DNA of 64,000 bases, from positions 1-64,000 of the forward strand of contig CANFDS010000005.1 in assembly GCA_947445525.1 (NCBI GenBank), written 5' to 3'. This document shows, piece by piece, positions 1 through 64,000 of this stretch; position 1 is the stretch's first letter; each line of letters opens with the position of its first letter. The stretch comes from Actinomycetota bacterium. GTDB taxonomy: Bacteria > Actinomycetota > Thermoleophilia > Gaiellales > Gaiellaceae. A program made the position numbers and the translations under genes. The notes below the pieces were generated by a model that saw nothing but the letters and a program-made list of their open reading frames with translations, ran no database searches and was not told the origin of the DNA.

Positions 1-251
1 ACGGCAGCCCCGAGCACTTCTTCGAGACTGCCAAGGCGCATCTCGACCGGCTCCGCAACGACGGTGACGATGTGCCGCGGATGATGTCGATCGGCCTGCA
101 CCCGCGGATCACCGGCAACCCCGCCCGGGCCGACGCGCTCGCGCGCTTCATCGAGTATGGCCAGTCGCTCGGCGATGTGTGGTTTGCCCGCCGTATCGAC
201 ATCGCCACGACCTTCATCGAGCAGCAGCCCGCCGCGAAGTGGCTCGGCTGA
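1..251 (+). CDS. polysaccharide deacetylase / PuuE-like allantoinase family protein, 3' end only
   Basis: Only the last 82 codons are inside the window (reading frame from base 3, TGA at 249-251). The residues SIGLHPRITGNPARA followed by FIEYGQSLGDVWFARRIDIA match the C-terminal part of the NodB-fold deacetylases related to PuuE allantoinase, in which the late His (here in GLHPR) belongs to the active site. Family members hydrolyse C-N bonds of N-acetyl groups or of allantoin; which substrate applies cannot be told from this fragment. The catalytic Asp and the other zinc ligands lie upstream of the window. The next gene is convergent, so this one probably ends its transcription unit. Confidence 0.8.
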   Translation, partial: GSPEHFFETAKAHLDRLRNDGDDVPRMMSIGLHPRITGNPARADALARFIEYGQSLGDVWFARRIDIATTFIEQQPAAKWLG

Positions 252-277
252 GCCCGTAGTCAGCGGCGGGGGCGCGG

Positions 278-581
278 CTACTCGGGGACGGCGTCGTGAT
301 ACTTAACGGCGAACGGCCCGGAGCAGGTGACGATCATCGTGAAGACCGTCTCCGTGCGCGCCGCCGGGTGAACGTCGTTAGCGGGGAAGCAGAAGTAGGC
401 GGGCGCCTGGTAGCGCGTCTCGCCAAAGACCACCTCACCCTCGAGCAGGATGTCCTCCTGCACGTTGGGGTGCAACTCCGGCTGAGGCGTGCACCAGCCC
501 GGCGGCGCCGACGGCCAGCGCGCCGCCATCGGAGTCCAGGGGGATCGCGTCGAACTCGGCGGACAGCGGTTGGTGTGGCAT
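278..581 (-). pseudogene. cupin-domain protein, frame broken at a G5/C5 run
   Basis: The downstream frame (278-529) encodes a cupin strand set: HPNVQEDILLEGEVVFG, then APAYFCFPANDVHP, ending KYHDAVPE. Its only in-frame start is an internal ATG at 529. Another frame begins at ATG 581 with MPHQPLSAEFDAIP and runs into a stop. Deleting one C from the five-C run (GGGGG on the + strand, 539-543) joins the two as AIPWTPMAARWPSAPPGW, a natural cupin N-terminus. This is therefore a frameshifted gene or a sequencing indel. No clear Shine-Dalgarno lies before 581. The ligand and function of the intact cupin are unknown. Confidence 0.55.
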
Positions 582-715
582 GGACGTCAGCTTGCAAGGT
601 CGGAGCTGAGAAGGTCACCGTTGCCGGGTGCGGAGGTAGCCGGACGTCCGTCGCTTCCGCAGCGAATGCGCCGGGCGTCGCCAGGCCGGGATTCCGCGCT
701 GCGCCCGTCAGCCGT

Positions 716-1834
716 TCAACGAACGAATCTCTGCACGTCGCGAATCACGGCGGCGGCGCCTTCCGCGAGGTCGCGCGTGATCTCGGCCGACGACCGGAGC
801 CCGCTGAGCATCCCGGCGATCTGCCCGCCGGGGTTCTGGATCAGCTCGTAGCGGCCGGCTACCTCTGCGGCGTGGTTGAAGTCGTCCATGATCACGGTCT
901 GGTGCGGCATCTCGAGCGGCACCAGGCCGGAGTCCGTCCAGGCCTTGGCGACCTCGTTGTAGTAAATCCGCGACGGCTTACCGGTGTACGAGGTGCCGGC
1001 GATCATGTCGCGGGCCTTCGCCCCGTCGAGCTGGTCGCGCATCGGCTGGTGAAGGTTCGCCTCGTGCGAGAAGAGGTAGGCCGTACCGCACCAGACGCCC
1101 TGCGCGCCGAGCGCGAGCGCCGCTGCGACGCCACGCCCGTCGGCGATGCCGCCGGCGGCGACGACCGGGATCGGCGACACCTGGTCGACGATCTGGGGCA
1201 CGAGCGCCAGCGTGGCGATCGTGCCGGTGTGGCCGCCCGCCTCGGTGCCTTGCGCGACGACGACGTCGACGCCCGCGGCGACCTGACGGCGCGCGTTGCC
1301 CGGCGAGCCGGACATGCCCATCACGATGATCCCCTGCTCGTGTGCCGGCGGCACGATCCAGGCCGGGTCGCCGAGCGCGGCGACGAACACGGGCACCTTC
1401 TCCTCGATCACGACCGCGGCCTGCTCGCGCATCAGCGTCGGACTGATCGCCCACTCGTTGGGATGGTGGTTCTCCGGGTCGAGGCCGAAGCGCTCGTAGA
1501 GCGACATGACAAGGACCCAGTGCTGCGGGTGGCGCTGCTGAACCTGCCGCCGCACCTCCTCCCGCGGCACGTCGGCGTCGGCGAGGCTCGCCGGGATCAG
1601 CAGGTCGACGCCGAACGGCTTCGACGTGAGCGCGCGAATCGCCCGCACCTCGGCGCGCAGCTGGTCGGCCGAGAGGCCGGCGCCACCGAGGCAGCCGAGC
1701 CCGCCCGCCTCGGAGACGGCGGCGACCATCGCGGCCGAGGTGGTTGAGCCGAGCCCGCGGCCCATGCCCGCCTGCAGGATCGGAATCTCGATACCGAGGA
1801 GGTCACAGAGGGGGGTGCGCAGGGACGAAGGCAT
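716..1834 (-). CDS. nitronate monooxygenase (2-nitropropane dioxygenase family)
   Basis: A 372-residue FMN-dependent TIM-barrel protein. Seen: the N-terminal PILQAGMG strand (about residues 18-25), EAGGHTG with the glycine-rich phosphate-binding loop, and VVAAGGIADGRGVAAALALGAQGV near residue 245. These are the hallmarks of class I nitronate monooxygenases, which oxidise alkyl nitronates to carbonyl compounds and nitrite; some relatives act on other substrates. The start at 1834 is chosen because GAGAGG lies just upstream and an earlier ATG would overlap the next gene. The thioesterase gene lies upstream on the same strand with a 32-bp gap, so the two are probably co-transcribed. Confidence 0.88.
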   Translation of the reverse strand: MPSSLRTPLCDLLGIEIPILQAGMGRGLGSTTSAAMVAAVSEAGGLGCLGGAGLSADQLRAEVRAIRALTSKPFGVDLLIPASLADADVPREEVRRQVQQRHPQHWVLVMSLYERFGLDPENHHPNEWAISPTLMREQAAVVIEEKVPVFVAALGDPAWIVPPAHEQGIIVMGMSGSPGNARRQVAAGVDVVVAQGTEAGGHTGTIATLALVPQIVDQVSPIPVVAAGGIADGRGVAAALALGAQGVWCGTAYLFSHEANLHQPMRDQLDGAKARDMIAGTSYTGKPSRIYYNEVAKAWTDSGLVPLEMPHQTVIMDDFNHAAEVAGRYELIQNPGGQIAGMLSGLRSSAEITRDLAEGAAAVIRDVQRFVR

Positions 1835-1866
1835 TCGGGGTTCCTCTCGGGTCGTGTTGCAGTGGG

Positions 1867-2244
1867 TCAGGAGGCGGGCAGCTGGATGACTGCGCGCCGG
1901 TGCGTGCCCTCGCCGATCAGCGTCTCGCCGCAGTGGCACTCGACGGCGAAGGTCAGCTTGCGCCCGTTCGTCTCGAGCAGGGTTCCGGTCGCGACGACGG
2001 CCTGGCCGAAGTGGGCGGGCGCCTTGTGAAAGACGTGCACCTCGAAGCCGACCGAGGTCTGGCCTGCGGGTAGCGCTGCGCGAATGGCTTCGTGGCAGGC
2101 GAGCTCCATCAGCGAGATCATCGAGGGTGTGGAGAGGACGCCGGGGCCGGGCAGGTGAGCTGGCGTCATCGTCGGGTCGACGACCTGTTCGAGACTGGCC
2201 GTGGCGCCGGGCTGCGGCGGAGTGGGTGTGTCCGGGCTGCTCAT
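1867..2244 (-). CDS. hotdog-fold thioesterase, FlK-like
   Basis: A 125-residue single hotdog domain. The segment SMISLMELACHEAI followed by SVGFEVHVFHKAPAHFGQ and GRKLTFAVECHCGETLIGEGTHRRAV matches the fluoroacetyl-CoA thioesterase (FlK)-like group, which hydrolyses short acyl-CoA esters. The specific substrate is not predictable. The ATG at 2244 is the first in-frame methionine before the conserved core; the first 35 residues are Pro/Thr-rich and probably disordered. No strong ribosome binding site is visible. It heads a two-gene unit with the nitronate monooxygenase downstream. Confidence 0.8.
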   Translation of the reverse strand: MSSPDTPTPPQPGATASLEQVVDPTMTPAHLPGPGVLSTPSMISLMELACHEAIRAALPAGQTSVGFEVHVFHKAPAHFGQAVVATGTLLETNGRKLTFAVECHCGETLIGEGTHRRAVIQLPAS

Positions 2245-2484
2245 CGTGATGCGTAGCCTAGTCCAGCGCCGTCGGCCACACAGGCTGTCGGCGCCAGTTG
2301 TACGCAGCACGCGGGCCACCAGAGCTGTTTGGTCTTCGGCCTCCACCGTGGCCCTGATGTGGGCGGCCATCCCCGCGAGCCGGCTTGCGGATGCGGCCCC
2401 TGCAGCACGCTTACCCGTCTCGGGGCAACGGGTCAAGGCGGTGCCACGGCAGGGCTGCCGACGCGCAGCGCCTGCGCGCGCCCC

Positions 2485-2490
2485 TACGCT
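2485..2490 (+). promoter_or_regulatory. -10 box TACGCT, leaderless start of the threonine synthase-like gene
   Basis: TACGCT ends 6 nt before GTG 2497, so transcription would begin at or next to the start codon. This supports GTG 2497 over longer N-termini. No -35 match is visible. Confidence 0.5.
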
Positions 2491-2496
2491 TCCCTG

Positions 2497-3609
2497 GTGC
2501 ACGCAATCTGCTCACTCTGCGCCACGCCCGTGATCCTCGGCGCCCACGTGTGCCGCTGCGGCTGTGGCGGGCCGGTCGACCTCGTCGAGCCGCCGCTCAG
2601 CGGATCGCCCGACACCGACGCGCAGGGTCTCTGGCGCTACCTCCGGTGGCTGCCGGTGCGCGAGCCGGTCTCGCTCGGCGAGCCGACGACGCCGCTGGCA
2701 GCCCTCGACTGGGGCGACCTTGATGTCGTCGCCAAGCTCGAGGGCGCGCTGCCGACAGGCTCGTTCAAGGACCGGGGCGCCGCCGTCATGGTGGCCGGGC
2801 TGCACGAGCACGGCTCGACGGGCGGCGTTGTCGACTCGTCGGGCAACGCCGGGGCATCGATCGCCGCCTACTGCGCGCGCGTCGGCCTGGAGTGCGAGGT
2901 GATGGCGCCCGCTCACGCTTCGCCTGGCAAGCTCACCCAGATCGCCGCCTACGGCGCCCGCCTGGTCGCAGTCGACGGCCCCCGCTCGGCCTCCACCGAG
3001 GCAGCTCTCGCCCGTGCGGCCGAGGGTCTCTCGTACATGTCGCACATGTGGCACCCGCTGTTCCTGGCCGGCACCGAGACGTTTGCGTTCGAGCTGGCCG
3101 ATCAGCTCGACGGCCGGATGCCGGACTGGGTCGTCATCCCCAGCGCAGCGGGCACGCTGCTGCTGGGGGCGCACCGCGGCTTCGTGCGCCTGGCGGCAGC
3201 AGGCCGCATCGATCGCGTGCCCCGCCTGCTCGCCGTGCAGTCGGCGGCGGCGACGCCGCTCGCCACCGCCTGGGCAGCCGGCGCCGATGAGCCTGCGGTC
3301 GTCGAGACGCGCCAGGGGCCGGCCGAGGGGCTGCTGACGGCGCGGCCGCCGCGCGGCCGCCAGGTGCTCGCCGCCGTGCGCGCGACCGGCGGCGCAGTCG
3401 TCGCCGTCCCCGACGACGAGCTGTGGGCCGGCCACCGCCGGGCCGCCCGGCAGGGCGTCTACTGCGAACCGACGTCGGCGGTCGCGCTGGGAGCGCTCAG
3501 CGTGGCACGTGTCAGGGGCCTGCTCTGCCCGGGCGAGCGCGTGGTCTGCGCCCTCACCGGCGCCGGCCTCAAGTCCACCGACGCGATCGGGGCCGCGCTC
3601 GCGGGCTGA
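2497..3609 (+). CDS. threonine synthase-like PLP-dependent lyase
   Basis: A 370-residue fold-type II PLP enzyme. The PLP lysine is K91 in GSFKDRG, and VDSSGNAGASIAAY binds the phosphate and substrate as in threonine synthase (O-phosphohomoserine to threonine). The N-terminus has a cysteine-rich zinc-ribbon-like segment (C5, C8, C19, C21, C23), as in class I ThrC proteins. The C-terminal CALTGAGLKS is also typical. GTG 2497 is chosen because the zinc-ribbon begins there and a -10 box sits 6 nt upstream. It lies directly upstream of metX and metY, which share the homoserine branch point. Confidence 0.85.
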   Translation: MHAICSLCATPVILGAHVCRCGCGGPVDLVEPPLSGSPDTDAQGLWRYLRWLPVREPVSLGEPTTPLAALDWGDLDVVAKLEGALPTGSFKDRGAAVMVAGLHEHGSTGGVVDSSGNAGASIAAYCARVGLECEVMAPAHASPGKLTQIAAYGARLVAVDGPRSASTEAALARAAEGLSYMSHMWHPLFLAGTETFAFELADQLDGRMPDWVVIPSAAGTLLLGAHRGFVRLAAAGRIDRVPRLLAVQSAAATPLATAWAAGADEPAVVETRQGPAEGLLTARPPRGRQVLAAVRATGGAVVAVPDDELWAGHRRAARQGVYCEPTSAVALGALSVARVRGLLCPGERVVCALTGAGLKSTDAIGAALAG

Positions 3610-3681
3610 GCCACCTGGCGGCCGCCCCGGCAGGATGGCTCGCCTGCTCTCCCGGGCCGCCGACGGCGCCGCACCGCGGTG

Positions 3682-3687
3682 TACCTT
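3682..3687 (+). promoter_or_regulatory. -10 box TACCTT, leaderless start of metX
   Basis: TACCTT lies 7 nt before ATG 3695, in the 85-bp gap after the threonine synthase-like gene. No S-box riboswitch or Shine-Dalgarno fits in the gap. Confidence 0.5.
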
Positions 3688-3694
3688 CTCAACC

Positions 3695-4951
3695 ATGCCT
3701 GCGCGCGCACACGACGAGTCGGGCTCCGTCGGCGTCGTCGATACCCGCCACCACGACCTGTCGGCACCGCTCGAGCTCGAGGCCGGCGCCTCCCTGCCGG
3801 AGGTGCGCATCGCCTACGAGACATACGGCACGCTCGCGCCCGACCGCGGCAATGTCGTGCTGGTCTGTCACGCACTCTCCGGCGACGCCCACGCGGCGGG
3901 CTGGAGCGCCGATGCCGACGCGCCGACGGCGCTCGACGGCTTCAAGGCCGACGACCGCGGCGTCAAGCCGCGCTCCGGACTCGGCTGGTGGGACGGTATG
4001 ATCGGCCCGGGCAAGGCCTTCGACACCGACCGCTACTTCGTCGTCTCGACGAACCTGATCGGCGGCTGTCGCGGCTCGACCGGCCCGTCGTCCACGAGCC
4101 CGGCGACTGGCCGCCCCTACGGCGGCGACTTCCCGGTCGTCACCGTCGCCGACATGGTGCGCGCCCAGCGCCGCTTCCTGCAGGAGGCGCTGGGCATCGA
4201 GCGGCTGCTGGCCGTCGCGGGCGGCTCGCTCGGCGGCATGCAGGGCCTGGAGTGGGCAGTGACCCATCCGGAGGCCGTCCGTGGCGTCGTCGGCATCGCC
4301 ACCACTGCGGCGCTGGGGGCCCAGGGCGTCGCGCTCAACGCCGTCGCCCGTAACGCGATCATGAGCGACCCGGACTGGCAGGGCGGCCACTTCTACGGCA
4401 CGGGCCGCCTGCCGCGCGCGGGTATCGCCGTCGCCCGTCAGCTCGGCCACATCACCTACCTGTCGGGGCCGGCGATGGAGGAGAAGTTCGGCCGCCGCCT
4501 CCAGGAGCGCGAGGACTACTCCTACACCGTCGACGGCGCCGACTTCGAGGTTGAGAGCTATCTCCGCCATCAGGGCCGGGCCTTCGCCGACCGCTTCGAC
4601 GCCAACACCTATCTCACGATCTCGCGCGCGCTGACGTACTTCGACCTGGCGCGAGCGCACGGCGAGGGGTCGCTCGAGCGTGCCGTCGCAAAGCTACGGG
4701 CGGCGGTGTTGCTCGTCTCGTTCTCCTCTGACTGGCTCTATCCGCCACGTGACGCGTACCGGCTCGAAGCGGCACTACGCGCCGGGGGCAGGGATGTGGA
4801 GCACCACGAGCTGGACACGACCTACGGGCACGACTCGTTCCTGCTCGAGGAGGCACGCCAGACCCCGATGGTGCGCGACTTCCTGGCGCGCATCGCTGCG
4901 GCGCCGGTCCCGGCGCCCGATCCGGCCGCGGCCCGGGCCGGCGGGAGCTGA
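3695..4951 (+). CDS. metX: homoserine O-acetyltransferase
   Basis: A 418-residue alpha/beta-hydrolase-fold acyltransferase that activates homoserine with acetyl-CoA for methionine synthesis. The nucleophile is S178 in GGSLGGMQ. The Asp of the triad lies in SFSSDWLYPP and the His in TYGHDSFL near the C-terminus. NLIGGCRGSTGPSS is the conserved MetX block. Length is a little above the usual 370-380 because of extra residues at both ends. It is followed after 7 bp by metY, the enzyme using its product, so the two form the direct-sulfhydrylation route to homocysteine. A family caveat is that some MetX enzymes use succinyl-CoA. Confidence 0.93.
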   Translation: MPARAHDESGSVGVVDTRHHDLSAPLELEAGASLPEVRIAYETYGTLAPDRGNVVLVCHALSGDAHAAGWSADADAPTALDGFKADDRGVKPRSGLGWWDGMIGPGKAFDTDRYFVVSTNLIGGCRGSTGPSSTSPATGRPYGGDFPVVTVADMVRAQRRFLQEALGIERLLAVAGGSLGGMQGLEWAVTHPEAVRGVVGIATTAALGAQGVALNAVARNAIMSDPDWQGGHFYGTGRLPRAGIAVARQLGHITYLSGPAMEEKFGRRLQEREDYSYTVDGADFEVESYLRHQGRAFADRFDANTYLTISRALTYFDLARAHGEGSLERAVAKLRAAVLLVSFSSDWLYPPRDAYRLEAALRAGGRDVEHHELDTTYGHDSFLLEEARQTPMVRDFLARIAAAPVPAPDPAAARAGGS

Positions 4952-4958
4952 GCGCCCG

Positions 4959-6278
4959 ATGGCCGCCGAGCACGAGTTCGGCTTCGGCACGCGCGCCCTC
5001 CACGCGGGGCAGCGGCCCGACCCGACGACGGGCGCCCGCGCCGTGCCGATCTACCAGACCACCAGCTACGTCTTCGAGGACGCCGACTCCGCAGCGGCGT
5101 ACTTCAACCTCCAGGAGTACGGCAACACGTACTCGCGCATCATGAACCCGACCGTGGCGGTGCTCGAGGAGCGGGTGGCGAGCCTCGAGGGCGGGGTGGG
5201 GGCGGTGGCCTTCGCGAGCGGCCTCGCCGCGCAGGCGGCGGCGCTGTTCACGCTGCTCGTGCCCGGTGACCACATCGTCGCCTCGGCGTCGCTCTACGGC
5301 GGCACGACGACGCAGCTCAAGCACCTTGCGCGCAAGCTCGCCTTCGAGCTGACCTTCGTCGACCCCGATGACACCGAGGCCTGGCGGCGGGCCCTACGCC
5401 CCGAGACGAAGGCGCTCTTCGCCGAGACGATCGGCAATCCCGGCGGCAACGTCCTCGACATCGAGGCGGTGGCGGCGGTGGCCGCCCAGGCCGGCGCCCC
5501 GCTCGTGGTCGACAACACGTTCGCCACGCCGTACCTGTGCCGGCCGTTCGAGCACGGTGCCGAGATCGTCGTCCACTCGGCGACCAAGTTCCTGGGCGGC
5601 CACGGCACCTCGATCGGCGGCGTCGTCGTCGACTCGGGCCGCTTCGACTGGTCGAACGGCCGCTACCCCGTCGTCGCCGATCCCTCGCCGGCCTACCACG
5701 GCCTGGCGTTCCACGAGACCTTCGGCGTTTACGGCTACCTGATGAAGCTGCGCGCGGAGACGCTGCGCGACCTGGGCGCCGCGATGAGCCCGTTCAACGC
5801 CTTCCTCTTCCTGCAGGGCATCGAGACGCTGCCGCTGCGCATGGAGCGGCACGTCACGAACGCCACCACCGTCGCGGGCTGGCTGCAGGCCCGGCCCGGC
5901 GTCGAGCGTGTCCGCTACGCCGGGCTCACCGACAGCGCCTACGCGCCGCTCGTCGCCCGCTACCTGCCGCGCGGCGCCGGCGCGATCTTCTCGTTCGACA
6001 TCGCGGGCGGCCGTCCGGCCGCGGTCGCCCTCGTCGAGGCGCTCGAGCTGTTCTCACACCTCGCCAACGTCGGCGACGCGAAGAGCCTTGTCATCCACCC
6101 GGCGTCGACCACGCACCGCCAGCTCAGCGACGCCGAGCTGGCGGCCGCCGGCATCGGGCCGGGCACCATCCGCCTCTCGATCGGCCTGGAGGATGCCGCC
6201 GACCTGTTGTGGGATCTCGAGCAGGGGCTGGCTGCAGCCGCCACAGCCGCCGCAACCGCCGCCGGGACGGCCCCGTGA
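4959..6278 (+). CDS. metY: O-acetylhomoserine sulfhydrylase
   Basis: A 439-residue Cys/Met-metabolism PLP enzyme that converts O-acetylhomoserine plus sulfide to homocysteine. The PLP lysine is K210 in HSATKFLGGHG. Also present are NTYSRIMNPT near residue 55, VVDNTFATPYLCRP, and the C-terminal KSLVIHPASTTH. The length fits the MetY subgroup (about 430) rather than cystathionine gamma-synthase (about 380). ATG 4959 follows GGCGGGAGC 8 nt upstream. The stop overlaps the next start as GTGA, which indicates translational coupling. Confidence 0.93.
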   Translation: MAAEHEFGFGTRALHAGQRPDPTTGARAVPIYQTTSYVFEDADSAAAYFNLQEYGNTYSRIMNPTVAVLEERVASLEGGVGAVAFASGLAAQAAALFTLLVPGDHIVASASLYGGTTTQLKHLARKLAFELTFVDPDDTEAWRRALRPETKALFAETIGNPGGNVLDIEAVAAVAAQAGAPLVVDNTFATPYLCRPFEHGAEIVVHSATKFLGGHGTSIGGVVVDSGRFDWSNGRYPVVADPSPAYHGLAFHETFGVYGYLMKLRAETLRDLGAAMSPFNAFLFLQGIETLPLRMERHVTNATTVAGWLQARPGVERVRYAGLTDSAYAPLVARYLPRGAGAIFSFDIAGGRPAAVALVEALELFSHLANVGDAKSLVIHPASTTHRQLSDAELAAAGIGPGTIRLSIGLEDAADLLWDLEQGLAAAATAAATAAGTAP

Positions 6279-6775
6279 CCGCCCCCGGCTCGCTCCCGGT
6301 GCCGGCCGAGTACCAGAGCCCGGAGGTCATCCGGGGCCTGCTCCTGTCCGCGCGGACGGTCGCCGTCGTCGGCCTCTCGGGCAACCCGCTGCGGCCGAGC
6401 CACTTCGTCGGCTTCTACCTGCAGCGCCACGGCTACACCGTCGTGCCGGTCAACCCGCGCGAGTCGGAGGTGCTCGGTGCGCCGTCGTACCCGTCGCTGC
6501 TGGAGGTGCCCGTGCCTATCGACGTCGTCTGCGTGTTCCGAGCAGCCGAGGCGGTGCCGGAGATCGCCCGCGAGGCCGTCGCGGTGGGAGCGAAAGCGGT
6601 CTGGTGCCAGTACGGCGTCGTCAGCGAGGAGGGCGCGGCGATTGCACGGGACGCCGGCCTCGCCCTTGTTGTCGATCGCTGCATGAAGGTCGAGCATGCC
6701 CGCTACCTGGGCCGGATGCACTGGCTAGGCTTCAACACGGGACGGGTAACGTCGAGAAGGACGGGAGCAGGTTGA
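6275..6775 (+). CDS. CoA-binding domain protein (YccU family)
   Basis: A 166-residue stand-alone CoA-binding Rossmann domain. TVAVVGLSGNPLRPSHFVG is the nucleotide-binding loop, followed by YTVVPVNPRESEVLG and VDRCMKVEHARYLG, all typical of the YccU/CoA-binding family related to the N-domain of succinyl-CoA synthetase alpha. Enzymatic activity is not established for the family. Many actinobacterial metX-metY loci carry one of these genes, so a link to O-acetylhomoserine or CoA metabolism is plausible. Its GTG overlaps the metY stop by 4 nt and its TGA overlaps the thiolase ATG by 1 nt, so it is locked into this operon. Confidence 0.88.
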   Translation: MTAPGSLPVPAEYQSPEVIRGLLLSARTVAVVGLSGNPLRPSHFVGFYLQRHGYTVVPVNPRESEVLGAPSYPSLLEVPVPIDVVCVFRAAEAVPEIAREAVAVGAKAVWCQYGVVSEEGAAIARDAGLALVVDRCMKVEHARYLGRMHWLGFNTGRVTSRRTGAG

Positions 6776-7929
6776 TGACGGAAGTTGTGATCACAGGTGG
6801 GGCACGGACGGCGATCGGCCGCTTCCAGGGCGGATTCAAGGACGTTCCCGCCTACCGGCTCGGCGCCGCGGCGATCGAGGCTGCCCTCGAGCGCGCAGGC
6901 GTCGACAAGGCCGAGGTCGAGTCGGTCGTGATGGGCTGCGTTGCCGAGGTCGGGCCGGACGCGTACAACGCGCGCCGCTGCGCCATCGAGGCGGGCATCC
7001 CGGTGTCGGTGCCGGCATACAACGTCAACCGCCTCTGCTCGAGCGGCCTGCAGGCGATCTGGAGCGGCGTCAAGGACATCCAGGTGGGCGACGCGCAGAT
7101 CGTCGTCGCCGGCGGCGACGAGAACATGACGCAGCAGCCCTTTTTCGACTACTCCGCCCGCAACGGCTCGCCCCTCGGCGACCGCAAGCTCGTCGACGGC
7201 ACCCTCTCGCTGGTCACCGACCCGTGGGGCAACTACGCGATGGGCGAGACCGCCGAGCGCGTCGCCGACCGGTTCGGCATCACCCGCGAGCGGCAGGATC
7301 GCTTCGCCCTGCTCAGCCAGGAGCGGGCCGCGGCCGCCATCGCGGGCGGCAAGTTCGCGGCCCAGCTCGTCACCGTCGGCGGCATCGAGGCCGACGAGCA
7401 CCCGCGCGCGACGACGCTCGAGAAGCTCGCCTCGCTCAAGACCGTCTTCCGCAAGGAGGGCACCGTCACCGCCGGCAACGCGTCCGGCATCAACGACGGC
7501 GGCGCCGCCGTCGTGCTCGAGTCGGCTGCGAGCGCCGAGCAGGCGGGCCGCCGGCCGCTCGCCCGCTTCGTCGGCGCGACGGTCACCGCGCTCGAGCCCG
7601 AGATCATGGGCTTCGCGCCCGCCTCGGCGGTGCGCAAGCTGATGGCGAAGCTCAACCTCTCGCTCGACGACATGGACGTGATCGAGCTGAACGAGGCGTT
7701 CGCCGCCCAGGTGCTCGCCGTGCTCGACGACCTCGGCATCGTCGAGGACGACCCGCGCGTCAACCCGGAGGGCGGCGCGATCGCGCTCGGCCACCCGATC
7801 GGCGCGACCGGCGCGCTGCTGACGGTGAAGGCGATCGACCAGCTGCACCGCAATGGCGGCCGCTACGGCCTCGTCACCATGTGCATCGGTGGCGGCCAGG
7901 GCATGGCGGCGGTCTTCGAGAAGGTATGA
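6775..7929 (+). CDS. acetyl-CoA C-acyltransferase (thiolase)
   Basis: A 384-residue type II thiolase. The acyl-accepting cysteine is C88 in NRLCSSGLQA. NEAFA, the His of GHPIGATGA and the C-terminal Cys of CIGGGQG complete the active site. It either condenses two acetyl-CoA or cleaves 3-ketoacyl-CoA; sequence alone does not separate the two. ATG 6775 follows GGGAGCAGG, and the upstream stop overlaps as TGATG. Having a thiolase in a methionine-type operon is unexpected, and the spacing suggests co-expression rather than pathway identity. Confidence 0.93.
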   Translation: MTEVVITGGARTAIGRFQGGFKDVPAYRLGAAAIEAALERAGVDKAEVESVVMGCVAEVGPDAYNARRCAIEAGIPVSVPAYNVNRLCSSGLQAIWSGVKDIQVGDAQIVVAGGDENMTQQPFFDYSARNGSPLGDRKLVDGTLSLVTDPWGNYAMGETAERVADRFGITRERQDRFALLSQERAAAAIAGGKFAAQLVTVGGIEADEHPRATTLEKLASLKTVFRKEGTVTAGNASGINDGGAAVVLESAASAEQAGRRPLARFVGATVTALEPEIMGFAPASAVRKLMAKLNLSLDDMDVIELNEAFAAQVLAVLDDLGIVEDDPRVNPEGGAIALGHPIGATGALLTVKAIDQLHRNGGRYGLVTMCIGGGQGMAAVFEKV

Positions 7930-7952
7930 CCACCTGCCGTCGGTTCTGCGAC

Positions 7953-7958
7953 GAGGAG
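7953..7958 (+). promoter_or_regulatory. Shine-Dalgarno GAGGAG pointing to a CTG start
   Basis: GAGGAG is followed after 7 nt by CTG 7966, which opens the frame of the small membrane protein below. No ATG, GTG or TTG lies at that spacing. The site is the main reason for preferring a CTG start over ATG 7999. Confidence 0.4.
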
Positions 7959-7965
7959 CCTCACG

Positions 7966-8124
7966 CTGCCTAGGGATCAGTACGGTCGGCGTATCCGGAT
8001 GAGCACGGTGACCCCGGCGCGGAGGGCGCTCTCTCCCCACCGTGCGCGTCAGCTCAGGCTGGTGGCCCTCGTGGCCGCGGCGGTCGCGATCGGCCTCGCC
8101 GTCATCGCGGCAACCGTCAAGTAG
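7966..8124 (+). CDS. small single-pass membrane protein, probable CTG start
   Basis: A short frame encoding 52 residues from CTG 7966 (or 41 from ATG 7999). It has a basic N-terminal part (RDQYGRRIR, then PARRALSPHRARQLR) followed by one hydrophobic helix, LVALVAAAVAIGLAVIAATV, and ends at K. That is the look of a small inner-membrane protein with the N-terminus inside. It is in the same frame as the upstream thiolase, past its TGA. No family is recognised. Its last 8 bases overlap the convergent oxidoreductase gene. Codon usage is GC-rich like its neighbours, so a real gene is likely but unproven. Confidence 0.5.
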   Translation: MPRDQYGRRIRMSTVTPARRALSPHRARQLRLVALVAAAVAIGLAVIAATVK

Positions 8125-9058
8125 AAGAGGGAGCGGCCGCGGCGCGCAGCCGCGGCAGCACCTCGGCGGCGAACGCCTCGAGCTCGGGCTCGGGCGGCTG
8201 GCGTTCGTCGCGGACGAGGCTCAACACGAGGTGCGTGCAGCCGGCCGCCCGGTAGGCGAGCAGCTGCTCGACGCAGGCGTCGGCGTCACCGGCGACGACG
8301 TACTTGCCGGAGAGGTCGGTGAGGTAGCGCGGCTCGCTGTAGCGCCACGCGAGGTGCTCGTCGCCGCGGCGCACCGCCGCGGCGTGGTCGGCCCCGTACG
8401 ACACGTAGACGTAGGCGCCGAAGGCGAAGTCGGGCATGAGGATGCGCCGCGCCGCACGCGCCTGTGCGCGCACCTCCTCGTAGGCCCGGCCGCAGCGCTC
8501 CGCGGTGTACATGTACGGCAGGAACCCGTCGCCCCGCAGCGCAGCCCGCCGCACCGACGGCTGCTTGCGCCCGGCCACCCACAGCGGCGGGCCGCCGGGC
8601 CGCACCGGCAACGGGTTCAGCCAGACGTCGTCGAGCGGGTAGAGGTCGCCGGGCCACGAGAAGCGGGCGCCCGAGAAGTAGAGCCGGACGATGTCGATGA
8701 CCTCGTCGGTGCGGCGCCCCAGCAGCTCGTTGGGGACGCCGGCGGCCGGCAGCTCACGCGGGTTGTCGCCGCCGGTGCCGAGCGCGAGCACCGCGCGCCC
8801 GCCCGAGATCCGGTCGACCCCGGCAAACTCCTTGGCCAGCAGCGAGGGGTGGCGCAGCGGCGCGATCGCGGCGGCCACGCCCACGGCGATGCGCTCGGTG
8901 GCACACGCCATCGCCGTCGTCATCGACACCGCGTCCCACACTGGCCGGCTGTGCAGCAGGTGCTCGCCGCAGAAGAGGCCGTCGTAGCCGAGCTGCTCGA
9001 CCAGCCCGAACGTGGGGAGGCCCCAGAACTCGTGCCCGGACGTGATGCCGACGAACAT
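8117..9058 (-). CDS. luciferase-like (LLM class) oxidoreductase, probably F420-dependent
   Basis: A 313-residue bacterial-luciferase-family TIM barrel. The start MFVGITSGHEFWG and the segments HPSLLAKEFAGVDRISGGRAVLALGTGG and PPLWVAGRKQPSVRRAA are standard for F420/FMN-dependent LLM enzymes. Substrate unknown. It is the second gene of a two-gene unit; its ATG overlaps the TGA of the upstream LLM gene by one base (TGATG). Two adjacent paralogues suggest a two-step or heteromeric flavin-type oxidation, which is inference. Confidence 0.85.
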   Translation of the reverse strand: MFVGITSGHEFWGLPTFGLVEQLGYDGLFCGEHLLHSRPVWDAVSMTTAMACATERIAVGVAAAIAPLRHPSLLAKEFAGVDRISGGRAVLALGTGGDNPRELPAAGVPNELLGRRTDEVIDIVRLYFSGARFSWPGDLYPLDDVWLNPLPVRPGGPPLWVAGRKQPSVRRAALRGDGFLPYMYTAERCGRAYEEVRAQARAARRILMPDFAFGAYVYVSYGADHAAAVRRGDEHLAWRYSEPRYLTDLSGKYVVAGDADACVEQLLAYRAAGCTHLVLSLVRDERQPPEPELEAFAAEVLPRLRAAAAPSST

Positions 9059-10086
9059 CAGGCGGCGAACGCGCGAATCATCGCCTCGTGGTTCGCGAGG
9101 ATCGCGGCCGGCGGCAGCGCGAAGCTGGGGGAGTAGATCATCACGAAGTCGACGAGGCCGTCGTAGCGGCGCAGCTGGGCCCGCACGTCGGCAGGCGTTC
9201 CCGCCAGCGCGATCGCAGCGACCATCGCGTCGGTCACGCGCGCCACCGCGCCAGGGATGTCGCCCGCGAAGAACGCCTCGCGCACGGCGTGGTACTCGGC
9301 GAGGAACCCGTGCCGCGCCATCAGCGGCTCGAAGTAGGTGGTGACCGCCGCGTAGAAGGCGATCTGGTGGCGCGCGAGCTGGCGTGCGCGGTCGGCGTCG
9401 TCGTCCACCGCCGTGATCACGAGCACGCCGAGCTCGAGCTCGTCCAGGGTGCGGCCGGCCTTCGCGGCGCCCTCGGCGACCGCGGGCAGCAGCGTCTCGC
9501 GCAGGAACTCCGGCGAGTTGACCGCGTTGAAGTTGACGCCGTCGGCGATCTCGCCGGCCAGGCGGGCCATCCCCGGCAGCGAGCAGCCGATGTGGATCGG
9601 CGGCGGGTCGGCCAGCGGCCCGTTGAAGCGGAGGTAGTTGCGCACCTGGAACACCTCGCCCTCGAAGCTGACGGGCTGCAGCGCGCCGGCGGTCCAGAGC
9701 AACCGGATGCCCTGGATGTACTCCCGCATACGCCGTAGCGGCCGCTCGTACGAGATGCCGTGCCAGTCCTCGTTCCACGCCCTGGCGGTGGTGCCCAGGC
9801 CCAGCGTGAAGCGCCCACCCGACAGCTCTTGCAGGTCGGCGGCGGCCAGCTCCAGGTTCGGCAGCGTCCGCGTCCACTGCGCGACATCTGTGCCGATCCG
9901 GATCCGGCTCGTCGCGCACGCGACAGCAGCCAGCGGGATGAGCGAGTCGCGGAAGGCCTCGGCATGCCACACGCCGCCCAGGCCGACCTGCTCGGCCAGC
10001 TGCGAGAGGCGAACGATGTCGGCGATCGAGACCTGCTCGCCCGTGAAGTGGATGTCGACGCGTGGGGCGCCGCTGCGCGTGCTCAT
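9058..10086 (-). CDS. luciferase-like (LLM class) oxidoreductase, probably F420-dependent
   Basis: A 342-residue LLM barrel: IHFTGEQVSIADIVRLSQLAEQ-type N-terminus, SGGRFTLGLGTTARAWNEDWHG, then PPIHIGCSLPGMARLAGEIADGVNFN. The ELSGGRFTLGLG loop fits cofactor F420 or FMN phosphate binding. The start is uncertain between ATG 10086 (MSTRSG) and ATG 10095, three codons upstream. It is distinct in sequence from the downstream partner, so the pair is not a recent duplication. A separate secreted-protein gene lies upstream on the same strand. Confidence 0.85.
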   Translation of the reverse strand: MSTRSGAPRVDIHFTGEQVSIADIVRLSQLAEQVGLGGVWHAEAFRDSLIPLAAVACATSRIRIGTDVAQWTRTLPNLELAAADLQELSGGRFTLGLGTTARAWNEDWHGISYERPLRRMREYIQGIRLLWTAGALQPVSFEGEVFQVRNYLRFNGPLADPPPIHIGCSLPGMARLAGEIADGVNFNAVNSPEFLRETLLPAVAEGAAKAGRTLDELELGVLVITAVDDDADRARQLARHQIAFYAAVTTYFEPLMARHGFLAEYHAVREAFFAGDIPGAVARVTDAMVAAIALAGTPADVRAQLRRYDGLVDFVMIYSPSFALPPAAILANHEAMIRAFAA

Positions 10087-10118
10087 GGGCGGCATCCTAG
10101 AGGCTGGCGCCGTACCGC

Positions 10119-11024
10119 CTACGTGGTCTTTGCGGTGCCGGTGCCGAGCCCGCCGAGCAGTGCCTCGAACAGCTTGTCGAGCGGCTTGAACGACTTCGGC
10201 CGCTCGAACGCCACCTTCTGGCCGAACTTCGAGAGGTTCACGGTGACCGTGATCGACGCCGACTTGAGGCCCTTCGTCCCGGAGGCCGGCAGCGGCAGGA
10301 GCCCACCGGTCGACGACTTCGCGGCAGCCAGGTCTTTCGGGCTGAGCGTCGAGACGATCTCGATCCGGCGCAGCAGCAGGTCGTCGCGGCCGATCAGCAG
10401 CGTCACGTCGGTCTTGTCGGCGAGCTGCGTCACATCCCCCGAGCTCCCGCTCGAGAGGCCGCTGCTCTTGCTCACCTTCGCCAGCTCCTTGGCGTCGAAC
10501 TCGCCGGTGAGCAGCCACGTCGAGACGCCGTCCACGGTCGGCCCCTCGGTCACCTTCACGTCGAGGCCGCTGCGCAGGAGGTCCGAGAGCGAGCCGGTGA
10601 GCTGCTTCGGGCTGGTGTCGAGCGTCAGTCCGCTGCCCTTGGCCTTGGTGTCCTTCAGCCCGTACCAGACGCCGCCGAAGTTGACGTAGAGCTCGGTGCC
10701 GCTCGTCCGCAGCTCCGCGGCCAGCGCCTGCCCGCTCGCCGACATCTTCCCGGCCATCACGATCGTCTTCTGCGAGAGACCGCCCTTCACCGTGATGTCG
10801 GTCGGGGGGACGAGCTTCTTGACCTGGGCCGCGGTGAGCGTGCCGTCGCCGGTCGCCGTCGCATGCATCTCGACCTCGAGGTGGAGGCCGTCCTTCTTCT
10901 GGAGTGCTGCGGCGCTGCTCGCGAGCAGCTTGTCGGCTGCGGGGGGTGACGCGGCCAGCGCTGAAGGCGCGAGCACGGCTACGACGGCGGCGAGCACGAC
11001 GGGGAGAAGCGGGCGCATACGCAT
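10119..11024 (-). CDS. secreted LppX/LprG-like protein without lipobox
   Basis: 301 residues. A basic start (MRMR) and hydrophobic helix PLLPVVLAAVVAVLAPSALA end at an A-x-A signal peptidase I site. There is no lipobox cysteine, so it is predicted to be exported but not lipidated. The mature part (ADKLLASSAAALQKKDGLHLEVE, then LSDLLRSGLDVKV, TWLLTGEFDAK and LLLRRIEI) matches the beta-sheet fold of mycobacterial LppX/LprA/LprF/LprG proteins, which shuttle lipids in the envelope. The missing lipidation would make it freely secreted or differently anchored. It is transcribed away from the metallo-beta-lactamase pair. Confidence 0.75.
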   Translation of the reverse strand: MRMRPLLPVVLAAVVAVLAPSALAASPPAADKLLASSAAALQKKDGLHLEVEMHATATGDGTLTAAQVKKLVPPTDITVKGGLSQKTIVMAGKMSASGQALAAELRTSGTELYVNFGGVWYGLKDTKAKGSGLTLDTSPKQLTGSLSDLLRSGLDVKVTEGPTVDGVSTWLLTGEFDAKELAKVSKSSGLSSGSSGDVTQLADKTDVTLLIGRDDLLLRRIEIVSTLSPKDLAAAKSSTGGLLPLPASGTKGLKSASITVTVNLSKFGQKVAFERPKSFKPLDKLFEALLGGLGTGTAKTT

Positions 11025-11130
11025 GTCTCGAAGTATGCGCGCTGCGGGGCGAGGCCGCCAGGCACCGTGCCCGCGCCGCGCGCACGGTGCTCCTGCACCG
11101 CGTCCACTGGATTCCCGTGCGGCGACACTG

Positions 11131-11136
11131 TAGGCT
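11131..11136 (+). promoter_or_regulatory. -10 box TAGGCT, leaderless start at 11144
   Basis: TAGGCT ends 7 nt before ATG 11144, in the 119-bp divergent region between the secreted-protein gene and the metallo-beta-lactamase pair. Confidence 0.5.
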
Positions 11137-11143
11137 CGCTTGC

Positions 11144-11989
11144 ATGGCCATCGCCCAGGCTGCCAGTCAGTCACTCGAGCTCGCCCCCGGTGCGCTGCAC
11201 GCGCTCGGCGGCGTCGTCCCCGTCGACGGTCGGATCAGCTGGTTCGACGAGTCGGCCCGCGGCTTCGCGCCGCTCCTCTGCTACCTCCTCACCGAGCCGG
11301 ACGGCGACGTCATGCTCGACACGAGCCTGCCCATTTTCGAACGCGAGATCGTGAAGCAGCTCGGCCTCCTGCACCCGGCCGACAAGCCACTGTCGCTCGC
11401 GCTGTCGCGCAATCCCGAGTTCGACTCGATCGGCAATGCGGGCCTCATCCTCACCACCTTTCGCACGCAGAAGCTGATCTCGGTGTTCAACGGGGAGCCA
11501 TGGCTCTACTTCCGCAGCCGTTCCGGCGCTGTCCCGCCCGAGGGGCGGCCTGCCGACATGCGCCCGGAGTGGATCGAGATCATGCGGGGGATGGAGATCC
11601 CGGTCGGCAGCGGCGGCCGCAGCCTGCTGGTCACCATCGCTCCGCTCCGACTGCTCTCGACCGTCTGGGCGTACGACGCGGCGACGCGGACGCTGTTCAC
11701 CTCGGATGCCTTCGGGCACAACCTGATGGAGCGCGAGGACGATCCGTGGATCGTCGACGCGAGCAACGACACGACGTCGTACGAGCAGGTGCGCGATCAC
11801 ATGCTCGCCAAGTTCGACTGGCTCGCGGCGGCGCACACCGAGCTCATCCGCGAGCAGCTCACCGAGGTCTTCTCGACGCACGACGTCGAGACCATCGCAC
11901 CACAGTTCGGTCGGCTCATCCGCGGCCGGGACGTCGTCGCACGCCATCGCGACCTCGTGCTCGCCGCCCTCGAGGAAGTAGGAGTCTAA
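11144..11989 (+). CDS. metallo-beta-lactamase-fold protein with degenerate metal site
   Basis: 281 residues with the strand order of the metallo-beta-lactamase fold seen in flavodiiron proteins: DVMLDTSLPIFE (usual DTG position), AYDAATRTLFTSDAFG (late Asp), and STHDVETIAPQFGRLI (final His). No HxHxDH or HxExDH motif is present between them; the expected region reads AGLILTTFRTQKLISVF. The metal centre is therefore likely lost or reduced, and function may be structural or regulatory. The stop overlaps the next start as TAATG, and the downstream gene is a second, less degenerate member, which suggests a heteromeric pair. Confidence 0.7.
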   Translation: MAIAQAASQSLELAPGALHALGGVVPVDGRISWFDESARGFAPLLCYLLTEPDGDVMLDTSLPIFEREIVKQLGLLHPADKPLSLALSRNPEFDSIGNAGLILTTFRTQKLISVFNGEPWLYFRSRSGAVPPEGRPADMRPEWIEIMRGMEIPVGSGGRSLLVTIAPLRLLSTVWAYDAATRTLFTSDAFGHNLMEREDDPWIVDASNDTTSYEQVRDHMLAKFDWLAAAHTELIREQLTEVFSTHDVETIAPQFGRLIRGRDVVARHRDLVLAALEEVGV

Positions 11990-12768
11990 TGGGTGATTAC
12001 AGCCTGCCGCGCGAGCTCGCGCCTGGCATCTTCTGGCTCTCCGACTGCCTTGCCATGCAGCACCAGGGGATGACGGTGCACGCCTACGGCTCGGCGTACC
12101 TCGTGGTCGGCAGCGAGTCGTCGCTGCTGGTCGATACCGGGCATCCCAAGGACTATGCGGCGATCTGCGAGCAGCTCGACATCTGCCACGCCAAGGGCGC
12201 GCCGCCGGTCAAGTACATCATGCCGACCCACTCCGAGGTGCCCCACGCTGCGAACCTTGCCTCGCTGCTCGACCGCTACCCGGAGTCGATGGTCTACGGC
12301 GATGTCCGCGACTACCACCTCATCTTCCCCGAGGCCGCCGACCGGCTGGTGCCGATGAAGGCCGGCGACGAGATCGACCTGGGCACCACGACGTTCGTCT
12401 TCCTCGAGGCCGTCGTCAAGGACCTCGTCACGTCGCTCTGGGGCTTCTCGACCGCGCAGGGCGCCCTGTTCCCCGGCGACGGCTTCGCCTACATGCACCA
12501 TCACCACGAGGGCCAGTGCGGCATGACCGCCGAGGAGTGCCCCGACCTGCCGGTGGAGGAGTTCACGGCGCTGTTCTCGGAGTTCGCGCTCTACTGGACG
12601 CGCTTCACCGACATGGACGGCGTGATCGCCCGGCTCGACGCGATGATCGACGTCGACCTCCCCGTCCAGCTGATCTGCCCGGGCCACGGCAACCCCGTCC
12701 TCGACCCGTCGGTGACCTTCCCGCGCGTCAAGGAAGGCCTCCTGCTCGGCGCCGGCGTCACGAACTAG
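11989..12768 (+). CDS. flavodiiron-like metallo-beta-lactamase-fold protein
   Basis: 259 residues. Seen are SSLLVDTGHPKDYA, MPTHSEVPHAANL, LFPGDGFAYMHHHHEGQC and LICPGHGNPV. The first histidine motif is of the flavodiiron type (H-x-E-x-x-H), but the usual Asp is Pro, so HxExDH has become HSEVPH. The later Asp and His ligands are kept. A four-His stretch with a following Cys (HHHHEGQC) is unusual. No flavodoxin domain is attached. It may be a beta-lactamase-fold oxidoreductase acting on oxygen, NO or peroxide; this is inference, but the next gene encodes a thiol/selenol peroxidase-type protein. Confidence 0.72.
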   Translation: MGDYSLPRELAPGIFWLSDCLAMQHQGMTVHAYGSAYLVVGSESSLLVDTGHPKDYAAICEQLDICHAKGAPPVKYIMPTHSEVPHAANLASLLDRYPESMVYGDVRDYHLIFPEAADRLVPMKAGDEIDLGTTTFVFLEAVVKDLVTSLWGFSTAQGALFPGDGFAYMHHHHEGQCGMTAEECPDLPVEEFTALFSEFALYWTRFTDMDGVIARLDAMIDVDLPVQLICPGHGNPVLDPSVTFPRVKEGLLLGAGVTN

Positions 12769-12776
12769 GCGGAGCC

Positions 12777-13247
12777 ATGGAGACTCCCGACCGCTACTTC
12801 ACCTTCCACGCCGAGACGTTCTCGAGCGGGACGAAGGGCCGCGCGTTCTCGCGCATCCGCAACAACGTCTTCGTCGTCGACGACCCGTCGCGGCCCGGCT
12901 ACGACGGGCCCGGCGAGGAGCCGGGCGCCGGCGAGCTGTTCATGGCCGCCATCACCACGTGCGCCGGCCTGATGATGGAGCGCCTGGCGCGGGCCGACGG
13001 CCTGCCGCTCGCGCACGTGCACGTCGGCATGCAGGGCTCGCTCGACACGCAGGCCGACTTCGGCGGCAATCCGCCCGTCCTCGACAGCGCCCGCATGCTC
13101 TTCACGTTCAGCGGGCTGTCGGGAGAGCAGGCCGAGCAGCTCGTCGAGACGTTCAAGCGCCGCTGACCGCTGTACGGCTCGGTCGCGGTCGCGACCCCCG
13201 ACACGGTTGTCGAGTGGCGCCTGGAGGAAGAGCAGCCGGACGCGTAG
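12777..13247 (+). CDS. OsmC-family selenoprotein (in-frame TGA read as Sec130)
   Basis: 156 residues when TGA 13164-13166 is read as selenocysteine. The OsmC fold is visible: GAGELFMAAITTCAGLMMERLA carries the first redox cysteine (C62) on the long helix. OsmC/Ohr proteins reduce organic peroxides with two cysteines; the second sits in a C-P-[VI] motif near the C-terminus. Here the sequence reads KRR-TGA-PLYGSVAVATP, so TGA stands exactly at that cysteine. The frame continues to TAG 13245-13247, filling the gap to the convergent gene and leaving 4 bp. A SECIS-like hairpin follows the TGA. Stopping at TGA would give 129 residues lacking the resolving residue and last strand. OsmC-like selenoproteins are known from bacterial selenoproteome surveys. 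Confidence 0.75.
13167..13206 (+). promoter_or_regulatory. bacterial SECIS element candidate
   Basis: Directly after the TGA there is a lower stem, CCG-(c)-TGT (13167-13173) with ACACGG (13201-13206), one bulged C. The apical stem is GGTCGC (13181-13186) with GCGACC (13191-13196), closing the tetraloop GGTC (13187-13190). The loop begins 20 nt after the TGA, inside the 16-37 nt range known for bacterial SECIS elements. E. coli fdhF has GGUUGC, loop AGGUCU, and GCACC, so the stem start and GGUC loop agree. SelB would bind the G-U of the loop. Confidence 0.65.
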
Positions 13248-13251
13248 GCGG

Positions 13252-14586
13252 TCAGGCGGCGAGACGCGCACTGCGGCGCCCGGCGGCCTTGGCCTCGTAG
13301 AGCGCAGCGTCGGCGACGGCCAGCAGGCCGCCGATCTCGTTGCCGTGGTGCGGGGTCAGGGCGATGCCGATCGACACCGACGAGGCGAGTGCGGCGGCGC
13401 TCGTGCCTGCCAGGCTCGCGGTCACCTCGTCGACGATCGTGCGGGCGACCTCCTGGGGGTCGGCGGCGCCGTCGTCGAGCCAGAGAGCGAACTCGTCGCC
13501 GCCGAGGCGGCCTGCGAAGCCCCGGCGCGCGAGCACGCGCGCGGTCTCGATCAGAACGACGTCGCCGGTGGCATGGCCGTGGGTGTCGTTGATCTGCTTG
13601 AGACGGTCGACGTCGCAGATCATCACCGCGCCGGGCGCCCCGCCGGCGATCCTGCCCTGGACATCCTGCAGCCAGTGGCGACGGCTGCTGATACCGGTGA
13701 GGGCGTCCACGAACGCGATGCGCTCGAGCTCCTGCACGCGGTCGGCGAGCGGACTGCCAGCGCGGCTCGCCTGCGGCGCCGCATCCTGCGCGAGCTCGTC
13801 GAGCACGCTCTCGGGCAGGCCGAGCAGCGCGAGCGCCGCCGTGACGATCTCGGGATCGGGGTCGGCTCCGGCGATCATGCCGACGACCTGGTCGGCGAGC
13901 TGCACGCAGGCGGCCTCGGCCGACGGCAGCTCGCAGCCGGTGGCGCCGCCGTGATGGGCGGCAATCGCATGGAAGACGTCGTCGGGAACCTCGGAGCGGC
14001 TGGCATAGAGCGCGCCGACGTAGGCGTGGTCGACCCCGAGCACCTCGCGCTCGCGGGCCGCACGCTGGGCGCCGCTCGGGTACGCGAGCGCGATCTCGTC
14101 GACGGCATCCTCACCGAACACGAGCGGCAGCACGACCTTGCCGATGTCGTGGAGCAACCCTGCCAGGTGCGCGGTCTCGATCGAGGCGCCGCTGCGCTCG
14201 GCTGCTGCTGCGGCGCAGGCCGCGACCGCGACGGCGTGCGCGTGCATCTGCCCGCGCGACGCGCGCCCGCTGCCGGGTGCCCGCTCGAGGTAGCGATAGG
14301 TGGCGGTCTCCAGGGCGATCTGGCCGAGGCGGCGCCTACCGACCATCGCGAGCGCCTGGCGGATCGTCTTGGCCCGGATCGGGCGCGCCATCACGGCGGA
14401 GTTGGCGAAGCGCAGCAGGTTTGCCGCGAATCCCTCGTCGTGCTCGATCGTGGCGATCAGCTCTGTGGCAGAGGACTCCGGGTCGTCGGCAAGGGCGCAG
14501 ATCTGTCGAACGGTGCGGTCGAGCACGGGCAGCGGCCCGAGCCGCTCCAGCTCAGCGTGAATCCTCGCATCGAGTGCTGCGTCCAT
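13252..14586 (-). CDS. HDOD / GGDEF two-domain regulator
   Basis: 444 residues. An N-terminal HDOD-type domain (about 15-240) contains a preserved HD doublet in HLAGLLHDIGKVVLPL, and AIAAHHGGATG further on. A C-terminal GGDEF domain (about 285-440) has DALTGISSRRHW, DVDRLKQINDTHGHATGD and the signature GRLGGDEFALW, so it can in principle make cyclic di-GMP. The RxxD inhibitory site before GGDEF is absent, so product inhibition there is unlikely. No membrane segment or input domain beyond HDOD. The start ATG 14586 follows GGGGAG. It is convergent with the OsmC gene. Confidence 0.88.
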   Translation of the reverse strand: MDAALDARIHAELERLGPLPVLDRTVRQICALADDPESSATELIATIEHDEGFAANLLRFANSAVMARPIRAKTIRQALAMVGRRRLGQIALETATYRYLERAPGSGRASRGQMHAHAVAVAACAAAAAERSGASIETAHLAGLLHDIGKVVLPLVFGEDAVDEIALAYPSGAQRAAREREVLGVDHAYVGALYASRSEVPDDVFHAIAAHHGGATGCELPSAEAACVQLADQVVGMIAGADPDPEIVTAALALLGLPESVLDELAQDAAPQASRAGSPLADRVQELERIAFVDALTGISSRRHWLQDVQGRIAGGAPGAVMICDVDRLKQINDTHGHATGDVVLIETARVLARRGFAGRLGGDEFALWLDDGAADPQEVARTIVDEVTASLAGTSAAALASSVSIGIALTPHHGNEIGGLLAVADAALYEAKAAGRRSARLAA

Positions 14587-14680
14587 CCCTGTCTCCCCAT
14601 TCCCGGTGATGAGAAGGTATTCGACCACCGAGAAGGGGTAGTGAACCCCCCGCAACAGTGAGATCTGCCGGCTCGCCCGT

Positions 14681-15238
14681 CTAGTCGCCGGGCAGCCGCT
14701 GGAACTCGATGAAGGTACCGACGTCGGGCCGGCGCGCGAATCGGCCGTCACGTTCGATCTCGGCCATCAGCGGCTTCAGTGTGAGCTGGCGCGGATCGCC
14801 CGGCGCGGCATCGTGAAAGAGGGCATGACCACCGGGCTGCAGTTGCAGGCAGAACCGTTCGAAATCGGAGCGCGTGCCCTCGAGGCTCGGATCTCCGTCG
14901 ACCAGGACAATCGCGTAGTGCCCTGCGAGCGGCTCGACTGTTTGCGAGTCCTCGCGGCTCAGATGCACCCGGTCGGCCAGGCCGTAGCGCGCAAAAGCCT
15001 CACCGAGCTTGCTGTCGAAGCGGTCGCCGAGCTGCGGGAGCTTCGACTGGGGATCGAACGAGTGAAGGGTCGCGGCTCGCGCCATGGCCGTCGCGAGCAC
15101 GAGGGTGCTCCCGCCTCGCTCGCGACCGAGCTCGATGAGCGTTGAGGGCCCGGCGTTCGCGGCGAGCCTCCCGAGGTGGGCGACCTCGATCAGCGACATG
15201 GACGCAAGGCCCCGGTTGGCGGGATTGCTGGAGAGCAC
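14681..15238 (-). CDS. class I SAM-dependent methyltransferase, intact core
   Basis: From GTG 15238 this gives 185 residues. STLIELGRERGGSTLVLATAMA corresponds to motif I of the Methyltransf_24-like group, DRVHLSREDS and VLVDGDPSLEGTRSDFERFC to the later acidic loops, and HALFHDAAPGDP to the final motif. The usual length is 230-260 residues, so this is short at the N-terminus. Coding-like sequence continues in the same frame upstream to 15454 and is broken by a TGA at 15401-15403 (see next entry). No ATG, GTG or TTG other than 15238 lies between that TGA and the core; CTG codons do. Substrate unknown. Confidence 0.7.
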   Translation of the reverse strand: MLSSNPANRGLASMSLIEVAHLGRLAANAGPSTLIELGRERGGSTLVLATAMARAATLHSFDPQSKLPQLGDRFDSKLGEAFARYGLADRVHLSREDSQTVEPLAGHYAIVLVDGDPSLEGTRSDFERFCLQLQPGGHALFHDAAPGDPRQLTLKPLMAEIERDGRFARRPDVGTFIEFQRLPGD

Positions 15239-15454
15239 GAGTGGCGCGACATCCTCGAAGCGCTCGAGCTCGGCGGGCCAGCGGTCGAGAGCGGAGAGCC
15301 GCGAGCGACTTGCCAGCCAGTAGCCGACCGATCCGAGCAGCAGGTCGGGCCGCTCGACCGCGACGGTTCCGAGCAGGCGCCTGCCGAGTCCCGAGTCGAA
15401 TCACCGTGCAACCAGGCGGCGCGCACGGGCTCTTGCGGCACAGACGGCATTCAT
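15239..15454 (-). pseudogene. N-terminal part of the methyltransferase gene, with an in-frame TGA
   Basis: The frame of the downstream methyltransferase stays open: GTVAVERPDLLLGSVGYW, then SALDRWPAELERFEDVAP, joining LVLSSNPANRG. Before this is TGA 15401-15403, and before the TGA the same frame reads MNAVCAARARARRLVAR from ATG 15454. The whole would be 257 residues, the normal family length, with the stop at codon 18. A Trp to stop change (TGG to TGA) is the simplest reading. Selenocysteine is unlikely at this N-terminal site. Alternatively a CTG start downstream of the TGA is used. Confidence 0.45.
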
Positions 15455-15520
15455 GGCTGCTCTGCCATCTCGCGGAGCATCGTAGCTCGCACCTCGCTCA
15501 GGCCCCGGGCCGGCTGCACG

Positions 15521-15549
15521 ACGAAACCCGCCGGTCGGGCGGGTTTCGT
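15521..15549 (-). terminator. hairpin terminator downstream of tRNA-Gln
   Basis: ACGAAACCCGCC and GGCGGGTTTCGT pair over 12 bp around a short loop. On the minus strand the hairpin begins 5 nt after the tRNA 3' end and closes with a T-containing arm. Confidence 0.7.
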
Positions 15550-15553
15550 GAGG

Positions 15554-15624
15554 CTGCGGGACAGGGATTCGAACCCCAACTTCCCGGTCCAGAGCCGGGC
15601 GTCCTACCGTTAGACGATCCCGCA
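15554..15624 (-). tRNA. tRNA-Gln, anticodon CTG
   Basis: Read on the minus strand, TGCGGGA and TCCCGCA form a perfect 7-bp acceptor stem. The anticodon arm is CCCGG-CTCTGGA-CCGGG, giving anticodon CTG for CAG codons. The T-arm carries GGTTCGAATCC. The D-loop has TAACGGTAGGA. CCA is not encoded (G discriminator then CC/T sequence). It stands alone, with a terminator hairpin just downstream. Confidence 0.93.
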
Positions 15625-15725
15625 ACGGCTGGGTGATTGTAGCGCCTGGGCGCGCGTGACCGGGTGATCGACAGCACGGGCCGCGTCTTCACGCTGCGGG
15701 GCGCCGTGGCGCGGCCTCGCGTCGC

Positions 15726-16670
15726 TCAGATCTCGAGCCGGAACAGCGTCACCAGTCGCTTCTCGGCCTCGGTGTCGATGTGGGCGACGACCTCGACGTA
15801 CTTCTCCAGTCCCGATCCCTTCAGCTTGGAACGCAGCAGCCCGTCCACCTGGTAGATGCCGCTGGAGTTCGACATCAGGATGTCGATGCCGATCGGGCGG
15901 GTCTCGCCGTCCTTGATGTCGACGTCCTCGATCGCGGCGGCCGACAGCGCATGGATCGACACCGAGCCGCGCTCGAAGGGGATGCGCGAGCGGCCCTTGG
16001 CCATGTCCAGGGCGTCGGCGACACGCACGATCGCGGCCTCCAGCGTCAGCGGCTTGCCGTCCTTGCGGTGGGTGATGATCGCCTGCAGCACCTCGCTCAC
16101 GATCACCGTCAGCTCGGGCTCGTCGTAGAGTCCGGCCAGCAGCTCGCGCGCCTTCGGCGCCGCCAGGAAGAGCGAGAAGTCCTCGTGGCCGTCGCGATGG
16201 ATCGACATGCCGACGCAGTGCAGCAGCGCCCCCAGCACGACGGTGACCTCGGCGTCCTCACGCGTCATGCCGTAGTCCTTCACCAGCGCCGGCTCGATGT
16301 CATGCTTGGTGAGCTGCCGGAGCAGTTTGAGCGCGATGTTCGTGACGATCTGGATGTGCACCCAGGAGTGGTCGTTGATCTCCATGCGGGCGACGGCGTT
16401 GATGTTGGCGACGTGCCACCACGCCTTGAGCTGGTTGTCGTCGTTGACGCGCTCGATCAGCTCGCGGAGCTTGCGGTTGCCGCGCTCCGGGATGCGGATG
16501 CGCATGCGGGCGACCGCCTCCGCGGGTGTCATCCGCACCTCGGACTGGGCCTCCTCCGAGACCGGCTGCAGCTCTGCGCCCGCTGCGGCGCCGACGGGGA
16601 CGCTGGGGATGGCAGCGGCCGAGGAGGTCGCGTCCGGGATCGGTGTGGCGGGGTCGGGTTCGGGACTCAT
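15726..16670 (-). CDS. HD-domain protein with altered HD doublet
   Basis: 314 residues. A Pro/Ala-rich first 45 residues precede a helical HD-type domain: NDHSWVHIQIVTNIALKLL, then VVLGALLHCVGMSIHRDGHEDF, and IVRVADALDMAKGRSRIPF. The usual HD pair reads H-C here (GCACTGCGTC on the coding strand), so the metal-binding Asp appears to be Cys, while the surrounding His residues and the later D of VADALD are kept. The enzyme may bind metal differently or be inactive. Its ATG overlaps the stop of the upstream membrane-protein gene (ATGA), so the two are co-translated. Nucleotide phosphohydrolase activity is a family guess only. Confidence 0.75.
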   Translation of the reverse strand: MSPEPDPATPIPDATSSAAAIPSVPVGAAAGAELQPVSEEAQSEVRMTPAEAVARMRIRIPERGNRKLRELIERVNDDNQLKAWWHVANINAVARMEINDHSWVHIQIVTNIALKLLRQLTKHDIEPALVKDYGMTREDAEVTVVLGALLHCVGMSIHRDGHEDFSLFLAAPKARELLAGLYDEPELTVIVSEVLQAIITHRKDGKPLTLEAAIVRVADALDMAKGRSRIPFERGSVSIHALSAAAIEDVDIKDGETRPIGIDILMSNSSGIYQVDGLLRSKLKGSGLEKYVEVVAHIDTEAEKRLVTLFRLEI

Positions 16671-17368
16671 GCGAAGGTCGGCGGCCGCAGCCGCGCCAGC
16701 TGGTGGTACGCCACCGTCCAGGCGACCATCACGGGCGGGATCGCGATGGTGTTGGCCAGGAACATCGACAGCCACATCTGCGGGAAGCGGGGCAGGAACG
16801 CGAAGATCGCGAGGCCTGCCAGCGTGACCACGGTGAGGATGATGAACGACAGCAGCGCGAGCAGCAGCATGTCGAGGAAGTTGCCTTTGAGCAGGTCGTT
16901 GGCGCGGCGGAACACCTTGCGTAGCTGCACCTCCTCGACGACGACGATCGGCACGCAGATCACCCAGCGGGTGAGCAGGAACAGCAGGATCGGGATGGCG
17001 ATCAGCGAGAGCAGCGAGAGCAGCCCCGCCAGCAGCGCCGCCCCGAGGGCCACGATCAGCACGGGTAGCAGGAAGCGCTTGCCGCGGCGGTAGAGCTCGG
17101 TACGCGGCAGGGGCAGCCGGCCGTTGCGCTGCTCCTCGAGGCCCAGGATAAGCGCGGCCTGGAGCCACGCCGAGCCGACGATCGTGGCGACCGTGAAGAC
17201 GATCTGCCAGACGGTGGCCACAACCAGGCTCTCCCGCTGCCGGGCGTCGTCCACGACGGCGAAGAGCAGACTCGTGAACGCGAACATCGAGGCTGCGAGC
17301 GTCGTGTACTGCCGCGCCGACCGGCGGTAGTACTCGTACGACTCGTTGAGGACCGATCCGACTGTCAT
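16667..17368 (-). CDS. multi-pass membrane protein, unknown function
   Basis: 233 residues with about six hydrophobic helices: near 22-42, 50-75, 98-125, 125-140 and two in the C-terminal third (LLLALLSFIILTVVTLAG and MWLSMFLANTIAIPPVMVAW). It begins MTVGSVLNESYEYYRRSARQY, an amphipathic segment seen in DUF7544/YciC-like and glycerophosphoryl-diester-phosphodiesterase membrane-domain proteins. No catalytic motif is seen. It lies between the ABC pair and the HD-domain gene, overlapping the latter by 4 nt, so it may anchor or regulate that protein. A weak TAGCCT box lies 9 nt before the ATG. Confidence 0.7.
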   Translation of the reverse strand: MTVGSVLNESYEYYRRSARQYTTLAASMFAFTSLLFAVVDDARQRESLVVATVWQIVFTVATIVGSAWLQAALILGLEEQRNGRLPLPRTELYRRGKRFLLPVLIVALGAALLAGLLSLLSLIAIPILLFLLTRWVICVPIVVVEEVQLRKVFRRANDLLKGNFLDMLLLALLSFIILTVVTLAGLAIFAFLPRFPQMWLSMFLANTIAIPPVMVAWTVAYHQLARLRPPTFA

Positions 17369-17380
17369 CCGGGAGACAGG

Positions 17381-19186
17381 CTACGCGACGTCGGCGGCCC
17401 AGTCGCCGTACAGGGACGTGTAGAGGCTCTTGCGGGCCATCAGCTCGTCGTGCGTGCCCGCCTCGACGACAGCGCCGTGCTCCAGCACCACGATCAGATC
17501 GGCACCGCGGATGGTGGACAGACGATGGGCGATGACGAACGCCGTGCGGCTCGAGAGCAGCGTGCGCAGCGCCTCCTCGATGCGGCGCTCGGTGCCGATG
17601 TCCACCGACGACGTGGCCTCGTCGAGGACAAGGATGCGCGGGTCGGCCAGCAGCGCGCGGGCGAACGCGACGAGCTGTCGCTGCCCGAGCGAGAGCCGGG
17701 CGCCGCGCTCTCCGACCTGCGTGTCGTAGCCGTTCTCGAGAGCCGTGATGAAGTCGTGGGCGCCGACCGCGCGGGCGGCCTGCTCGACGTCGTGCGCCGG
17801 GGCGTCGGGACGGCCGAACGCGATGTTGTCGTGGACGCTGCCCGCGAACAGGAAGCCCTCTTGCGGCACGACGCCGAGCTGCGCGCGCAGCGACTGCTGC
17901 GTGACGTCGCGCAGGTCGTGCCCATCGATCGTGATGCGTCCGTCGCGCGGGTCGTAGAAGCGGGCGAGCAGCTTGACGATGGTGGACTTGCCGGCGCCCG
18001 TGTGGCCGACGAGGGCGACGGTGGTGCCGGCGGCGACAGCCAGGTCGAACCCGGGCAGGACGTCGTCGCCCTTGCCGTAGCCAAAGCGGACATGCTCGAA
18101 GGCGACGTGGCCTTCGATCCGCGGCAGCTCCGTGGCGTCGGGCCGGTCCTCGACCTCGGGGGTCTCGTCGAGGATGTCGGTGATCTTGTCGAGCGCGGCG
18201 ACGGCCGAGAGGAACGTGTTGTAGAGCTGCGAGAGCTGCTGCACGGGGTCGAAGAAGTTCGACAGGTAGCCGATGAAGGCGAAGAGCGTGCCGAAGGTCA
18301 GCGAGCGGTCGAAGACGAGCCAGCCGCCGAACCCGAGCACGGTCGCCGTCGCCACCCCAGAGAGCAGGTCGACGGTGGGGAAGTAGATCCCGTTCAGCCG
18401 CACCGTCACGTAGTTGGCGGCGCGGTACTCGTGGTTGACCTCGGCGAAGCGAGTGCTGTTCGCGTCCTCGCGCGTGTACGCCTGAACGACGCGCATCCCC
18501 GCGATGTCCTCGGCCAGCGTCGCCGTCACCAGCCCGAGCTTCTCTCGCACGCCGCGGTACGCCCGGGCCGAGCGGTTGCGGAACCACGCCGTCGCCAGGC
18601 CCATCGGCGGCAGCACGACCAGCGTCGCCAGCGCGAGCCGCCAGTCCAGCACGAACAGCAGGATCGCCGTTCCCAGCAGCGTCAGCGTGTTCTGGACGAG
18701 GCTGGCGAGCCCCTCGGTGACGAGCTGGTCGAGCGCCTCGACGTCGTTGGTGAGGCGGCTGACCACGACGCCGGCGCGGTTGCGCTCGTAGAAGCCCAGC
18801 GACAGCCGCTGCAGGTGGCGGAACAGGCGGTTGCGCAGATCGGCCAGCATCCGCTCGCCGGTCCAGCCGGTGAGGTACGTCTGCGCGTAGGCAGAGCCCC
18901 AGTTGACGAGCCCGGCGCCGACGAAGATGGCGATGATCTCCCACAGCCGCGTGAGGTCGCGGTTGGTGATGCCCTCGTCGATCGCGAGCTTGGCGAGGTA
19001 GGGCGGCGCCAGCGCGGTGGCGGTTGCCAGGAGCAGCGTGACCATGCCGAGCACGACCCGCCAGCGGTACGGCCGGGCGAGCTGCGCCAGGGTGCTCAGG
19101 CGCCGCTGCGTGCGCTCGCGCGACCAGTCCTTGACCTTGGTGTCGCGCTCGGCGAGCAGCGAGGTGTGGGGGTTGTGCACCCGCAT
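17381..19186 (-). CDS. ABC transporter, fused permease-ATPase (exporter half)
   Basis: 601 residues: six-helix type 1 exporter membrane domain (about 30-330) followed by the ATPase (about 355-595). Walker A is GHTGAGKST, Walker B RILVLDEATSSVD, and the H-loop VIAHRLSTI. The signature reads LSLGQ instead of LSGGQ, so one composite ATP site of the expected heterodimer may be impaired, as in many heterodimeric exporters. It overlaps the upstream paralogue by ATGA. The substrate is unknown; drug or lipid export is typical for the family. Confidence 0.93.
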   Translation of the reverse strand: MRVHNPHTSLLAERDTKVKDWSRERTQRRLSTLAQLARPYRWRVVLGMVTLLLATATALAPPYLAKLAIDEGITNRDLTRLWEIIAIFVGAGLVNWGSAYAQTYLTGWTGERMLADLRNRLFRHLQRLSLGFYERNRAGVVVSRLTNDVEALDQLVTEGLASLVQNTLTLLGTAILLFVLDWRLALATLVVLPPMGLATAWFRNRSARAYRGVREKLGLVTATLAEDIAGMRVVQAYTREDANSTRFAEVNHEYRAANYVTVRLNGIYFPTVDLLSGVATATVLGFGGWLVFDRSLTFGTLFAFIGYLSNFFDPVQQLSQLYNTFLSAVAALDKITDILDETPEVEDRPDATELPRIEGHVAFEHVRFGYGKGDDVLPGFDLAVAAGTTVALVGHTGAGKSTIVKLLARFYDPRDGRITIDGHDLRDVTQQSLRAQLGVVPQEGFLFAGSVHDNIAFGRPDAPAHDVEQAARAVGAHDFITALENGYDTQVGERGARLSLGQRQLVAFARALLADPRILVLDEATSSVDIGTERRIEEALRTLLSSRTAFVIAHRLSTIRGADLIVVLEHGAVVEAGTHDELMARKSLYTSLYGDWAADVA

Positions 19187-20994
19187 CAGGCGGCGCCCTC
19201 CAGCGGCGGCGGCAGCTCGGCCCCGTCCAGCGCGATCTCGACGGCCTGCCGCTCCAGCAGGCCGTGGTCGTGGATCTCGCGGTACACCGGGCTTGTCGCG
19301 AGCAGCTCGTCGTGGGTGCCGCGAGCCGCGATGCGCCCGGCTTCGAGCACGACGATCTCGTCGGCGAGCGCGATCGTCGACAGGCGGTGGGCGATGATGA
19401 TCGTGGTGCGGCCGCGCTTCGCCTCCTCCAGCCCGCTGCGGATGCGCGCCTCCGTCGTGGCGTCAACCGAGGCGGTGGCGTCGTCGAGGATGAGGATGCG
19501 GGGGTCGACGAGCAGCGCCCTGGCGATCGCGAGCCGCTGGCGCTGCCCGCCCGAGAGGGTGACTCCGCGCTCGCCGACCCGCGTGGCGTAGCCGTCGGGC
19601 AGGCGCTCGATGAACTCGTGCGCCTGCGCCAGCCGTGCTGCGCGCTCGACCTGCTCGTCGGTCGCCTCGGCGCGGCCGAACGCGATGTTCTCGCGCACCG
19701 TGGCCGAGAACAGCAGCGGATCCTGGGTGACGACGCCAATCTCGCGGCGCAGCGAGCGCAGCGTGACATTGCGCACGTCCATGCCGTCCACGAGCACGCG
19801 CCCTCGCGTCGCGTCGTAGAAGCGCGGCACGAGCGCCGCCAGCGTCGTCTTGCCGACGCCCGTGTGGCCGATGAAGGCGACGGTTCTGCCTGGCTCGAGC
19901 TCCAGGTCGATGCCCGCCAGCACGACGCGGCCCTCACCGTACTCGAAGTCGACTCCCTCGAAGCGGACGCGTCCGGGCCCGGCGGGCAACGCGTCGGCGC
20001 CGGGGAGGTCGGTGACGCTCTCCGGCTCGTCCACGATCTGGAAGATGCGCTCGCCGGAGGCGGTCGCCCGCTGGGTCAGCCCGATCCAGTTGCCGAGCAT
20101 GCGCAGCGGCATGATCAGCATCAGCAGCAGCAGGTTGAAGGTGAAGAACGAGCCGAGCGCCAGCGAGCCGTTGACCACCATGCGGGCGCCGACCAGCAGC
20201 ACCGCCGCCTGCGCGACGAGCGGCAGGAAGCCGAGCAGCGGCACGTAGAACGCGCGCTGGCGGTTGGCTCGCACGGTCTGCTCGAACACGGCCTGCGAGC
20301 GGGCCTCGAACGCCGTGGTCGTCGCCTCCTCCTGCGCGAAGGCCTTCACTACGTGGACGCCGACGATCGACTCCTCGGCTGCGGTGGCGACATCGGCGAG
20401 GCGTTGCTGCACGTCGCGCAGCACCGGGTGCGAGATGGCGCTGTAGCGGTAGGCGACGGCCACCAGCACGGGCGTCACCGCGATCCCGATCAGCGCGAGC
20501 CGCCAGTTGACGACGAACATCACCGCCGTCACGCCCACCACCGTCAGCAGGTGCTGCGCGATGAAGATCAGGCCGTAGCCGAGGAACATGCGCACGCTCG
20601 TCAGGTCGACGGTGGCGCGGGACATCAGCTGCCCGGTCTGGTGGCGGTCGTAGAAGCCGAACGAGAGGCGGACGAGCTTCCCGTAGAGCGCAGTGCGCAT
20701 GTCGTACTCCACCCCGAGCGACTGGTTGCCCGCGATGAAGCGCCGCCCTGCCAGCGCCCCGGCTTTGACCACCGAGACCACGGCGACGGCGACGACGAGC
20801 CACCACAGGCGGGTCTGCTGCCCGCCCCGGATCGCATCGATGACGGCGCCGGTGAGGAAGGCGATGCCGATCTGCGACCCCTGCGAGACAATCGCGAGCA
20901 CGACCGAGACGCCCAGCGAGATGCGGTACGGGCGAAGAAAGCCGAGGAGCCGCAGGAACGTCCGCAGGTTCGTGGGCGTGTCGGGCTCGGTCAC
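19186..20994 (-). CDS. ABC transporter, fused permease-ATPase (exporter half)
   Basis: 602 residues with the same plan as its downstream partner: membrane domain about 20-320, ATPase about 345-595. Walker A GHTGVGKTT, canonical signature LSGGQ, Walker B RILILDDATASVD (Asp for Glu at the catalytic position after Walker B), and IIIAHRLSTI. Here the signature is intact but the catalytic Glu is Asp, while the partner has Glu but an altered signature. That complementary pattern is the hallmark of heterodimeric exporters with one working ATP site. GTG 20994 has a TATCCT box 6 nt upstream and starts the four-gene run down to 15726. Confidence 0.93.
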   Translation of the reverse strand: MTEPDTPTNLRTFLRLLGFLRPYRISLGVSVVLAIVSQGSQIGIAFLTGAVIDAIRGGQQTRLWWLVVAVAVVSVVKAGALAGRRFIAGNQSLGVEYDMRTALYGKLVRLSFGFYDRHQTGQLMSRATVDLTSVRMFLGYGLIFIAQHLLTVVGVTAVMFVVNWRLALIGIAVTPVLVAVAYRYSAISHPVLRDVQQRLADVATAAEESIVGVHVVKAFAQEEATTTAFEARSQAVFEQTVRANRQRAFYVPLLGFLPLVAQAAVLLVGARMVVNGSLALGSFFTFNLLLLMLIMPLRMLGNWIGLTQRATASGERIFQIVDEPESVTDLPGADALPAGPGRVRFEGVDFEYGEGRVVLAGIDLELEPGRTVAFIGHTGVGKTTLAALVPRFYDATRGRVLVDGMDVRNVTLRSLRREIGVVTQDPLLFSATVRENIAFGRAEATDEQVERAARLAQAHEFIERLPDGYATRVGERGVTLSGGQRQRLAIARALLVDPRILILDDATASVDATTEARIRSGLEEAKRGRTTIIIAHRLSTIALADEIVVLEAGRIAARGTHDELLATSPVYREIHDHGLLERQAVEIALDGAELPPPLEGAA

Positions 20995-21000
20995 CCGTGG

Positions 21001-21006
21001 AGGATA
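21001..21006 (-). promoter_or_regulatory. -10 box TATCCT, leaderless start of the ABC operon
   Basis: On the minus strand TATCCT ends 6 nt before GTG 20994. It supports this GTG as the true start and lies in the 116-bp divergent region shared with the cupin gene. Confidence 0.5.
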
Positions 21007-21071
21007 GCCGTCGCCCCTGGCGGAGCCGTTGCGGCCGATCTATCGCCGTCGTATCCCCGACGCGTGCGTTG

Positions 21072-21077
21072 TAAGCT
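21072..21077 (+). promoter_or_regulatory. -10 box TAAGCT for the cupin gene, with leader
   Basis: TAAGCT lies 33 nt before ATG 21111, and AGGAGG (21101-21106) follows, so this transcript has a short leader and a Shine-Dalgarno, unlike the leaderless genes nearby. Confidence 0.4.
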
Positions 21078-21110
21078 CGCCCCAAACGGCGACCGCCCCG
21101 AGGAGGGCCC

Positions 21111-21563
21111 ATGGAGCGCATGACGTACTCGAACTTCGGCTACTACAAGCCGCAGGACAGCGACCTCGACGACGCCGAGAAGTGGGCGTTCCCCTTCATC
21201 GAAGGCTCGCAGTTCCGCGCGATCAACGTCGGCATCGACGAGCCCGCCTGTCAGATCAACTATGAGGACTGGCTGCCCGGGCCGGACATCTGGTGGAGCA
21301 TGAACCACGACGAGGTGCACGTCGTGACCAAAGGCCGCGCCGAGGTCGAGTACTGGCTCGCCCCGCTGATGCAGGAGAACAAGCTGGTGATCGCCGACGT
21401 CGGCGATGTCTACTTCCTGCCACGCGGTGCCCGGATCCGCTGGCGCGTCCTCGGCGACGAGCCATTCCGCCACCTCTGCATCTGCTACCCGAACCCCGGC
21501 TACCCGGTGCCGAAGGCGAAGAGCGTCGGCGGCGGCATGACCGACCCGCCGAAGACGCGGTAG
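21111..21563 (+). CDS. cupin-domain protein
   Basis: 150 residues, one cupin barrel. WWSMNHDEVHVVTKGRAEVEYWL is motif 1 (H, E and H as metal ligands) and DVYFLPRGARIRWRVLGDEPFRHLCICYP is motif 2, whose His position is Arg in ARIRW while HLC follows later. A metal-binding or sugar-binding role is possible but unknown. It may also start at the fourth-codon ATG 21120; the strong AGGAGG is only 4 nt from ATG 21111. The next gene begins 15 bp downstream with a GTG. Confidence 0.78.
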   Translation: MERMTYSNFGYYKPQDSDLDDAEKWAFPFIEGSQFRAINVGIDEPACQINYEDWLPGPDIWWSMNHDEVHVVTKGRAEVEYWLAPLMQENKLVIADVGDVYFLPRGARIRWRVLGDEPFRHLCICYPNPGYPVPKAKSVGGGMTDPPKTR

Positions 21564-21577
21564 AGGACTTCGCTCGG

Positions 21578-22306
21578 GTGTCCCGCTACATCGGCATCGA
21601 CGGATGCAAAGCCGGCTGGCTGGCCGTGTCGCGTGGGCGGTCTGGAGTGACGTGGCGCATGTTCAAGACCATTAGAGACGTGGCAGCCGCATTTCCGGGA
21701 GCTGAGCGCATTCTCATCGACTGTCCCATCGGGCTGCCGTCGTCGGCTGCTCCGATTCGGCCCTGCGATCAGCTGGCTCGGAAAGCTCTCGGCAAGCCAC
21801 GAATGTCGAGCGTATTCCCTGTCCCGTGTCGTGAAGCGCTCATGGCCGGAGGGCTGGTCGAGGCCCGCCGCATCAATCAACTGCATCTCGGCAGGAGCCT
21901 CGGAGCTCAGACCTGGGCGATCTCCTCGAAGATCGCCGAGGTCGACGAGTTTCTGCGGGCCGATCTGAAGCGGCACGTCGTGTTCCGAGAGATCCACCCC
22001 GAGGTGTGTTTCTGGGCGCTCGCCGGCGGGCATCCGATGGTGCACCGCAAGAAGACAGGGGCAGGAGAATACGAGAGACTCCAGGTGCTTCGGCACCATC
22101 TCCCCGAGATCGATGACCTCATGAGCGACGTTCGTTCGACCACACTCCGGAAGGATGTCCAGCCCGACGACGTGATCGACGCAGCGGTTGGATTCGTCAC
22201 CGCTGAAGCGCGAAGTGGGAGGATCAGCACACTGACAGGCAGCCCATCTCACGACGACTCAGGGTTTCCTCTGGAGATGCTGTACCTCCATCCGGACACC
22301 GACTGA
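21578..22306 (+). CDS. DUF429-family protein
   Basis: 242 residues. The opening RYIGIDGCKAGWLAV is the conserved RNase H-like first strand of DUF429, and ILIDCPIGLPSS, SVFPVPCREAL, FREIHPEVCFWAL and PDDVIDAAVGFVTA are the other family blocks. The acidic residues D, D, E and D are in RNase H-fold positions, so a nuclease or nucleotide-binding role is plausible; none is established. Base composition is visibly lower in GC than its neighbours, with AGA, ATT and TTT codons that are rare elsewhere here, so recent transfer is possible. GTG 21578 is the only start giving the full first strand. Confidence 0.8.
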   Translation: MSRYIGIDGCKAGWLAVSRGRSGVTWRMFKTIRDVAAAFPGAERILIDCPIGLPSSAAPIRPCDQLARKALGKPRMSSVFPVPCREALMAGGLVEARRINQLHLGRSLGAQTWAISSKIAEVDEFLRADLKRHVVFREIHPEVCFWALAGGHPMVHRKKTGAGEYERLQVLRHHLPEIDDLMSDVRSTTLRKDVQPDDVIDAAVGFVTAEARSGRISTLTGSPSHDDSGFPLEMLYLHPDTD

Positions 22307-22322
22307 CCCCGGCTCTCAGACG

Positions 22323-22934
22323 TCAGAGTGCGATGGCGGTCAGCTCCGCGGCGATTGCCGCGAGCGCGCGGTCGAGGCGCTCGCGGTTGCCGGGCTGGTG
22401 TGGCCACGAGCTGGCGCCCGACGGGTGGGGGAGGGGGATGACGACGGCGCCGTCACGCTGGAAGCGCTCGCCGATCAGGGCTGTAAGGGGGAGCGAGCCC
22501 GTTCGGCTGCCGGCACCGCCGAGCAGCCCCTGGATCGCCAGGCCGCCGACGGGCACGACGAGCCTCGGTGCGAGCAGGCGCAGCTCCTCGTCGCGCCAGC
22601 GGGCGCAGAGGTCGCGCTCCGGGGGCGACGGCGCCCGGTCGCCGCGGCCGCCGGGCACGCGACCCGGGTAGCAGCGCGTCACCGACGCACAGTAGAAGGT
22701 CGCGTAGAACGCCTCCTCGTCGAGTCCGAGCCAGCGGCGGAGCTGCTTGCCGGCCCGCCCGCGCCACGGACGGCGCTCGTCGCCCTCGACGATCCCGGGT
22801 GCCTGCCCCAGCAGGTACGCCTGCTGCCCCGGCCGCCCCTCGAACACCGGCAGCGACTCGACCTGGAAGCCCGCGTCGTGGCAGGCGTGGCAGTCGCGGC
22901 AGGCGGCCTGCACGGCGAGCAGGGCGGCGCTCAC
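22323..22934 (-). CDS. uracil-DNA glycosylase family protein (Fe-S type)
   Basis: 203 residues. CRDCHAC near residue 13 supplies iron-sulfur ligands, further Cys residues lie in FYCASVTRCYPG, and the fold motifs are LLGQAPG (motif A region, usually GxxPG) and the C-terminal LPHPSGASSW (HPS/HPSP loop). This matches family 4/5 UDGs that remove uracil from DNA. The catalytic loop here reads GQAPG-IVEGDERRPW, as in Fe-S UDGs. GTG 22934 overlaps the stop of the upstream methyltransferase gene (GTGA), so translation is coupled. Confidence 0.82.
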   Translation of the reverse strand: MSAALLAVQAACRDCHACHDAGFQVESLPVFEGRPGQQAYLLGQAPGIVEGDERRPWRGRAGKQLRRWLGLDEEAFYATFYCASVTRCYPGRVPGGRGDRAPSPPERDLCARWRDEELRLLAPRLVVPVGGLAIQGLLGGAGSRTGSLPLTALIGERFQRDGAVVIPLPHPSGASSWPHQPGNRERLDRALAAIAAELTAIAL

Positions 22935-23485
22935 CGCAGGGGCACCCGCACCGCGACGAACCGTGTGCCGGCGAACACGGTTGCGCCAGTGACGCCGGCA
23001 CCACCACCGCCGACGGCACCAGGACTGCCGCTACCACAGCCGGCCTCCCTCAGCTCCGCGAGCAGCCCGTCAGCGGTGAAGAAGCACTTGAGCGCCTCCC
23101 AGCGCGAGCCGTCGTTGAGAGTGCGCTCCTGGATCGCCTCGGCGGCGACGCCGGGCCGCAGCGCCGAGTCGACGATCACGAGCTCGGGTGCGAGCCGCCT
23201 CGCCTCGCCGAGGAAGGCCGCGCGCTCGGCAGGGGCGAGATGGCCGTAGAAGTGACCGCTGAAGACGCGGTCGAGGGCGGCGTCGGAGAAGGGGAGCGCG
23301 AAGGCGTCGGCGCGGACGAAGCGCCCACCGGGCACCCGGCCGCGCGCGACCGCGAGCATGCGCTCGCTCTGATCGCTGCTGATCACCTCGCCGGCCCAGC
23401 CCGGCCGGTCGCGGTCGGCGAACAGCCCGGTGCCGCGCCACCAGTCGTCGTACTCGTCGGCCCGCGCGTCGTAGTAGTCCCTCAT
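22931..23485 (-). CDS. class I methyltransferase lacking SAM-binding motif I
   Basis: 184 residues. It starts MRDYYDARADEYDDWWRGTG, then FADRDRPGWAGEV, and jumps straight to ISSDQSERMLAVARGRVP, RFVRADAFALPFSDAALDRVF and RLAPELVIVDSAL. In this family the Gly-rich motif I (like LDVACGTG) stands between GW..E and the acidic loop DQS, with about 35 residues. That segment is missing in frame, with no other frame damage. SAM binding should therefore fail; this may be a decaying gene or a protein with a changed role. A TACTCT box overlaps the divergent promoter at 23495. Confidence 0.7.
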   Translation of the reverse strand: MRDYYDARADEYDDWWRGTGLFADRDRPGWAGEVISSDQSERMLAVARGRVPGGRFVRADAFALPFSDAALDRVFSGHFYGHLAPAERAAFLGEARRLAPELVIVDSALRPGVAAEAIQERTLNDGSRWEALKCFFTADGLLAELREAGCGSGSPGAVGGGGAGVTGATVFAGTRFVAVRVPLR

Positions 23486-23494
23486 CCCGTCGCC

Positions 23495-23500
23495 TAGAGT
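23495..23500 (+). promoter_or_regulatory. -10 box TAGAGT, leaderless start of the formimidoyltransferase
   Basis: TAGAGT ends 7 nt before ATG 23508. The complementary strand of CTAGAGTAGAG offers TACTCT for the opposite gene, so two promoters appear to overlap here. Confidence 0.5.
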
Positions 23501-23507
23501 AGAGCGC

Positions 23508-24386
23508 ATGCTGCTGGAGGCCGTGCCGAACTTCTCGGAGGGCCGCGACGAGCTCACCCTCGCGGCGCTCGGCGCGGCGCTCGCCGCGCATGCCCGCGTC
23601 CTCGACGTGCACGCGGATGCCGACCACGACCGCTGCGTCTTCACCGTGGTGGGCCGGCCCGATCAGCTGGTCGAGGCTCTCGTCGGCGCCGTCCGGGTCG
23701 CACTCGAGCGGATCGACCTGCGTGCGAAGAGCGGCGTGCATCCGCGCATCGGCGCCGCCGACGTGCTGCCGATCGTGCCGCTCGAGCCCCACCAGCTCTC
23801 TGCCGCCCGCGTCGCGGCGACCGCGCTTGCGCGCCGGCTGGCGCACGAGCTCGGCGTGCCGGTCTTCCTCTACGGCGCCTGCGCCGGCGGCCTGCGACCC
23901 TCGCACTTCCGCCGTGGCGGGCTCTCCGCGCTCTGCGCGCGCGTGCTGGCGGGAGAGCTCCGGCCCGACTTCGGGCCACCGCTGGTCGACCTGCAGCACG
24001 GCGCCTGCCTCGTCGGCGCACGGCCACCGCTCGTCGCCTTCAACGTCAATCTGGCAACCGGTGACGTCGAGGTCGCCCGCGCGATCGCCGCGGTCGTGCG
24101 CGAGGCGGGCGGGGGCTTCCCGGGTGTGCGCGCGCTCGGGCTCGCCCTCGAGCGGGCCGGCTGCGTCCAGGTGAGCATGAACATCGAGGACTGGCAGACG
24201 GCGCCGCCGCACCTGGTCGTCGCGCGCATTCGCGAGGAGGCGGCGCAACGCGGGGTGGAGGTGCTCGGCTCCGAGCTGGTCGGGCTGCTCCCGGCCGGCG
24301 CCGCCGCGCTCGCTGCGGCAGGGCCGCTGGGCCTGCCCGGGCTGGCACCCGACCGGATCCTCGAGAGTCGCGCGCTCGGCGCCTAG
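23508..24386 (+). CDS. ftcD: glutamate formimidoyltransferase
   Basis: 292 residues covering the formiminotransferase N- and C-subdomains only; no cyclodeaminase domain. MLLEAVPNFSEGRD is the family start, DRCVFTVVG carries the catalytic-region residues, and RAKSGVHPRIGAADVLPIVPL is the conserved block. It moves the formimino group of formiminoglutamate (from histidine breakdown) to tetrahydrofolate. No hut genes are nearby, so the link to histidine degradation comes from the family only. The stand-alone type often needs a separate cyclodeaminase elsewhere. Confidence 0.9.
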   Translation: MLLEAVPNFSEGRDELTLAALGAALAAHARVLDVHADADHDRCVFTVVGRPDQLVEALVGAVRVALERIDLRAKSGVHPRIGAADVLPIVPLEPHQLSAARVAATALARRLAHELGVPVFLYGACAGGLRPSHFRRGGLSALCARVLAGELRPDFGPPLVDLQHGACLVGARPPLVAFNVNLATGDVEVARAIAAVVREAGGGFPGVRALGLALERAGCVQVSMNIEDWQTAPPHLVVARIREEAAQRGVEVLGSELVGLLPAGAAALAAAGPLGLPGLAPDRILESRALGA

Positions 24387-24409
24387 CGCCGCTCGGCCCT
24401 GCCCGCCCG

Positions 24410-24415
24410 TAAACT
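24410..24415 (+). promoter_or_regulatory. -10 box TAAACT, leaderless start at 24422
   Basis: TAAACT ends 6 nt before GTG 24422. Confidence 0.5.
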
Positions 24416-24421
24416 GCCCGC

Positions 24422-24640
24422 GTGCGCAACCTGAACCTTCACAGCTTCATCCGCGGTCGCAACCCGTATCGTGACGCTGCCCTCGTCAATGCGGGCCTCG
24501 GCGTCGTCGTCATCGTGGTCGCAGTCGCCACTGGCGGCTCCGTCGTACGCGCCGTGGTCGCCGTGCTGATCGCATGGGTGGCCGGCACTGCGTACTCGTG
24601 GTGGCGCGTCCGCCAGCGCGCCGCCCGCGACGCCGACTGA
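24422..24640 (+). CDS. small membrane protein, unknown
   Basis: 72 residues. A polar basic start (MRNLNLHSFIRGRNPYRDAA) precedes two possible helices, LVNAGLGVVVIVVAVATGG and VVAVLIAWVAGTAYSWWRV, and a basic end. No family is recognised. The GTG start is supported by a -10 box 6 nt upstream. It lies between ftcD and another small membrane gene on the same strand, each with its own box. Confidence 0.65.
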   Translation: MRNLNLHSFIRGRNPYRDAALVNAGLGVVVIVVAVATGGSVVRAVVAVLIAWVAGTAYSWWRVRQRAARDAD

Positions 24641-24653
24641 CCCGCGCCGCCGG

Positions 24654-24659
24654 TACCCT
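24654..24659 (+). promoter_or_regulatory. -10 box TACCCT, leaderless start at 24667
   Basis: TACCCT ends 7 nt before ATG 24667, just after the previous stop. Confidence 0.5.
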
Positions 24660-24666
24660 GCCACGC

Positions 24667-25116
24667 ATGGCCTCCAAGAAGCAGCAGAAGCGGCGTGACA
24701 AGTCCATGCGGCACGGTCTCGGCCGTCACGCGTTCGAGTACGTCACGCTCGACGAGGAGGGCAACGAGGTCGAGGTCGAGGATGCGCCGGCCGAGAAGCC
24801 TGCGCGCGCGAGTGGCAAGAAGGGCTCCACCCAGCAGCGTTCGCGCCGTCAGCCAAAGGTGCCCCAGCCGCCGTCGGTCAAGCGCATCGGCAAGAAGGCG
24901 GCCCTCTTCATCCCGGTCATTTTGCTGCTGACGCTGTCGCAGAAGAACGTCGCGATGGAGGCCCGCATCATCCAGGCGCTGCTGTTCGCCGTCATGTTCG
25001 TCGCGATCATGTGGCTCAGCGACCACCTCGTCTACAAGATGTACGTCAAGCGCCAGGCCAGGGCGAAGGAAGCCCCGTCGGGCAAGCCGGGCTCGGGCAG
25101 GCCCGGCAAGGACTGA
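24667..25116 (+). CDS. basic membrane-anchored protein, unknown
   Basis: 149 residues. A highly basic N-terminus (MASKKQQKRRDKSMRHGLG) leads into an acidic stretch (LDEEGNEVEVEDAPAE), a basic linker, and two hydrophobic helices, AALFIPVILLLTLSQK-type and ALLFAVMFVAIMWLSDHLVY. It ends in a Lys/Gly/Pro-rich tail. The lysine/arginine-rich N-terminus resembles nucleic-acid- or ribosome-binding tails. No domain is recognised. It is 5 bp upstream of the metallo-hydrolase gene, so probably in one transcript with that gene and hisS. Confidence 0.65.
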   Translation: MASKKQQKRRDKSMRHGLGRHAFEYVTLDEEGNEVEVEDAPAEKPARASGKKGSTQQRSRRQPKVPQPPSVKRIGKKAALFIPVILLLTLSQKNVAMEARIIQALLFAVMFVAIMWLSDHLVYKMYVKRQARAKEAPSGKPGSGRPGKD

Positions 25117-25121
25117 GCTCG

Positions 25122-25784
25122 GTGACCCTCTCCGTCCACGGCTATCCGCTCGGGCAGTACCAGACCAACTGCTACGTCGTGCGCGCCGCCGACGATGCGA
25201 CCGACGCGGTCGTTGTCGACCCGGGCGCGCAGGGCCCCGTGCTGATCGCCGAGCTCGACCGGCTCGGTATTCGGCCCGTGGCGATCCTCGTCACGCACTT
25301 CCACTTCGACCACATCGGCGCCGTTGCCGACCTGGCCGAGGCGTATGGCTGCCCCGTCTCGATGTGTGCCGACGAGGCCTACGGGCTGGAGAACCCGGAT
25401 GCGGTGTTCCCCAACAGCGGCGCGCGGCCGTGGGTGCCGGAGGTCCGCCTCGCGGGCGACGAGACGTTCACGGTCGCCGGCGTCACCTTCGAGACCGTGC
25501 GAGTGCCCGGCCACTCGCCCGCGCACATCGCCTTCCACGCCGATGGCTGCCTGTTCTCGGGCGACGTGCTCTTCGCCGGCTCGGTCGGCCGCACCGACCT
25601 GCCGGGGGCCAGCTGGGACGTGTTGAAGGAGTCGCTTCGCCTGCTCGGCGAGCGCTTCCCCGCGGCCACTGACGTCTACTCGGGACATGGCCCGGCGACC
25701 ACGCTCGGCCAGGAGCTGCAGACGAATCCCTTCCTCGCCGAGCTGCGCGCCGAGCGCGAGGCCCGCCCGGAGCCAACGGCGTGA
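25122..25784 (+). CDS. metallo-beta-lactamase-fold hydrolase, glyoxalase II-like
   Basis: 220 residues with a complete metal site: VTHFHFDHIGAVA (H-x-H-x-D-H), RVPGHSPAH, GCLFSGDVLFAGSVGRTDLPG and YSGHGPATTLG. The arrangement fits the YcbL/glyoxalase II-like single-domain group, which hydrolyses thioesters such as S-lactoylglutathione or related low-molecular-weight thiol adducts. Actinobacteria use mycothiol rather than glutathione, so the natural substrate is unclear. GTG 25122 precedes VTLSVHGYPLGQYQTNCYV, the usual N-terminus. It overlaps hisS by GTGA, as is common for this gene pair. Confidence 0.9.
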   Translation: MTLSVHGYPLGQYQTNCYVVRAADDATDAVVVDPGAQGPVLIAELDRLGIRPVAILVTHFHFDHIGAVADLAEAYGCPVSMCADEAYGLENPDAVFPNSGARPWVPEVRLAGDETFTVAGVTFETVRVPGHSPAHIAFHADGCLFSGDVLFAGSVGRTDLPGASWDVLKESLRLLGERFPAATDVYSGHGPATTLGQELQTNPFLAELRAEREARPEPTA

Positions 25785-27010
25785 GCGCGCGCATCGAGGC
25801 GCCGCGCGGCACGCTCGACGCGCTGCCGGCGGCGTCGGGCGCCCGCGATCTCGTGCTGCGCACCACCGCCGAGGTCGCCGGCGTCTACGGCTACGGCGCC
25901 ATCGTCACCCCGACGTTCGAGTCCACCGAGCTGTTCCGGCGCACTGCCGGGCTCGGATCCGACGTCGTCTCGAAAGAGATGTACACGTTCGAGGACCGCG
26001 GCAACCGCTCGCTCACGCTGCGCCCCGAGGGCACCGCCGGCGTCGCGCGTGCGTACGTCGAGCATGGCCTGCACAAGACGCCGCAGCCGGTCAAGGCCTG
26101 GTACGCCGGGCCGATGTTCCGCTACGCCGCGCCGCAGAAGGGCCGCTACCGCGAGTTCTGGCAGGTCGGCTTCGAGGCAATGGGCAGCGCCGATGCCGGC
26201 CTCGACGTCGAGGTGATCCGGCTCTTCGTCGAGATCGTCGACCGGCTCGGCCTGACGGGCGTCCGGCTCGAGCTCAACTCGATCGGCGACCGGCAGTGTC
26301 GCCCGGCGTACGTCGAGCAGCTGCAGGGCTTCCTCGCCGACCACCGCTCCGAGCTCGACGACGACGCCCGCGCCAAGGCCGCTACGAGCCCGCTGCGCGT
26401 GTTCGACACCAAGAGCCCGCGCGTCGCCGAGCTGCTGGCCGCCGCGCCGACGATCGGCGGCTCGCTCTGCGCCGACTGCGCCGCCCACTTCGCCGAAGTG
26501 CGCGCCGTGCTCGACGCGCTGGGCGTCGTCTACGAGGTCAAGCCGACCCTCGTGCGTGGCCTCGACTACTACACGCGCACGGTCTGGGAGTTCGTCAACG
26601 ACGACCTCGACGCCTCGCAGAGCACCGTATGTGCCGGCGGCCGCTACGACTACCTGATCGAGGAGATCGGTGGCCAGCCCACGCCCGGCGTCGGCTGGGC
26701 GGCCGGGGTCGAGCGGCTCGCACTCTCGCTGGGCGACCTCGAGGCGCAGCCGGAGATCGATGTCTTCGTCGCCGTTGACGATCCCGTGCGCCGCACCGAG
26801 GCGCTCGTCGCGCTGGCCGCGCTGCGCAGCCTGGGCCTGCGCGCCGAGACCGACTATGCCGGCCGCTCGCTCAAGGGCCAGCTGACACAGGCGCAGCGCG
26901 TGGGCGCGCAGACAACCGTGATCGTGCGGGCCGACGGGGTCACCGTCCGCCGGCGCGGGGCAGACGACATCGTGGTCGAGACGATCCAGGAGGCGGTGGA
27001 GAAGCTGTGA
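25781..27010 (+). CDS. hisS: histidyl-tRNA synthetase
   Basis: 409 residues, class II. Motif 2 is the region around WYAGPMFRYAAPQKGRYREFWQ; motif 3 is in GVGWAAGVERLALSLG. The histidine-specific loop LVRGLDYYTRTVWEF and GGRYDYLIEEIGG are present. The C-terminal anticodon domain (about 325-409) includes DYAGRSLKGQLTQAQRVGA. Length is normal for the bacterial enzyme. GTGA overlaps join it to the gene before and to aspS after, giving a tRNA synthetase operon. Confidence 0.97.
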   Translation: MSARIEAPRGTLDALPAASGARDLVLRTTAEVAGVYGYGAIVTPTFESTELFRRTAGLGSDVVSKEMYTFEDRGNRSLTLRPEGTAGVARAYVEHGLHKTPQPVKAWYAGPMFRYAAPQKGRYREFWQVGFEAMGSADAGLDVEVIRLFVEIVDRLGLTGVRLELNSIGDRQCRPAYVEQLQGFLADHRSELDDDARAKAATSPLRVFDTKSPRVAELLAAAPTIGGSLCADCAAHFAEVRAVLDALGVVYEVKPTLVRGLDYYTRTVWEFVNDDLDASQSTVCAGGRYDYLIEEIGGQPTPGVGWAAGVERLALSLGDLEAQPEIDVFVAVDDPVRRTEALVALAALRSLGLRAETDYAGRSLKGQLTQAQRVGAQTTVIVRADGVTVRRRGADDIVVETIQEAVEKL

Positions 27011-28755
27011 GCGAGTGGCGCGACATGATGTGCGGAGAGGTGCGGCCGGAGCACGTGGGCCGGAAGCTGACGCTGTCGGGCTGGGCCGCCCGCACGCGCG
27101 ACCACGGCGGGCTCGTCTTCGTCGACCTGCGTGACCGCGCCGGCAGCTGCCAGCTCGTCATCAACCCGGCTAACGCGCCCGAGGCGCACGCACTCTCGGC
27201 GCAGCTCCGCAACGAGTTCGTGGTGCGCGTCAGCGGCGAGCTCGTCCGCCGCTCCCCCGATGCCGTCAACCCCAACATCCCGACCGGCGAGCTCGAGCTG
27301 CAGGTCGAGACGCTCGAGATCGTCTCGAAGTGCCCGCCGATCCCGTTCCAGCTGGACGAGGAGGGCGTCGACGAGACGCTGCGACTGCGCTACCGCTGGC
27401 TCGACCTGCGCCGCGAGCGGCTCCAGCGCAACATCGCCCTGCGCGCGAAGATGGTCTCGCGGATCCGCCAGGTGATGGAGGAGGCCGGCTTCCTCGACAT
27501 CCAGACGCCGATCCTGGCCAAGCCGACGCCCGAGGGCGCACGCGACTTCCTCGTGCCCAGCCGCCTCTCGCAGGGCAGGTTCTTCGCGCTGCCACAGTCG
27601 CCGCAGATCTACAAGCAGCTGCTGATGATCGCCGGCTTCGACCGCTACTACCAGATCGCGATCTGCTTTCGCGACGAGGATCTCCGCGCCGACCGCGTGC
27701 AGGAGATCACCCAGCTCGACGTCGAGCTGGCCTTCCCCGACCAGGAGGCGCTGTTCGCGCTGATGGAGCGGATGGTCTCGACGGTGTGGCGCGAGTGCAT
27801 CGGGGTCGAGCTGCCCACGCCGTTCCGGCGGATGGACTGGGATGAGGCCGACGTGCGCTACGGCTCTGACAAGCCCGACCTGCGCTTCGGCCTGGAGATC
27901 GAGGATGCGACCGAGATGACGCGCGGCTCCGGGTTCGGCGTCTTCGCCGGCGCCGAGGCGGTGCGCTTCCTGCGCATCCCGCGCGAGCTCTCGCGTGGCG
28001 AGCTGACGAAGCTCGAGGAGGTCGCCAAGGAGTGGGGAGCGAAGGGGCTCGCGTACGTCATCTTCGCCGCGGACGGAGAGGTGCGCTCGCCGATTGCCAA
28101 GTTCCTCTCGGCGGCCGAGCTGGCCGCGATCCACTGTGAGCCCGGGCACACGGTCGTGTTCGGCGCCGCCGCACCGGCGATGGTCTCGCGTGTGCTCGGC
28201 AACCTGCGCCTGCACATCGGCCGCGAGCTCGGGCTGATCGACGAGTCGCTGTGGCTGCCGTGCTGGATCACCGACTTCCCGATGTTCGAGTGGGACGAGG
28301 ACGACCAGCGCTACGGTGCCGTCCATCACCCGTTCACGCGGCCGCGCGCCTCGGACGAGCATCTGCTGGCGACCGACCCCGGCGCGGCCAAGGCCCATGC
28401 CTACGACCTCACGCTGAACGGCGTCGAGATCGGCGGCGGCTCGTTCAGGATCTACGAGCACGACCTGCAGGCGCGCGTCTTCGACATCCTGCGCATCGGC
28501 GGCGACGAGCAACGCACGAAGTTCGGCTTCCTGCTCGACGCGCTCTCGATGGGCGCGCCGCCGATGGCCGGCATCGCCTTCGGCATGGAGCGGATGATGA
28601 TGCTCCTGGCCGGCGAGTCGAACCTGCGCGACGTTATCGCCTTCCCCAAGAACCAGGCAGGCAGCGACCCGATGACGGGCGCTCCGAGCGACGTCGACGA
28701 GCGTCAGCTGGCCGAACTAGGAATTCGGCTCGCGCTGCCGAAAACCGCCAAGTAG
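27007..28755 (+). CDS. aspS: aspartyl-tRNA synthetase
   Basis: 582 residues, bacterial type: OB-fold anticodon domain (about 10-105), class II core with the GAD insertion, and the C-terminal GMERMMMLLAG of motif 3 (GxERxxM). GSFRIYEHDLQARVF is standard. One oddity is the substrate-loop sequence: most bacterial AspRS have DRQPEFTQ(L/I)D after RDEDLRA, whereas here it is DRVQEITQLDVELAF. Whether this affects Asp versus Asn tRNA choice cannot be judged. It overlaps hisS by GTGA. The following gene is damaged, so aspS is probably the last intact gene of this unit. Confidence 0.97.
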   Translation: MSEWRDMMCGEVRPEHVGRKLTLSGWAARTRDHGGLVFVDLRDRAGSCQLVINPANAPEAHALSAQLRNEFVVRVSGELVRRSPDAVNPNIPTGELELQVETLEIVSKCPPIPFQLDEEGVDETLRLRYRWLDLRRERLQRNIALRAKMVSRIRQVMEEAGFLDIQTPILAKPTPEGARDFLVPSRLSQGRFFALPQSPQIYKQLLMIAGFDRYYQIAICFRDEDLRADRVQEITQLDVELAFPDQEALFALMERMVSTVWRECIGVELPTPFRRMDWDEADVRYGSDKPDLRFGLEIEDATEMTRGSGFGVFAGAEAVRFLRIPRELSRGELTKLEEVAKEWGAKGLAYVIFAADGEVRSPIAKFLSAAELAAIHCEPGHTVVFGAAAPAMVSRVLGNLRLHIGRELGLIDESLWLPCWITDFPMFEWDEDDQRYGAVHHPFTRPRASDEHLLATDPGAAKAHAYDLTLNGVEIGGGSFRIYEHDLQARVFDILRIGGDEQRTKFGFLLDALSMGAPPMAGIAFGMERMMMLLAGESNLRDVIAFPKNQAGSDPMTGAPSDVDERQLAELGIRLALPKTAK

Positions 28756-28825
28756 GGTTTGCGGCCGCTCGAGTAGTCATACGTCGGCCGTCGGTACCGA
28801 TCACGAGGCAGGGCAGACCAGGGGA

Positions 28826-30421
28826 ATGTCGGCAGGCGAACCAGCACGCGCACGGGCCACCGGGCCGCTGACGCCGTTGCCACGGCTCGAAGATCTGCCA
28901 CTCGCAGGCGAGGGCTTCGATCGCGACCGCGTTTCCGAGTCGTTCGACCAGTTCCGCCGCCACGTGCTCCAGCTGCAGGCGCAGCTGCGCGTGCTGCAGG
29001 CCGCAGGCTCCTCCGGCCGCGTCGAGCCGACGGGGCACGCCGTGCGCATGGACGCGCTGTACCTAATCCGCGCCGCCGCCGAGTTCGCCGACCAGATCGA
29101 GCGCGACGCCCAGCCCGCCTCTGCCGCCCAGATCGGCCGCACCGAGGAAGAGGTGCGCCGCAAGCAGACCGAGCTGCAGGCCCGCGGCACCTGGCTGCTC
29201 GAGCAGTCACGTCATCAGGCGACCGAGCTCACGAACGCCGCCCGTGCCGAGGTCGAGCAGACGCTCGAGTGGTCGCGTGCACAGGCTCGGCGAACATCGC
29301 GCGCGCCCAGCAGGGCACCGAGCAGCTGCTTGCCGCGGCAGGCCCGCCGCCCGAGCACCAGCTCCGCGTCATCGACGCGATCGTCCGTTCGGCCGAGGCT
29401 GCCATCGAGTCGAGCCGGCCCGCCAACGGCGGCAACGGTGGCAACGGCCCGAAGCGGCCGGCCGGAGACTCTGGCGGCGAGTTGACGGCCTGGCAGTGTC
29501 GTCGCCCGGGGCGCCGCACGGAAACCTCCCACCCGTTTCGCTGATCGCAGGCGGCGGCGCACTCGCCGCTCCCGGCCAGGACGAGCCGGTTGACGTCGTG
29601 CCTCCGCCCCCGCCGGTCGCAGACGACTCGGTCATACCGCAGCCCGCGCCCCCGGCCGGCCTCGGCGCCGGCGCCGGCGCCGAGCCCACCAGCGGTCGCC
29701 AGCGCTCGCCGCGCCAACCGCGCATGAGCCTCTCGTCCCTCTTCCGGCGAGGCCCGTTTCGCTTCGGCGTGCTCATCGCCTTCACCATCCTGGCGGCGGC
29801 GCTCGCGCGCCTCGCCGAGCTGCCGACTGGCTGGATCCTTGGCGTCATCGCCATCGCCTGGGTGCTGGCAGCCCTGATCGAGCGTTCGGCGCATCGGGCA
29901 GCGGCGATCGCCATGACCGCGCCGGCGGCTGCTGTGCCCGCTTCCGGCGCAGTCGGCCGGGCCACGGCCAGCGAGGCAGGCGGCACGCGCGCCGCCATCG
30001 CCCCGGTCGAGCCCGAGGTGGCCCTGGCGCCACCGCCGGTGGCGCCCGCCCGCCCGCGTGCAGCGGCCCCGCGCGAGGACGAGCTGTGTCTGGAGGACGA
30101 CGCCGTCATCGACCCGGCGCCGGCACCCGCCGTACACCCGGCGCAGCAGCCGGCTCCGCCGCCCGGCCAGGCCCTGGCGGTAGGCGCCGACGAACCGGAG
30201 CGTGGAGCGGTCGCCGAGCAGGCCTCGGCGCCCGAGCAGGCGTCCGAGCCCGAGCCGGTGTCGGAGCCCGAGCCGGTGTCGGAGCCCGAGCCGGCGCTCG
30301 ACCCGGAGCCGGAGCCCGACCTCGTGCTGCCGCCACCGCCGCGGCCACCGTCGAGCAGCTCGCTGCCGCGTGGCATCTGGAATCTCTGGGAGGCACCCAC
30401 CTGGCGATGCCAGGTTTACTA
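28826..30421 (+). pseudogene. coiled-coil / membrane protein gene with at least two frameshifts
   Basis: Three overlapping frames read as one protein. Frame A from ATG 28826 gives a coiled coil (SESFDQFRRHVLQLQAQLR, then RRKQTELQARGTWLLEQSRH). Near 29287 the sense passes to frame B (NIARAQQGTEQLLAAA, LRVIDAIVRSAEAAIESSR), which needs one extra base. Near 29500 it passes to frame C, giving PPVSLIAGGGALAAPGQ, two membrane helices (FGVLIAFTILAAALARLAEL, GWILGVIAIAWVLAALIE), a Pro/Glu-rich linker and a final LPRGIWNLWE. DivIVA/AtpF-like coiled-coil architecture; function unknown. The locus looks like one gene broken by indels. Confidence 0.6.
30246..30293 (+). repeat. 18-bp tandem repeat encoding Glu-Pro-rich linker
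   Basis: GAGCCCGAGCCGGTGTCG occurs twice in full (30246-30263 and 30264-30281) and a third time in part, coding EPEPVS repeats in the linker of the damaged protein. No spacers, so not CRISPR. Such repeats favour replication slippage. Confidence 0.85.
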
Positions 30422-30512
30422 GGGCGTGAGGTATCGGCGTGGTGGGGCACCCAACTCCCTCCGTCATGTGTGTTGCGGCCGGCGTTGCCGCGGGCCGGCA
30501 CCGTGCATCGGC

Positions 30513-30518
30513 TAGCGT
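30513..30518 (+). promoter_or_regulatory. -10 box TAGCGT, leaderless start of mnmA
   Basis: TAGCGT ends 7 nt before GTG 30526. It fixes the long N-terminal extension of the protein as translated. Confidence 0.5.
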
Positions 30519-30525
30519 GGCTCCC

Positions 30526-31779
30526 GTGATCGACGTCAGCGGCGATGCAACGAGGGATGGGCAGTTCGCCCTCGTCCGGCTGCGCCTCGACGGCGACCGC
30601 ATCGTTGACGCCGACGCGGACGGGCTGGCCGGGCCGCTGCGCGGGCTGACGCTGCTCGAGGCGGCCGCCGTGGGCGGCGACGAGCTCGCCGTGGACGCCC
30701 TGGCCGCCGCCATCGGGCCGGTGTTCCGCGCGCGCCGCGCCCCGGGAAGGGTCGCGGTCGCGATGAGCGGCGGCGTCGACAGCGCCGTGGCGCTGCTGCG
30801 GGCGGGCCCCGCCGCCCTCGGCGTCACGCTCCGCCTCTGGCAGGACCCGGCGGGCGCCGACGCCTCCCGTGCCTGCTGCTCGTCGGAGAGCGTGCTGGCG
30901 GCACGGCGCGCCTGCCACCAGCGTGGCCTGCCCCACGTCACGCTCGACCTGCGCGAGGAGTTCCGCCGCGCCGTCGTCGGCCCGTTCGTCGCCGGCTACG
31001 CACGCGGCGAGACGCCCAACCCGTGCACCCGCTGCAACGGCTCGTTCCGTTTCGGCGAGCTCGTCCGCTTCGCCCGCCGCGCGGGCGCCGACCGGCTCGC
31101 CACCGGGCACTATGCGCGCCTCGTGCAGCGGGACGGCCGCACGCTGGTCGCCCGCGCCGCCGACGCCGACAAGGACCAGTCGTACATGCTGGCCCGTGTC
31201 GATCCGCGCCTCCTGGCCCACGTCTGGTTCCCGCTGGGCGAGCAGGGCAAGGCCGACACCCGCGCCGAGGCTGCGCGCGCCGGGATGGAGGCAGCCGGCC
31301 GCGCCGAGAGCCAGGAGGCGTGCTTCCTGGCCGGCTCCGACTACCGCGACTTCCTGGCGCGCCAGGGGCTGCGGCCCGTGGCCGGGCCGATCGTGGATGC
31401 TGCCGGCCGCGAGCTCGGCCGTCACGCCGGCTCGTGGGGCTTCACTCCGGGCCAGCGCAAGGGCATCGGCGTCGCGGCCGCCGAACCGCTCTACGTCATC
31501 GGCTCCGACCAGCGGCGCAACGCCGTCGTCGTCGGGCCACGGACGGCGCTGGCGCGGCGGCGTGTCTCGGTGCGCGGCCGGCTATACGCCGAGGTCGGAC
31601 GGGCCGGCGCCAAGCTGCGCTACCGCTCCCCGGCGGTCGCCGCACGCGTGCAGCCCTCCTCGCGCGGGTTCGTGCTCGAGCTCGACGAGCCGGCGTATGG
31701 TGTCGCGCGCGGCCAGGTGGCGGCGCTCTACGATGGCGACGTCGTCGTCGGTGCCGGCGTTGTCACCGCGTCCCGCTGA
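30526..31779 (+). CDS. mnmA: tRNA 2-thiouridylase with extra N-terminal domain
   Basis: 417 residues. The PP-loop is VAMSGGVDSAVALL near residue 82. The catalytic cysteines are in TPNPCTRCN and in SQEACFLAGSDYRDFL. GFTPGQRKGIG and the C-terminal barrel (VSVRGRLYAEVG) complete MnmA/TrmU, which thiolates U34 of Glu, Gln and Lys tRNAs using ATP and persulfide sulfur. Residues 1-75 (GQFALVRLRLDGDRIVDADA, then LRGLTLLEAAAVGG) are absent from E. coli MnmA. They resemble the NifU/IscU scaffold fold in outline but without cysteines; that comparison is tentative. The GTG start is set by the -10 box 7 nt upstream. Confidence 0.9.
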   Translation: MIDVSGDATRDGQFALVRLRLDGDRIVDADADGLAGPLRGLTLLEAAAVGGDELAVDALAAAIGPVFRARRAPGRVAVAMSGGVDSAVALLRAGPAALGVTLRLWQDPAGADASRACCSSESVLAARRACHQRGLPHVTLDLREEFRRAVVGPFVAGYARGETPNPCTRCNGSFRFGELVRFARRAGADRLATGHYARLVQRDGRTLVARAADADKDQSYMLARVDPRLLAHVWFPLGEQGKADTRAEAARAGMEAAGRAESQEACFLAGSDYRDFLARQGLRPVAGPIVDAAGRELGRHAGSWGFTPGQRKGIGVAAAEPLYVIGSDQRRNAVVVGPRTALARRRVSVRGRLYAEVGRAGAKLRYRSPAVAARVQPSSRGFVLELDEPAYGVARGQVAALYDGDVVVGAGVVTASR

Positions 31780-31795
31780 CCGGGTCGCACAACCA

Positions 31796-31955
31796 AGAGC
31801 GCGAATCAGAATGAGCGCCGTCCGCGGGTGGCTCCGATCGTCCTGCGGCCCGCAGTCCGGCCGCTGCGCGCCCGACCTGTGGGCCTGTGAGCCAGTCGAC
31901 CCACCCGCTCGCTCCGAGCGTCCCGAGGTTCAACGCTCATTCTGATTCGTGCTCT
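31796..31955. repeat. 22-bp inverted repeat, 21/22 match, 116-bp spacer
   Basis: The left arm (31796-31817, AGAGCGCGAATCAGAATGAG...) and the right arm (31934-31955) are reverse complements with one mismatch. The arms are AT-richer than all around them. The spacer holds further complementary blocks (GCGGGTGG near 31825 with CCACCCGC near 31902), so a long folded structure is possible. No target-site duplication is seen. The right arm ends at the -10 box of the next gene. It may be a MITE-like remnant or a regulatory structure. Confidence 0.7.
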
Positions 31956-31960
31956 AAGCT
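31955..31960 (+). promoter_or_regulatory. -10 box TAAGCT, leaderless start of the DUF948 gene
   Basis: TAAGCT ends 6 nt before GTG 31967 and touches the right arm of the inverted repeat, so folding of the repeat could affect this promoter. Confidence 0.5.
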
Positions 31961-31966
31961 ACCGGG

Positions 31967-32485
31967 GTGCCTCTCGCGGTCTCCCTTAACGACGTCGGTG
32001 ACCTCGCTCTCGCGGTGTTCCTGATCGCGCTCGGCCTCGGCCTCTTCTACGCCTTTTTCCAGCTCGGCGAGCTCTTCCACCGGCTGGCGAACCTCGTCCG
32101 GGGCACCGAGCGCGAGGTGCTGCCGGTGATCGCCAAGGTCGGCGGCACCGTCGACCGCGTCAACGACCAACTGTTGAAGGTCGACACCATGAGCGACAGC
32201 GCGGTCGACGCGGTCGAGAGTGTTGACCGGGCCGTACGCGCGGTCAGCTACGGCGTCTCGACGCCGGTGCAGAAGGCCGTCGGCCTCGTCACCGGGCTTA
32301 GGTTCGGCGCCGCCTCGCTGCGCGTCGACCGCGACTGGCGCGCGGCCGTCGTCGAGGCGAAAGAAGCAGCGGTCCGGCGCGAGCACGACTTCGTCGAAGA
32401 GCTCAACCGCCGCGGCGGCACAGCGGAAGCCGCCCCGGGCGCTGCCCCGGGCGACGCCGGTTCCGGCACCCCGCCCTCGGTCTGA
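31967..32485 (+). CDS. DUF948-family membrane protein
   Basis: 172 residues. One N-terminal helix (LALAVFLIALGLGLFYAFF, about 12-31) is followed by a long amphipathic/coiled segment (ANLVRGTEREVLPVIAKVGG, DRVNDQLLKVDTMSDSAV) and a charged C-terminus. This is the DUF948 pattern, found mostly in Gram-positive and actinobacterial genomes next to alaS. The function is unknown; related proteins are general-stress or envelope associated. GTG 31967 is fixed by the -10 box. Its position upstream of alaS is conserved in the group, which is known context, not proof of interaction. Confidence 0.8.
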   Translation: MPLAVSLNDVGDLALAVFLIALGLGLFYAFFQLGELFHRLANLVRGTEREVLPVIAKVGGTVDRVNDQLLKVDTMSDSAVDAVESVDRAVRAVSYGVSTPVQKAVGLVTGLRFGAASLRVDRDWRAAVVEAKEAAVRREHDFVEELNRRGGTAEAAPGAAPGDAGSGTPPSV

Positions 32486-32518
32486 CGGCTCCGGCGCTGA
32501 CGGCGCGCGCGACCCCGG

Positions 32519-32524
32519 TACCAT
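32519..32524 (+). promoter_or_regulatory. -10 box TACCAT, leaderless start of alaS
   Basis: TACCAT ends 8 nt before ATG 32533. No T-box or Shine-Dalgarno fits in the 47-bp gap. Confidence 0.45.
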
Positions 32525-32532
32525 CCGCTGCC

Positions 32533-35115
32533 ATGCGCACGTCCGCCGAGATCCGCGAGGGCTTCTGCTCCTACTTCGAGTCGAAGGGGCATCTCCGGCA
32601 TCCCTCGGGCTCCCTCGTGCCGGCCAACTACGACCCTTCGGTGCTGCTCACCACGGCGGGCATGCAGCCGCTCAAGCCGTTCTTTCTCGGCCTCGCCGAG
32701 CCGCCCGGGCCGATGCTGACGACCGTGCAGAAGTGCTTCCGCACCACCGACATCGACGAGGTCGGCCAGACCGCACGGCACCTCACCTTCTTCGAGATGC
32801 TCGGCAACTTCTCGTTCGGCGACTATTTCAAGGACGGTGCCATCGAGCACGCCTGGGAGTTCGTCACCGAGCACCTGCAGCTCGACCGCGAGCTACTGTG
32901 GGCAACCGTGTTCGCCGGCGATCCCGAGCTGGGCCTCGGCCCCGACGAGGTTGCCATCAGGGGCTGGGAGCGGATGGGCGTGCCCGCCGAGCGCATCGTC
33001 CGGCTGCCGCGCTCCGACAACTTCTGGCAGGCCGGCCCGACCGGCCCCTGCGGCCCCTGCTCCGAGCTCTACTTCGACCGCGGCGCCGCTCAGGGCTGCG
33101 GCCGCCCCGAGTGCGCGCCCGGCTGCGAGTGCGACCGCTACCTCGAGTTCTGGAACCTCGTGTTCATGGAGTTCGAGCTCCACGGAGACGGCTCGCTCAC
33201 GCCGCTGCCCCGCCAGAACATCGACACCGGCATGGGCGTCGAGCGCACCTCGGCGATCCTCCAGGGCGTCTACTCGGTGTACGAGACCGACGGCTTCCAG
33301 GCGATCATGCAGTGGGTCGAGGCCGAGACCGGCACGAGCTACGGCACCGACGAGATCGCGACCAAGGCGCACCGCGTGCTCGCCGATCACGGCCGCGCGA
33401 TGACCTTCCTCGTCGCCGACGGCGTCACCCCCGGCAACGAGGGGCGCGGCTACGTGCTGCGCCGCGTCATTCGCCGCGCCGTGCTGCAGGGCAACCGTAT
33501 CGGCCTGGCGGCGCCGTTTCTGGCGCGCCTCGCCGACGTCGTGATCGAGCAGATGGGCGCGGTCTATCCCGAGCTCACGCAGAACCGCAAGGACGTGCAC
33601 GCCGTGCTGACGGCCGAGGAGGAGCGCTTCTCGCTCACCCTCGCCCGCGGCCTCAAGCTGTTCGAGGAGCGCGCCACCGGCGACGTCGTCACCGGCGACG
33701 ACGCCTTCCTGCTGCACGACACGTACGGCTTCCCCGTCGAGCTGACAACCGAGCTGGCGCGCGAGCGCGGCAGGGGGGTGGATATCGACCGCTTCCACGA
33801 GCTGATGGGCGAGCAGCGCGAGCGGTCGCGGGCGGGCGTGGGGGAGAAGGGCGACCAGCGCGCCGCCGACCTGGCCCGGGCCGCCGGCTTCACCACGCAG
33901 TTCGTCGGCTACGAGCAGACCGAGGTGCTCACGCAGATCGGGGTGCTCGAGGAGCTCGGCGACGGCCTCTTCCTGGCGAAGCTGCGCGAGAGCCCGTTCT
34001 ACGTCGACTCGGGCGGCCAGGTCACCGACGCGGGCGCCATCGAGGCCGAGAACGGCCGCCGTGCCGAGCTGCGCCAGGCCTTCCGCTTCGAGGGCGACCA
34101 GGCGCTGCTGTTCGAGGGCGCGGGCTTCGCCGCCGGCGACCGTGTCAGAGCCGTCGTGCCGCGGGCCGTTCGCTTCCCCACGGAGGCGAACCACACCGCG
34201 ACGCACCTGCTGCACGAGGCGCTGCGCCAGGTGCTGGGCGACCACGTCAAGCAGGCAGGCTCAGCGGTGCGGCCCGACAAGCTGCGCTTCGACTTCACGC
34301 ACGGCGCCGCGCTCACCGCCGACGAGCGCACGCGCGTCGAGGCGATCGTCAACCGGGCCGTGTTCGAGAACCGGCCGGTGCGCATCTACGAGACGCCGAT
34401 CGCCGAGGCGCGCAAGCTCGGCGCTCAGATGCTGTTCGGCGAGAAGTACGGGGAGATCGTGCGCGTGGTCGACGTCGAGGGCTTCTCGCGCGAGCTGTGC
34501 GGTGGCACCCACGTGCGCGCCACCGCCGAGATCGGGCCGTTTGCGATCCTCTCGGAGGGCTCGGTCGGGTCGGGGGCACGGCGCATCGAGGCCGTCACCG
34601 CCGGTGAGGCGTATGCGTACCTGCACGCGCGCTCGGTCGAGGTGGACGAGTTGCGCAGCGAGCTGGAGAAGCTCCGCAAGGAGCTGAAGAAGCGGCCTGC
34701 AGCGGGGGCCGGCGGCTCGGCCCCGGCAGGCGCGGGTGGCGGCGCCGACGCCCTGGCAGCGCTGCTCGCCGGCGCGAAGCAGGCGGGTGGCGTCACGGTG
34801 GTGGCCGCCGACCTCGGCGAGCTGGACGGTGACGCGCTGCTTGAGTTGTGCGACCGGGTCAAGCAGAAGGCCCAGCCGGCTGCGGTGGTGCTCGGAGCGG
34901 CCAGCGAGGGCCGCGTGACGATTGTCGTCAGCGTGGACGCGTCGCTGCCCGGCCGCGGGGTCGACGCCAGCGAGATCGTGAAGGTCGCGGCTGCTCTCGT
35001 GGGTGGCGGCGGTGGCGGCCGGCCGACGATGGCGCGTGCCGGCGGCAAGGATCCGGGTCAGATCGGCGCTGCCGTGGCCGCTGCCGAGCAGGCCATCCTG
35101 ACGATCCTCGGGTAG
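32533..35115 (+). CDS. alaS: alanyl-tRNA synthetase
   Basis: 860 residues with the usual order: class II catalytic core (TTAGMQPLKPFFLG near residue 40, CFRTTDIDEVGQTARHLTFFEMLGNFS), tRNA-recognition domain, editing domain with metal motifs EANHTATHLLHEAL (HxxxH) and CGGTHV, and C-terminal DHHA1 domain with a Gly/Ala-rich hinge (KKRPAAGAGGSAPAGAGGGAD). Editing removes Ser and Gly from tRNA-Ala. Length is normal. It is followed after 32 bp by ruvX, a very common actinobacterial order. Confidence 0.97.
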   Translation: MRTSAEIREGFCSYFESKGHLRHPSGSLVPANYDPSVLLTTAGMQPLKPFFLGLAEPPGPMLTTVQKCFRTTDIDEVGQTARHLTFFEMLGNFSFGDYFKDGAIEHAWEFVTEHLQLDRELLWATVFAGDPELGLGPDEVAIRGWERMGVPAERIVRLPRSDNFWQAGPTGPCGPCSELYFDRGAAQGCGRPECAPGCECDRYLEFWNLVFMEFELHGDGSLTPLPRQNIDTGMGVERTSAILQGVYSVYETDGFQAIMQWVEAETGTSYGTDEIATKAHRVLADHGRAMTFLVADGVTPGNEGRGYVLRRVIRRAVLQGNRIGLAAPFLARLADVVIEQMGAVYPELTQNRKDVHAVLTAEEERFSLTLARGLKLFEERATGDVVTGDDAFLLHDTYGFPVELTTELARERGRGVDIDRFHELMGEQRERSRAGVGEKGDQRAADLARAAGFTTQFVGYEQTEVLTQIGVLEELGDGLFLAKLRESPFYVDSGGQVTDAGAIEAENGRRAELRQAFRFEGDQALLFEGAGFAAGDRVRAVVPRAVRFPTEANHTATHLLHEALRQVLGDHVKQAGSAVRPDKLRFDFTHGAALTADERTRVEAIVNRAVFENRPVRIYETPIAEARKLGAQMLFGEKYGEIVRVVDVEGFSRELCGGTHVRATAEIGPFAILSEGSVGSGARRIEAVTAGEAYAYLHARSVEVDELRSELEKLRKELKKRPAAGAGGSAPAGAGGGADALAALLAGAKQAGGVTVVAADLGELDGDALLELCDRVKQKAQPAAVVLGAASEGRVTIVVSVDASLPGRGVDASEIVKVAAALVGGGGGGRPTMARAGGKDPGQIGAAVAAAEQAILTILG

Positions 35116-35134
35116 GGCGCGACGGACCGGCGGG

Positions 35135-35140
35135 TACGCT
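35135..35140 (+). promoter_or_regulatory. -10 box TACGCT, leaderless start of ruvX
   Basis: TACGCT ends 7 nt before ATG 35148. Confidence 0.5.
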
Positions 35141-35147
35141 GGTTGGC

Positions 35148-35546
35148 ATGAAGATGCTCGCTCTCGACTACGGCAGTGCCCGCACCGGCGTCGCCGTCTC
35201 CGACCCGACCGGAACGTTGGCCCGGCCCGTCTGCGCCGTGCGTGCCGTCGGCACCGAGAAGGGGCTCGCGCACCTGGTCAAGGTGATCGGTGAGCACGAG
35301 CCCGAGCGGATCGTCGTCGGGCTGCCGCTGACGCTCAAGGGCGAGTACGGGGCGCAGGCCCAGGAGACGCAGCAGTTCGTCGAGGCGCTGCGCGCTGTAG
35401 TCGACGTGCCGGTCGAGACCTACGACGAGCGCTTCACCACCGCGCTGGCGGCGCGCGGCGGTGGCGCCGGAAAGTCGGGCGAGGACGCGCGCGCCGCCGC
35501 CCACCTGCTCGAGAGCTACCTGCAATGGGCAGCGGGCCGCAGCTAG
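35148..35546 (+). CDS. ruvX: Holliday-junction resolvase-like / pre-16S rRNA nuclease
   Basis: 132 residues, YqgF RNase H-like fold. LALDYGSARTGVAVSD is strand 1 with the first acidic residue; VVGLPLTLKGEYGAQA and ETYDERFTTALA carry the other conserved positions. E. coli YqgF processes the 5' end of 16S rRNA; other members are nucleases. ATG 35148 opens MKMLALDYGS, the usual start. Its last 22 bases overlap the start of mltG. Confidence 0.93.
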   Translation: MKMLALDYGSARTGVAVSDPTGTLARPVCAVRAVGTEKGLAHLVKVIGEHEPERIVVGLPLTLKGEYGAQAQETQQFVEALRAVVDVPVETYDERFTTALAARGGGAGKSGEDARAAAHLLESYLQWAAGRS

Positions 35547-36442
35547 CCGACGACGCGCCGGTCTGGCCCGTCCCGGGTGCGCCGCCACCGCGGCGTGGCC
35601 GGTACCGGCGCCGGCGGCTCGTCGCCCTCTTCGGCGTCGCGCTGGCAACTGCAGTCGCTGCGACCCTGATCGCGCTGGCGGTCGGCCGCGAGAGCGGCCC
35701 GCCGCCACCGCCACCCGAGCTTCGCATCACCTTCGCCGAGGGTCTCAGCCTCGAGGAGATGGCCCGCCAGATCACCACAATCGACGGCATCGCGCGGACG
35801 ACACGCAAGCTCGACCCGATCATGACCCGTCAGGGCTATCTCGCGGCCACGCGGTCGTGGCTGACGCCCGCCTGGTTCGAGACGCCTCGGCGCACACGGC
35901 CGCTCGAGGGCTTCCTCTTCCCGTCGACCTACTCGTTCCTGGAGGCGACGCCGTCACGCACGCTGGCCGCCCAGCAGCTCGGCGCGTTCCGGCAGGTGTG
36001 GGAGTCCCTCGATCTCTCGTATGCGCGCTCGAAGAAGCTGACTGCCTACGACATCCTGATCATCGCTTCGATGATCGAGAAGGAGATCGCGGCGCCCGAG
36101 GAGCGCGCGCTGGCCGCCGCTGTCATCTACAACCGGCTGAAGGCACGCATGACGCTGGGCATCGACGCAACCCTCCGCTACGGCCTGCGCATTCCCGCGA
36201 CGCGATCGATCACCGGCGCCGACCTGCGCAGCGACAACCCGTACAACACGCGCAAGCTCCACGGGCTGCCGCCCACGCCGATCGCGAACCCGGGGGCAGC
36301 TGCGCTGCTCGCCGCCACCCGCCCGGCGCAGGTGGCCTACCTCTTCTACGTGCGCAAGCCCGACGGTATCCATCACTTCTTCACGGCGAGCTACGACGCG
36401 TTCAAGCGTTACTGCGTCGCGCACGGGTACGGTCCCTGCTGA
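35525..36442 (+). CDS. mltG: endolytic murein transglycosylase
   Basis: 305 residues. A basic N-terminal tail (RRGRYRRRRLV) and one membrane helix (about 31-53) are followed by the YceG/MltG domain. The catalytic Glu is in LIIASMIEKEIAAPEERA near residue 185, and TLRYGLRIPATRS, DNPYNTRKLHGLPPTPI and VRKPDGIHHF are family blocks. It cleaves nascent peptidoglycan strands at the outer face of the membrane and sets chain length. It overlaps ruvX, and its TGA overlaps the aroE ATG (TGATGA), so the three are co-translated. Confidence 0.93.
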   Translation: MGSGPQLADDAPVWPVPGAPPPRRGRYRRRRLVALFGVALATAVAATLIALAVGRESGPPPPPPELRITFAEGLSLEEMARQITTIDGIARTTRKLDPIMTRQGYLAATRSWLTPAWFETPRRTRPLEGFLFPSTYSFLEATPSRTLAAQQLGAFRQVWESLDLSYARSKKLTAYDILIIASMIEKEIAAPEERALAAAVIYNRLKARMTLGIDATLRYGLRIPATRSITGADLRSDNPYNTRKLHGLPPTPIANPGAAALLAATRPAQVAYLFYVRKPDGIHHFFTASYDAFKRYCVAHGYGPC

Positions 36443-37278
36443 TGAGCAGTCTCGACAGCATGCCGCCGGCCGGTGACCCGCCTGTAGAGCCGGGCCTGCC
36501 GGCGATCGACGCCGAGACGCGCATCGTCGCGCTGCTCGGCCATCCGGTCGCGCACTCGCTGTCGCCGCGGATGCAGAATGCTGCGTTCCGTGCGCTCGGG
36601 CTGAACTGGGCCTACGTGGCGCTCGACGTCGCGCCGGAGCGCGTGGGGGAGGCGGTGCGCGGCCTGGCGGCGCTAGGCCTCGCGGGTGCCAACGTCACGA
36701 TCCCGCACAAGTCCGCGGTCATTCCCTTCTGCGACGAGGTTGACACCGTCGCGAGACGCGCGGAGTCGGTCAATACGCTCGTGGTGCATGACGGGCGCCT
36801 GTTCGGATCGTCTACCGACGGGCTCGCGGTGACGCAGGCTGTGCGCGCGGCGGGGGAGCGGGTGCTGCTGCTGGGTGCCGGCGGGGCGGCGAAGGCTGTC
36901 GCTGTCGCGCTGGCGGACGCCGGGGCCGACGTCGTCGTCTCGGCCCGCCGCGACGAGCAGGCGCGCGCGCTGGCAGCCCTCTGTGGGGGCACCACGGCAG
37001 CGTGGCCGCCGCGCGGCGACGGCTTCGGCATCCTGCTCAACTCGACGCCGCTGAAGGACGAGCTGATCGTGACGCCGCAGCCGGGCCAACAGGTCGTCGA
37101 CATGGCCTACAACCGTGACGGCTCGCCGACGGCGCTGGTCGCCGCCGCCTGTGCCGCCGGCTGCGACGTCGTCGTCGACGGGGTGGCGGTGCTGGTCGGT
37201 CAGGGCGCTGCGGCCTTCGAGCGCTGGACGGGCCAGGCAGCACCAGTCGCCGCGATGCGCGCAGCGCTGCGCGCGTAG
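36442..37278 (+). CDS. aroE: shikimate dehydrogenase
   Basis: 278 residues. LGHPVAHSLSPRMQNAAF binds shikimate, GANVTIPHKSAVI holds the catalytic Lys, SSTDGLAVTQAV contains the conserved Asp, and VLLLGAGGAAKAVAVAL is the NADP-binding loop. The reaction is reversible reduction of 3-dehydroshikimate to shikimate. Length and motifs are normal, with about 25 extra N-terminal residues. It ends the hisS-side block; a 9-bp-stem terminator follows. Other shikimate genes (aroC, aroKB, aroQ) resume at 40723, after the decayed surface-protein gene. Confidence 0.95.
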   Translation: MSSLDSMPPAGDPPVEPGLPAIDAETRIVALLGHPVAHSLSPRMQNAAFRALGLNWAYVALDVAPERVGEAVRGLAALGLAGANVTIPHKSAVIPFCDEVDTVARRAESVNTLVVHDGRLFGSSTDGLAVTQAVRAAGERVLLLGAGGAAKAVAVALADAGADVVVSARRDEQARALAALCGGTTAAWPPRGDGFGILLNSTPLKDELIVTPQPGQQVVDMAYNRDGSPTALVAAACAAGCDVVVDGVAVLVGQGAAAFERWTGQAAPVAAMRAALRA

Positions 37279-37291
37279 AAGCCCGAGCAGC

Positions 37292-37320
37292 GGAGAGGCC
37301 CGCCGGTGGCCGGCCTCTCC
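37292..37320 (+). terminator. hairpin terminator after aroE
   Basis: GGAGAGGCC and GGCCTCTCC form a perfect 9-bp stem with an 11-nt loop, starting 14 bp after the aroE stop. The bases between here and 37470 encode only low-complexity Asp/His or Val-rich frames and hold no gene I can support. Confidence 0.7.
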
Positions 37321-37469
37321 GTGGTGCTTGGGTGCGGCCGTCAGGCCGCTGTGGTGCGCCTAGCTATCGTCACCGCTGCGGTCGTGGTGGCCGCCGTCGT
37401 GGTCGTCGTCTTCGTAGTCACGGCCGTCGTCGGCGCAGACCTCGCGGCCAAGCGCCACGATGGAACGGC

Positions 37470-37495
37470 GAGGCGCCCGCTCGCGCGGGCCCCTC
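37470..37495 (-). terminator. hairpin terminator of the decayed surface-protein gene
   Basis: GCCCGC-TCGC-GCGGGC (37475-37490) with flanking extension forms a GC-rich hairpin about 30 bp beyond the minus-strand stop at 37524. Confidence 0.55.
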
Positions 37496-37523
37496 GCTTC
37501 GTTCGGATGTTCGCGCTGCGTGG

Positions 37524-39767
37524 CTAGCAGAGCGTTGCGATCACCGTGCCGGTGTCGGTGTGGCACGGGTCGGCGGCGTAGCCTGCATTCGTCTTGACGA
37601 GCACGATGCGCGGCGTGTTACCGCTGATCTGCGAGCCCGACTTGGTCGTCGTGCTGGTGACCAGAACGGCCATGTAGGTGGGCAGCGGGCCCGTCGGCGG
37701 CGGAGCGCTGTTGCCCGGGTCGGTGCTCCAGGCTGCGCCGCAGGACGGCGTCGCCGGGCTCTTCGCCTAGCCCTTGAACGCGGCCGGTGCTGCGCCGCCG
37801 CTCAGGCTGTTGCGCTTCCACCACTGCGCGCCCCAGAACGTGACGGATCCCGTCGCGCTCTGGTTTCCGACGACAAACGTGCCGCCGCCGGGTGCGAACG
37901 AGTCGACGAACACGCTGTTGCCGTCATTGGAAGGCAGGTAGTAGGCGTCGCCGCAAAGGTCGCCGTCACGAGGCCCGGACCTGTCGGCTGAGCCACGACG
38001 ACAGTGCAACTTGCGACTCCGCTGGCGTTGGTCACATCGCTGCAGCTCTGCGAGCCGAGCGTCAGAGCGATGGTGCGGCCGCCGATCGGGGTCACGCCGT
38101 TCTCCCTCAGCGTGGCCGACAGCGTCACCGTCGAGCCATTGGTGACATATCCGGTCACACCGGTGTAGACCGTCGCGGTCTGCTCGAGCGTCACGTCGAA
38201 CGTCCCGGTATCGATGCTGCCGATGAACAGGAACGAGCCGGCGTAGGCCGCCGACAGCGGGTAGCTACCTGGAGCCACGTTCGGCGCGATCGTGCAGGAG
38301 ACCACGCCGAGGGCATTGGTGCCGTTGGTGCAGGCCTGCGCGTCGAGCGCGAAGTCCACGGCCTTGCTGCCGAGCGGCAGGCCGGTGGCCAGATCCACGA
38401 GCACGGCCGAGAAGAGAGCCGCATCGTGGTAGTCGCTGGTGGTGGCACCCGTGTAGGTGATCCTCGTCGGGTGTGCCAGCACGTCGGGAGACGCCTCGGC
38501 AGCGTTGTTGGTCAGGTCGAACTCGAACTCGTTGCCAGCGGCGGAAGCCCTGTCGACGATGATTCCGGGCGTGTCGCCGCTGACGACGATCGTCACGGTC
38601 GACGAGTCGCCGGCAGCGATCGTGCCGACCGCGCAGTGCACCAGCCCGGCGGAGATCGTGCAGGCACCGCCGGCAGCCGTGCCCGAGACACCGTCACACA
38701 ACCGACGGGAACACAGGTGCCGGCGGCTCCCGCGTTGATGCCGGTCAACGTCCACGTTACGACCTTGCCCGACACCGGTGAACCGCCCGATGTCACAGTG
38801 GCCGTCACCGTGTGATTGGTGTACACCGGATTCGTCGCCGTCAGCGGCGCCACGGCGATGCTGCCCGAGACGACGACGATCGACGAGCCCGCGATCAGGA
38901 TGTACGCCTCACCGCAGGCGCTCAACCCGGTGCCCGGATCGATACCGCAGACAGGTCGGGTCGCGGCGTCGGTCGCTACGGCCAGGGGGTTCCAGTCGCT
39001 CGGGAAGGTCGGGAACGTCTCGTGCACCGAGCAGCCCTAACCCTGGAGCGACGAGGTGGTGAAGTCCACGAACGACGGCTCGGCGGCGATCAGCGAGACG
39101 CTGCCACCGCACGGGGCGGAGTTCGTCTCGCTCCAGGTGCCCGTGCCCGTGCTCAGCCTGGCCAGCATGGCAAGGATCGCGGCATGATTCGAGTAGTCGC
39201 AGGTGAGCCCCAGGTAGATGCCCGTCCACCCGGGCTGCTTGCCCGCGAACGCGATACCCGTCCGATGGATCCGCCCACGGTCGTTGGTGGCGTCCGCTCC
39301 GTGCGTCACAGGATCGGTGCCGATGACGATCCGGTTGCCCGGCAGCGTCCTCCCGCCGGCGGTGCCCATGACGACGGGCTCCCAGGTAGCGGCGGTCGAG
39401 GTCAGCGAACCGGCCACGCCGACGCAATACGGGTCACCGGCAATCAGCACGTCGTACGTGCCGAAGTCGGCCTGCGACAGCGCGCTCCACGCGGCGCCGC
39501 TGACGACGGTCACCGCGAAGCCGAGGTTGCCTGCAGCCACGGCCTCGGCGCTCGTAGCACCTCCCGCCACAGTGTCGCCGTTGACCAGCGCCTTTTGGGC
39601 GTGGCCGCGCCGGCGCTACCGGCCCCGAGAAATATCCCGAGAACGACGAGCGCTACCAGCGCTAACAAGAGCCTTCCTCCAGGACGTCCGCTTCTGGTAC
39701 TCGCGAACCCTCCCTCTTGTGGTGACGACGGCTGCTGTACTGCCGCCTCCTCATGCGATGAAGGCAC
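37524..39767 (-). pseudogene. secreted Ig-like/DUF11-type surface protein, multiply disrupted
   Basis: One protein can be followed through several frames. GTG 39767 opens a signal peptide (GRLLLALVALVVLGIFLGAG). A frameshift at the AAAA run near 39593 leads to GDTVAGGATSAEAVAAGNLG. A TAG at 39037-39039 stands in SSLQG-TAG-GCSVHE, where Trp is expected. A shift near 38690 joins an Ig-like part to a DUF11-like part (SGTAAGGACTISAG). A shift near 37950 joins VTATFA to GDAYYLPSND. A second TAG (37767-37769) follows AAPAAFKG, after which AKSPATPSCGAAWSTDPGNS runs to the true end. At least five lesions, so a pseudogene. Confidence 0.8.
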
Positions 39768-39891
39768 GATCCTTGCCCGCTGTCGTCAACCATCGGGACG
39801 AACCTTTGCCTCGAGCGTCGCCTGATCCCACGCTCCTCTCACCATTTTCCCACGATCGCAACGAGGTGGGCAGCAGCGGTGCACCGGCGGC

Positions 39892-39897
39892 TATCGT
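39892..39897 (+). promoter_or_regulatory. -10 box TATCGT, leaderless start at 39904
   Basis: TATCGT ends 6 nt before GTG 39904, in the 136-bp region divergent to the pseudogene. Confidence 0.5.
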
Positions 39898-39903
39898 TAG
39901 TGT

Positions 39904-40722
39904 GTGGCAAGGTCGTTCCGGAGCCGTGAGGCGCACCGCCTGCCACGTGCGGCAGCGGCGGCAGCGGCCCGGTTTCGGCGGCTCCTCCAGGTCGGCGCCG
40001 CGGTCGCGCTCGCCCTCGCCGTCGCCCCGGCTGCCGGGGCACACGGCGACCCGACCGGCAAGTCGGACGTCTCGAGCGTCCACTTCCTGTCGGTGCTGAC
40101 GGTCTTGACACCCGAAGTGCCCGGGCTCGAGCTCTCGGTCGCCGACCGCAACGACCGCCTCGTCCTCACGAACGATACGGGGAAGACGGTGATCGTCAAG
40201 GGGTACTCGAACGAGGGGTACCTGCGCTTCGACACGCGTGGGGTCTGGGTCAACCGGCACTCGCCGAACCACTGGCTGGATCGGCTGCGCTTCGTACCCG
40301 AGGACTTCAAGCTGCCGCAGGCGGTGGACGAGAATCTGCCACCCGACTGGTTGTTTCTGACCACCGGGGACACCTGGGAGTGGCACGATCACCGCATCAA
40401 CTGGGGGTACACGACCAGCCCCGCCGGCATCGTGAAGCCTGTCAACGGCAAGTTCACCATCCGTGACTGGGGAGTGGGCATCCTCGTGGACGGGGCACCG
40501 GCGATCATCAATGGCCGGCTCGACTTCTACGTGAACGCTCAGGGCACGGGAGGTGGCGGCGGCGGCGGGCTCTGGCGGATCCTGGCGATCGTGCTGCCCG
40601 TCGCCGCGGTCGTGGCCGCGGGCGGGGGCTGGCTGCTCTTCCGGCGGCGCCGGCGGCTGCGCGCGCTGCCCGAGCGGGTGGAGGACGCCGGCGCCGGGCC
40701 CGGCAACTACGCTACCCCGTAG
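39904..40722 (+). CDS. secreted protein with C-terminal membrane anchor
   Basis: 272 residues. A basic N-terminus with signal-like helix (LLQVGAAVALALAVAPAAGAHG) and AxA-type cleavage leads to an extracellular beta-rich region (LSVADRNDRLVLTNDTGKTV, VKGYSNEGYLRFDTRGVWVN, TTGDTWEWHDHRINWGY). A Gly run precedes a C-terminal helix (ILAIVLPVAAVVAAGGGWLLF) and a basic tail (RRRRRLR), so it is anchored with the bulk outside. No known domain is recognised with certainty. It stands immediately before aroC with no gap (TAG then ATG). Confidence 0.75.
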   Translation: MARSFRSREAHRLPRAAAAAAARFRRLLQVGAAVALALAVAPAAGAHGDPTGKSDVSSVHFLSVLTVLTPEVPGLELSVADRNDRLVLTNDTGKTVIVKGYSNEGYLRFDTRGVWVNRHSPNHWLDRLRFVPEDFKLPQAVDENLPPDWLFLTTGDTWEWHDHRINWGYTTSPAGIVKPVNGKFTIRDWGVGILVDGAPAIINGRLDFYVNAQGTGGGGGGGLWRILAIVLPVAAVVAAGGGWLLFRRRRRLRALPERVEDAGAGPGNYATP

Positions 40723-41826
40723 ATGTCGCTCACGCTCGTCACCGCCGGCGAATCGCACGGCCCCGCGCTGGTCGCGATCCTCACCGGCCTGCCGGCCGGC
40801 CTCGAGCTCGACCGCGCGAAGATCGACCACGACCTGTTGCGGCGGCAGCAGGGGTACGGCCGCAGCCCGCGCCAGCAGATCGAGACCGACCGTGTCGAGG
40901 TGCTGACAGGGCTGCGCCAGGGCCGCACGTTGGGCACACCGCTGACGCTCGTCGTCCGCAACGCCGACCACAAGAACTGGCTGTGGGGCATGAGCCCCTG
41001 GCCGCCCGAGGGCGAGCCGTCGGGCAAGGGGACGAAGGCCGTCACGCTGCCGCGCCCGGGCCACGCCGACCTCGCCGCGGTGATGAAGTACGACTACGAC
41101 GACGTCCGCAACGCCCTCGAGCGCGCGAGCGCGCGACACACGGCGGTCACCGTCGCCGCCGGCGGTGTGGCCAAGGCCCTGCTCGCAGCGCTCGCCGTCA
41201 CCGTCTCGTCGGAGACGATCGAGGTTGGCGGCGCCCACGGCGAGGCTGCGATGCGCGAGGCGATGGATGCGGCGAAGACCGACCGCGACACGCTCGGTGG
41301 CGTCGTCGAGATCCGCGTCGACGGCCTGCCACCGGGGCTCGGCTCCTACGTGACGAAGGAGGAGCGGCTCGATGCGCGCATCGCCTGGGCCCTGATGGGC
41401 ATCCAGGCGGTCAAGTCGGTCGAGATCGGCGACGGGCTCGACCTGGCGCGCCGCCGCGGCTCGCTCGCACACGACGAGATCTTCCGCGACGACGAGCACG
41501 GCTTCTACCGGCGCACCAACCGGGCCGGTGGCCTCGAGGCCGGCATCACCGACGGCGAGCAGCTCGTCGTGCGCTGTGCGATGAAGCCGCTGCCGACGCT
41601 GATGAAGCCGCTGCAGTCGGTCGACCTGGCGACGGGCGAGCCGGCGGCCGCGCTCGTCGAGCGCTCGGACACCGCTGCAGTCGAGGCGATGGCCGTGATC
41701 GCGGAGGCCGTCGTCGCGTTCGAGCTGGCCTCGGCCGCGAAGGCGAAGTTCGGGGGCGACTCGATCGGTGACCTCCTCGCCGCCCACGCTGCGTACCTGG
41801 CGCGCATCGACTGGCGCCGGCCCTAG
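40723..41826 (+). CDS. aroC: chorismate synthase
   Basis: 367 residues. TLVTAGESHGPALVAILTGLP is the N-terminal signature, LRRQQGYGRSPRQQIETD the second, RPGHADLAAVMKYDYDDVRNALERASAR the FMN-site block, and ITDGEQLVVRCAMKPLPT the last. It turns EPSP into chorismate using reduced FMN. Length is normal. The ATG directly follows the upstream TAG. The shikimate set here is aroC, aroKB and aroQ; aroA and aroG are not in the window. Confidence 0.97.
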   Translation: MSLTLVTAGESHGPALVAILTGLPAGLELDRAKIDHDLLRRQQGYGRSPRQQIETDRVEVLTGLRQGRTLGTPLTLVVRNADHKNWLWGMSPWPPEGEPSGKGTKAVTLPRPGHADLAAVMKYDYDDVRNALERASARHTAVTVAAGGVAKALLAALAVTVSSETIEVGGAHGEAAMREAMDAAKTDRDTLGGVVEIRVDGLPPGLGSYVTKEERLDARIAWALMGIQAVKSVEIGDGLDLARRRGSLAHDEIFRDDEHGFYRRTNRAGGLEAGITDGEQLVVRCAMKPLPTLMKPLQSVDLATGEPAAALVERSDTAAVEAMAVIAEAVVAFELASAAKAKFGGDSIGDLLAAHAAYLARIDWRRP

Positions 41827-41841
41827 CCGGGTCGATCCGGG

Positions 41842-43290
41842 ATGAACGCCCTCCACCGCCACCTCGCGCTGATCGGCTTCATGGGGGCTGGCAAGTCCAC
41901 GGTCGGGGCCGAGGTCTCGCGGCGGCTCGACCGGCTCTTCGTGGACATCGACCGCGTCGTGGAGGAGCGCGTCGGCACGACGATCGCCACTCTCTTCGCC
42001 GAGCGCGGCGAGGCAGCGTTCCGCGCGCTCGAGGCCGAGGCCACCGTCGAGGCGCTGCGCCGGCCCGAGCCCGCCGTGATCGCGCTCGGCGGCGGCGCGG
42101 TGGGCACGCTCGAGATTCGCAAGGCGCTCCAGGAGCATGCGCTGACGGTGCTGCTGGAGGTCGCCGTCAACGACGCCTGGAAGCGGTCGCAGAGCGGCCA
42201 CCGGCCCCTCGCCCGCGACCGCGCCCGCTTCGAGGCGCTCTACGACGAGCGCGAGGGCCTGTACCGCGACTGCGCCGACGCCACCGCGCGCGACGCCCAC
42301 GACGTCGTGCTCGCCGCGGGCGGCGTCCACGTCGGCGTCGGCTCGCTCGAGCGGCTCGGCGAGCTCGTCCCCGGTGTCGGCCGCGTCGCGCTCGCCGCCG
42401 ACCAGCGGGTGCTCGGGATCTACGGCGCCGAGGCCCAGATCGCCCTCGGCACACGGCTGGGCGCCACGCACGAGCTGCCCTCCGGCGAGGAGGCCAAGTC
42501 GACCGGCAGCCTCGAGCGGCTGTGGTGCGACCTGCAGCTCGACCGCAGGAGCACGCTCGTCGCGCTCGGCGGCGGTTGCACGACCGACGTCGCCGGCTTC
42601 GCCGCCGCCACGTACATGCGCGGGATCCCCTGGGTCTCGGTGCCGACAACGCTCGTTGGCCAGGTGGACGCGGCGATCGGCGGCAAGACCGGCATCAACC
42701 TGCCGTCGGCGAAGAACCTGATCGGCGCCTTCCACTGGCCCACGCGCACCGTCATCGACCCGGTGCTGCTCGAGACGCTGCCCGCCGAGGAGCGCGCAGG
42801 CGGGATGGCCGAGGTCGTCAAGACCGGCCTGCTCGCCGGTGAGCGCCTGTGGGAGCTGCCCGCCCCGGAGCTTGTGCGCCGCTGCGCCGCGCACAAGGTC
42901 GCCGTCTGTGTGCGCGACCCGCACGACCGCGCGCTCCGCATGTCGCTCAACCTCGGCCACACGTTTGCGCATGCGCTGGAGGCGGGCGCGGCGTACTCGA
43001 CCGTCTCGCACGGCCACGCCGTCGCCCTGGGGCTGCGGGCCGCGCTCGAGCTCTCCGTGCGGCACCTCGGCCTCGACCCGGCCGCCGGGCAGGTCGTCGA
43101 GGAGGTGCTGCGGCCGCGCCGCGTCAAGGTCGACCTCGAGCGGGCCTGGCAGGCCCTGGCACGCGACAAGAAGGCCGAGAGCGGACGTACCAGGCTGGTG
43201 CTGCTGGAGAAGCTCGGCAAGCCGGTGTGGGGCGTCGAGCTTCCGAACGACGAGGTGCGCGCCGCGCTCGAGTCGCTCGTGGAGCGGTAG
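41842..43290 (+). CDS. aroKB: shikimate kinase / 3-dehydroquinate synthase fusion
   Basis: 482 residues with two enzymes in one chain. Shikimate kinase occupies about 1-160: IGFMGAGKSTVG is the P-loop, FVDIDRVVEE the shikimate site and IALGGGAV the conserved Gly-rich loop. 3-dehydroquinate synthase occupies about 175-482: LVALGGGCTTDVAGFAAATYMRGI, DAAIGGKTGINLPSAKNLIG and SLNLGHTFAHALE supply NAD and zinc sites. The AroB part is slightly short for a stand-alone enzyme because the N-terminal substrate region is joined to the kinase. The fusion is known in some actinobacteria. Steps 2 and 5 of the pathway are thus physically coupled. Confidence 0.95.
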   Translation: MNALHRHLALIGFMGAGKSTVGAEVSRRLDRLFVDIDRVVEERVGTTIATLFAERGEAAFRALEAEATVEALRRPEPAVIALGGGAVGTLEIRKALQEHALTVLLEVAVNDAWKRSQSGHRPLARDRARFEALYDEREGLYRDCADATARDAHDVVLAAGGVHVGVGSLERLGELVPGVGRVALAADQRVLGIYGAEAQIALGTRLGATHELPSGEEAKSTGSLERLWCDLQLDRRSTLVALGGGCTTDVAGFAAATYMRGIPWVSVPTTLVGQVDAAIGGKTGINLPSAKNLIGAFHWPTRTVIDPVLLETLPAEERAGGMAEVVKTGLLAGERLWELPAPELVRRCAAHKVAVCVRDPHDRALRMSLNLGHTFAHALEAGAAYSTVSHGHAVALGLRAALELSVRHLGLDPAAGQVVEEVLRPRRVKVDLERAWQALARDKKAESGRTRLVLLEKLGKPVWGVELPNDEVRAALESLVER

Positions 43291-43293
43291 ATT
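43288..43293 (+). promoter_or_regulatory. -10 box TAGATT, leaderless start of aroQ
   Basis: TAGATT overlaps the aroKB stop (TAG 43288-43290) and ends 6 nt before ATG 43300. Confidence 0.4.
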
Positions 43294-43299
43294 CGGGCC

Positions 43300-43734
43300 A
43301 TGCGCATCCTCGTCCTCAACGGGCCGAACCTCGACGTCCTCCACCGCCGCGATCCCGCCCTCTACGGCGGCATCAGCCTGCACGACCTGGAGAGCCGGGT
43401 CTACGCCTGGGCCAGCGAGCTCAACCTCTCGGCCCGCTGCGAGCAGACCAACCACGAGGGCCGCGCCCTCGACCTGCTGCACGAGGCGCTGGACTGGGCG
43501 AACGGCGTCGTCATCAACCCCGGCGCGTGGACGCACTACAGCTACGCGCTACGCGATGCGGTCGAGCTATTCACGGTGCCCGTCGTCGAGGTACACCTCT
43601 CGAACATCGACGCCCGCGAGGACTTCCGCAAGCACTCGGTGATCGCCGACCTCGCGACGTTCAGGGTGATGGGCAAGGGCCCCGACGGCTACCGCGAGGC
43701 ACTCGAGCTGCTCGCTGGCACGGTGCCGGCGTGA
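43300..43734 (+). CDS. aroQ: 3-dehydroquinate dehydratase, type II
   Basis: 144 residues. LVLNGPNLDVLHRRDPALYGG contains the catalytic Arg and Tyr region, QTNHEGRALDLLHEA the active-site loop, VINPGAWTHYSYALRDA and VEVHLSNIDARE the catalytic His and product-binding region. It removes water from 3-dehydroquinate and forms a dodecamer in the family. Length is standard. Its stop overlaps the pepP start (GTGA). Confidence 0.96.
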   Translation: MRILVLNGPNLDVLHRRDPALYGGISLHDLESRVYAWASELNLSARCEQTNHEGRALDLLHEALDWANGVVINPGAWTHYSYALRDAVELFTVPVVEVHLSNIDAREDFRKHSVIADLATFRVMGKGPDGYREALELLAGTVPA

Positions 43735-44795
43735 GCGCCACGGCAGGCACGGCGCGGATCGCGCGGCTCGCCGCCGGGCTCGAGGAGCCGCTGCTGGTGC
43801 TCGACCCGACAAACGTGCGCTACCTCGTCGGCTTCCGCTCGTCGAACCCGGCGCTGCTCGTGCGCCCCGACGGCCACGCCACGCTCTACTCGGACTTCCG
43901 CTATGCCGAGGCCGGGCAGGCCGCAGCCGCGGCGGCCGAGGTCGAGTTCGTCGTCAGCGGGCGCGCGCTACTGAAGGATCTCGCGGCACGGCTGACCGGC
44001 CGGATCGGCTTCGAGGCCGGCTTCGTCACGTACGACGGCTGGGAGGCGCTGGGCACCGGCGGGGCCGAGCTCGTGCCGCGCCGTGGCAACGTGCAGGCGC
44101 TGCGCGCCGTCAAGGACGAGGCCGAGGTGGACGCGATCCGCCGGGCCTGCGCGATCACGACCGCCACCTACGAGCGCATCGCCGAGGAGGGCCTCGTCGG
44201 CCGCACCGAGCGCGACGTGGCCGCGCGCATCGAGCAGCTCTTCCGCGAGCTCGGCGCCGACGGGGCGGCGTTCGCTTCGATCGTCGCTGCCGGCGCGAAC
44301 GGGGCGCTACCGCACGCCGACCCGGGCGACCGGCCGATCGCCGCCGGTACCCTCGTCACGATCGACTGCGGCGCCCAGGTCGCCGGCTACTGCGCTGACT
44401 GCACGCGCACCTTCGCCACCGGCCCGCTGTCCGACGAGCTCGCACGCGCCTACGTCGTGTGCCTGGCTGCGGAGGAGGCCGGCCTGGCGGCGATCTGCCC
44501 GGGCGGAGTGGGCGCGGCCGTCCACGAGGCGGCGCACGCCGTCATCCGCGCTGCCGGCTGGGGCGAGCAGTTCGGCCACGGGCTCGGCCACGGGGTGGGC
44601 CTCGCGGTGCACGAGGCGCCGGCCCTGCGCCCCGAGTCCGAGGACGTGCTGGCAGCCGGCAACGTCGTCAGCTGCGAGCCGGGCATCTACCTGCCGGGCA
44701 GCGGCGGCGTGCGGATCGAGGATCTCGTCGTCGTCCGCGACGGCGCCCCGGAGATCCTGACGCTGTTTCCGAAGGCCCTGCTGACGGTCGGCTGA
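43731..44795 (+). CDS. pepP: Xaa-Pro aminopeptidase family (M24) protein
   Basis: 354 residues. The N-terminal creatinase-like domain (about 1-125: LVLDPTNVRYLVGFRSSNPA) leads to the pita-bread domain. Metal ligands are seen in LVTIDCGAQVAGYCADCTRTFA (two Asp), FGHGLGHGVGLAVHE (His), VVSCEPGIYLPG (Glu) and GGVRIEDLVVV (Glu). It removes N-terminal residues before proline. The position between aroQ and efp is conserved in many Gram-positive and actinobacterial genomes; this context, with the length of about 350, supports the name. GTG 43731 overlaps the aroQ TGA. Confidence 0.93.
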   Translation: MSATAGTARIARLAAGLEEPLLVLDPTNVRYLVGFRSSNPALLVRPDGHATLYSDFRYAEAGQAAAAAAEVEFVVSGRALLKDLAARLTGRIGFEAGFVTYDGWEALGTGGAELVPRRGNVQALRAVKDEAEVDAIRRACAITTATYERIAEEGLVGRTERDVAARIEQLFRELGADGAAFASIVAAGANGALPHADPGDRPIAAGTLVTIDCGAQVAGYCADCTRTFATGPLSDELARAYVVCLAAEEAGLAAICPGGVGAAVHEAAHAVIRAAGWGEQFGHGLGHGVGLAVHEAPALRPESEDVLAAGNVVSCEPGIYLPGSGGVRIEDLVVVRDGAPEILTLFPKALLTVG

Positions 44796-44801
44796 GGCAG
44801 C

Positions 44802-44807
44802 TAGACT
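44802..44807 (+). promoter_or_regulatory. -10 box TAGACT, leaderless start of efp
   Basis: TAGACT ends 8 nt before GTG 44816, in the 20-bp gap after pepP. Confidence 0.45.
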
Positions 44808-44815
44808 CCCCGACC

Positions 44816-45382
44816 GTGGCCGAGACAGTCTCCACCAACATGTTCAAGAACGGCATGCACATCGACGTCGAAGGCGACGCGTGGCGCATCGTCGAGTTCC
44901 AGCACGTCAAGCCCGGCAAGGGCGGCGCCTTCGTGCGCACCAAGCTGAAGAGCGTCGCGAGCGGCGCGGTGGTCGAGAAGACCTTCCGCGCCGGCGAGAA
45001 GTTCAGCCGGATCCACACCGAGGTGCGCAACGCCCAGTTCCTCTACGAGGCAGGCGACGAGGTGCACTTCATGGATCAGGAGACGTTCGAGCAGTACATC
45101 CTCGCCCGCAGCGGCGTCGTCGAGGCGCTCGACTTCATACTCCCGTCCGAGGTCATCCAGATCCTCAGCCTCGACGGCGTGCCGATGACCGTGCAGCTCA
45201 GCGCCTCCGTCGAGCTGAAGGTCACCGACACCGAGCCGGGCGTCAAGGGTGACACCGTCTCCAACGTGACGAAGCCGGCGACGCTTGAGACCGGCGCCGT
45301 CGTCGCAGTGCCGCTGTTCGTCGAGGTGGGCGACCGCATCAAGGTCGACACCCGCGACAAGCGCTACATCTCGCGCGTGTGA
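44816..45382 (+). CDS. efp: translation elongation factor P
   Basis: 188 residues with the three beta-barrel domains of EF-P. The tip of domain I is HVKPGKGGAFV, so residue 35 is Lys, the type that can be modified (beta-lysyl or other) in some lineages; no epmA-like gene is in the window. RAGEKFSRIHTEVRNAQFLYE and GDTVSNVTKPATLETG are family blocks. It relieves ribosome stalling at proline runs. Length is standard. The 85-bp gap to the next gene has its own -10 box. Confidence 0.96.
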   Translation: MAETVSTNMFKNGMHIDVEGDAWRIVEFQHVKPGKGGAFVRTKLKSVASGAVVEKTFRAGEKFSRIHTEVRNAQFLYEAGDEVHFMDQETFEQYILARSGVVEALDFILPSEVIQILSLDGVPMTVQLSASVELKVTDTEPGVKGDTVSNVTKPATLETGAVVAVPLFVEVGDRIKVDTRDKRYISRV

Positions 45383-45453
45383 CCTCGATCGTGGGCCTCC
45401 GCAGGGCGGGCAGGCTCGCCCGTCGCTGCGCGCACTCCTGCGGACACACTCGG

Positions 45454-45459
45454 TAGGCT
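45454..45459 (+). promoter_or_regulatory. -10 box TAGGCT, leaderless start at 45467
   Basis: TAGGCT ends 7 nt before GTG 45467 and is followed by CTCCTCA. Confidence 0.5.
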
Positions 45460-45466
45460 CTCCTCA

Positions 45467-47275
45467 GTGCCAGCACTCGTCGACACCACGATCCGCCTGC
45501 TCGGACAGGAGCCGCTCGCCGGCTCGGTGCCGGCGTCGGCGACGCTGCGGCTCGCCGAGCTCCTCGACGGCGCGGGCTTCGCGTACCTCGAGGTGTCGGG
45601 CGGCGGCTGCTTCGACACAGCCGTCCGGCGCGGCGTCGAGAGCCCGTGGGAGCGCATCCGCGCGATCAAGCAGCGCACGAAGACACCGCTGGCGATCGCG
45701 GTGCGCGGCCGGTTCCTCGTCGGCGTGCGCCCCGTCGGCGGCGACCTCGCCCGGCGCTTCGTCGCCTGCGCCGCCGAGAGCGGCATCGACGTCTTCCGGC
45801 TGCACGACCCCCTCAACGACGTCTCCAACCTCGTCGAGGCCGCCGCTGCCATCACCGCCGCCGGGCGGGAGTTCGCCGCCGGCCTCGTCTACAGCCCCGG
45901 CCCCGGCGGCGAGCTGGAGGCGCTCGCCGGACGCGCCGCCGCCCTGCGCGACCTGGGCGCAACCCGCATCCTCGTGCACGACCCGTCCGGCTCGCTGCGG
46001 CCCGGCCGCACCCGCGAGCTCGTCGTGGGCCTGCGCGAGGCGTCGGGCCTGCCGATCGGCCTCTACTGCCAGGGTGCCGCCGGCAACGCGCTGGCGACGG
46101 CGCTGGAGGGCGCCCGCGCCGGCGCCGACCTGCTCGCGTGCACGATCTACCCCCTCGCTGTTGCCCTCTACCGGCCCGCCGGCGAGGCGCTCTCCGAGGC
46201 GCTCGACGGGCTCGGCCTCGGCTCCGGCATCGACGGGGAGCGGCTGTGGCAGGCGGCCGAGCTGGTCGGTGGCCACCTCGGCGCGCTGCCCGTGGCCCCG
46301 CTCGCTCCGTCCGTGGCCACGCAGGCGGCCCGCCGCCAGCTTCCGCCTGGCCTGATCGCCGCCCTCGATCAGCACCTCCAGGCCTTCGGCGCGGCCGACC
46401 GGCTCGACGAGGTGCTCGACGAGCTCGCCCGCGTGCGCGAGGAGGCCGGCCGGCCGCCGCTCGCATCGCCGATCGGTCAGATCCTCGGCTCGCAGGCCCT
46501 GCTCCATGTGCTGACGGCCCGCCGCTACGGCACCGTCGTCGACCAGCTGCGCGAGCTGCTCGAAGGCCAGTACGGCACCGCACCCGGCGAGGTCGACGAC
46601 ACCGTCGTGCGCGCGATCCGGCTCACCTACGGCGAGCTGGCGCCGCGGGTGGCACTCGACATCGAGCAGGTGCGTGCCGACGCCGACGGCCTCGCAGCCG
46701 CCGAGGAGGACCTGCTGCTGCTCGCGCTGTTCGGCGTGGACGCGCGGGCGCTGCTCGAGGCGATGCGCGAGCGCGGCAACGAGACGCTCGCCGCTGCCGG
46801 CGTCGATCAGGATCGTGCCGAGCGTATCCGCGAGATCGTCCGTATCGTCCAGGAGTCCGGCGTCGCCGAGGTGACGATCGAGGAGGGCGACCTGAAGGTG
46901 TCGGTGCGGCGCACCGACGACCGGCCGGCTGCTGCCGTGGCTGCCGCTCAGCTGTCACCGCTGGCCGACCTCGACGTGCCCGCCACCGGCAGCGTGGGCG
47001 CCACCTCGCGGCCTGGCATGCACCGCGTCGAGTCGCCGATGGTGGGCACCTTCTACCGCGCGTCGTCGCCGGCGGCACCGTCGTTCGCCGAGCTCGGCAC
47101 TGCTGTCGAGGCGGGCCAGACGCTCTGCATCCTCGAGGCGATGAAGCTGATGAACGAGGTCAAGTCCGAGATCGACGGCATCGTCCGGGTGATCCACGTC
47201 GGCAACGGCGACCCCGTCGAGTTCGGGCAGCTCCTCTTCGAGCTCGAACCGGTCGGCGGACCGCCGACGCTCTGA
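45467..47275 (+). CDS. OadA/PycB-like carboxyltransferase (degenerate) fused to BCCP
   Basis: 602 residues. Residues 1-260 follow the carboxyltransferase TIM barrel of pyruvate carboxylase/OadA, about 280-430 the conserved carboxylase domain, and 460-602 a biotin carboxyl carrier part with the linker and ILEAMKLMNEVKSEIDG (biotinyl Lys near 560). The active site of the barrel looks lost: DTTLRDGHQS has become DTTIRLLGQEP, the KD of the carboxyl-lysine site is HD (ILVHDPSG), and the metal HxH is YCQ (GLYCQGAAG). The BCCP should still work with the downstream biotin carboxylase; the barrel may be structural. Annotating it as an active transcarboxylase would be unsafe. Confidence 0.82.
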   Translation: MPALVDTTIRLLGQEPLAGSVPASATLRLAELLDGAGFAYLEVSGGGCFDTAVRRGVESPWERIRAIKQRTKTPLAIAVRGRFLVGVRPVGGDLARRFVACAAESGIDVFRLHDPLNDVSNLVEAAAAITAAGREFAAGLVYSPGPGGELEALAGRAAALRDLGATRILVHDPSGSLRPGRTRELVVGLREASGLPIGLYCQGAAGNALATALEGARAGADLLACTIYPLAVALYRPAGEALSEALDGLGLGSGIDGERLWQAAELVGGHLGALPVAPLAPSVATQAARRQLPPGLIAALDQHLQAFGAADRLDEVLDELARVREEAGRPPLASPIGQILGSQALLHVLTARRYGTVVDQLRELLEGQYGTAPGEVDDTVVRAIRLTYGELAPRVALDIEQVRADADGLAAAEEDLLLLALFGVDARALLEAMRERGNETLAAAGVDQDRAERIREIVRIVQESGVAEVTIEEGDLKVSVRRTDDRPAAAVAAAQLSPLADLDVPATGSVGATSRPGMHRVESPMVGTFYRASSPAAPSFAELGTAVEAGQTLCILEAMKLMNEVKSEIDGIVRVIHVGNGDPVEFGQLLFELEPVGGPPTL

Positions 47276-47280
47276 CGGCC

Positions 47281-48660
47281 GTGTTCAAGCGCGTGCTCAT
47301 CGCCAATCGTGGCGAGGTCGCGGTGCGTGTCATTCGTGCGCTCCACGAGCTCGACATCGAGGCCGTCGCGGTCTACTCGACCGCCGACGCCGACTCGCTC
47401 CACGTGAAGATGGCCGATCGCGCGGTCAAGATCGGCCCGCCCGCGGCCAACGCCAGCTACCTCAACATGGCGTCGATCATCGGCGCTGCGCAGATCACCG
47501 GCGCCGAGGCGATCCACCCGGGCTGGGGCTTCCTCTCCGAGAACGCCGACTTCGTGCGTGCCTGCGCGGACAACGACATCGTCTTCATCGGCCCGACCCC
47601 GGAGGCGATGGAGCGCATGGGCGACAAGGCGCAGGCCAAGGCCGAGATGCGTGCTGCCGGCGTTCCCCTCGTGCCGGGCACGGAGGGCACCGCGACGCTC
47701 GCCCAGGCACGCGCCGCAGCCTCGGAGTTCGGCTATCCGGTGCTGCTGAAAGCCCGCTCCGGCGGCGGCGGCCGCGGCATGCGGCTGGTGCTGGGGCCCG
47801 ACCAGCTGGAGGCGGCCTACGCGGCGGCTGCAAACGAGGCGGAGGCCGCTTTCGGCGACGGCGGCCTCTACCTGGAGAAGGCGCTCGTCCCGGCTCGCCA
47901 CGTCGAGATCCAGGTGATTTGCGACAGCCACGGCAACGTGCTCACCCTCGGCGAGCGGGAGTGCTCGATCCAGCGTCGCCATCAGAAGCTGATCGAGGAG
48001 TCGCCGTCGGCCGCGCTGACGCCCGAGCGCCGCGAGGAGATGGAGGCCGCCGCCGAGCGCGCCTGCCGCGCGATCGGCTACGAGAACGCCGGCACCTTCG
48101 AGTTCCTGCTCGGGCCCGAGGGCAACTTCTACTTCATCGAGCTGAACTGCCGCCTGCAGGTCGAGCATCCGGTCAGCGAGCTATGCACGCGCGTCGACAT
48201 CGTGCGCGAGCAGCTGCGCGTCGCCGCGGGCGAGCGGCTGCTGCAGTCGGGCCGGGCCCCGCGCGCCGGCCACGCCATCGAGGTGCGCATCAACGCCGAG
48301 GATCCGTCGCGCGGGTTCCTGCCGGCGCCGGGCCGGATCTCGCTCTTCCAGCCGCCGCTCGGGCCGGGCATCCGCATCGACAGCCATGTCCAGACGGGCT
48401 CCGTGGTGCCGCCCTACTACGACTCGCTGATCGCCAAGCTGATCGTGTGGGACGCCGACCGGCCCGCCGCGATCGCTCGCACCCTGCGGGCGCTCGACGA
48501 GCTCGTGATCGAGGGCGTGCCAACCACCGCCGCGGTCGCCGCCGACGTGCTGCGCAGTGACGACTTCGGCTCGGGCAACTACTCGACGAGCTTTCTCGAG
48601 CTGAACGAGGCGAAGCTGCCCTCGCTGCGCACGGCCGCCGCCGTGACTGGGCCGGCATGA
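47281..48660 (+). CDS. accC: biotin carboxylase
   Basis: 459 residues. KRVLIANRGEVAVRVIRA is the N-terminal domain start, LKARSGGGGRGMRLV the ATP-grasp glycine loop, RHVEIQVICDSHGNV and RECSIQRRHQKLIEE the biotin/bicarbonate region, and FIELNCRLQVEHPVSE the catalytic Glu block (usual FIEMNTRIQVEHPVTE, so Cys for Thr). It carboxylates the biotin on BCCP with ATP and bicarbonate. It follows the BCCP fusion by 5 bp and precedes nusB by an ATGA overlap. The usual carboxyltransferase partners (accA/accD) are not in the window. Confidence 0.96.
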   Translation: MFKRVLIANRGEVAVRVIRALHELDIEAVAVYSTADADSLHVKMADRAVKIGPPAANASYLNMASIIGAAQITGAEAIHPGWGFLSENADFVRACADNDIVFIGPTPEAMERMGDKAQAKAEMRAAGVPLVPGTEGTATLAQARAAASEFGYPVLLKARSGGGGRGMRLVLGPDQLEAAYAAAANEAEAAFGDGGLYLEKALVPARHVEIQVICDSHGNVLTLGERECSIQRRHQKLIEESPSAALTPERREEMEAAAERACRAIGYENAGTFEFLLGPEGNFYFIELNCRLQVEHPVSELCTRVDIVREQLRVAAGERLLQSGRAPRAGHAIEVRINAEDPSRGFLPAPGRISLFQPPLGPGIRIDSHVQTGSVVPPYYDSLIAKLIVWDADRPAAIARTLRALDELVIEGVPTTAAVAADVLRSDDFGSGNYSTSFLELNEAKLPSLRTAAAVTGPA

Positions 48661-49043
48661 GCCTCAGCCGTCGCCAGGCGCGCCGGCAGGCGCTCGTCCT
48701 GCTGTACCAGTGGGATCTCACCGGACAGGACTTCGGCGTGCTCTACGACGGCGAGCTCGACGCGTTCGCGCTCGGGCTCGCCGAGGCGGTGCGGGAGCAT
48801 GCGCCTGCGCTCGACGAGCGCATCACCGCCGCCGCCGAGGGCTGGACGGCCGACAGGCTCGGTACCCTCGAACGCAACGTGCTGCGCATCGCCATCCTCG
48901 AGCTCGAAAGCGGAGTTGTGCCCGCGGAGATCGCCATCAACGAGGCGGTCGTGCTGGCCAAGCGCTACGCCTCCGACACGGCGGGCCGCCTCGTCAACGG
49001 CATTCTCGGCCGGGTCGGCCGCGAGCTGAAGGGCAGCCGGTGA
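48657..49043 (+). CDS. nusB: transcription antitermination protein NusB
   Basis: 128 residues. SRRQARRQALVLLYQWDLTG is the canonical start, AAEGWTADRLGTLERNVLRIAILELE the core helices, and PAEIAINEAVVLAKRYASDTAGRLVNGILG the RNA-binding/NusE-contacting region. It works with NusE (S10) at rrn boxA. Length is slightly short of E. coli NusB. It overlaps accC upstream and the small coiled-coil gene downstream by 4 nt each. Confidence 0.96.
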   Translation: MSLSRRQARRQALVLLYQWDLTGQDFGVLYDGELDAFALGLAEAVREHAPALDERITAAAEGWTADRLGTLERNVLRIAILELESGVVPAEIAINEAVVLAKRYASDTAGRLVNGILGRVGRELKGSR

Positions 49044-49231
49044 CCGCCGACGAAAGCCTCGACCGCGCCGAGGCGCAGGTCGGCCGCATCGAGTCGCTGC
49101 GGGAGCAGCTCGAGCGCACCGACGACGCCGAGCAGGCGGTCGAGATCCTCGGCCAGATCTCCCAGCTCGCCAAGGACATCGAGGCCGAGCTGCAGCGCGC
49201 GAAGCGGGATGCGGATGCGCGCCCCCGATGA
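49040..49231 (+). CDS. small coiled-coil protein (possible XseB-like)
   Basis: 63 residues, mostly helical and charged: SLDRAEAQVGRIESLREQLE, then DAEQAVEILGQISQLAKDIE and AELQRAKRDADARPR. The position before ispA and the size match exonuclease VII small subunit XseB, whose fold is two helices. The sequence lacks the usual XseB block (LEEIVRRLE..LPLEEAL), so I leave the symbol empty. xseA is not adjacent. It starts at GTG 49040 (GTGA overlap with nusB) and runs 23 nt into ispA. Confidence 0.55.
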   Translation: MTADESLDRAEAQVGRIESLREQLERTDDAEQAVEILGQISQLAKDIEAELQRAKRDADARPR

Positions 49232-49985
49232 CCTGCGGGCGCTCGTCGAGGAGCGCCTGGCCACGCTGTCGCTGCTGCCCGAGCTGCACGGGCAGGCCGA
49301 CTCCGTCCGCTACGCGCTGACCGGCGGCGGTAAGCGCGTCCGCCCGGTGATCTGCCTGGCGACCGGCGAGGCCGCCGGCGCCTCCGTCGAGACCGTCATG
49401 CCGGCCGCCCTGGGCCTCGAGCTGATTCACGCCTTCTCGCTCGTCCACGACGACCTGCCGTCGCTCGACAACGACGAGGAGCGTCGCGGGCAGCCGTCCA
49501 CCTGGGCCAAGTACGGCGAGGCGGTCGCGGTGCTCGCCGGCGACGCCCTCTTCGGCGAGGCGCTCCGACTGGCGCTCTCGTACCCGACACCGCACGTGGC
49601 GCGCGAGCTCACCGACGCGACGCTCGGCATGATCGGCGGCCAGTACCTCGACATCACCGCCACCCAGCCCGACATGGCGACGCTGCACCGCCTCAAGACC
49701 GGGTGCCTGTTCGGCGCCTCGGTCGGTATGGCGCTCTGGGCAGCCGGGGTGCCGGAGGCCGAGCAGGGCCCGTGGCGCGGCTTCGGCGCCGAGCTCGGAC
49801 TGCTGTTCCAGGTCGTCGACGACATCCTCGATGGCGACGGCTACGTCCTCACCGACGGGCTCGACGGCGCCCGCGGCATCGCCGACGAGTCGGCCGACCG
49901 CGCGCAGGCTGCGCTCGCACAGGTCACCGCCGACACCTCGGTGCTAGCCGGCATCGTCGAGAGCCTGCGCTCCCGCACGATCTAG
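49209..49985 (+). CDS. ispA: polyprenyl diphosphate synthase (farnesyl/geranylgeranyl type)
   Basis: 258 residues. LTGGGKRVRPVICLATGEAAG contains the Lys-Arg of substrate binding, HDDLPSLDNDEERRG is the first Asp-rich motif (DDxxxxD), and QVVDDILD the second. The residues upstream of the first motif (SLV before HDD) suit a C15-C20 chain, but length cannot be fixed by eye. It makes isoprenoid diphosphates for quinones and carrier lipids. The start is ATG 49209 or 49215, both inside the upstream gene. Confidence 0.9.
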   Translation: MRMRAPDDLRALVEERLATLSLLPELHGQADSVRYALTGGGKRVRPVICLATGEAAGASVETVMPAALGLELIHAFSLVHDDLPSLDNDEERRGQPSTWAKYGEAVAVLAGDALFGEALRLALSYPTPHVARELTDATLGMIGGQYLDITATQPDMATLHRLKTGCLFGASVGMALWAAGVPEAEQGPWRGFGAELGLLFQVVDDILDGDGYVLTDGLDGARGIADESADRAQAALAQVTADTSVLAGIVESLRSRTI

Positions 49986-50073
49986 GAGCAGCACGGCTCG
50001 TGAGAGCCAGGGCGGGCGAGTCCGCGGCGGCAGCGGCGGCTCGCGCAGCGCCCACTGTGAGACGGTGCCCGCC

Positions 50074-51153
50074 ATGACCGACCTCGACGATCTCATCAGC
50101 GTCCTCGACTTCGAGCGGCGCGCCGAGCAGCTGCTGCCGCCCGGCGTGCACGGGTACTACGCGGGCGGCGCCGGCGACGAGGTGACGCTCGCCGAGAACC
50201 GCGCCGCCTTCCGGCGCTGGCAGTTCCGGCCGCGAATGCTCGTCGATGTGAGCGGCTGTACGACGCGCACCACCGTCCTGGGCGAGGAGGTTGCCCTGCC
50301 GGTGCTGGTCGCGCCGTTCGCGGTTCCCGGGCTCGGCCACCCGGACGGCGTCCGCGGGATCGCCCGGGCGGCAGCCGGGGCCGGCACCCTGCACTGCGTC
50401 TCCTCGCTGGCCGACGCCTCGCCCGCGCAGGTCGCAGCAGCGGCACCCGGCGGCCGCTTCTGGTTCCAGGTGTACTGGTACCGTCGCGACACCGGCATCA
50501 CCAGGGCGGCCTTCCAGCTTGCCGCCGAGGCGGGCTTCAAGGCGATCGTGCTGACAGTCGACGCGCCCCGCGTCTCGCGGCGTGAGCGTGACCTCCGCAA
50601 TCGCTGGGCGCCGCCCGCCGACATGATCGTGCCGAGCCTGTTCGAGGCGACCGGCGGCAAGCTCGGCCGGCAGGCCGACTTCTTCGCACTGCTGTCGGAC
50701 GCGATGACCTGGCGCGACCTCGACGACATCGTCTCGTGGTCGCCGCTGCCGGTGATCGTGAAGGGCGTGCTCACCGCGGAGGACGCGAGGCTCGCAGTGG
50801 AGCATGGCGTGGGGGCGATCGTCGTGTCGAACCACGGCGGGCGCCAGCTGGACGAGGTGGCTGCGAGCATCGACGCGCTGCCGGAGGTGGTCGAGGCGGT
50901 CGACGGGCAGGTCGAGGTGCTGCTCGACGGCGGTGTGCGCCGCGGCTCCGATGTCGTCAAGGCGCTGGCGCTGGGCGCGCGGGCTGTGCTCATCGGTCGA
51001 CCTGCCCTGTGGGGTCTGGCCTGCGGCGGCGAGGCCGGGGTGGAGCGCGTGCTGCAGACGCTGCAGACCGAGGTCGAGATCTGCCTGGCCCTGCTCGGCG
51101 TGACCGCCCCCTCGGAGGTTGGCCAGCAGCACCTCCAGCGAGCGCAGGGGTAG
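50074..51153 (+). CDS. FMN-dependent alpha-hydroxy-acid dehydrogenase
   Basis: 359 residues from ATG 50074 (a GTG at 50065 would add three). TIM barrel of the glycolate oxidase/lactate dehydrogenase family: VHGYYAGGAGDEVT, PVLVAPFAVPGLGHPDGVRG, FQVYWYRRD, VLTVDAPRVSRRERD, and IVVSNHGGRQLDEV with the catalytic His. LLDGGVRRGSDVVKALALGA and VLIGRPALWGLACGG bind FMN phosphate. It oxidises a small 2-hydroxy acid to the 2-oxo acid; substrate unknown. No Shine-Dalgarno is strong. It stands alone between ispA and the cyclase gene. Confidence 0.92.
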   Translation: MTDLDDLISVLDFERRAEQLLPPGVHGYYAGGAGDEVTLAENRAAFRRWQFRPRMLVDVSGCTTRTTVLGEEVALPVLVAPFAVPGLGHPDGVRGIARAAAGAGTLHCVSSLADASPAQVAAAAPGGRFWFQVYWYRRDTGITRAAFQLAAEAGFKAIVLTVDAPRVSRRERDLRNRWAPPADMIVPSLFEATGGKLGRQADFFALLSDAMTWRDLDDIVSWSPLPVIVKGVLTAEDARLAVEHGVGAIVVSNHGGRQLDEVAASIDALPEVVEAVDGQVEVLLDGGVRRGSDVVKALALGARAVLIGRPALWGLACGGEAGVERVLQTLQTEVEICLALLGVTAPSEVGQQHLQRAQG

Positions 51154-51175
51154 CCGGACGACGAGCGCGCGTCCG

Positions 51176-51181
51176 TAGAGT
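51176..51181 (+). promoter_or_regulatory. -10 box TAGAGT, leaderless start at 51188
   Basis: TAGAGT ends 6 nt before ATG 51188. Confidence 0.5.
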
Positions 51182-51187
51182 GTCGGC

Positions 51188-51877
51188 ATGACCCGTCGCG
51201 TGATCGACCTCAGCCAGCCGCTCTCCAACAGCAGCCAGCTCCATCACTTCTTCCCGACCGTCCAGATCCTCCGCCACAAGCTCCACTCGGACGCGGTCGG
51301 GAACGAGAAATCGTTCGACGCCGAGATCATCATCACGTCGAACCATGCGGCCACCCACGTCGACGCGCTCTCGCACTTCGACCCGCGCCCCGGCGCGCCC
51401 AGGATCGCCGAGATGCCGCTCGACACCTTCTGCGGCACGGCGATCTGCATCGACGTACGCGAGCACCCGGGCGGCTACGAGGTCACCGTGGCCGACACCG
51501 AGCGCGCGCTCGCAGCCAGCGGGCAGGAGCTGCGCGAGGGCGACATCCTGCTCTTCTGCACCGACCACTGGAACCGCACCCAGGGAACGCCGGCGTTCCT
51601 CGACGGCTTCTCGGGTATCGCCGCTGAGGTCGTGCACTGGATGGCCGACCGCAAGGTGAAGATCTTCGGCGTCGAGACCATCAGCCCCGACCTCGTCTAC
51701 CAGACCGGCGCGTACGCCAACCACCGCGCCTGTGCCGAGCGCGGACTGACGCACTTCGAGAACCTCAACAACCTGAGGGACGTCGTCAACCGCCGCTTCG
51801 ACTTCTACGGCTTCCCGCTGCGGCTCGAGCCGGCAGCGGGCTCGCCGATCCGCGCCGTCGGCATCTTCGAGGAGTAG
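51188..51877 (+). CDS. cyclase / kynurenine formamidase-like hydrolase
   Basis: 229 residues, cyclase family (PF04199-type). SNHAATHVDALSHFDPRPG is the metal-binding H-x-x-T-H-x-D motif, DILLFCTDHWNR and FGVETISPDL are later conserved blocks. Relatives include KynB arylformamidase and isatin hydrolase. Substrate unknown; no tryptophan-degradation genes lie nearby. It is 9 bp upstream of tlyA and may share a transcript with it. Confidence 0.85.
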   Translation: MTRRVIDLSQPLSNSSQLHHFFPTVQILRHKLHSDAVGNEKSFDAEIIITSNHAATHVDALSHFDPRPGAPRIAEMPLDTFCGTAICIDVREHPGGYEVTVADTERALAASGQELREGDILLFCTDHWNRTQGTPAFLDGFSGIAAEVVHWMADRKVKIFGVETISPDLVYQTGAYANHRACAERGLTHFENLNNLRDVVNRRFDFYGFPLRLEPAAGSPIRAVGIFEE

Positions 51878-51886
51878 CGGGCGGCG

Positions 51887-52651
51887 GTGGCCAGGAAGCG
51901 CCTCGATGTGCTGATGGTCGAGCGCGGGCTCGCCGAGAGCCGGGCGCAGGCGCAGGCGCTCGTTCTGGCGGGACTCGTGCAGGGACGCTCGAAGGCGGGC
52001 GACCAGCTGGCCGAGGACGCCGAGATCGTCGTCGAGCGCCCGCCGCGCTTCGTGTCGCGAGGTGGCGACAAGCTCGCGAACGCGCTCGCGGCGTTTGCGG
52101 TCGACCCGGCGGGACGTGACTGTCTCGATGTCGGCGCATCCACTGGCGGCTTCAGCGACTGCCTGTTGCAGGGCGGCGCGGCGAGGGTAATAGCACTCGA
52201 TGTCGGGCACGGGCAGCTGCACCCGCGCGTCCGCAACGACGGGCGCGTCACCGTGTTCGAGCGAACGAACTCGCGCGCGCTCGCCGAGCTGCCGTTCGCG
52301 CCGTCGCTTGTCGTCTGCGATGTGTCGTTCATCTCGGTGACGATCGCGCTACCGCCGGCGCTGCGCCTGGCGGCGCCCGGCTGGGAAGCCGTGGTGCTCG
52401 TCAAGCCACAGTTCGAGGCCGGGCGGGCCGACGCGCCGAAGGGGGTCGTGCGCGACGACGAGGTACGCCGCCGGGTCGTGCGTGCCGTTGCCGAGGCGGC
52501 CGTCGGCTGGGACGCCGTGACCGTCGGGGCCGTAGACTCCGGCGTGCCCGGCCCGAAGGGCAACCGGGAGCTCTTCCTCCATCTGCGCCACGAACCGGGA
52601 GCGACGATCGCCGATGACCTCGACCGCTGGATCGATGCCGCCATCGGGTGA
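51887..52651 (+). CDS. tlyA: TlyA-family rRNA methyltransferase
   Basis: 254 residues. An N-terminal S4 RNA-binding domain (RKRLDVLMVERGLAESRAQA, about 1-62) is joined to an FtsJ-like methyltransferase domain. DVGASTGGFSDCLLQGG is SAM motif I, VCDVSFISVTIALP and VVLVKPQFEAG carry the catalytic Asp and Lys. Mycobacterial TlyA 2'-O-methylates 16S and 23S rRNA. Length is normal. The gene order tlyA-nadK-recN-steA is the standard actinobacterial order. Start GTG 51887; the last bases overlap nadK. Confidence 0.93.
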   Translation: MARKRLDVLMVERGLAESRAQAQALVLAGLVQGRSKAGDQLAEDAEIVVERPPRFVSRGGDKLANALAAFAVDPAGRDCLDVGASTGGFSDCLLQGGAARVIALDVGHGQLHPRVRNDGRVTVFERTNSRALAELPFAPSLVVCDVSFISVTIALPPALRLAAPGWEAVVLVKPQFEAGRADAPKGVVRDDEVRRRVVRAVAEAAVGWDAVTVGAVDSGVPGPKGNRELFLHLRHEPGATIADDLDRWIDAAIG

Positions 52652-53471
52652 GCGCGTCCGCCGCGCCGCCGTCGTCACGCACGGCCGCGTGGAGGCTGTC
52701 GGCGACGCGATCCCGCGGCTGCAGCGCCTGGCCGGGCGGGCCGGTGTGGAGCTCGCGTTCGGCGGGGAGGAGGCGGCGCGGCACGGCGTCCCGGAAGCGC
52801 CCCGGCCGGACGAGGTGGACATCGCCGTTGTACTGGGCGGTGACGGCACGATGCTACGGGCGCTGCACCGCTTCCTGGGCAGCGGCGTCCCCGTGGTCGG
52901 CGTCAACTACGGGCGGGTCGGCTTTCTCGCCTCGATGCCGCCGGACGAGCTGGAGACGGGCCTTGCGCAGGCCTTCAGAGGAGAGCTGGAGGCGATCGAG
53001 CTCTCGACGCTGGAGCTAGAGCTGGATGGGCGCAGCCACGTCGCGGTCAACGACGTCGTCGTCGCGAGCGCCGTCCCCGGGCGCATGGTCGAGCTGGGCT
53101 GGGCGCTCGCGGGCGAGCGTCTGGGCGTGCAGCCGTGCGACGGCCTGATCTGCGCCACCCCGACGGGCTCGACCGCCTACAACCTCTCGAACGGCGGGCC
53201 GGTGCTGGTGTGGGGCCTCGACGCGATGGCGATCAGCTTCGTCGCGCCGCACTCGCTCACGGCACGGCCGCTCGTCGTGCCGCGCAGCCGGCCGCTGGAG
53301 GTGGAGAACGCTACCGACGACGTTGCGACGACGGTGATCGTGGACGGCCACGCCGTCGGCGTCCTGCGCCCCGGCGAGCGCACCGAGATCCGACTCGGCC
53401 CACAGCGGGCGTTGATCGGCTCGGTGCCGGGCGCGACGTTCTTCCGTCGCTACCGCGACGCGTTCGGCTAG
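52635..53471 (+). CDS. nadK: NAD kinase
   Basis: 278 residues from ATG 52635 (ATG 52614 would add seven). AVVLGGDGTMLRALHRFLG is the GGDG motif, VNYGRVGFLASM the NE/D-type loop region, and ATPTGSTAYNLSNGGP the nucleotide block. It phosphorylates NAD to NADP with ATP or polyphosphate. Both possible starts lie inside tlyA, as usual for this pair. Length is normal. Confidence 0.95.
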   Translation: MPPSGERVRRAAVVTHGRVEAVGDAIPRLQRLAGRAGVELAFGGEEAARHGVPEAPRPDEVDIAVVLGGDGTMLRALHRFLGSGVPVVGVNYGRVGFLASMPPDELETGLAQAFRGELEAIELSTLELELDGRSHVAVNDVVVASAVPGRMVELGWALAGERLGVQPCDGLICATPTGSTAYNLSNGGPVLVWGLDAMAISFVAPHSLTARPLVVPRSRPLEVENATDDVATTVIVDGHAVGVLRPGERTEIRLGPQRALIGSVPGATFFRRYRDAFG

Positions 53472-53530
53472 CGAGGCCGCCTGGCGGGACGCGTCGGCAA
53501 CGGCGGGTAGTCGCGATCGGCGGCACGGCG

Positions 53531-53536
53531 TACCAT
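53531..53536 (+). promoter_or_regulatory. -10 box TACCAT, leaderless start of recN
   Basis: TACCAT ends 8 nt before GTG 53545. No LexA-type SOS box is evident in the 73-bp gap. Confidence 0.45.
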
Positions 53537-53544
53537 GCCCGTCA

Positions 53545-55173
53545 GTGCTGCGCCGCCTCCACATCCAGAACCTCGTCCTCATCCGCGACGCCGACATCGT
53601 CTTTGCGCCGGGCATGACGGCGATCACCGGCGAGACCGGGGCCGGCAAGACGATTCTGGCGCAGGCCATCGGCCTGCTGCTGGGGGCCCCGGGGGACGCC
53701 CGCCTCGTCGGGCCCGGCGCAGCCGAGGCCTACGTCGAGGCCGAGCTCGACGCCCCCGACTGGCTGTTCGACGACGAGGAGCTGGAGTCCCTCGCCGATC
53801 TGAGGCCCGACGGCGAGGACGGCCTCGTCGTGGCTCGCCGCGTGTTCGCCGACGGCCGCACCAGGGCATACGCCTGGGGCCGCAGCGCCGCCCGCGACGA
53901 CGTCGCCGGCGCGGTCGAGCGGCTGATCGCGATGTCCGGCCAGTTCGAGCAGCGCCGGCTGGCCCGGCCGGCCTACCAGCTGGCCGTACTGGACGCGTTC
54001 TGCGGGCCGGAGCAGCTACGGCGGCGCTCCGAGGCGCGCCGGGCCTGGCGTGCCCTCCAGGCGGCGCGCCGGCTGGCGGAGGAGATCTCACGCGACGCCG
54101 GCCGGGCGCGCGAGCACCTCGAGGAGCTGCAGGCGCTGGTCGCTGCCACGGACGGTCTCGCCGTCGCCGCCGAAGCGGCGCTGCGCGCCGAGCGCGAGCG
54201 GCTGCGCCACCTCACCGAGCTCGTCGCCGCCGCGGCCGCGGCCGTCGAGGCGCTCGCCCCCGACGACGGCGACGGCGCCACCGGCCTCGTCGGCACCGCG
54301 GCCAGGGCGCTCGCCCCGGTCGAGCGGCTCGCGCCCGAGCTTGCCACCGCGGGCGACGTGCTGCGCGACGTCGACGTCCGCCTCGGCGAGCTCGCCGGCG
54401 ACCTGCGGTCGTTTCTCGTCGAGCTCGACGCCGAGCCGGGCCGGCTCGACCAGATTGAGGAGGAGCTCGGGCGCTACGACGACGCGCGCCGCCGCTTCCG
54501 GGCGGCGACCACCGACGAGCTGCTCGAGCGCGCGGCGGCGGCCGGTGCGGAGCTGGCCGCGCTCGGTGAGGGCGCCGATCCGGCAGCCGCCGCCGAGGCC
54601 GCGCTGAGCGCCGCCGCCGCGACAATGGGCAGTCTCGCCGAGGAGCTCGGAGCCGCCCGCCGCGCCGCCGCCGGCCCCTTCGCCGAGGCGGTTTCGGCAG
54701 AGCTGCACGGTGTCGGCATGGGCGACGGGCAGCTGGTCGCGGAGCTGTGCGAGGGCACGCTCGGTGCCACCGGCAGCGACGAGGTCGCCTTCCTCATCCG
54801 GCCGAACGCAGGCCTCCCCTTTGCGCCGGCCGCCGAGACGGCATCGGGCGGCGAGCTCTCTCGCGTGGCTCTTGCCATCGCCGCGGTCGGCGGTGGCGAG
54901 ACGATGGTCTTCGACGAGATCGACGCGGGCATCGGCGGCCGCACCGCCAACCAGGTCGCCGACACGCTGGCGCGCCTCGCCGGCCGTGCCCAGGTGATCA
55001 CGATCACGCATCTTCCGCAGATCGCGAGCCGGGCCGACCTCCACCTACGCGTCGAGAAGATCCCGGGCGACCCGACCCACACCCGCATCGACGCCCTCGC
55101 TGCCGACGAGCGCCGTGAGGAGCTCGAGCGGATGCTCGGCGGGCGCGAGTTCCTCTCCACACTCGACCGGTGA
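53545..55173 (+). CDS. recN: DNA repair ATPase RecN
   Basis: 542 residues, SMC-like. Walker A GETGAGKTILAQAI near residue 30, signature ETASGGELSRVALAI and Walker B TMVFDEIDAGIGGRTA near 455 frame a long Ala/Arg/Glu-rich coiled coil (about 160-400). It binds DNA ends and assists double-strand-break repair. The hinge region is Ala-rich, and total length is at the short end (typical 550-570). GTG 53545 gives MLRRLHIQNL, the usual N-terminus. It is followed by steA with a GTGA overlap. Confidence 0.95.
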   Translation: MLRRLHIQNLVLIRDADIVFAPGMTAITGETGAGKTILAQAIGLLLGAPGDARLVGPGAAEAYVEAELDAPDWLFDDEELESLADLRPDGEDGLVVARRVFADGRTRAYAWGRSAARDDVAGAVERLIAMSGQFEQRRLARPAYQLAVLDAFCGPEQLRRRSEARRAWRALQAARRLAEEISRDAGRAREHLEELQALVAATDGLAVAAEAALRAERERLRHLTELVAAAAAAVEALAPDDGDGATGLVGTAARALAPVERLAPELATAGDVLRDVDVRLGELAGDLRSFLVELDAEPGRLDQIEEELGRYDDARRRFRAATTDELLERAAAAGAELAALGEGADPAAAAEAALSAAAATMGSLAEELGAARRAAAGPFAEAVSAELHGVGMGDGQLVAELCEGTLGATGSDEVAFLIRPNAGLPFAPAAETASGGELSRVALAIAAVGGGETMVFDEIDAGIGGRTANQVADTLARLAGRAQVITITHLPQIASRADLHLRVEKIPGDPTHTRIDALAADERREELERMLGGREFLSTLDR

Positions 55174-56303
55174 GCGCCAGCGAGGTCACCGGGCCGGCGC
55201 GGCTCGGCAAACGCACCAAGCAGCTCGTCAAGCGGCTCAGGCCCGGCGACGTCGCCGTGATCGACCACCTCGACCTCGACCGCGTGTCGGCCGAGGAGCT
55301 GATCGCCTCGGGCGTCCGGGTCGTCGTCAACGTCGCCGCGTCGCAGAGCGGCCGCTACCCGAACCCCGGCCCGCTCACGCTGGTGCGCGGTGGCGTGCGC
55401 CTCGTCGACGCGCCCGGCGCCGCACTCTTCGACGTGCTCTCGGACGGTGAGGAGGTGAGCGTCCGCGGCGGCACCGTGTTCCGGGCGGGCAGCCCGGTGG
55501 CGGAGGGCCGGCTGGTCGGCGAGGTCGAGCTGCAGACGGCGCTGGCCGAGCAGCAGAGCCGCGTCACCGACGCGCTCGCCGCGTTCGCCGAGAACACGAT
55601 GCGCTACCTCAGGGACGAGGGCCACCTGCTGGCCGGCAGCATCGAGTTCCCGCCGCTCGCCACGCGCTTCCGCGACCGCCACGCGCTCGTCATCGCGCGC
55701 GGCCCGGGGTTCAAGGATGACCTGCGGATCGTGCGGCCGTACATCCGTGACTTCCGGCCCGTGCTCGTGGCGGTGGACGGCGGCGCCGACGCGCTGGTCG
55801 AGGCCGGCTACACGCCCGACGTCATCGTCGGCGACATGGATTCGGTGTCCGACGGTGCGCTGCGCTCCGCTCGCGAGATCCTCGTGCATGCCTACGCGGA
55901 CGGCCGCGCGCCCGGCTCGGCGCGTCTGGACGCGCTCGGCCTCCGCTACACCACCGTGCCCGCACCCGGTATCTCGGAGGATCTCGCGCTGCTGCTCGCG
56001 TTCGAGAAGGGCGCCGAGCTGATCGTCGCCGTCGGCACGCACCTCAACCTGATCGAGTTCCTCGAGCGCAACCGGCAAGGGATGTCGTCGACGTTCGTGA
56101 CGCGGCTGAAGGTGGGGGAGGTGCTCGTCGACGCGAAGGGCGTGTCGCGGCTGGTGAGCCGCCGGGCGGGGCTCGGGCCGCTCGTCGCGTTCGCGGTCGC
56201 CGGGCTCGGCCTGATCATCGTCGCGATCGCCGTGTCGCCGGGGCTGCGGCACCTGATCGAGCTCGCCTTCGTCCGCCTGCGCGATGCGCTGGGGCTCGGA
56301 TGA
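55170..56303 (+). CDS. steA: SteA-like division protein with thiamin pyrophosphokinase-like fold
   Basis: 377 residues. The central part (LVAVDGGADALVEAGYTPDVIVGDMDSVSDGA) is the catalytic-fold segment shared with thiamin pyrophosphokinase, preceded by a domain starting KRLRPGDVAVIDHLDLDRVSAEEL. One C-terminal helix (FAVAGLGLIIVAIAVSPGL) anchors it in the membrane. In Corynebacterium SteA acts with SteB at the septum. Here it overlaps recN (GTGA) and is followed by an SRPBCC gene and then a SteB-like gene. Confidence 0.85.
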   Translation: MSASEVTGPARLGKRTKQLVKRLRPGDVAVIDHLDLDRVSAEELIASGVRVVVNVAASQSGRYPNPGPLTLVRGGVRLVDAPGAALFDVLSDGEEVSVRGGTVFRAGSPVAEGRLVGEVELQTALAEQQSRVTDALAAFAENTMRYLRDEGHLLAGSIEFPPLATRFRDRHALVIARGPGFKDDLRIVRPYIRDFRPVLVAVDGGADALVEAGYTPDVIVGDMDSVSDGALRSAREILVHAYADGRAPGSARLDALGLRYTTVPAPGISEDLALLLAFEKGAELIVAVGTHLNLIEFLERNRQGMSSTFVTRLKVGEVLVDAKGVSRLVSRRAGLGPLVAFAVAGLGLIIVAIAVSPGLRHLIELAFVRLRDALGLG

Positions 56304-56719
56304 GGGCGAGCGCGACCGTGGAGCTGCTCGCCGGGGTGGAGGACGCCTGGCGGTTCTCGACCGACCCGTACCTGCTCGCCGACTGGTGGCCGGGCATCGC
56401 GGCGCTCGCCCCCGACCGGCGCGGGCTTGCTGCCGGGGCGCGCTGGGAGGTGCGCCGCAACCCGCGCCCGAGCCTGCTGCACCGCGCCGCCGCGCAGGAG
56501 CTCCTGCTGGTGCGTGCGGTCGAGGAGCAGCGGCGGTTCGCCTGGTACCTGAGCGCCGAGCGGATCGAGTGCGAGCTGCGCCTGGAGCCGACGGGCGCGC
56601 AGCGAACGCGGGCAACGCTGACCGTGACCAGCCCGCTGCTGGCCGGTTTCCGCCGCAGCGTGGCCCGGGTCGCGTTGGGCCGCCTCTACGCCCTCTGTCA
56701 GACTGGCGCGGAGTTCTGA
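56300..56719 (+). CDS. SRPBCC / START-like protein
   Basis: 139 residues. The pattern (ASATVELLAGVEDAWRFSTDPYLLADWWPGI, then GARWEVRRN, FAWYLSAERIECELRLEPTGAQRTRATLTV) is the helix-grip fold of polyketide cyclase/SRPBCC proteins, which bind hydrophobic ligands. No catalytic residue is certain. It overlaps steA by ATGA and is followed one base later by steB, so it is inserted between the two division genes in one operon. That suggests a lipid- or division-related role, which is inference. Confidence 0.75.
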   Translation: MRASATVELLAGVEDAWRFSTDPYLLADWWPGIAALAPDRRGLAAGARWEVRRNPRPSLLHRAAAQELLLVRAVEEQRRFAWYLSAERIECELRLEPTGAQRTRATLTVTSPLLAGFRRSVARVALGRLYALCQTGAEF

Positions 56720-56720
56720 C

Positions 56721-57603
56721 GTGTTCGACCTCCGCTACCACGTCGCCTCGCTGGCGGCCGTTTTCATCGCCCTCATCGTGGGCATCCTGATCGGCGTGGG
56801 CCTGTCCGGTCGCGGCTTCGTCAGCGACAGCGAGCGCCAGCTGCTCAACGCGCGCAGCGCCGACTTCCAGCAGCGCGCCGAGGCCGCGGAGGCGCGGGCG
56901 AGCGCGCTGGCGGCGTCGCGCAAGGCCGCCGACTCGTTCGTCGCCAGGGCCTATCCGACGCTCGTGGGTGGCCGCCTGCGGGGCAAGCGCATCGCGATCG
57001 TCTTTGTCGGCTCGGCCGACGCCGACCTCCGTGCTGCCGTCAGCGGCGCGCTCCGGGACGCCGGCGCGCCCGGGTTCGCCCGGCTGCGCGCCCTGCGCGT
57101 CCCGCTCGACACGCAGCGACTGGCCACCGCGATCCGGGCGCGGCCGGCGCTGGCACCGTACGACGGCGCGCAGCACCTCGACGAACTCGGACGCGACTTC
57201 GGCAAGCAGCTCCTGCTGGGCGGTCGCTCGCCGCTGGTGGAGGCACTGGCACCCGTGCTGCTCGAGGAGCGCTCCGGCAACGACCGCAAGCCGCTCGACG
57301 GCGTCGTCGTCGTCCGGACAGCCGGGCCACAGAGCGGCGTCTCGGCGCGCTTTCTGCAAGGGCTCTACACCGGCCTCGGGCGGGCCGGCATACCGGCGAT
57401 CGGCGTCGAGACGACCGGCGCCACAGCGTCTGCGGTGACGGCTTTCCGGCGGGGCGGCCTGTCGACCGTCGACGACGTCGACCAGCGCACCGGGCGGGCC
57501 GCGCTCGTCCTCCTGCTCGCGGGCGGCGCCCGCGGCGACTACGGCGTGAAGGCGACGGCCGAGGCGGGCATCATCCCGCCCGCCACCGCACCGGCGGCGG
57601 GCG

Positions 57604-57611
<8 letters not shown>
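56721..57611 (+). CDS. SteB/MctB-like membrane coiled-coil protein
   Basis: 296 residues. VFDLRYHVASLAAVFIALIVGILIGVGL is the family N-terminus, one membrane helix (about 7-29). A coiled coil follows (about 36-75: SERQLLNARSADFQQRAEA), then a periplasmic-type Rossmann-like domain (GKRIAIVFVGSADADLRAAV, VVVVRTAGPQSG). This is the MctB/SteB family: the mycobacterial member was named a copper transport protein, while the corynebacterial one stabilises SteA at the septum. The synteny with steA favours a division role. It overlaps the next gene by 8 nt. Confidence 0.8.
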
Positions 57612-60497
<2,886 letters not shown>

Positions 60498-60503
60498 GCC
60501 CCG

Positions 60504-61064
60504 GTGGAGCGGCCCGTGCCGGCACAGGCGAAGCTGGTCCTGGCCGAGCACGGGGTGGCACCCGAGGGCGAAGGCTGGTTCGTCGTCAACGCCGCCGACA
60601 CCGTGTGGCGCCGCCTCGAGGAGTACGGTGACTGGTGCACGTTCGAGGGCACGGGCGCTGCGCGCTTCAAGGAGGTCGGCATCAACCTCCACGTGCTCGA
60701 GCCCGGCCAGCCGAGCTGCAAGTACCACGGCGAGAGCGCCCAGGAGGACTTCCTCGTGCTGTCGGGCGAGTGCATCGTCGTGATCGACGGCGAGGAGCGC
60801 CACCTGCGGGCCTGGGACTTCGTGCACTGCCCGTCGTGGACGGAGCACGTGTTCGTCGGCGCCGGCAGCGGGCCGTGCCTGCTGCTGATGGTCGGCGCCC
60901 GCCCGGAGACCGTCGGGATCAGCTACCCGGTGTCGGAGCCGGCAGCGCGCCACGGTGCATCGGTCGCCGCCGAGACCCCGGAGCCGCGCGAGGCCTACGC
61001 GGGCACGACGCCGCGATACGAGATCCCCGCGCGCCGTGACGTCCTGCCCGGGGCGCCGCGCTGA
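60504..61064 (+). CDS. cupin-domain protein
   Basis: 186 residues, starting GTG 60504. One cupin barrel: GQPSCKYHGESAQEDFLVLSGECIV carries motif 1 (YH, E) and LRAWDFVHCPSWTEHVFVG motif 2 (His of TEHVF). The C-terminus SEPAARHGASVAAETPEP-type is polar. Many such proteins bind a metal and a small ligand; the reaction is not known. Its TGA overlaps a CTG codon that appears to start the next gene, so the two are coupled. Confidence 0.78.
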   Translation: MERPVPAQAKLVLAEHGVAPEGEGWFVVNAADTVWRRLEEYGDWCTFEGTGAARFKEVGINLHVLEPGQPSCKYHGESAQEDFLVLSGECIVVIDGEERHLRAWDFVHCPSWTEHVFVGAGSGPCLLLMVGARPETVGISYPVSEPAARHGASVAAETPEPREAYAGTTPRYEIPARRDVLPGAPR

Positions 61065-62173
61065 GCGACGTCGTCGACCTCTTCGTCGAGCTCGCCGCGA
61101 TCGCGAGCCCGAGCGGGGAAGAGCGCGCCGCGGCCGAGGCTGTCGCCCGCTACCTGCGGGGGCTCGGCCTCACCGTCAGGGAAGACGACGCGGGCAGCCG
61201 GATCGGCTCCAACTGCGGGAACCTCATCTGCACGCTGCCCGCGACCGCACTTGGCACGCCCATCTTCCTGTGCGCGCACCTCGACACCGTGCCGCCCGCC
61301 GGGCCGCTGCAGCCGGTCGTCGCCGACGGCTTCGTGCGCAATGCGGGCGGCACGATCCTCGGGGCCGACAACAAGGCGGCGATCGCCGCGATGCTCGAGG
61401 CGGTGCGCCGCATTGTCGTCGAGCGGCGGCCTCACGCCGGCATCGAGCTGCTGTTCACGCTGCAGGAGGAGGTCTCACTCGGCGGAGCGCGCGAGCTCGA
61501 CCTCGACAGCGTCGTTGCAACGGTGGGCTTCGTCTACGACCAGACAGGGCCGATCGGCGAGATCATCCTCGGCGCACCGCACCAGGGCGCCGTCGACCTC
61601 ACCTTTCACGGCCGCGCTGCGCATGCGGGCATCGCCCCCGAGGAAGGCCGGTCGGCGATCGCGGCGGCAGCGCGCACGATCGCGGCGCTTCGCCTCGGCC
61701 GCCTCGACGACGAGACGACTGCCAGCGTCGGCCTGATCGCCGGCGGAACCGCGCGGAACGTCGTGCCGGAACGCTGCTCCGTCTCGGTCGACGTCCGCTC
61801 GCACGACGCGGCCAAGCTGGCGGCGCTCGTCCAGGAGGTCATGGACGCCGCCGCGTTCGCAGCCAACGCCGCGGGGTGCACGCTGGACGCACACGTCCAG
61901 GAGACCGCGCCTGGCTACCGCTTTGCCCCCGACATCCCCGCGATCCGCCTCGCGCAGAGCGCGCTCACGCGCGCCGGGTACGAGCCGCGGCTCGCCCTCA
62001 CCGGCGGCGGCGCCGACGCGAACGCCTTCAACCAGCGCGCCCGCCAGTGTGTAAACCTCTCCAACGGCATGGCCGACATCCACTCTCCTGGTGAGCACAT
62101 CGCGGTCGCCGACCTCGAGGGGATGATCGAGGTCACGCTCGCGCTCGTGGACGTCGCCCGCGAGGGCGGCTGA
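61061..62173 (+). CDS. M20/peptidase T-like metallopeptidase, probable CTG start
   Basis: 370 residues if CTG 61061 is the start. The start is forced: an in-frame TGA lies just upstream and no ATG, GTG or TTG occurs before the catalytic motif FLCAHLDTVPP; the first GTG (61289) would delete it. CTG 61061-61063 overlaps the cupin TGA as CTGA, the same 4-nt arrangement as the GTGA starts in this window. Other family residues: ILGADNKAAIAAML (Asp-Asn-Lys), LFTLQEEVSLGGA (Glu-Glu), GRAAHAGIAPEEG, and MADIHSPGEHIAV (His). It cleaves di- or tripeptides or related amide bonds; substrate unknown. Confidence 0.82.
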   Translation: MSDVVDLFVELAAIASPSGEERAAAEAVARYLRGLGLTVREDDAGSRIGSNCGNLICTLPATALGTPIFLCAHLDTVPPAGPLQPVVADGFVRNAGGTILGADNKAAIAAMLEAVRRIVVERRPHAGIELLFTLQEEVSLGGARELDLDSVVATVGFVYDQTGPIGEIILGAPHQGAVDLTFHGRAAHAGIAPEEGRSAIAAAARTIAALRLGRLDDETTASVGLIAGGTARNVVPERCSVSVDVRSHDAAKLAALVQEVMDAAAFAANAAGCTLDAHVQETAPGYRFAPDIPAIRLAQSALTRAGYEPRLALTGGGADANAFNQRARQCVNLSNGMADIHSPGEHIAVADLEGMIEVTLALVDVAREGG

Positions 62174-63208
62174 GTGGCCGCGACCCTTCACCGCGGAAGG
62201 GTCACCACGATCGCAGAGCGTCACCCCGGGTTCGTGCGCCTCACCGTTGACGGTGTCTCCTGCATCGCGTATCCGCCGCTGACGGGGCCGGTCGCGGTCG
62301 GTGATGAAGTTGTCGTCAACGTGCAGGCACGCCAGCTCCGGCTGGGATCGGGCGGGTTCGACGTGCTCGTGGTCAACCTGACGCGCGGGCTCGGGCTCGC
62401 CCCCGACGCCGGCGCGCACGTGATGACGCTGCCGTACACGCCGCTGCAGGCAGCCGTACGCCAGCTCGAGGAGGACGAGCCCGGTGGTCGGATCGACGAG
62501 GGAGCCGGGCCGGGGGCGCCGCTCGACGGCCTGCCCGTGGTGTGCTGCTCGCTGCACGCCCAGCTGGTACCGGTCTGCGCGGGCCTGGGCGAGGGGCTGC
62601 GCGTCGCGTACGTCCAGCTCGGGGGCGGGGCGCTGCCGGTGGCGCTCTCCGATGCTGTGCGGACGCTGCAGGCGCGCGGGCTGCTGGAGGCCGTGGTGGC
62701 CGTCGCGCCGTGCTTCGGCGGTGACGCTCAGGCGGTGTCGGTGGCGACGGCGCTTGCCTGGGCCGGGGCGCAGGGCTTCGACGTCGCCGTCTGTGGCATC
62801 GGCCCCGGGGTCGTCGGAACGGGCAGCCGCTACGGGCACGGCGGCCTCGCAGTCGCCGAGGCGGCCAACGCTGCCGTCGCGCTCCGCGGCCGCGCCGTCG
62901 TCGCCGCGCGCGTCTCGGGTGCCGACCCGCGCAAGCGGCATCGGGGGCTCTCGCACCACACCCGCTCGGCGCTCGAGCTGAGCCTCGGCGACACCCTCGT
63001 CGCCTGGCCGGCCGGGGCACCGCATCCGGCCGCGCTGCCGGGCCGGGCCACGTTGCGCGAGGTCGATGCGACCGGGTGGGCCGCGGCCTGTGCCGGGCTG
63101 CCGCTCGCCCACATGGGCCGGGGGCCGGACGACGACCCGGACTTCTTCGCGGCGGCGTACGCCGCCGGCCGACTCGCCCGGGAGCTCGCCGGGGAGCTCG
63201 CCAGATGA
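62174..63208 (+). CDS. DUF3866-family protein
   Basis: 344 residues. It starts AATLHRGRVTTIAERHPGFV, then an OB-like stretch (GDEVVVNVQARQLRLGSGGF), VLVVNLTRGLG, HVMTLPYTPLQAAV, PVVCCSLHAQLVPVCAG, and CGIGPGVVGTGSRYGHGGLAVAEAAN, which is the DUF3866 pattern. The family is found in Gram-positive bacteria and actinobacteria near nudix or peptidase genes; its function is unknown. GTG 62174 directly follows the upstream TGA. The downstream nudix gene overlaps it by ATGA. Confidence 0.85.
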   Translation: MAATLHRGRVTTIAERHPGFVRLTVDGVSCIAYPPLTGPVAVGDEVVVNVQARQLRLGSGGFDVLVVNLTRGLGLAPDAGAHVMTLPYTPLQAAVRQLEEDEPGGRIDEGAGPGAPLDGLPVVCCSLHAQLVPVCAGLGEGLRVAYVQLGGGALPVALSDAVRTLQARGLLEAVVAVAPCFGGDAQAVSVATALAWAGAQGFDVAVCGIGPGVVGTGSRYGHGGLAVAEAANAAVALRGRAVVAARVSGADPRKRHRGLSHHTRSALELSLGDTLVAWPAGAPHPAALPGRATLREVDATGWAAACAGLPLAHMGRGPDDDPDFFAAAYAAGRLARELAGELAR

Positions 63209-63834
63209 GCGCCGACGGCGCGCCTCCGGGCCGCGGCTCACGCCTGGCGCCCTCCGCTCCGCCACCGTACCCAGGCAGCCCTGCCCTGGCCGACGGAGGC
63301 CCTGTGCCCGACTCCGCAGAGCTGCTCTTCGCCGGACACATCATCGACCTGACGGTCGAGCAGTGGGGCTCGAACGAGCGCGAGATCATCGGCCACCCCG
63401 GCGCCGTCGCGATCGTGCCGATCGACCGCGACGGCAACGTCGTGCTCGTCCGCCAGCTGCGCGAGGCGACGCGGCGCCGGCTGCTCGAGCTGCCGGCCGG
63501 CGGGCTCAAGCCCGGGGAGGAGCCGCTGCCGTGCGGCCGTCGCGAGCTGGCCGAGGAGACCGGCCTGGTGGGCGGCCTCTGGACGCACGCGACGACGTTC
63601 TGGACGACGCCGGGGTTCTGCCGCGAGCTGATGTGGCTCTACTACGCCGAGGGCGTCGAGCCGGGCGAGCGCTGGACGGAGCCCGACCCCGACGAGGAGC
63701 TCGAGGTGGTGCGCTGGCCGCTCGCCGAGGTCGCTGCCCGGCTCGGCGAGATCGAGGATCTGAAGACCCTCGCCGGCCTCCTGCTCTATCTGCGTGACCG
63801 CAGCGGCCCGACAGGTAGCGTTCCCGCTCGATGA
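63205..63834 (+). CDS. nudF: Nudix hydrolase, ADP-ribose pyrophosphatase type
   Basis: 209 residues. The Nudix box GGLKPGEEPLPCGRRELAEETGL fits Gx5Ex7REUxEExGU exactly, and the N-terminal dimerisation strands (AGHIIDLTVEQWGSNEREII, IVPIDRDGNVVLVRQLREA) match ADP-ribose pyrophosphatases. It hydrolyses ADP-ribose or similar nucleoside diphosphates. The first 35 residues are Pro/Gly-rich and extra. ATGA overlaps join it to DUF3866 before and to ald after. A TAGCGT box 9 nt before the ald start lies inside its 3' end. Confidence 0.9.
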   Translation: MSADGAPPGRGSRLAPSAPPPYPGSPALADGGPVPDSAELLFAGHIIDLTVEQWGSNEREIIGHPGAVAIVPIDRDGNVVLVRQLREATRRRLLELPAGGLKPGEEPLPCGRRELAEETGLVGGLWTHATTFWTTPGFCRELMWLYYAEGVEPGERWTEPDPDEELEVVRWPLAEVAARLGEIEDLKTLAGLLLYLRDRSGPTGSVPAR

Positions 63835-64000
63835 GAGTCGCGGTCGTCAGAGAGATCAAGAGCGACGAGTACCGCGTCGCCCTCACCCCGGCCGGTGCGA
63901 GCGAGCTCGTGCGGCGCGGTCACGACGTGCTCGTCGAGACGGGCGCCGGCCTCGGCTCACGCTTCTCCGACGCGGCCTACGTGGCCGTCGGCGCTCGCAT
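63831..64000 (+). CDS. ald: alanine dehydrogenase, 5' end only
   Basis: The window ends after about 56 codons. MRVAVVREIKSDEYRVALTP is the N-terminus of alanine dehydrogenase / PntA-type proteins, with the conserved Arg (in YRVALTP) and Lys-adjacent pyruvate-binding residues, followed by GASELVRRGHDVLVETGAG. Alanine dehydrogenase interconverts alanine and pyruvate with NAD. The nudix gene upstream overlaps by 4 nt (ATGA). Distinguishing it from NAD(P) transhydrogenase subunit alpha would need the rest of the gene. Confidence 0.88.
   Translation, partial: MRVAVVREIKSDEYRVALTPAGASELVRRGHDVLVETGAGLGSRFSDAAYVAVGAR

Follow-up and report, generated by a model that had tools for sequence, protein, structure and literature searches.

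An M20 peptidase gene in the draft genome of an uncultured actinobacterium is very likely to start with a rare codon, CTG, which overlaps the stop codon of the preceding cupin gene. This putative CTG start is part of a recurrent CTG pattern in the actinobacterial family to which the genome belongs. In addition, it seems highly likely that the peptidase is started at CTG 61061 by re-initiation after the cupin, with a weak start whose output would depend on the translation of the upstream open reading frame (ORF). The window, i.e., the whole stretch of 64,000 nucleotides that was analysed, corresponds to contig 5 of this 2.43 Mb draft genome (G000), and the features discussed are collected in Table 1. 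Genes were called with our own simple codon-usage caller, which uses position-specific GC. The codons ATG, GTG and TTG are referred to as the usual start codons.

Table 1. Features of the pyrG–DUF3866 region, with their positions in the window
Feature	Position	Strand	Basis and remarks
pyrG (CTP synthase)	58851..60497	+	NF003792, 7.4e-252; synteny; immediate upstream neighbour of M20 in most other genera
Cupin gene, 186 aa, upstream partner	60504..61064	+	PF07883, 5.2e-13; full-length in G002, 54 codons in G001
In-frame TGA before the M20 frame	61037..61039	+	Rules out a start farther upstream
CGGGG, weak Shine-Dalgarno-like stretch	61049..61053	+	Duplex energy of -5.0 with the anti-SD
M20 peptidase, PepT-like, 370 aa	61061..62173	+	TIGR01883, 7.3e-96 over residues 4-363; Pfam M20
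CTG, proposed M20 start codon	61061..61063	+	No other start-like codon close to the homologous N-terminus; CTG shared with G002 and G001
CTGA, where M20 start and cupin stop overlap by 4 nt	61061..61064	+	Sequence; kept in three species
Predicted M20 N-terminus from CTG 61061			(M)SDVVDLFVELAAIASPSGEER
HLDT motif (metal-ligand His, catalytic Asp), H73-L-D-T76	61277..61288	+	Translation; aligned to PepT 3gb0
GTG, first ATG/GTG/TTG of the M20 frame (codon 77)	61289..61291	+	Resulting protein would lack HLDT
DUF3866 gene, next in the cluster	62174..63208	+	PF12982, 1.1e-76

The Peptidase Frame and Its Probable Start Codon

The M20 protein belongs to the PepT-like group according to TIGR01883, which scores 321 bits (curated cut-off, 274) and covers model positions 2-360 out of 361. 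Both this model and the structure PDB 3gb0 align to the protein from residue 4 onwards, and the starts of about 30 orthologues from other genera, mostly GTG or ATG, lie in a cluster that spans roughly -8 to +3 codons relative to the CTG position. Consequently, the gene is expected to begin at 61061, where CTG is the sole plausible start available. A sequence-only reading of the window had noticed that the frame is devoid of ATG, GTG and TTG ahead of its catalytic motif, with a stop codon lying just before, and had suggested an alignment of homologue starts as a check on the CTG it proposed. The first point holds, since no usual start compatible with the protein occurs between TGA 61037 and GTG 61289, which directly follows HLDT, and the proposed CTG start gains support from both the clustered orthologue starts and the CTGA shared by three species.

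When nine contigs (464 kb, with 490 genes scored) were scanned for codon usage, the M20 gene ranked second for the loss of coding signal upstream of the first usual start, and the only gene losing more was a weak, isolated frame without neighbours. The weight that lifts the observation above chance comes from the missing alternative starts and from the orthologues; the C of CTGA says little by itself, because CGC accounts for 53% of the arginine codons.

The CTGA Junction and Its Genomic Context

The genes are arranged in the order pyrG, cupin, PepT-like M20 and DUF3866, followed by a NUDIX gene. The cupin stop is TGA 61062-61064, and the four-nucleotide overlap with CTG 61061 described in the sequence-only reading is indeed found at the junction, as are all seven GTGA sites with which it was compared (6275, 25781, 27007, 43731, 49040, 55170 and 58851), the frame following GTGA 49040 being only 63 aa long. 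The cupin and M20 genes lie on the same strand and display the shared start and stop bases and the -4 spacing of NTGA pairs, but the downstream start is CTG instead of the ATG, GTG or TTG by which such pairs are defined. At the position equivalent to CGGGG, the related genome G001 possesses GACGGGAG, with a duplex energy of -6.6.

Elsewhere in the window, a minus-strand ORF (14681-15400) adjoining tRNA-Gln (15552-15624) shows a coding signal with no usual start for 54 codons and is possibly a truncated gene. A tRNA-Gly was called on the minus strand at 52502-52597, with an unusual length of 96 nt.

Start Positions in Related Bacteria

The peptidase is present in 93 of the 101 genomes searched. 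Within the genus, CTGAGCGA occurs at the place matching CTG 61061 in both G002 and G001, whose peptidases are 90% and 69% identical to M20, respectively, and CTGA is kept in all three species, this comparison being limited to three members of which G001 and G000 share ancestry. The peptidase frame of G001 remains open upstream and contains an in-frame GTG 16 codons ahead of CTG, in a stretch that reads as non-coding (LLR -9.8). Among the other genera in which the locus is readable, none was found to carry a cupin between pyrG and the peptidase, and most have pyrG as the immediate upstream neighbour. The peptidase often starts there a few bases past a TAAGAT or TAGGAT box resembling a leaderless promoter. 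Two orthologues (L019 and L025, from G049 and G005) apparently have ATC and ATT, respectively, as their start codons, right after such a leaderless-type -10 box.

The gap between pyrG and the peptidase of G001, where the cupin is not detectable, contains a 54-codon ORF as compared to the 186 codons of the cupin gene. The start codon, the frame, the C-terminal tail, the stop and CTGA have been kept, whereas the core has been lost. This ORF matches the N-terminus and the C-terminal tail of the cupin (CYEISPRRHLLDGSAR against RYEIPARRDVLPGAPR), with a homology score of 79; the 1000 shuffled sequences scored 8.9 on average, and none of them attained 79. The coding signal amounts to +17.3 in the frame of the ORF, while the peptidase frame is negative over the last 16 codons before CTG. 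These features, seen in a single species, are suggestive of an ORF that would be kept because its termination feeds CTG.

Putative CTGA Overlap Starts in the Family

Using stretches from five genomes, a census was made of the frames that could open 4 nt ahead of the end of a gene's stop codon, retaining those with no ATG, GTG or TTG within 14 codons upstream or downstream. Frames over TAG and TAA stops, which cannot give NTG starts, served as controls, and the census rests on the gene caller mentioned above. In 846 kb of G000, 46 ATGA, 55 GTGA and 3 TTGA overlap frames were counted, and a usual start was lacking in 9 out of 30 CTGA frames versus none of the 32 TAG/TAA frames (Fisher p = 0.0007). 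Samples of 128-400 kb from G001, G002, G020 and G100 yielded one CTGA case in total at the 14-codon threshold. The excess at the genome level has so far been shown for G000 only, the G001 and G002 samples having yielded no further strong case.

About six of the nine G000 cases look convincing. Those better supported by homology or domain coverage comprise M20, a luciferase-like monooxygenase, a FUSC-like protein (its CTGA also occurring in G002), a PAP2 protein, a PIN toxin and a YraN protein. At least two of the nine, RmlD and C7:4673, passed the filter but probably start elsewhere, upstream of their CTG. The RmlD-like gene of G000 (L174:13199, minus strand) overlaps the gene upstream of it, with an apparent start at ATC (IRRVLITGANGQLG). 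Other unusual N-termini were encountered in a RecF-like frame of G001 (L232:12871, minus strand), devoid of a usual start at a CTAATC junction, and in an FtsI-like PBP (L107:14087-15787, minus strand, L121 and L122), which has no ATG, GTG or TTG before its membrane helix in all three genus members and displays a conserved GTC where relatives have GTG, ATG or TTG.

The PAP2 gene located behind a response regulator gene extends the pattern beyond the genus. In about 24 genomes from 11 genera, CTG occupies the homologous position, four (or three) codons before a conserved Asp residue, with no usual start in the preceding 25 codons in all but one genome. The start position is thus kept among homologues for PAP2 as it is for M20. 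All the overlapping response regulator/PAP2 pairs are devoid of ATGA and GTGA, and ATG or GTG occurs close to the CTG position in a few PAP2 relatives. At the corresponding junction of G008 (L218), ATAG occurs with neither CTG nor a usual start nearby. In four genomes (G049, G043, G102 and G141), the stop of the response regulator has moved away from PAP2 and CTG is unchanged, so that CTG is not imposed there by TGA. These non-overlapping CTG codons provide our best evidence that CTG may be selected as a start.

Alternative Explanations

The start that a standard gene finder would report is GTG 61289, the first usual start codon of the frame, which would give a shorter protein of 294 aa. Such a start is extremely unlikely, since it removes 76 residues including HLDT, and since the part upstream of it carries a coding signal and is conserved at the protein level both across three species and in PepT structures; moreover, GTG 61289 is not the first usual start in G002, where codon 55 takes its place. 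Another near-cognate codon, e.g., ATC 61121 (codon 21), might also be considered, given that the apparent ATC and ATT starts of the G049 and G005 orthologues imply that the family may make use of near-cognate starts. However, a start at ATC 61121 would leave the protein without the conserved N-terminal helix VDLFxELAAI, and the orthologues do not start at this position, which leaves the proposal with very little probability.

The overlap of the cupin and peptidase frames, together with the open upstream frame of G001, would also be compatible with a ribosomal frameshift at the end of the cupin, producing a cupin–peptidase fusion. No slippery run is visible by inspection at the junction, TGA 61037 leaves only seven codons for the frameshift in G000 and G002, and in other genera the peptidase gene stands by itself behind pyrG and has a start of its own, all of which makes the fusion most improbable. 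An assembly error hiding an ATG or GTG, or a dead gene, comes to mind with draft metagenome assemblies, the contamination of G000 reaching 8%, but it appears scarcely credible when the same CTG occurs in three assemblies whose encoded proteins are 69-90% identical and whose frames and motifs are intact. This agreement excludes in practice the missed indel that the sequence-only reading had kept in reserve.

A Possible Initiation Mechanism

We infer that initiation takes place at CTG, by re-initiation of the terminating ribosome and with a low output. Ribosomes finishing the cupin at TGA 61062 would linger close to the junction and, stepping back one base, re-initiate on CTG, with which the initiator fMet-tRNA would pair imperfectly at the first codon position; the M20 start would be weak and its output tied to the translation of the upstream ORF. 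CTG as the start, with coupling to support it as put forward in the sequence-only reading, is thus the interpretation that fits best. Coupling is strongest at overlaps, where the final 15 nt of the upstream gene can suffice (PMC10666635), and NTGA overlaps are the most frequent coupled arrangement (PMC12548453).

A compensation of CTG by a strong Shine-Dalgarno sequence was not observed, the sites of the CTG set being weaker than those of ATGA/GTGA genes (mean duplex energies of -4.0 kcal for the CTG set, -6.1 for GTGA and -3.7 for the background). The search for an altered initiator tRNA revealed an ordinary GGG/CCC anticodon stem, IF3 is ordinary by eye, and no relaxed machinery was found among these components; because the stem is ordinary, a relaxed tRNA like the M1 variant (PMC11497404) is not the reason for the CTG start. 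At ordinary gene ends in the G000, G001 and G020 samples, GTGA is strongly avoided relative to CTGA (in G000, 27:155 versus 156:171 before TAG/TAA, p = 2e-14), and it is not avoided in the outgroup G100. The avoidance of GTGA but not of CTGA suggests that CTG is generally a poor codon for re-initiation, which counts against the preferred re-initiation at CTG 61061. Taken with the weak Shine-Dalgarno stretch and with an efficiency of CTG about ten-fold below that of TTG in Escherichia coli (Hecht et al., as cited in PMC11983097), it makes a low M20 output probable.

Significance and Comparison with Known Systems

To our knowledge, common gene finders do not look for CTG starts. As related bacteria apparently keep such starts, standard gene finders would misread the genes concerned. 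On a wider and more tentative view, which falls somewhat short of an even chance, the family would use CTG (occasionally ATC, ATT or GTC) as a regular start, mainly in stop–start overlaps fed by terminating ribosomes; some of these starts would have been kept for a long time for low expression, such as PAP2 in 11 genera, and the cupin of one species would have decayed to an ORF kept only for delivering ribosomes to CTG. If true, conserved CTG starts would occur in perhaps 0.5-1% of the genes of the family, whose annotations would be systematically wrong at these places, and natural material would become available for testing whether re-initiating ribosomes are laxer on the start codon than fresh ones.

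CTG starts and NTGA coupling are each known, and what appears to be new is that the two are combined, in a form that is conserved across species and found repeatedly within a single actinobacterial family. CTG is rare among annotated starts, with 20 out of about 85,000 genes according to a figure quoted in PMC11983097, and AUG-to-CUG switches amount to 2 among 61,358 ancestral AUG starts (PMC5622118).

With NTGA (-4 nt) termination–reinitiation coupling (PMC6728339, PMC10666635 and PMC12548453), the cupin/M20 pair shares its geometry and its co-directional genes. The examples given in the available parts of these papers are ATGA and TGATG, whereas the present pair displays CTGA; a term search in the available text of PMC10666635 returned neither CTGA nor CUG. 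Compared to other PepT-like M20 proteins (TIGR01883; PDB 3gb0), with which it shares the full-length match, the motifs and the N-terminus, the M20 peptidase is unusual only by its start codon and its cupin partner, its relatives being started by GTG or ATG behind pyrG. The closest likeness in start codon is found in the rep gene of FIB plasmids, for which a CTG start has been experimentally proven, is usually mis-annotated at a downstream GTG and is thought to keep expression low (PMC11983097). However, rep relies on a good ribosome-binding site without any overlap, whereas the CTG proposed for M20 is embedded in a chromosomal stop–start overlap.
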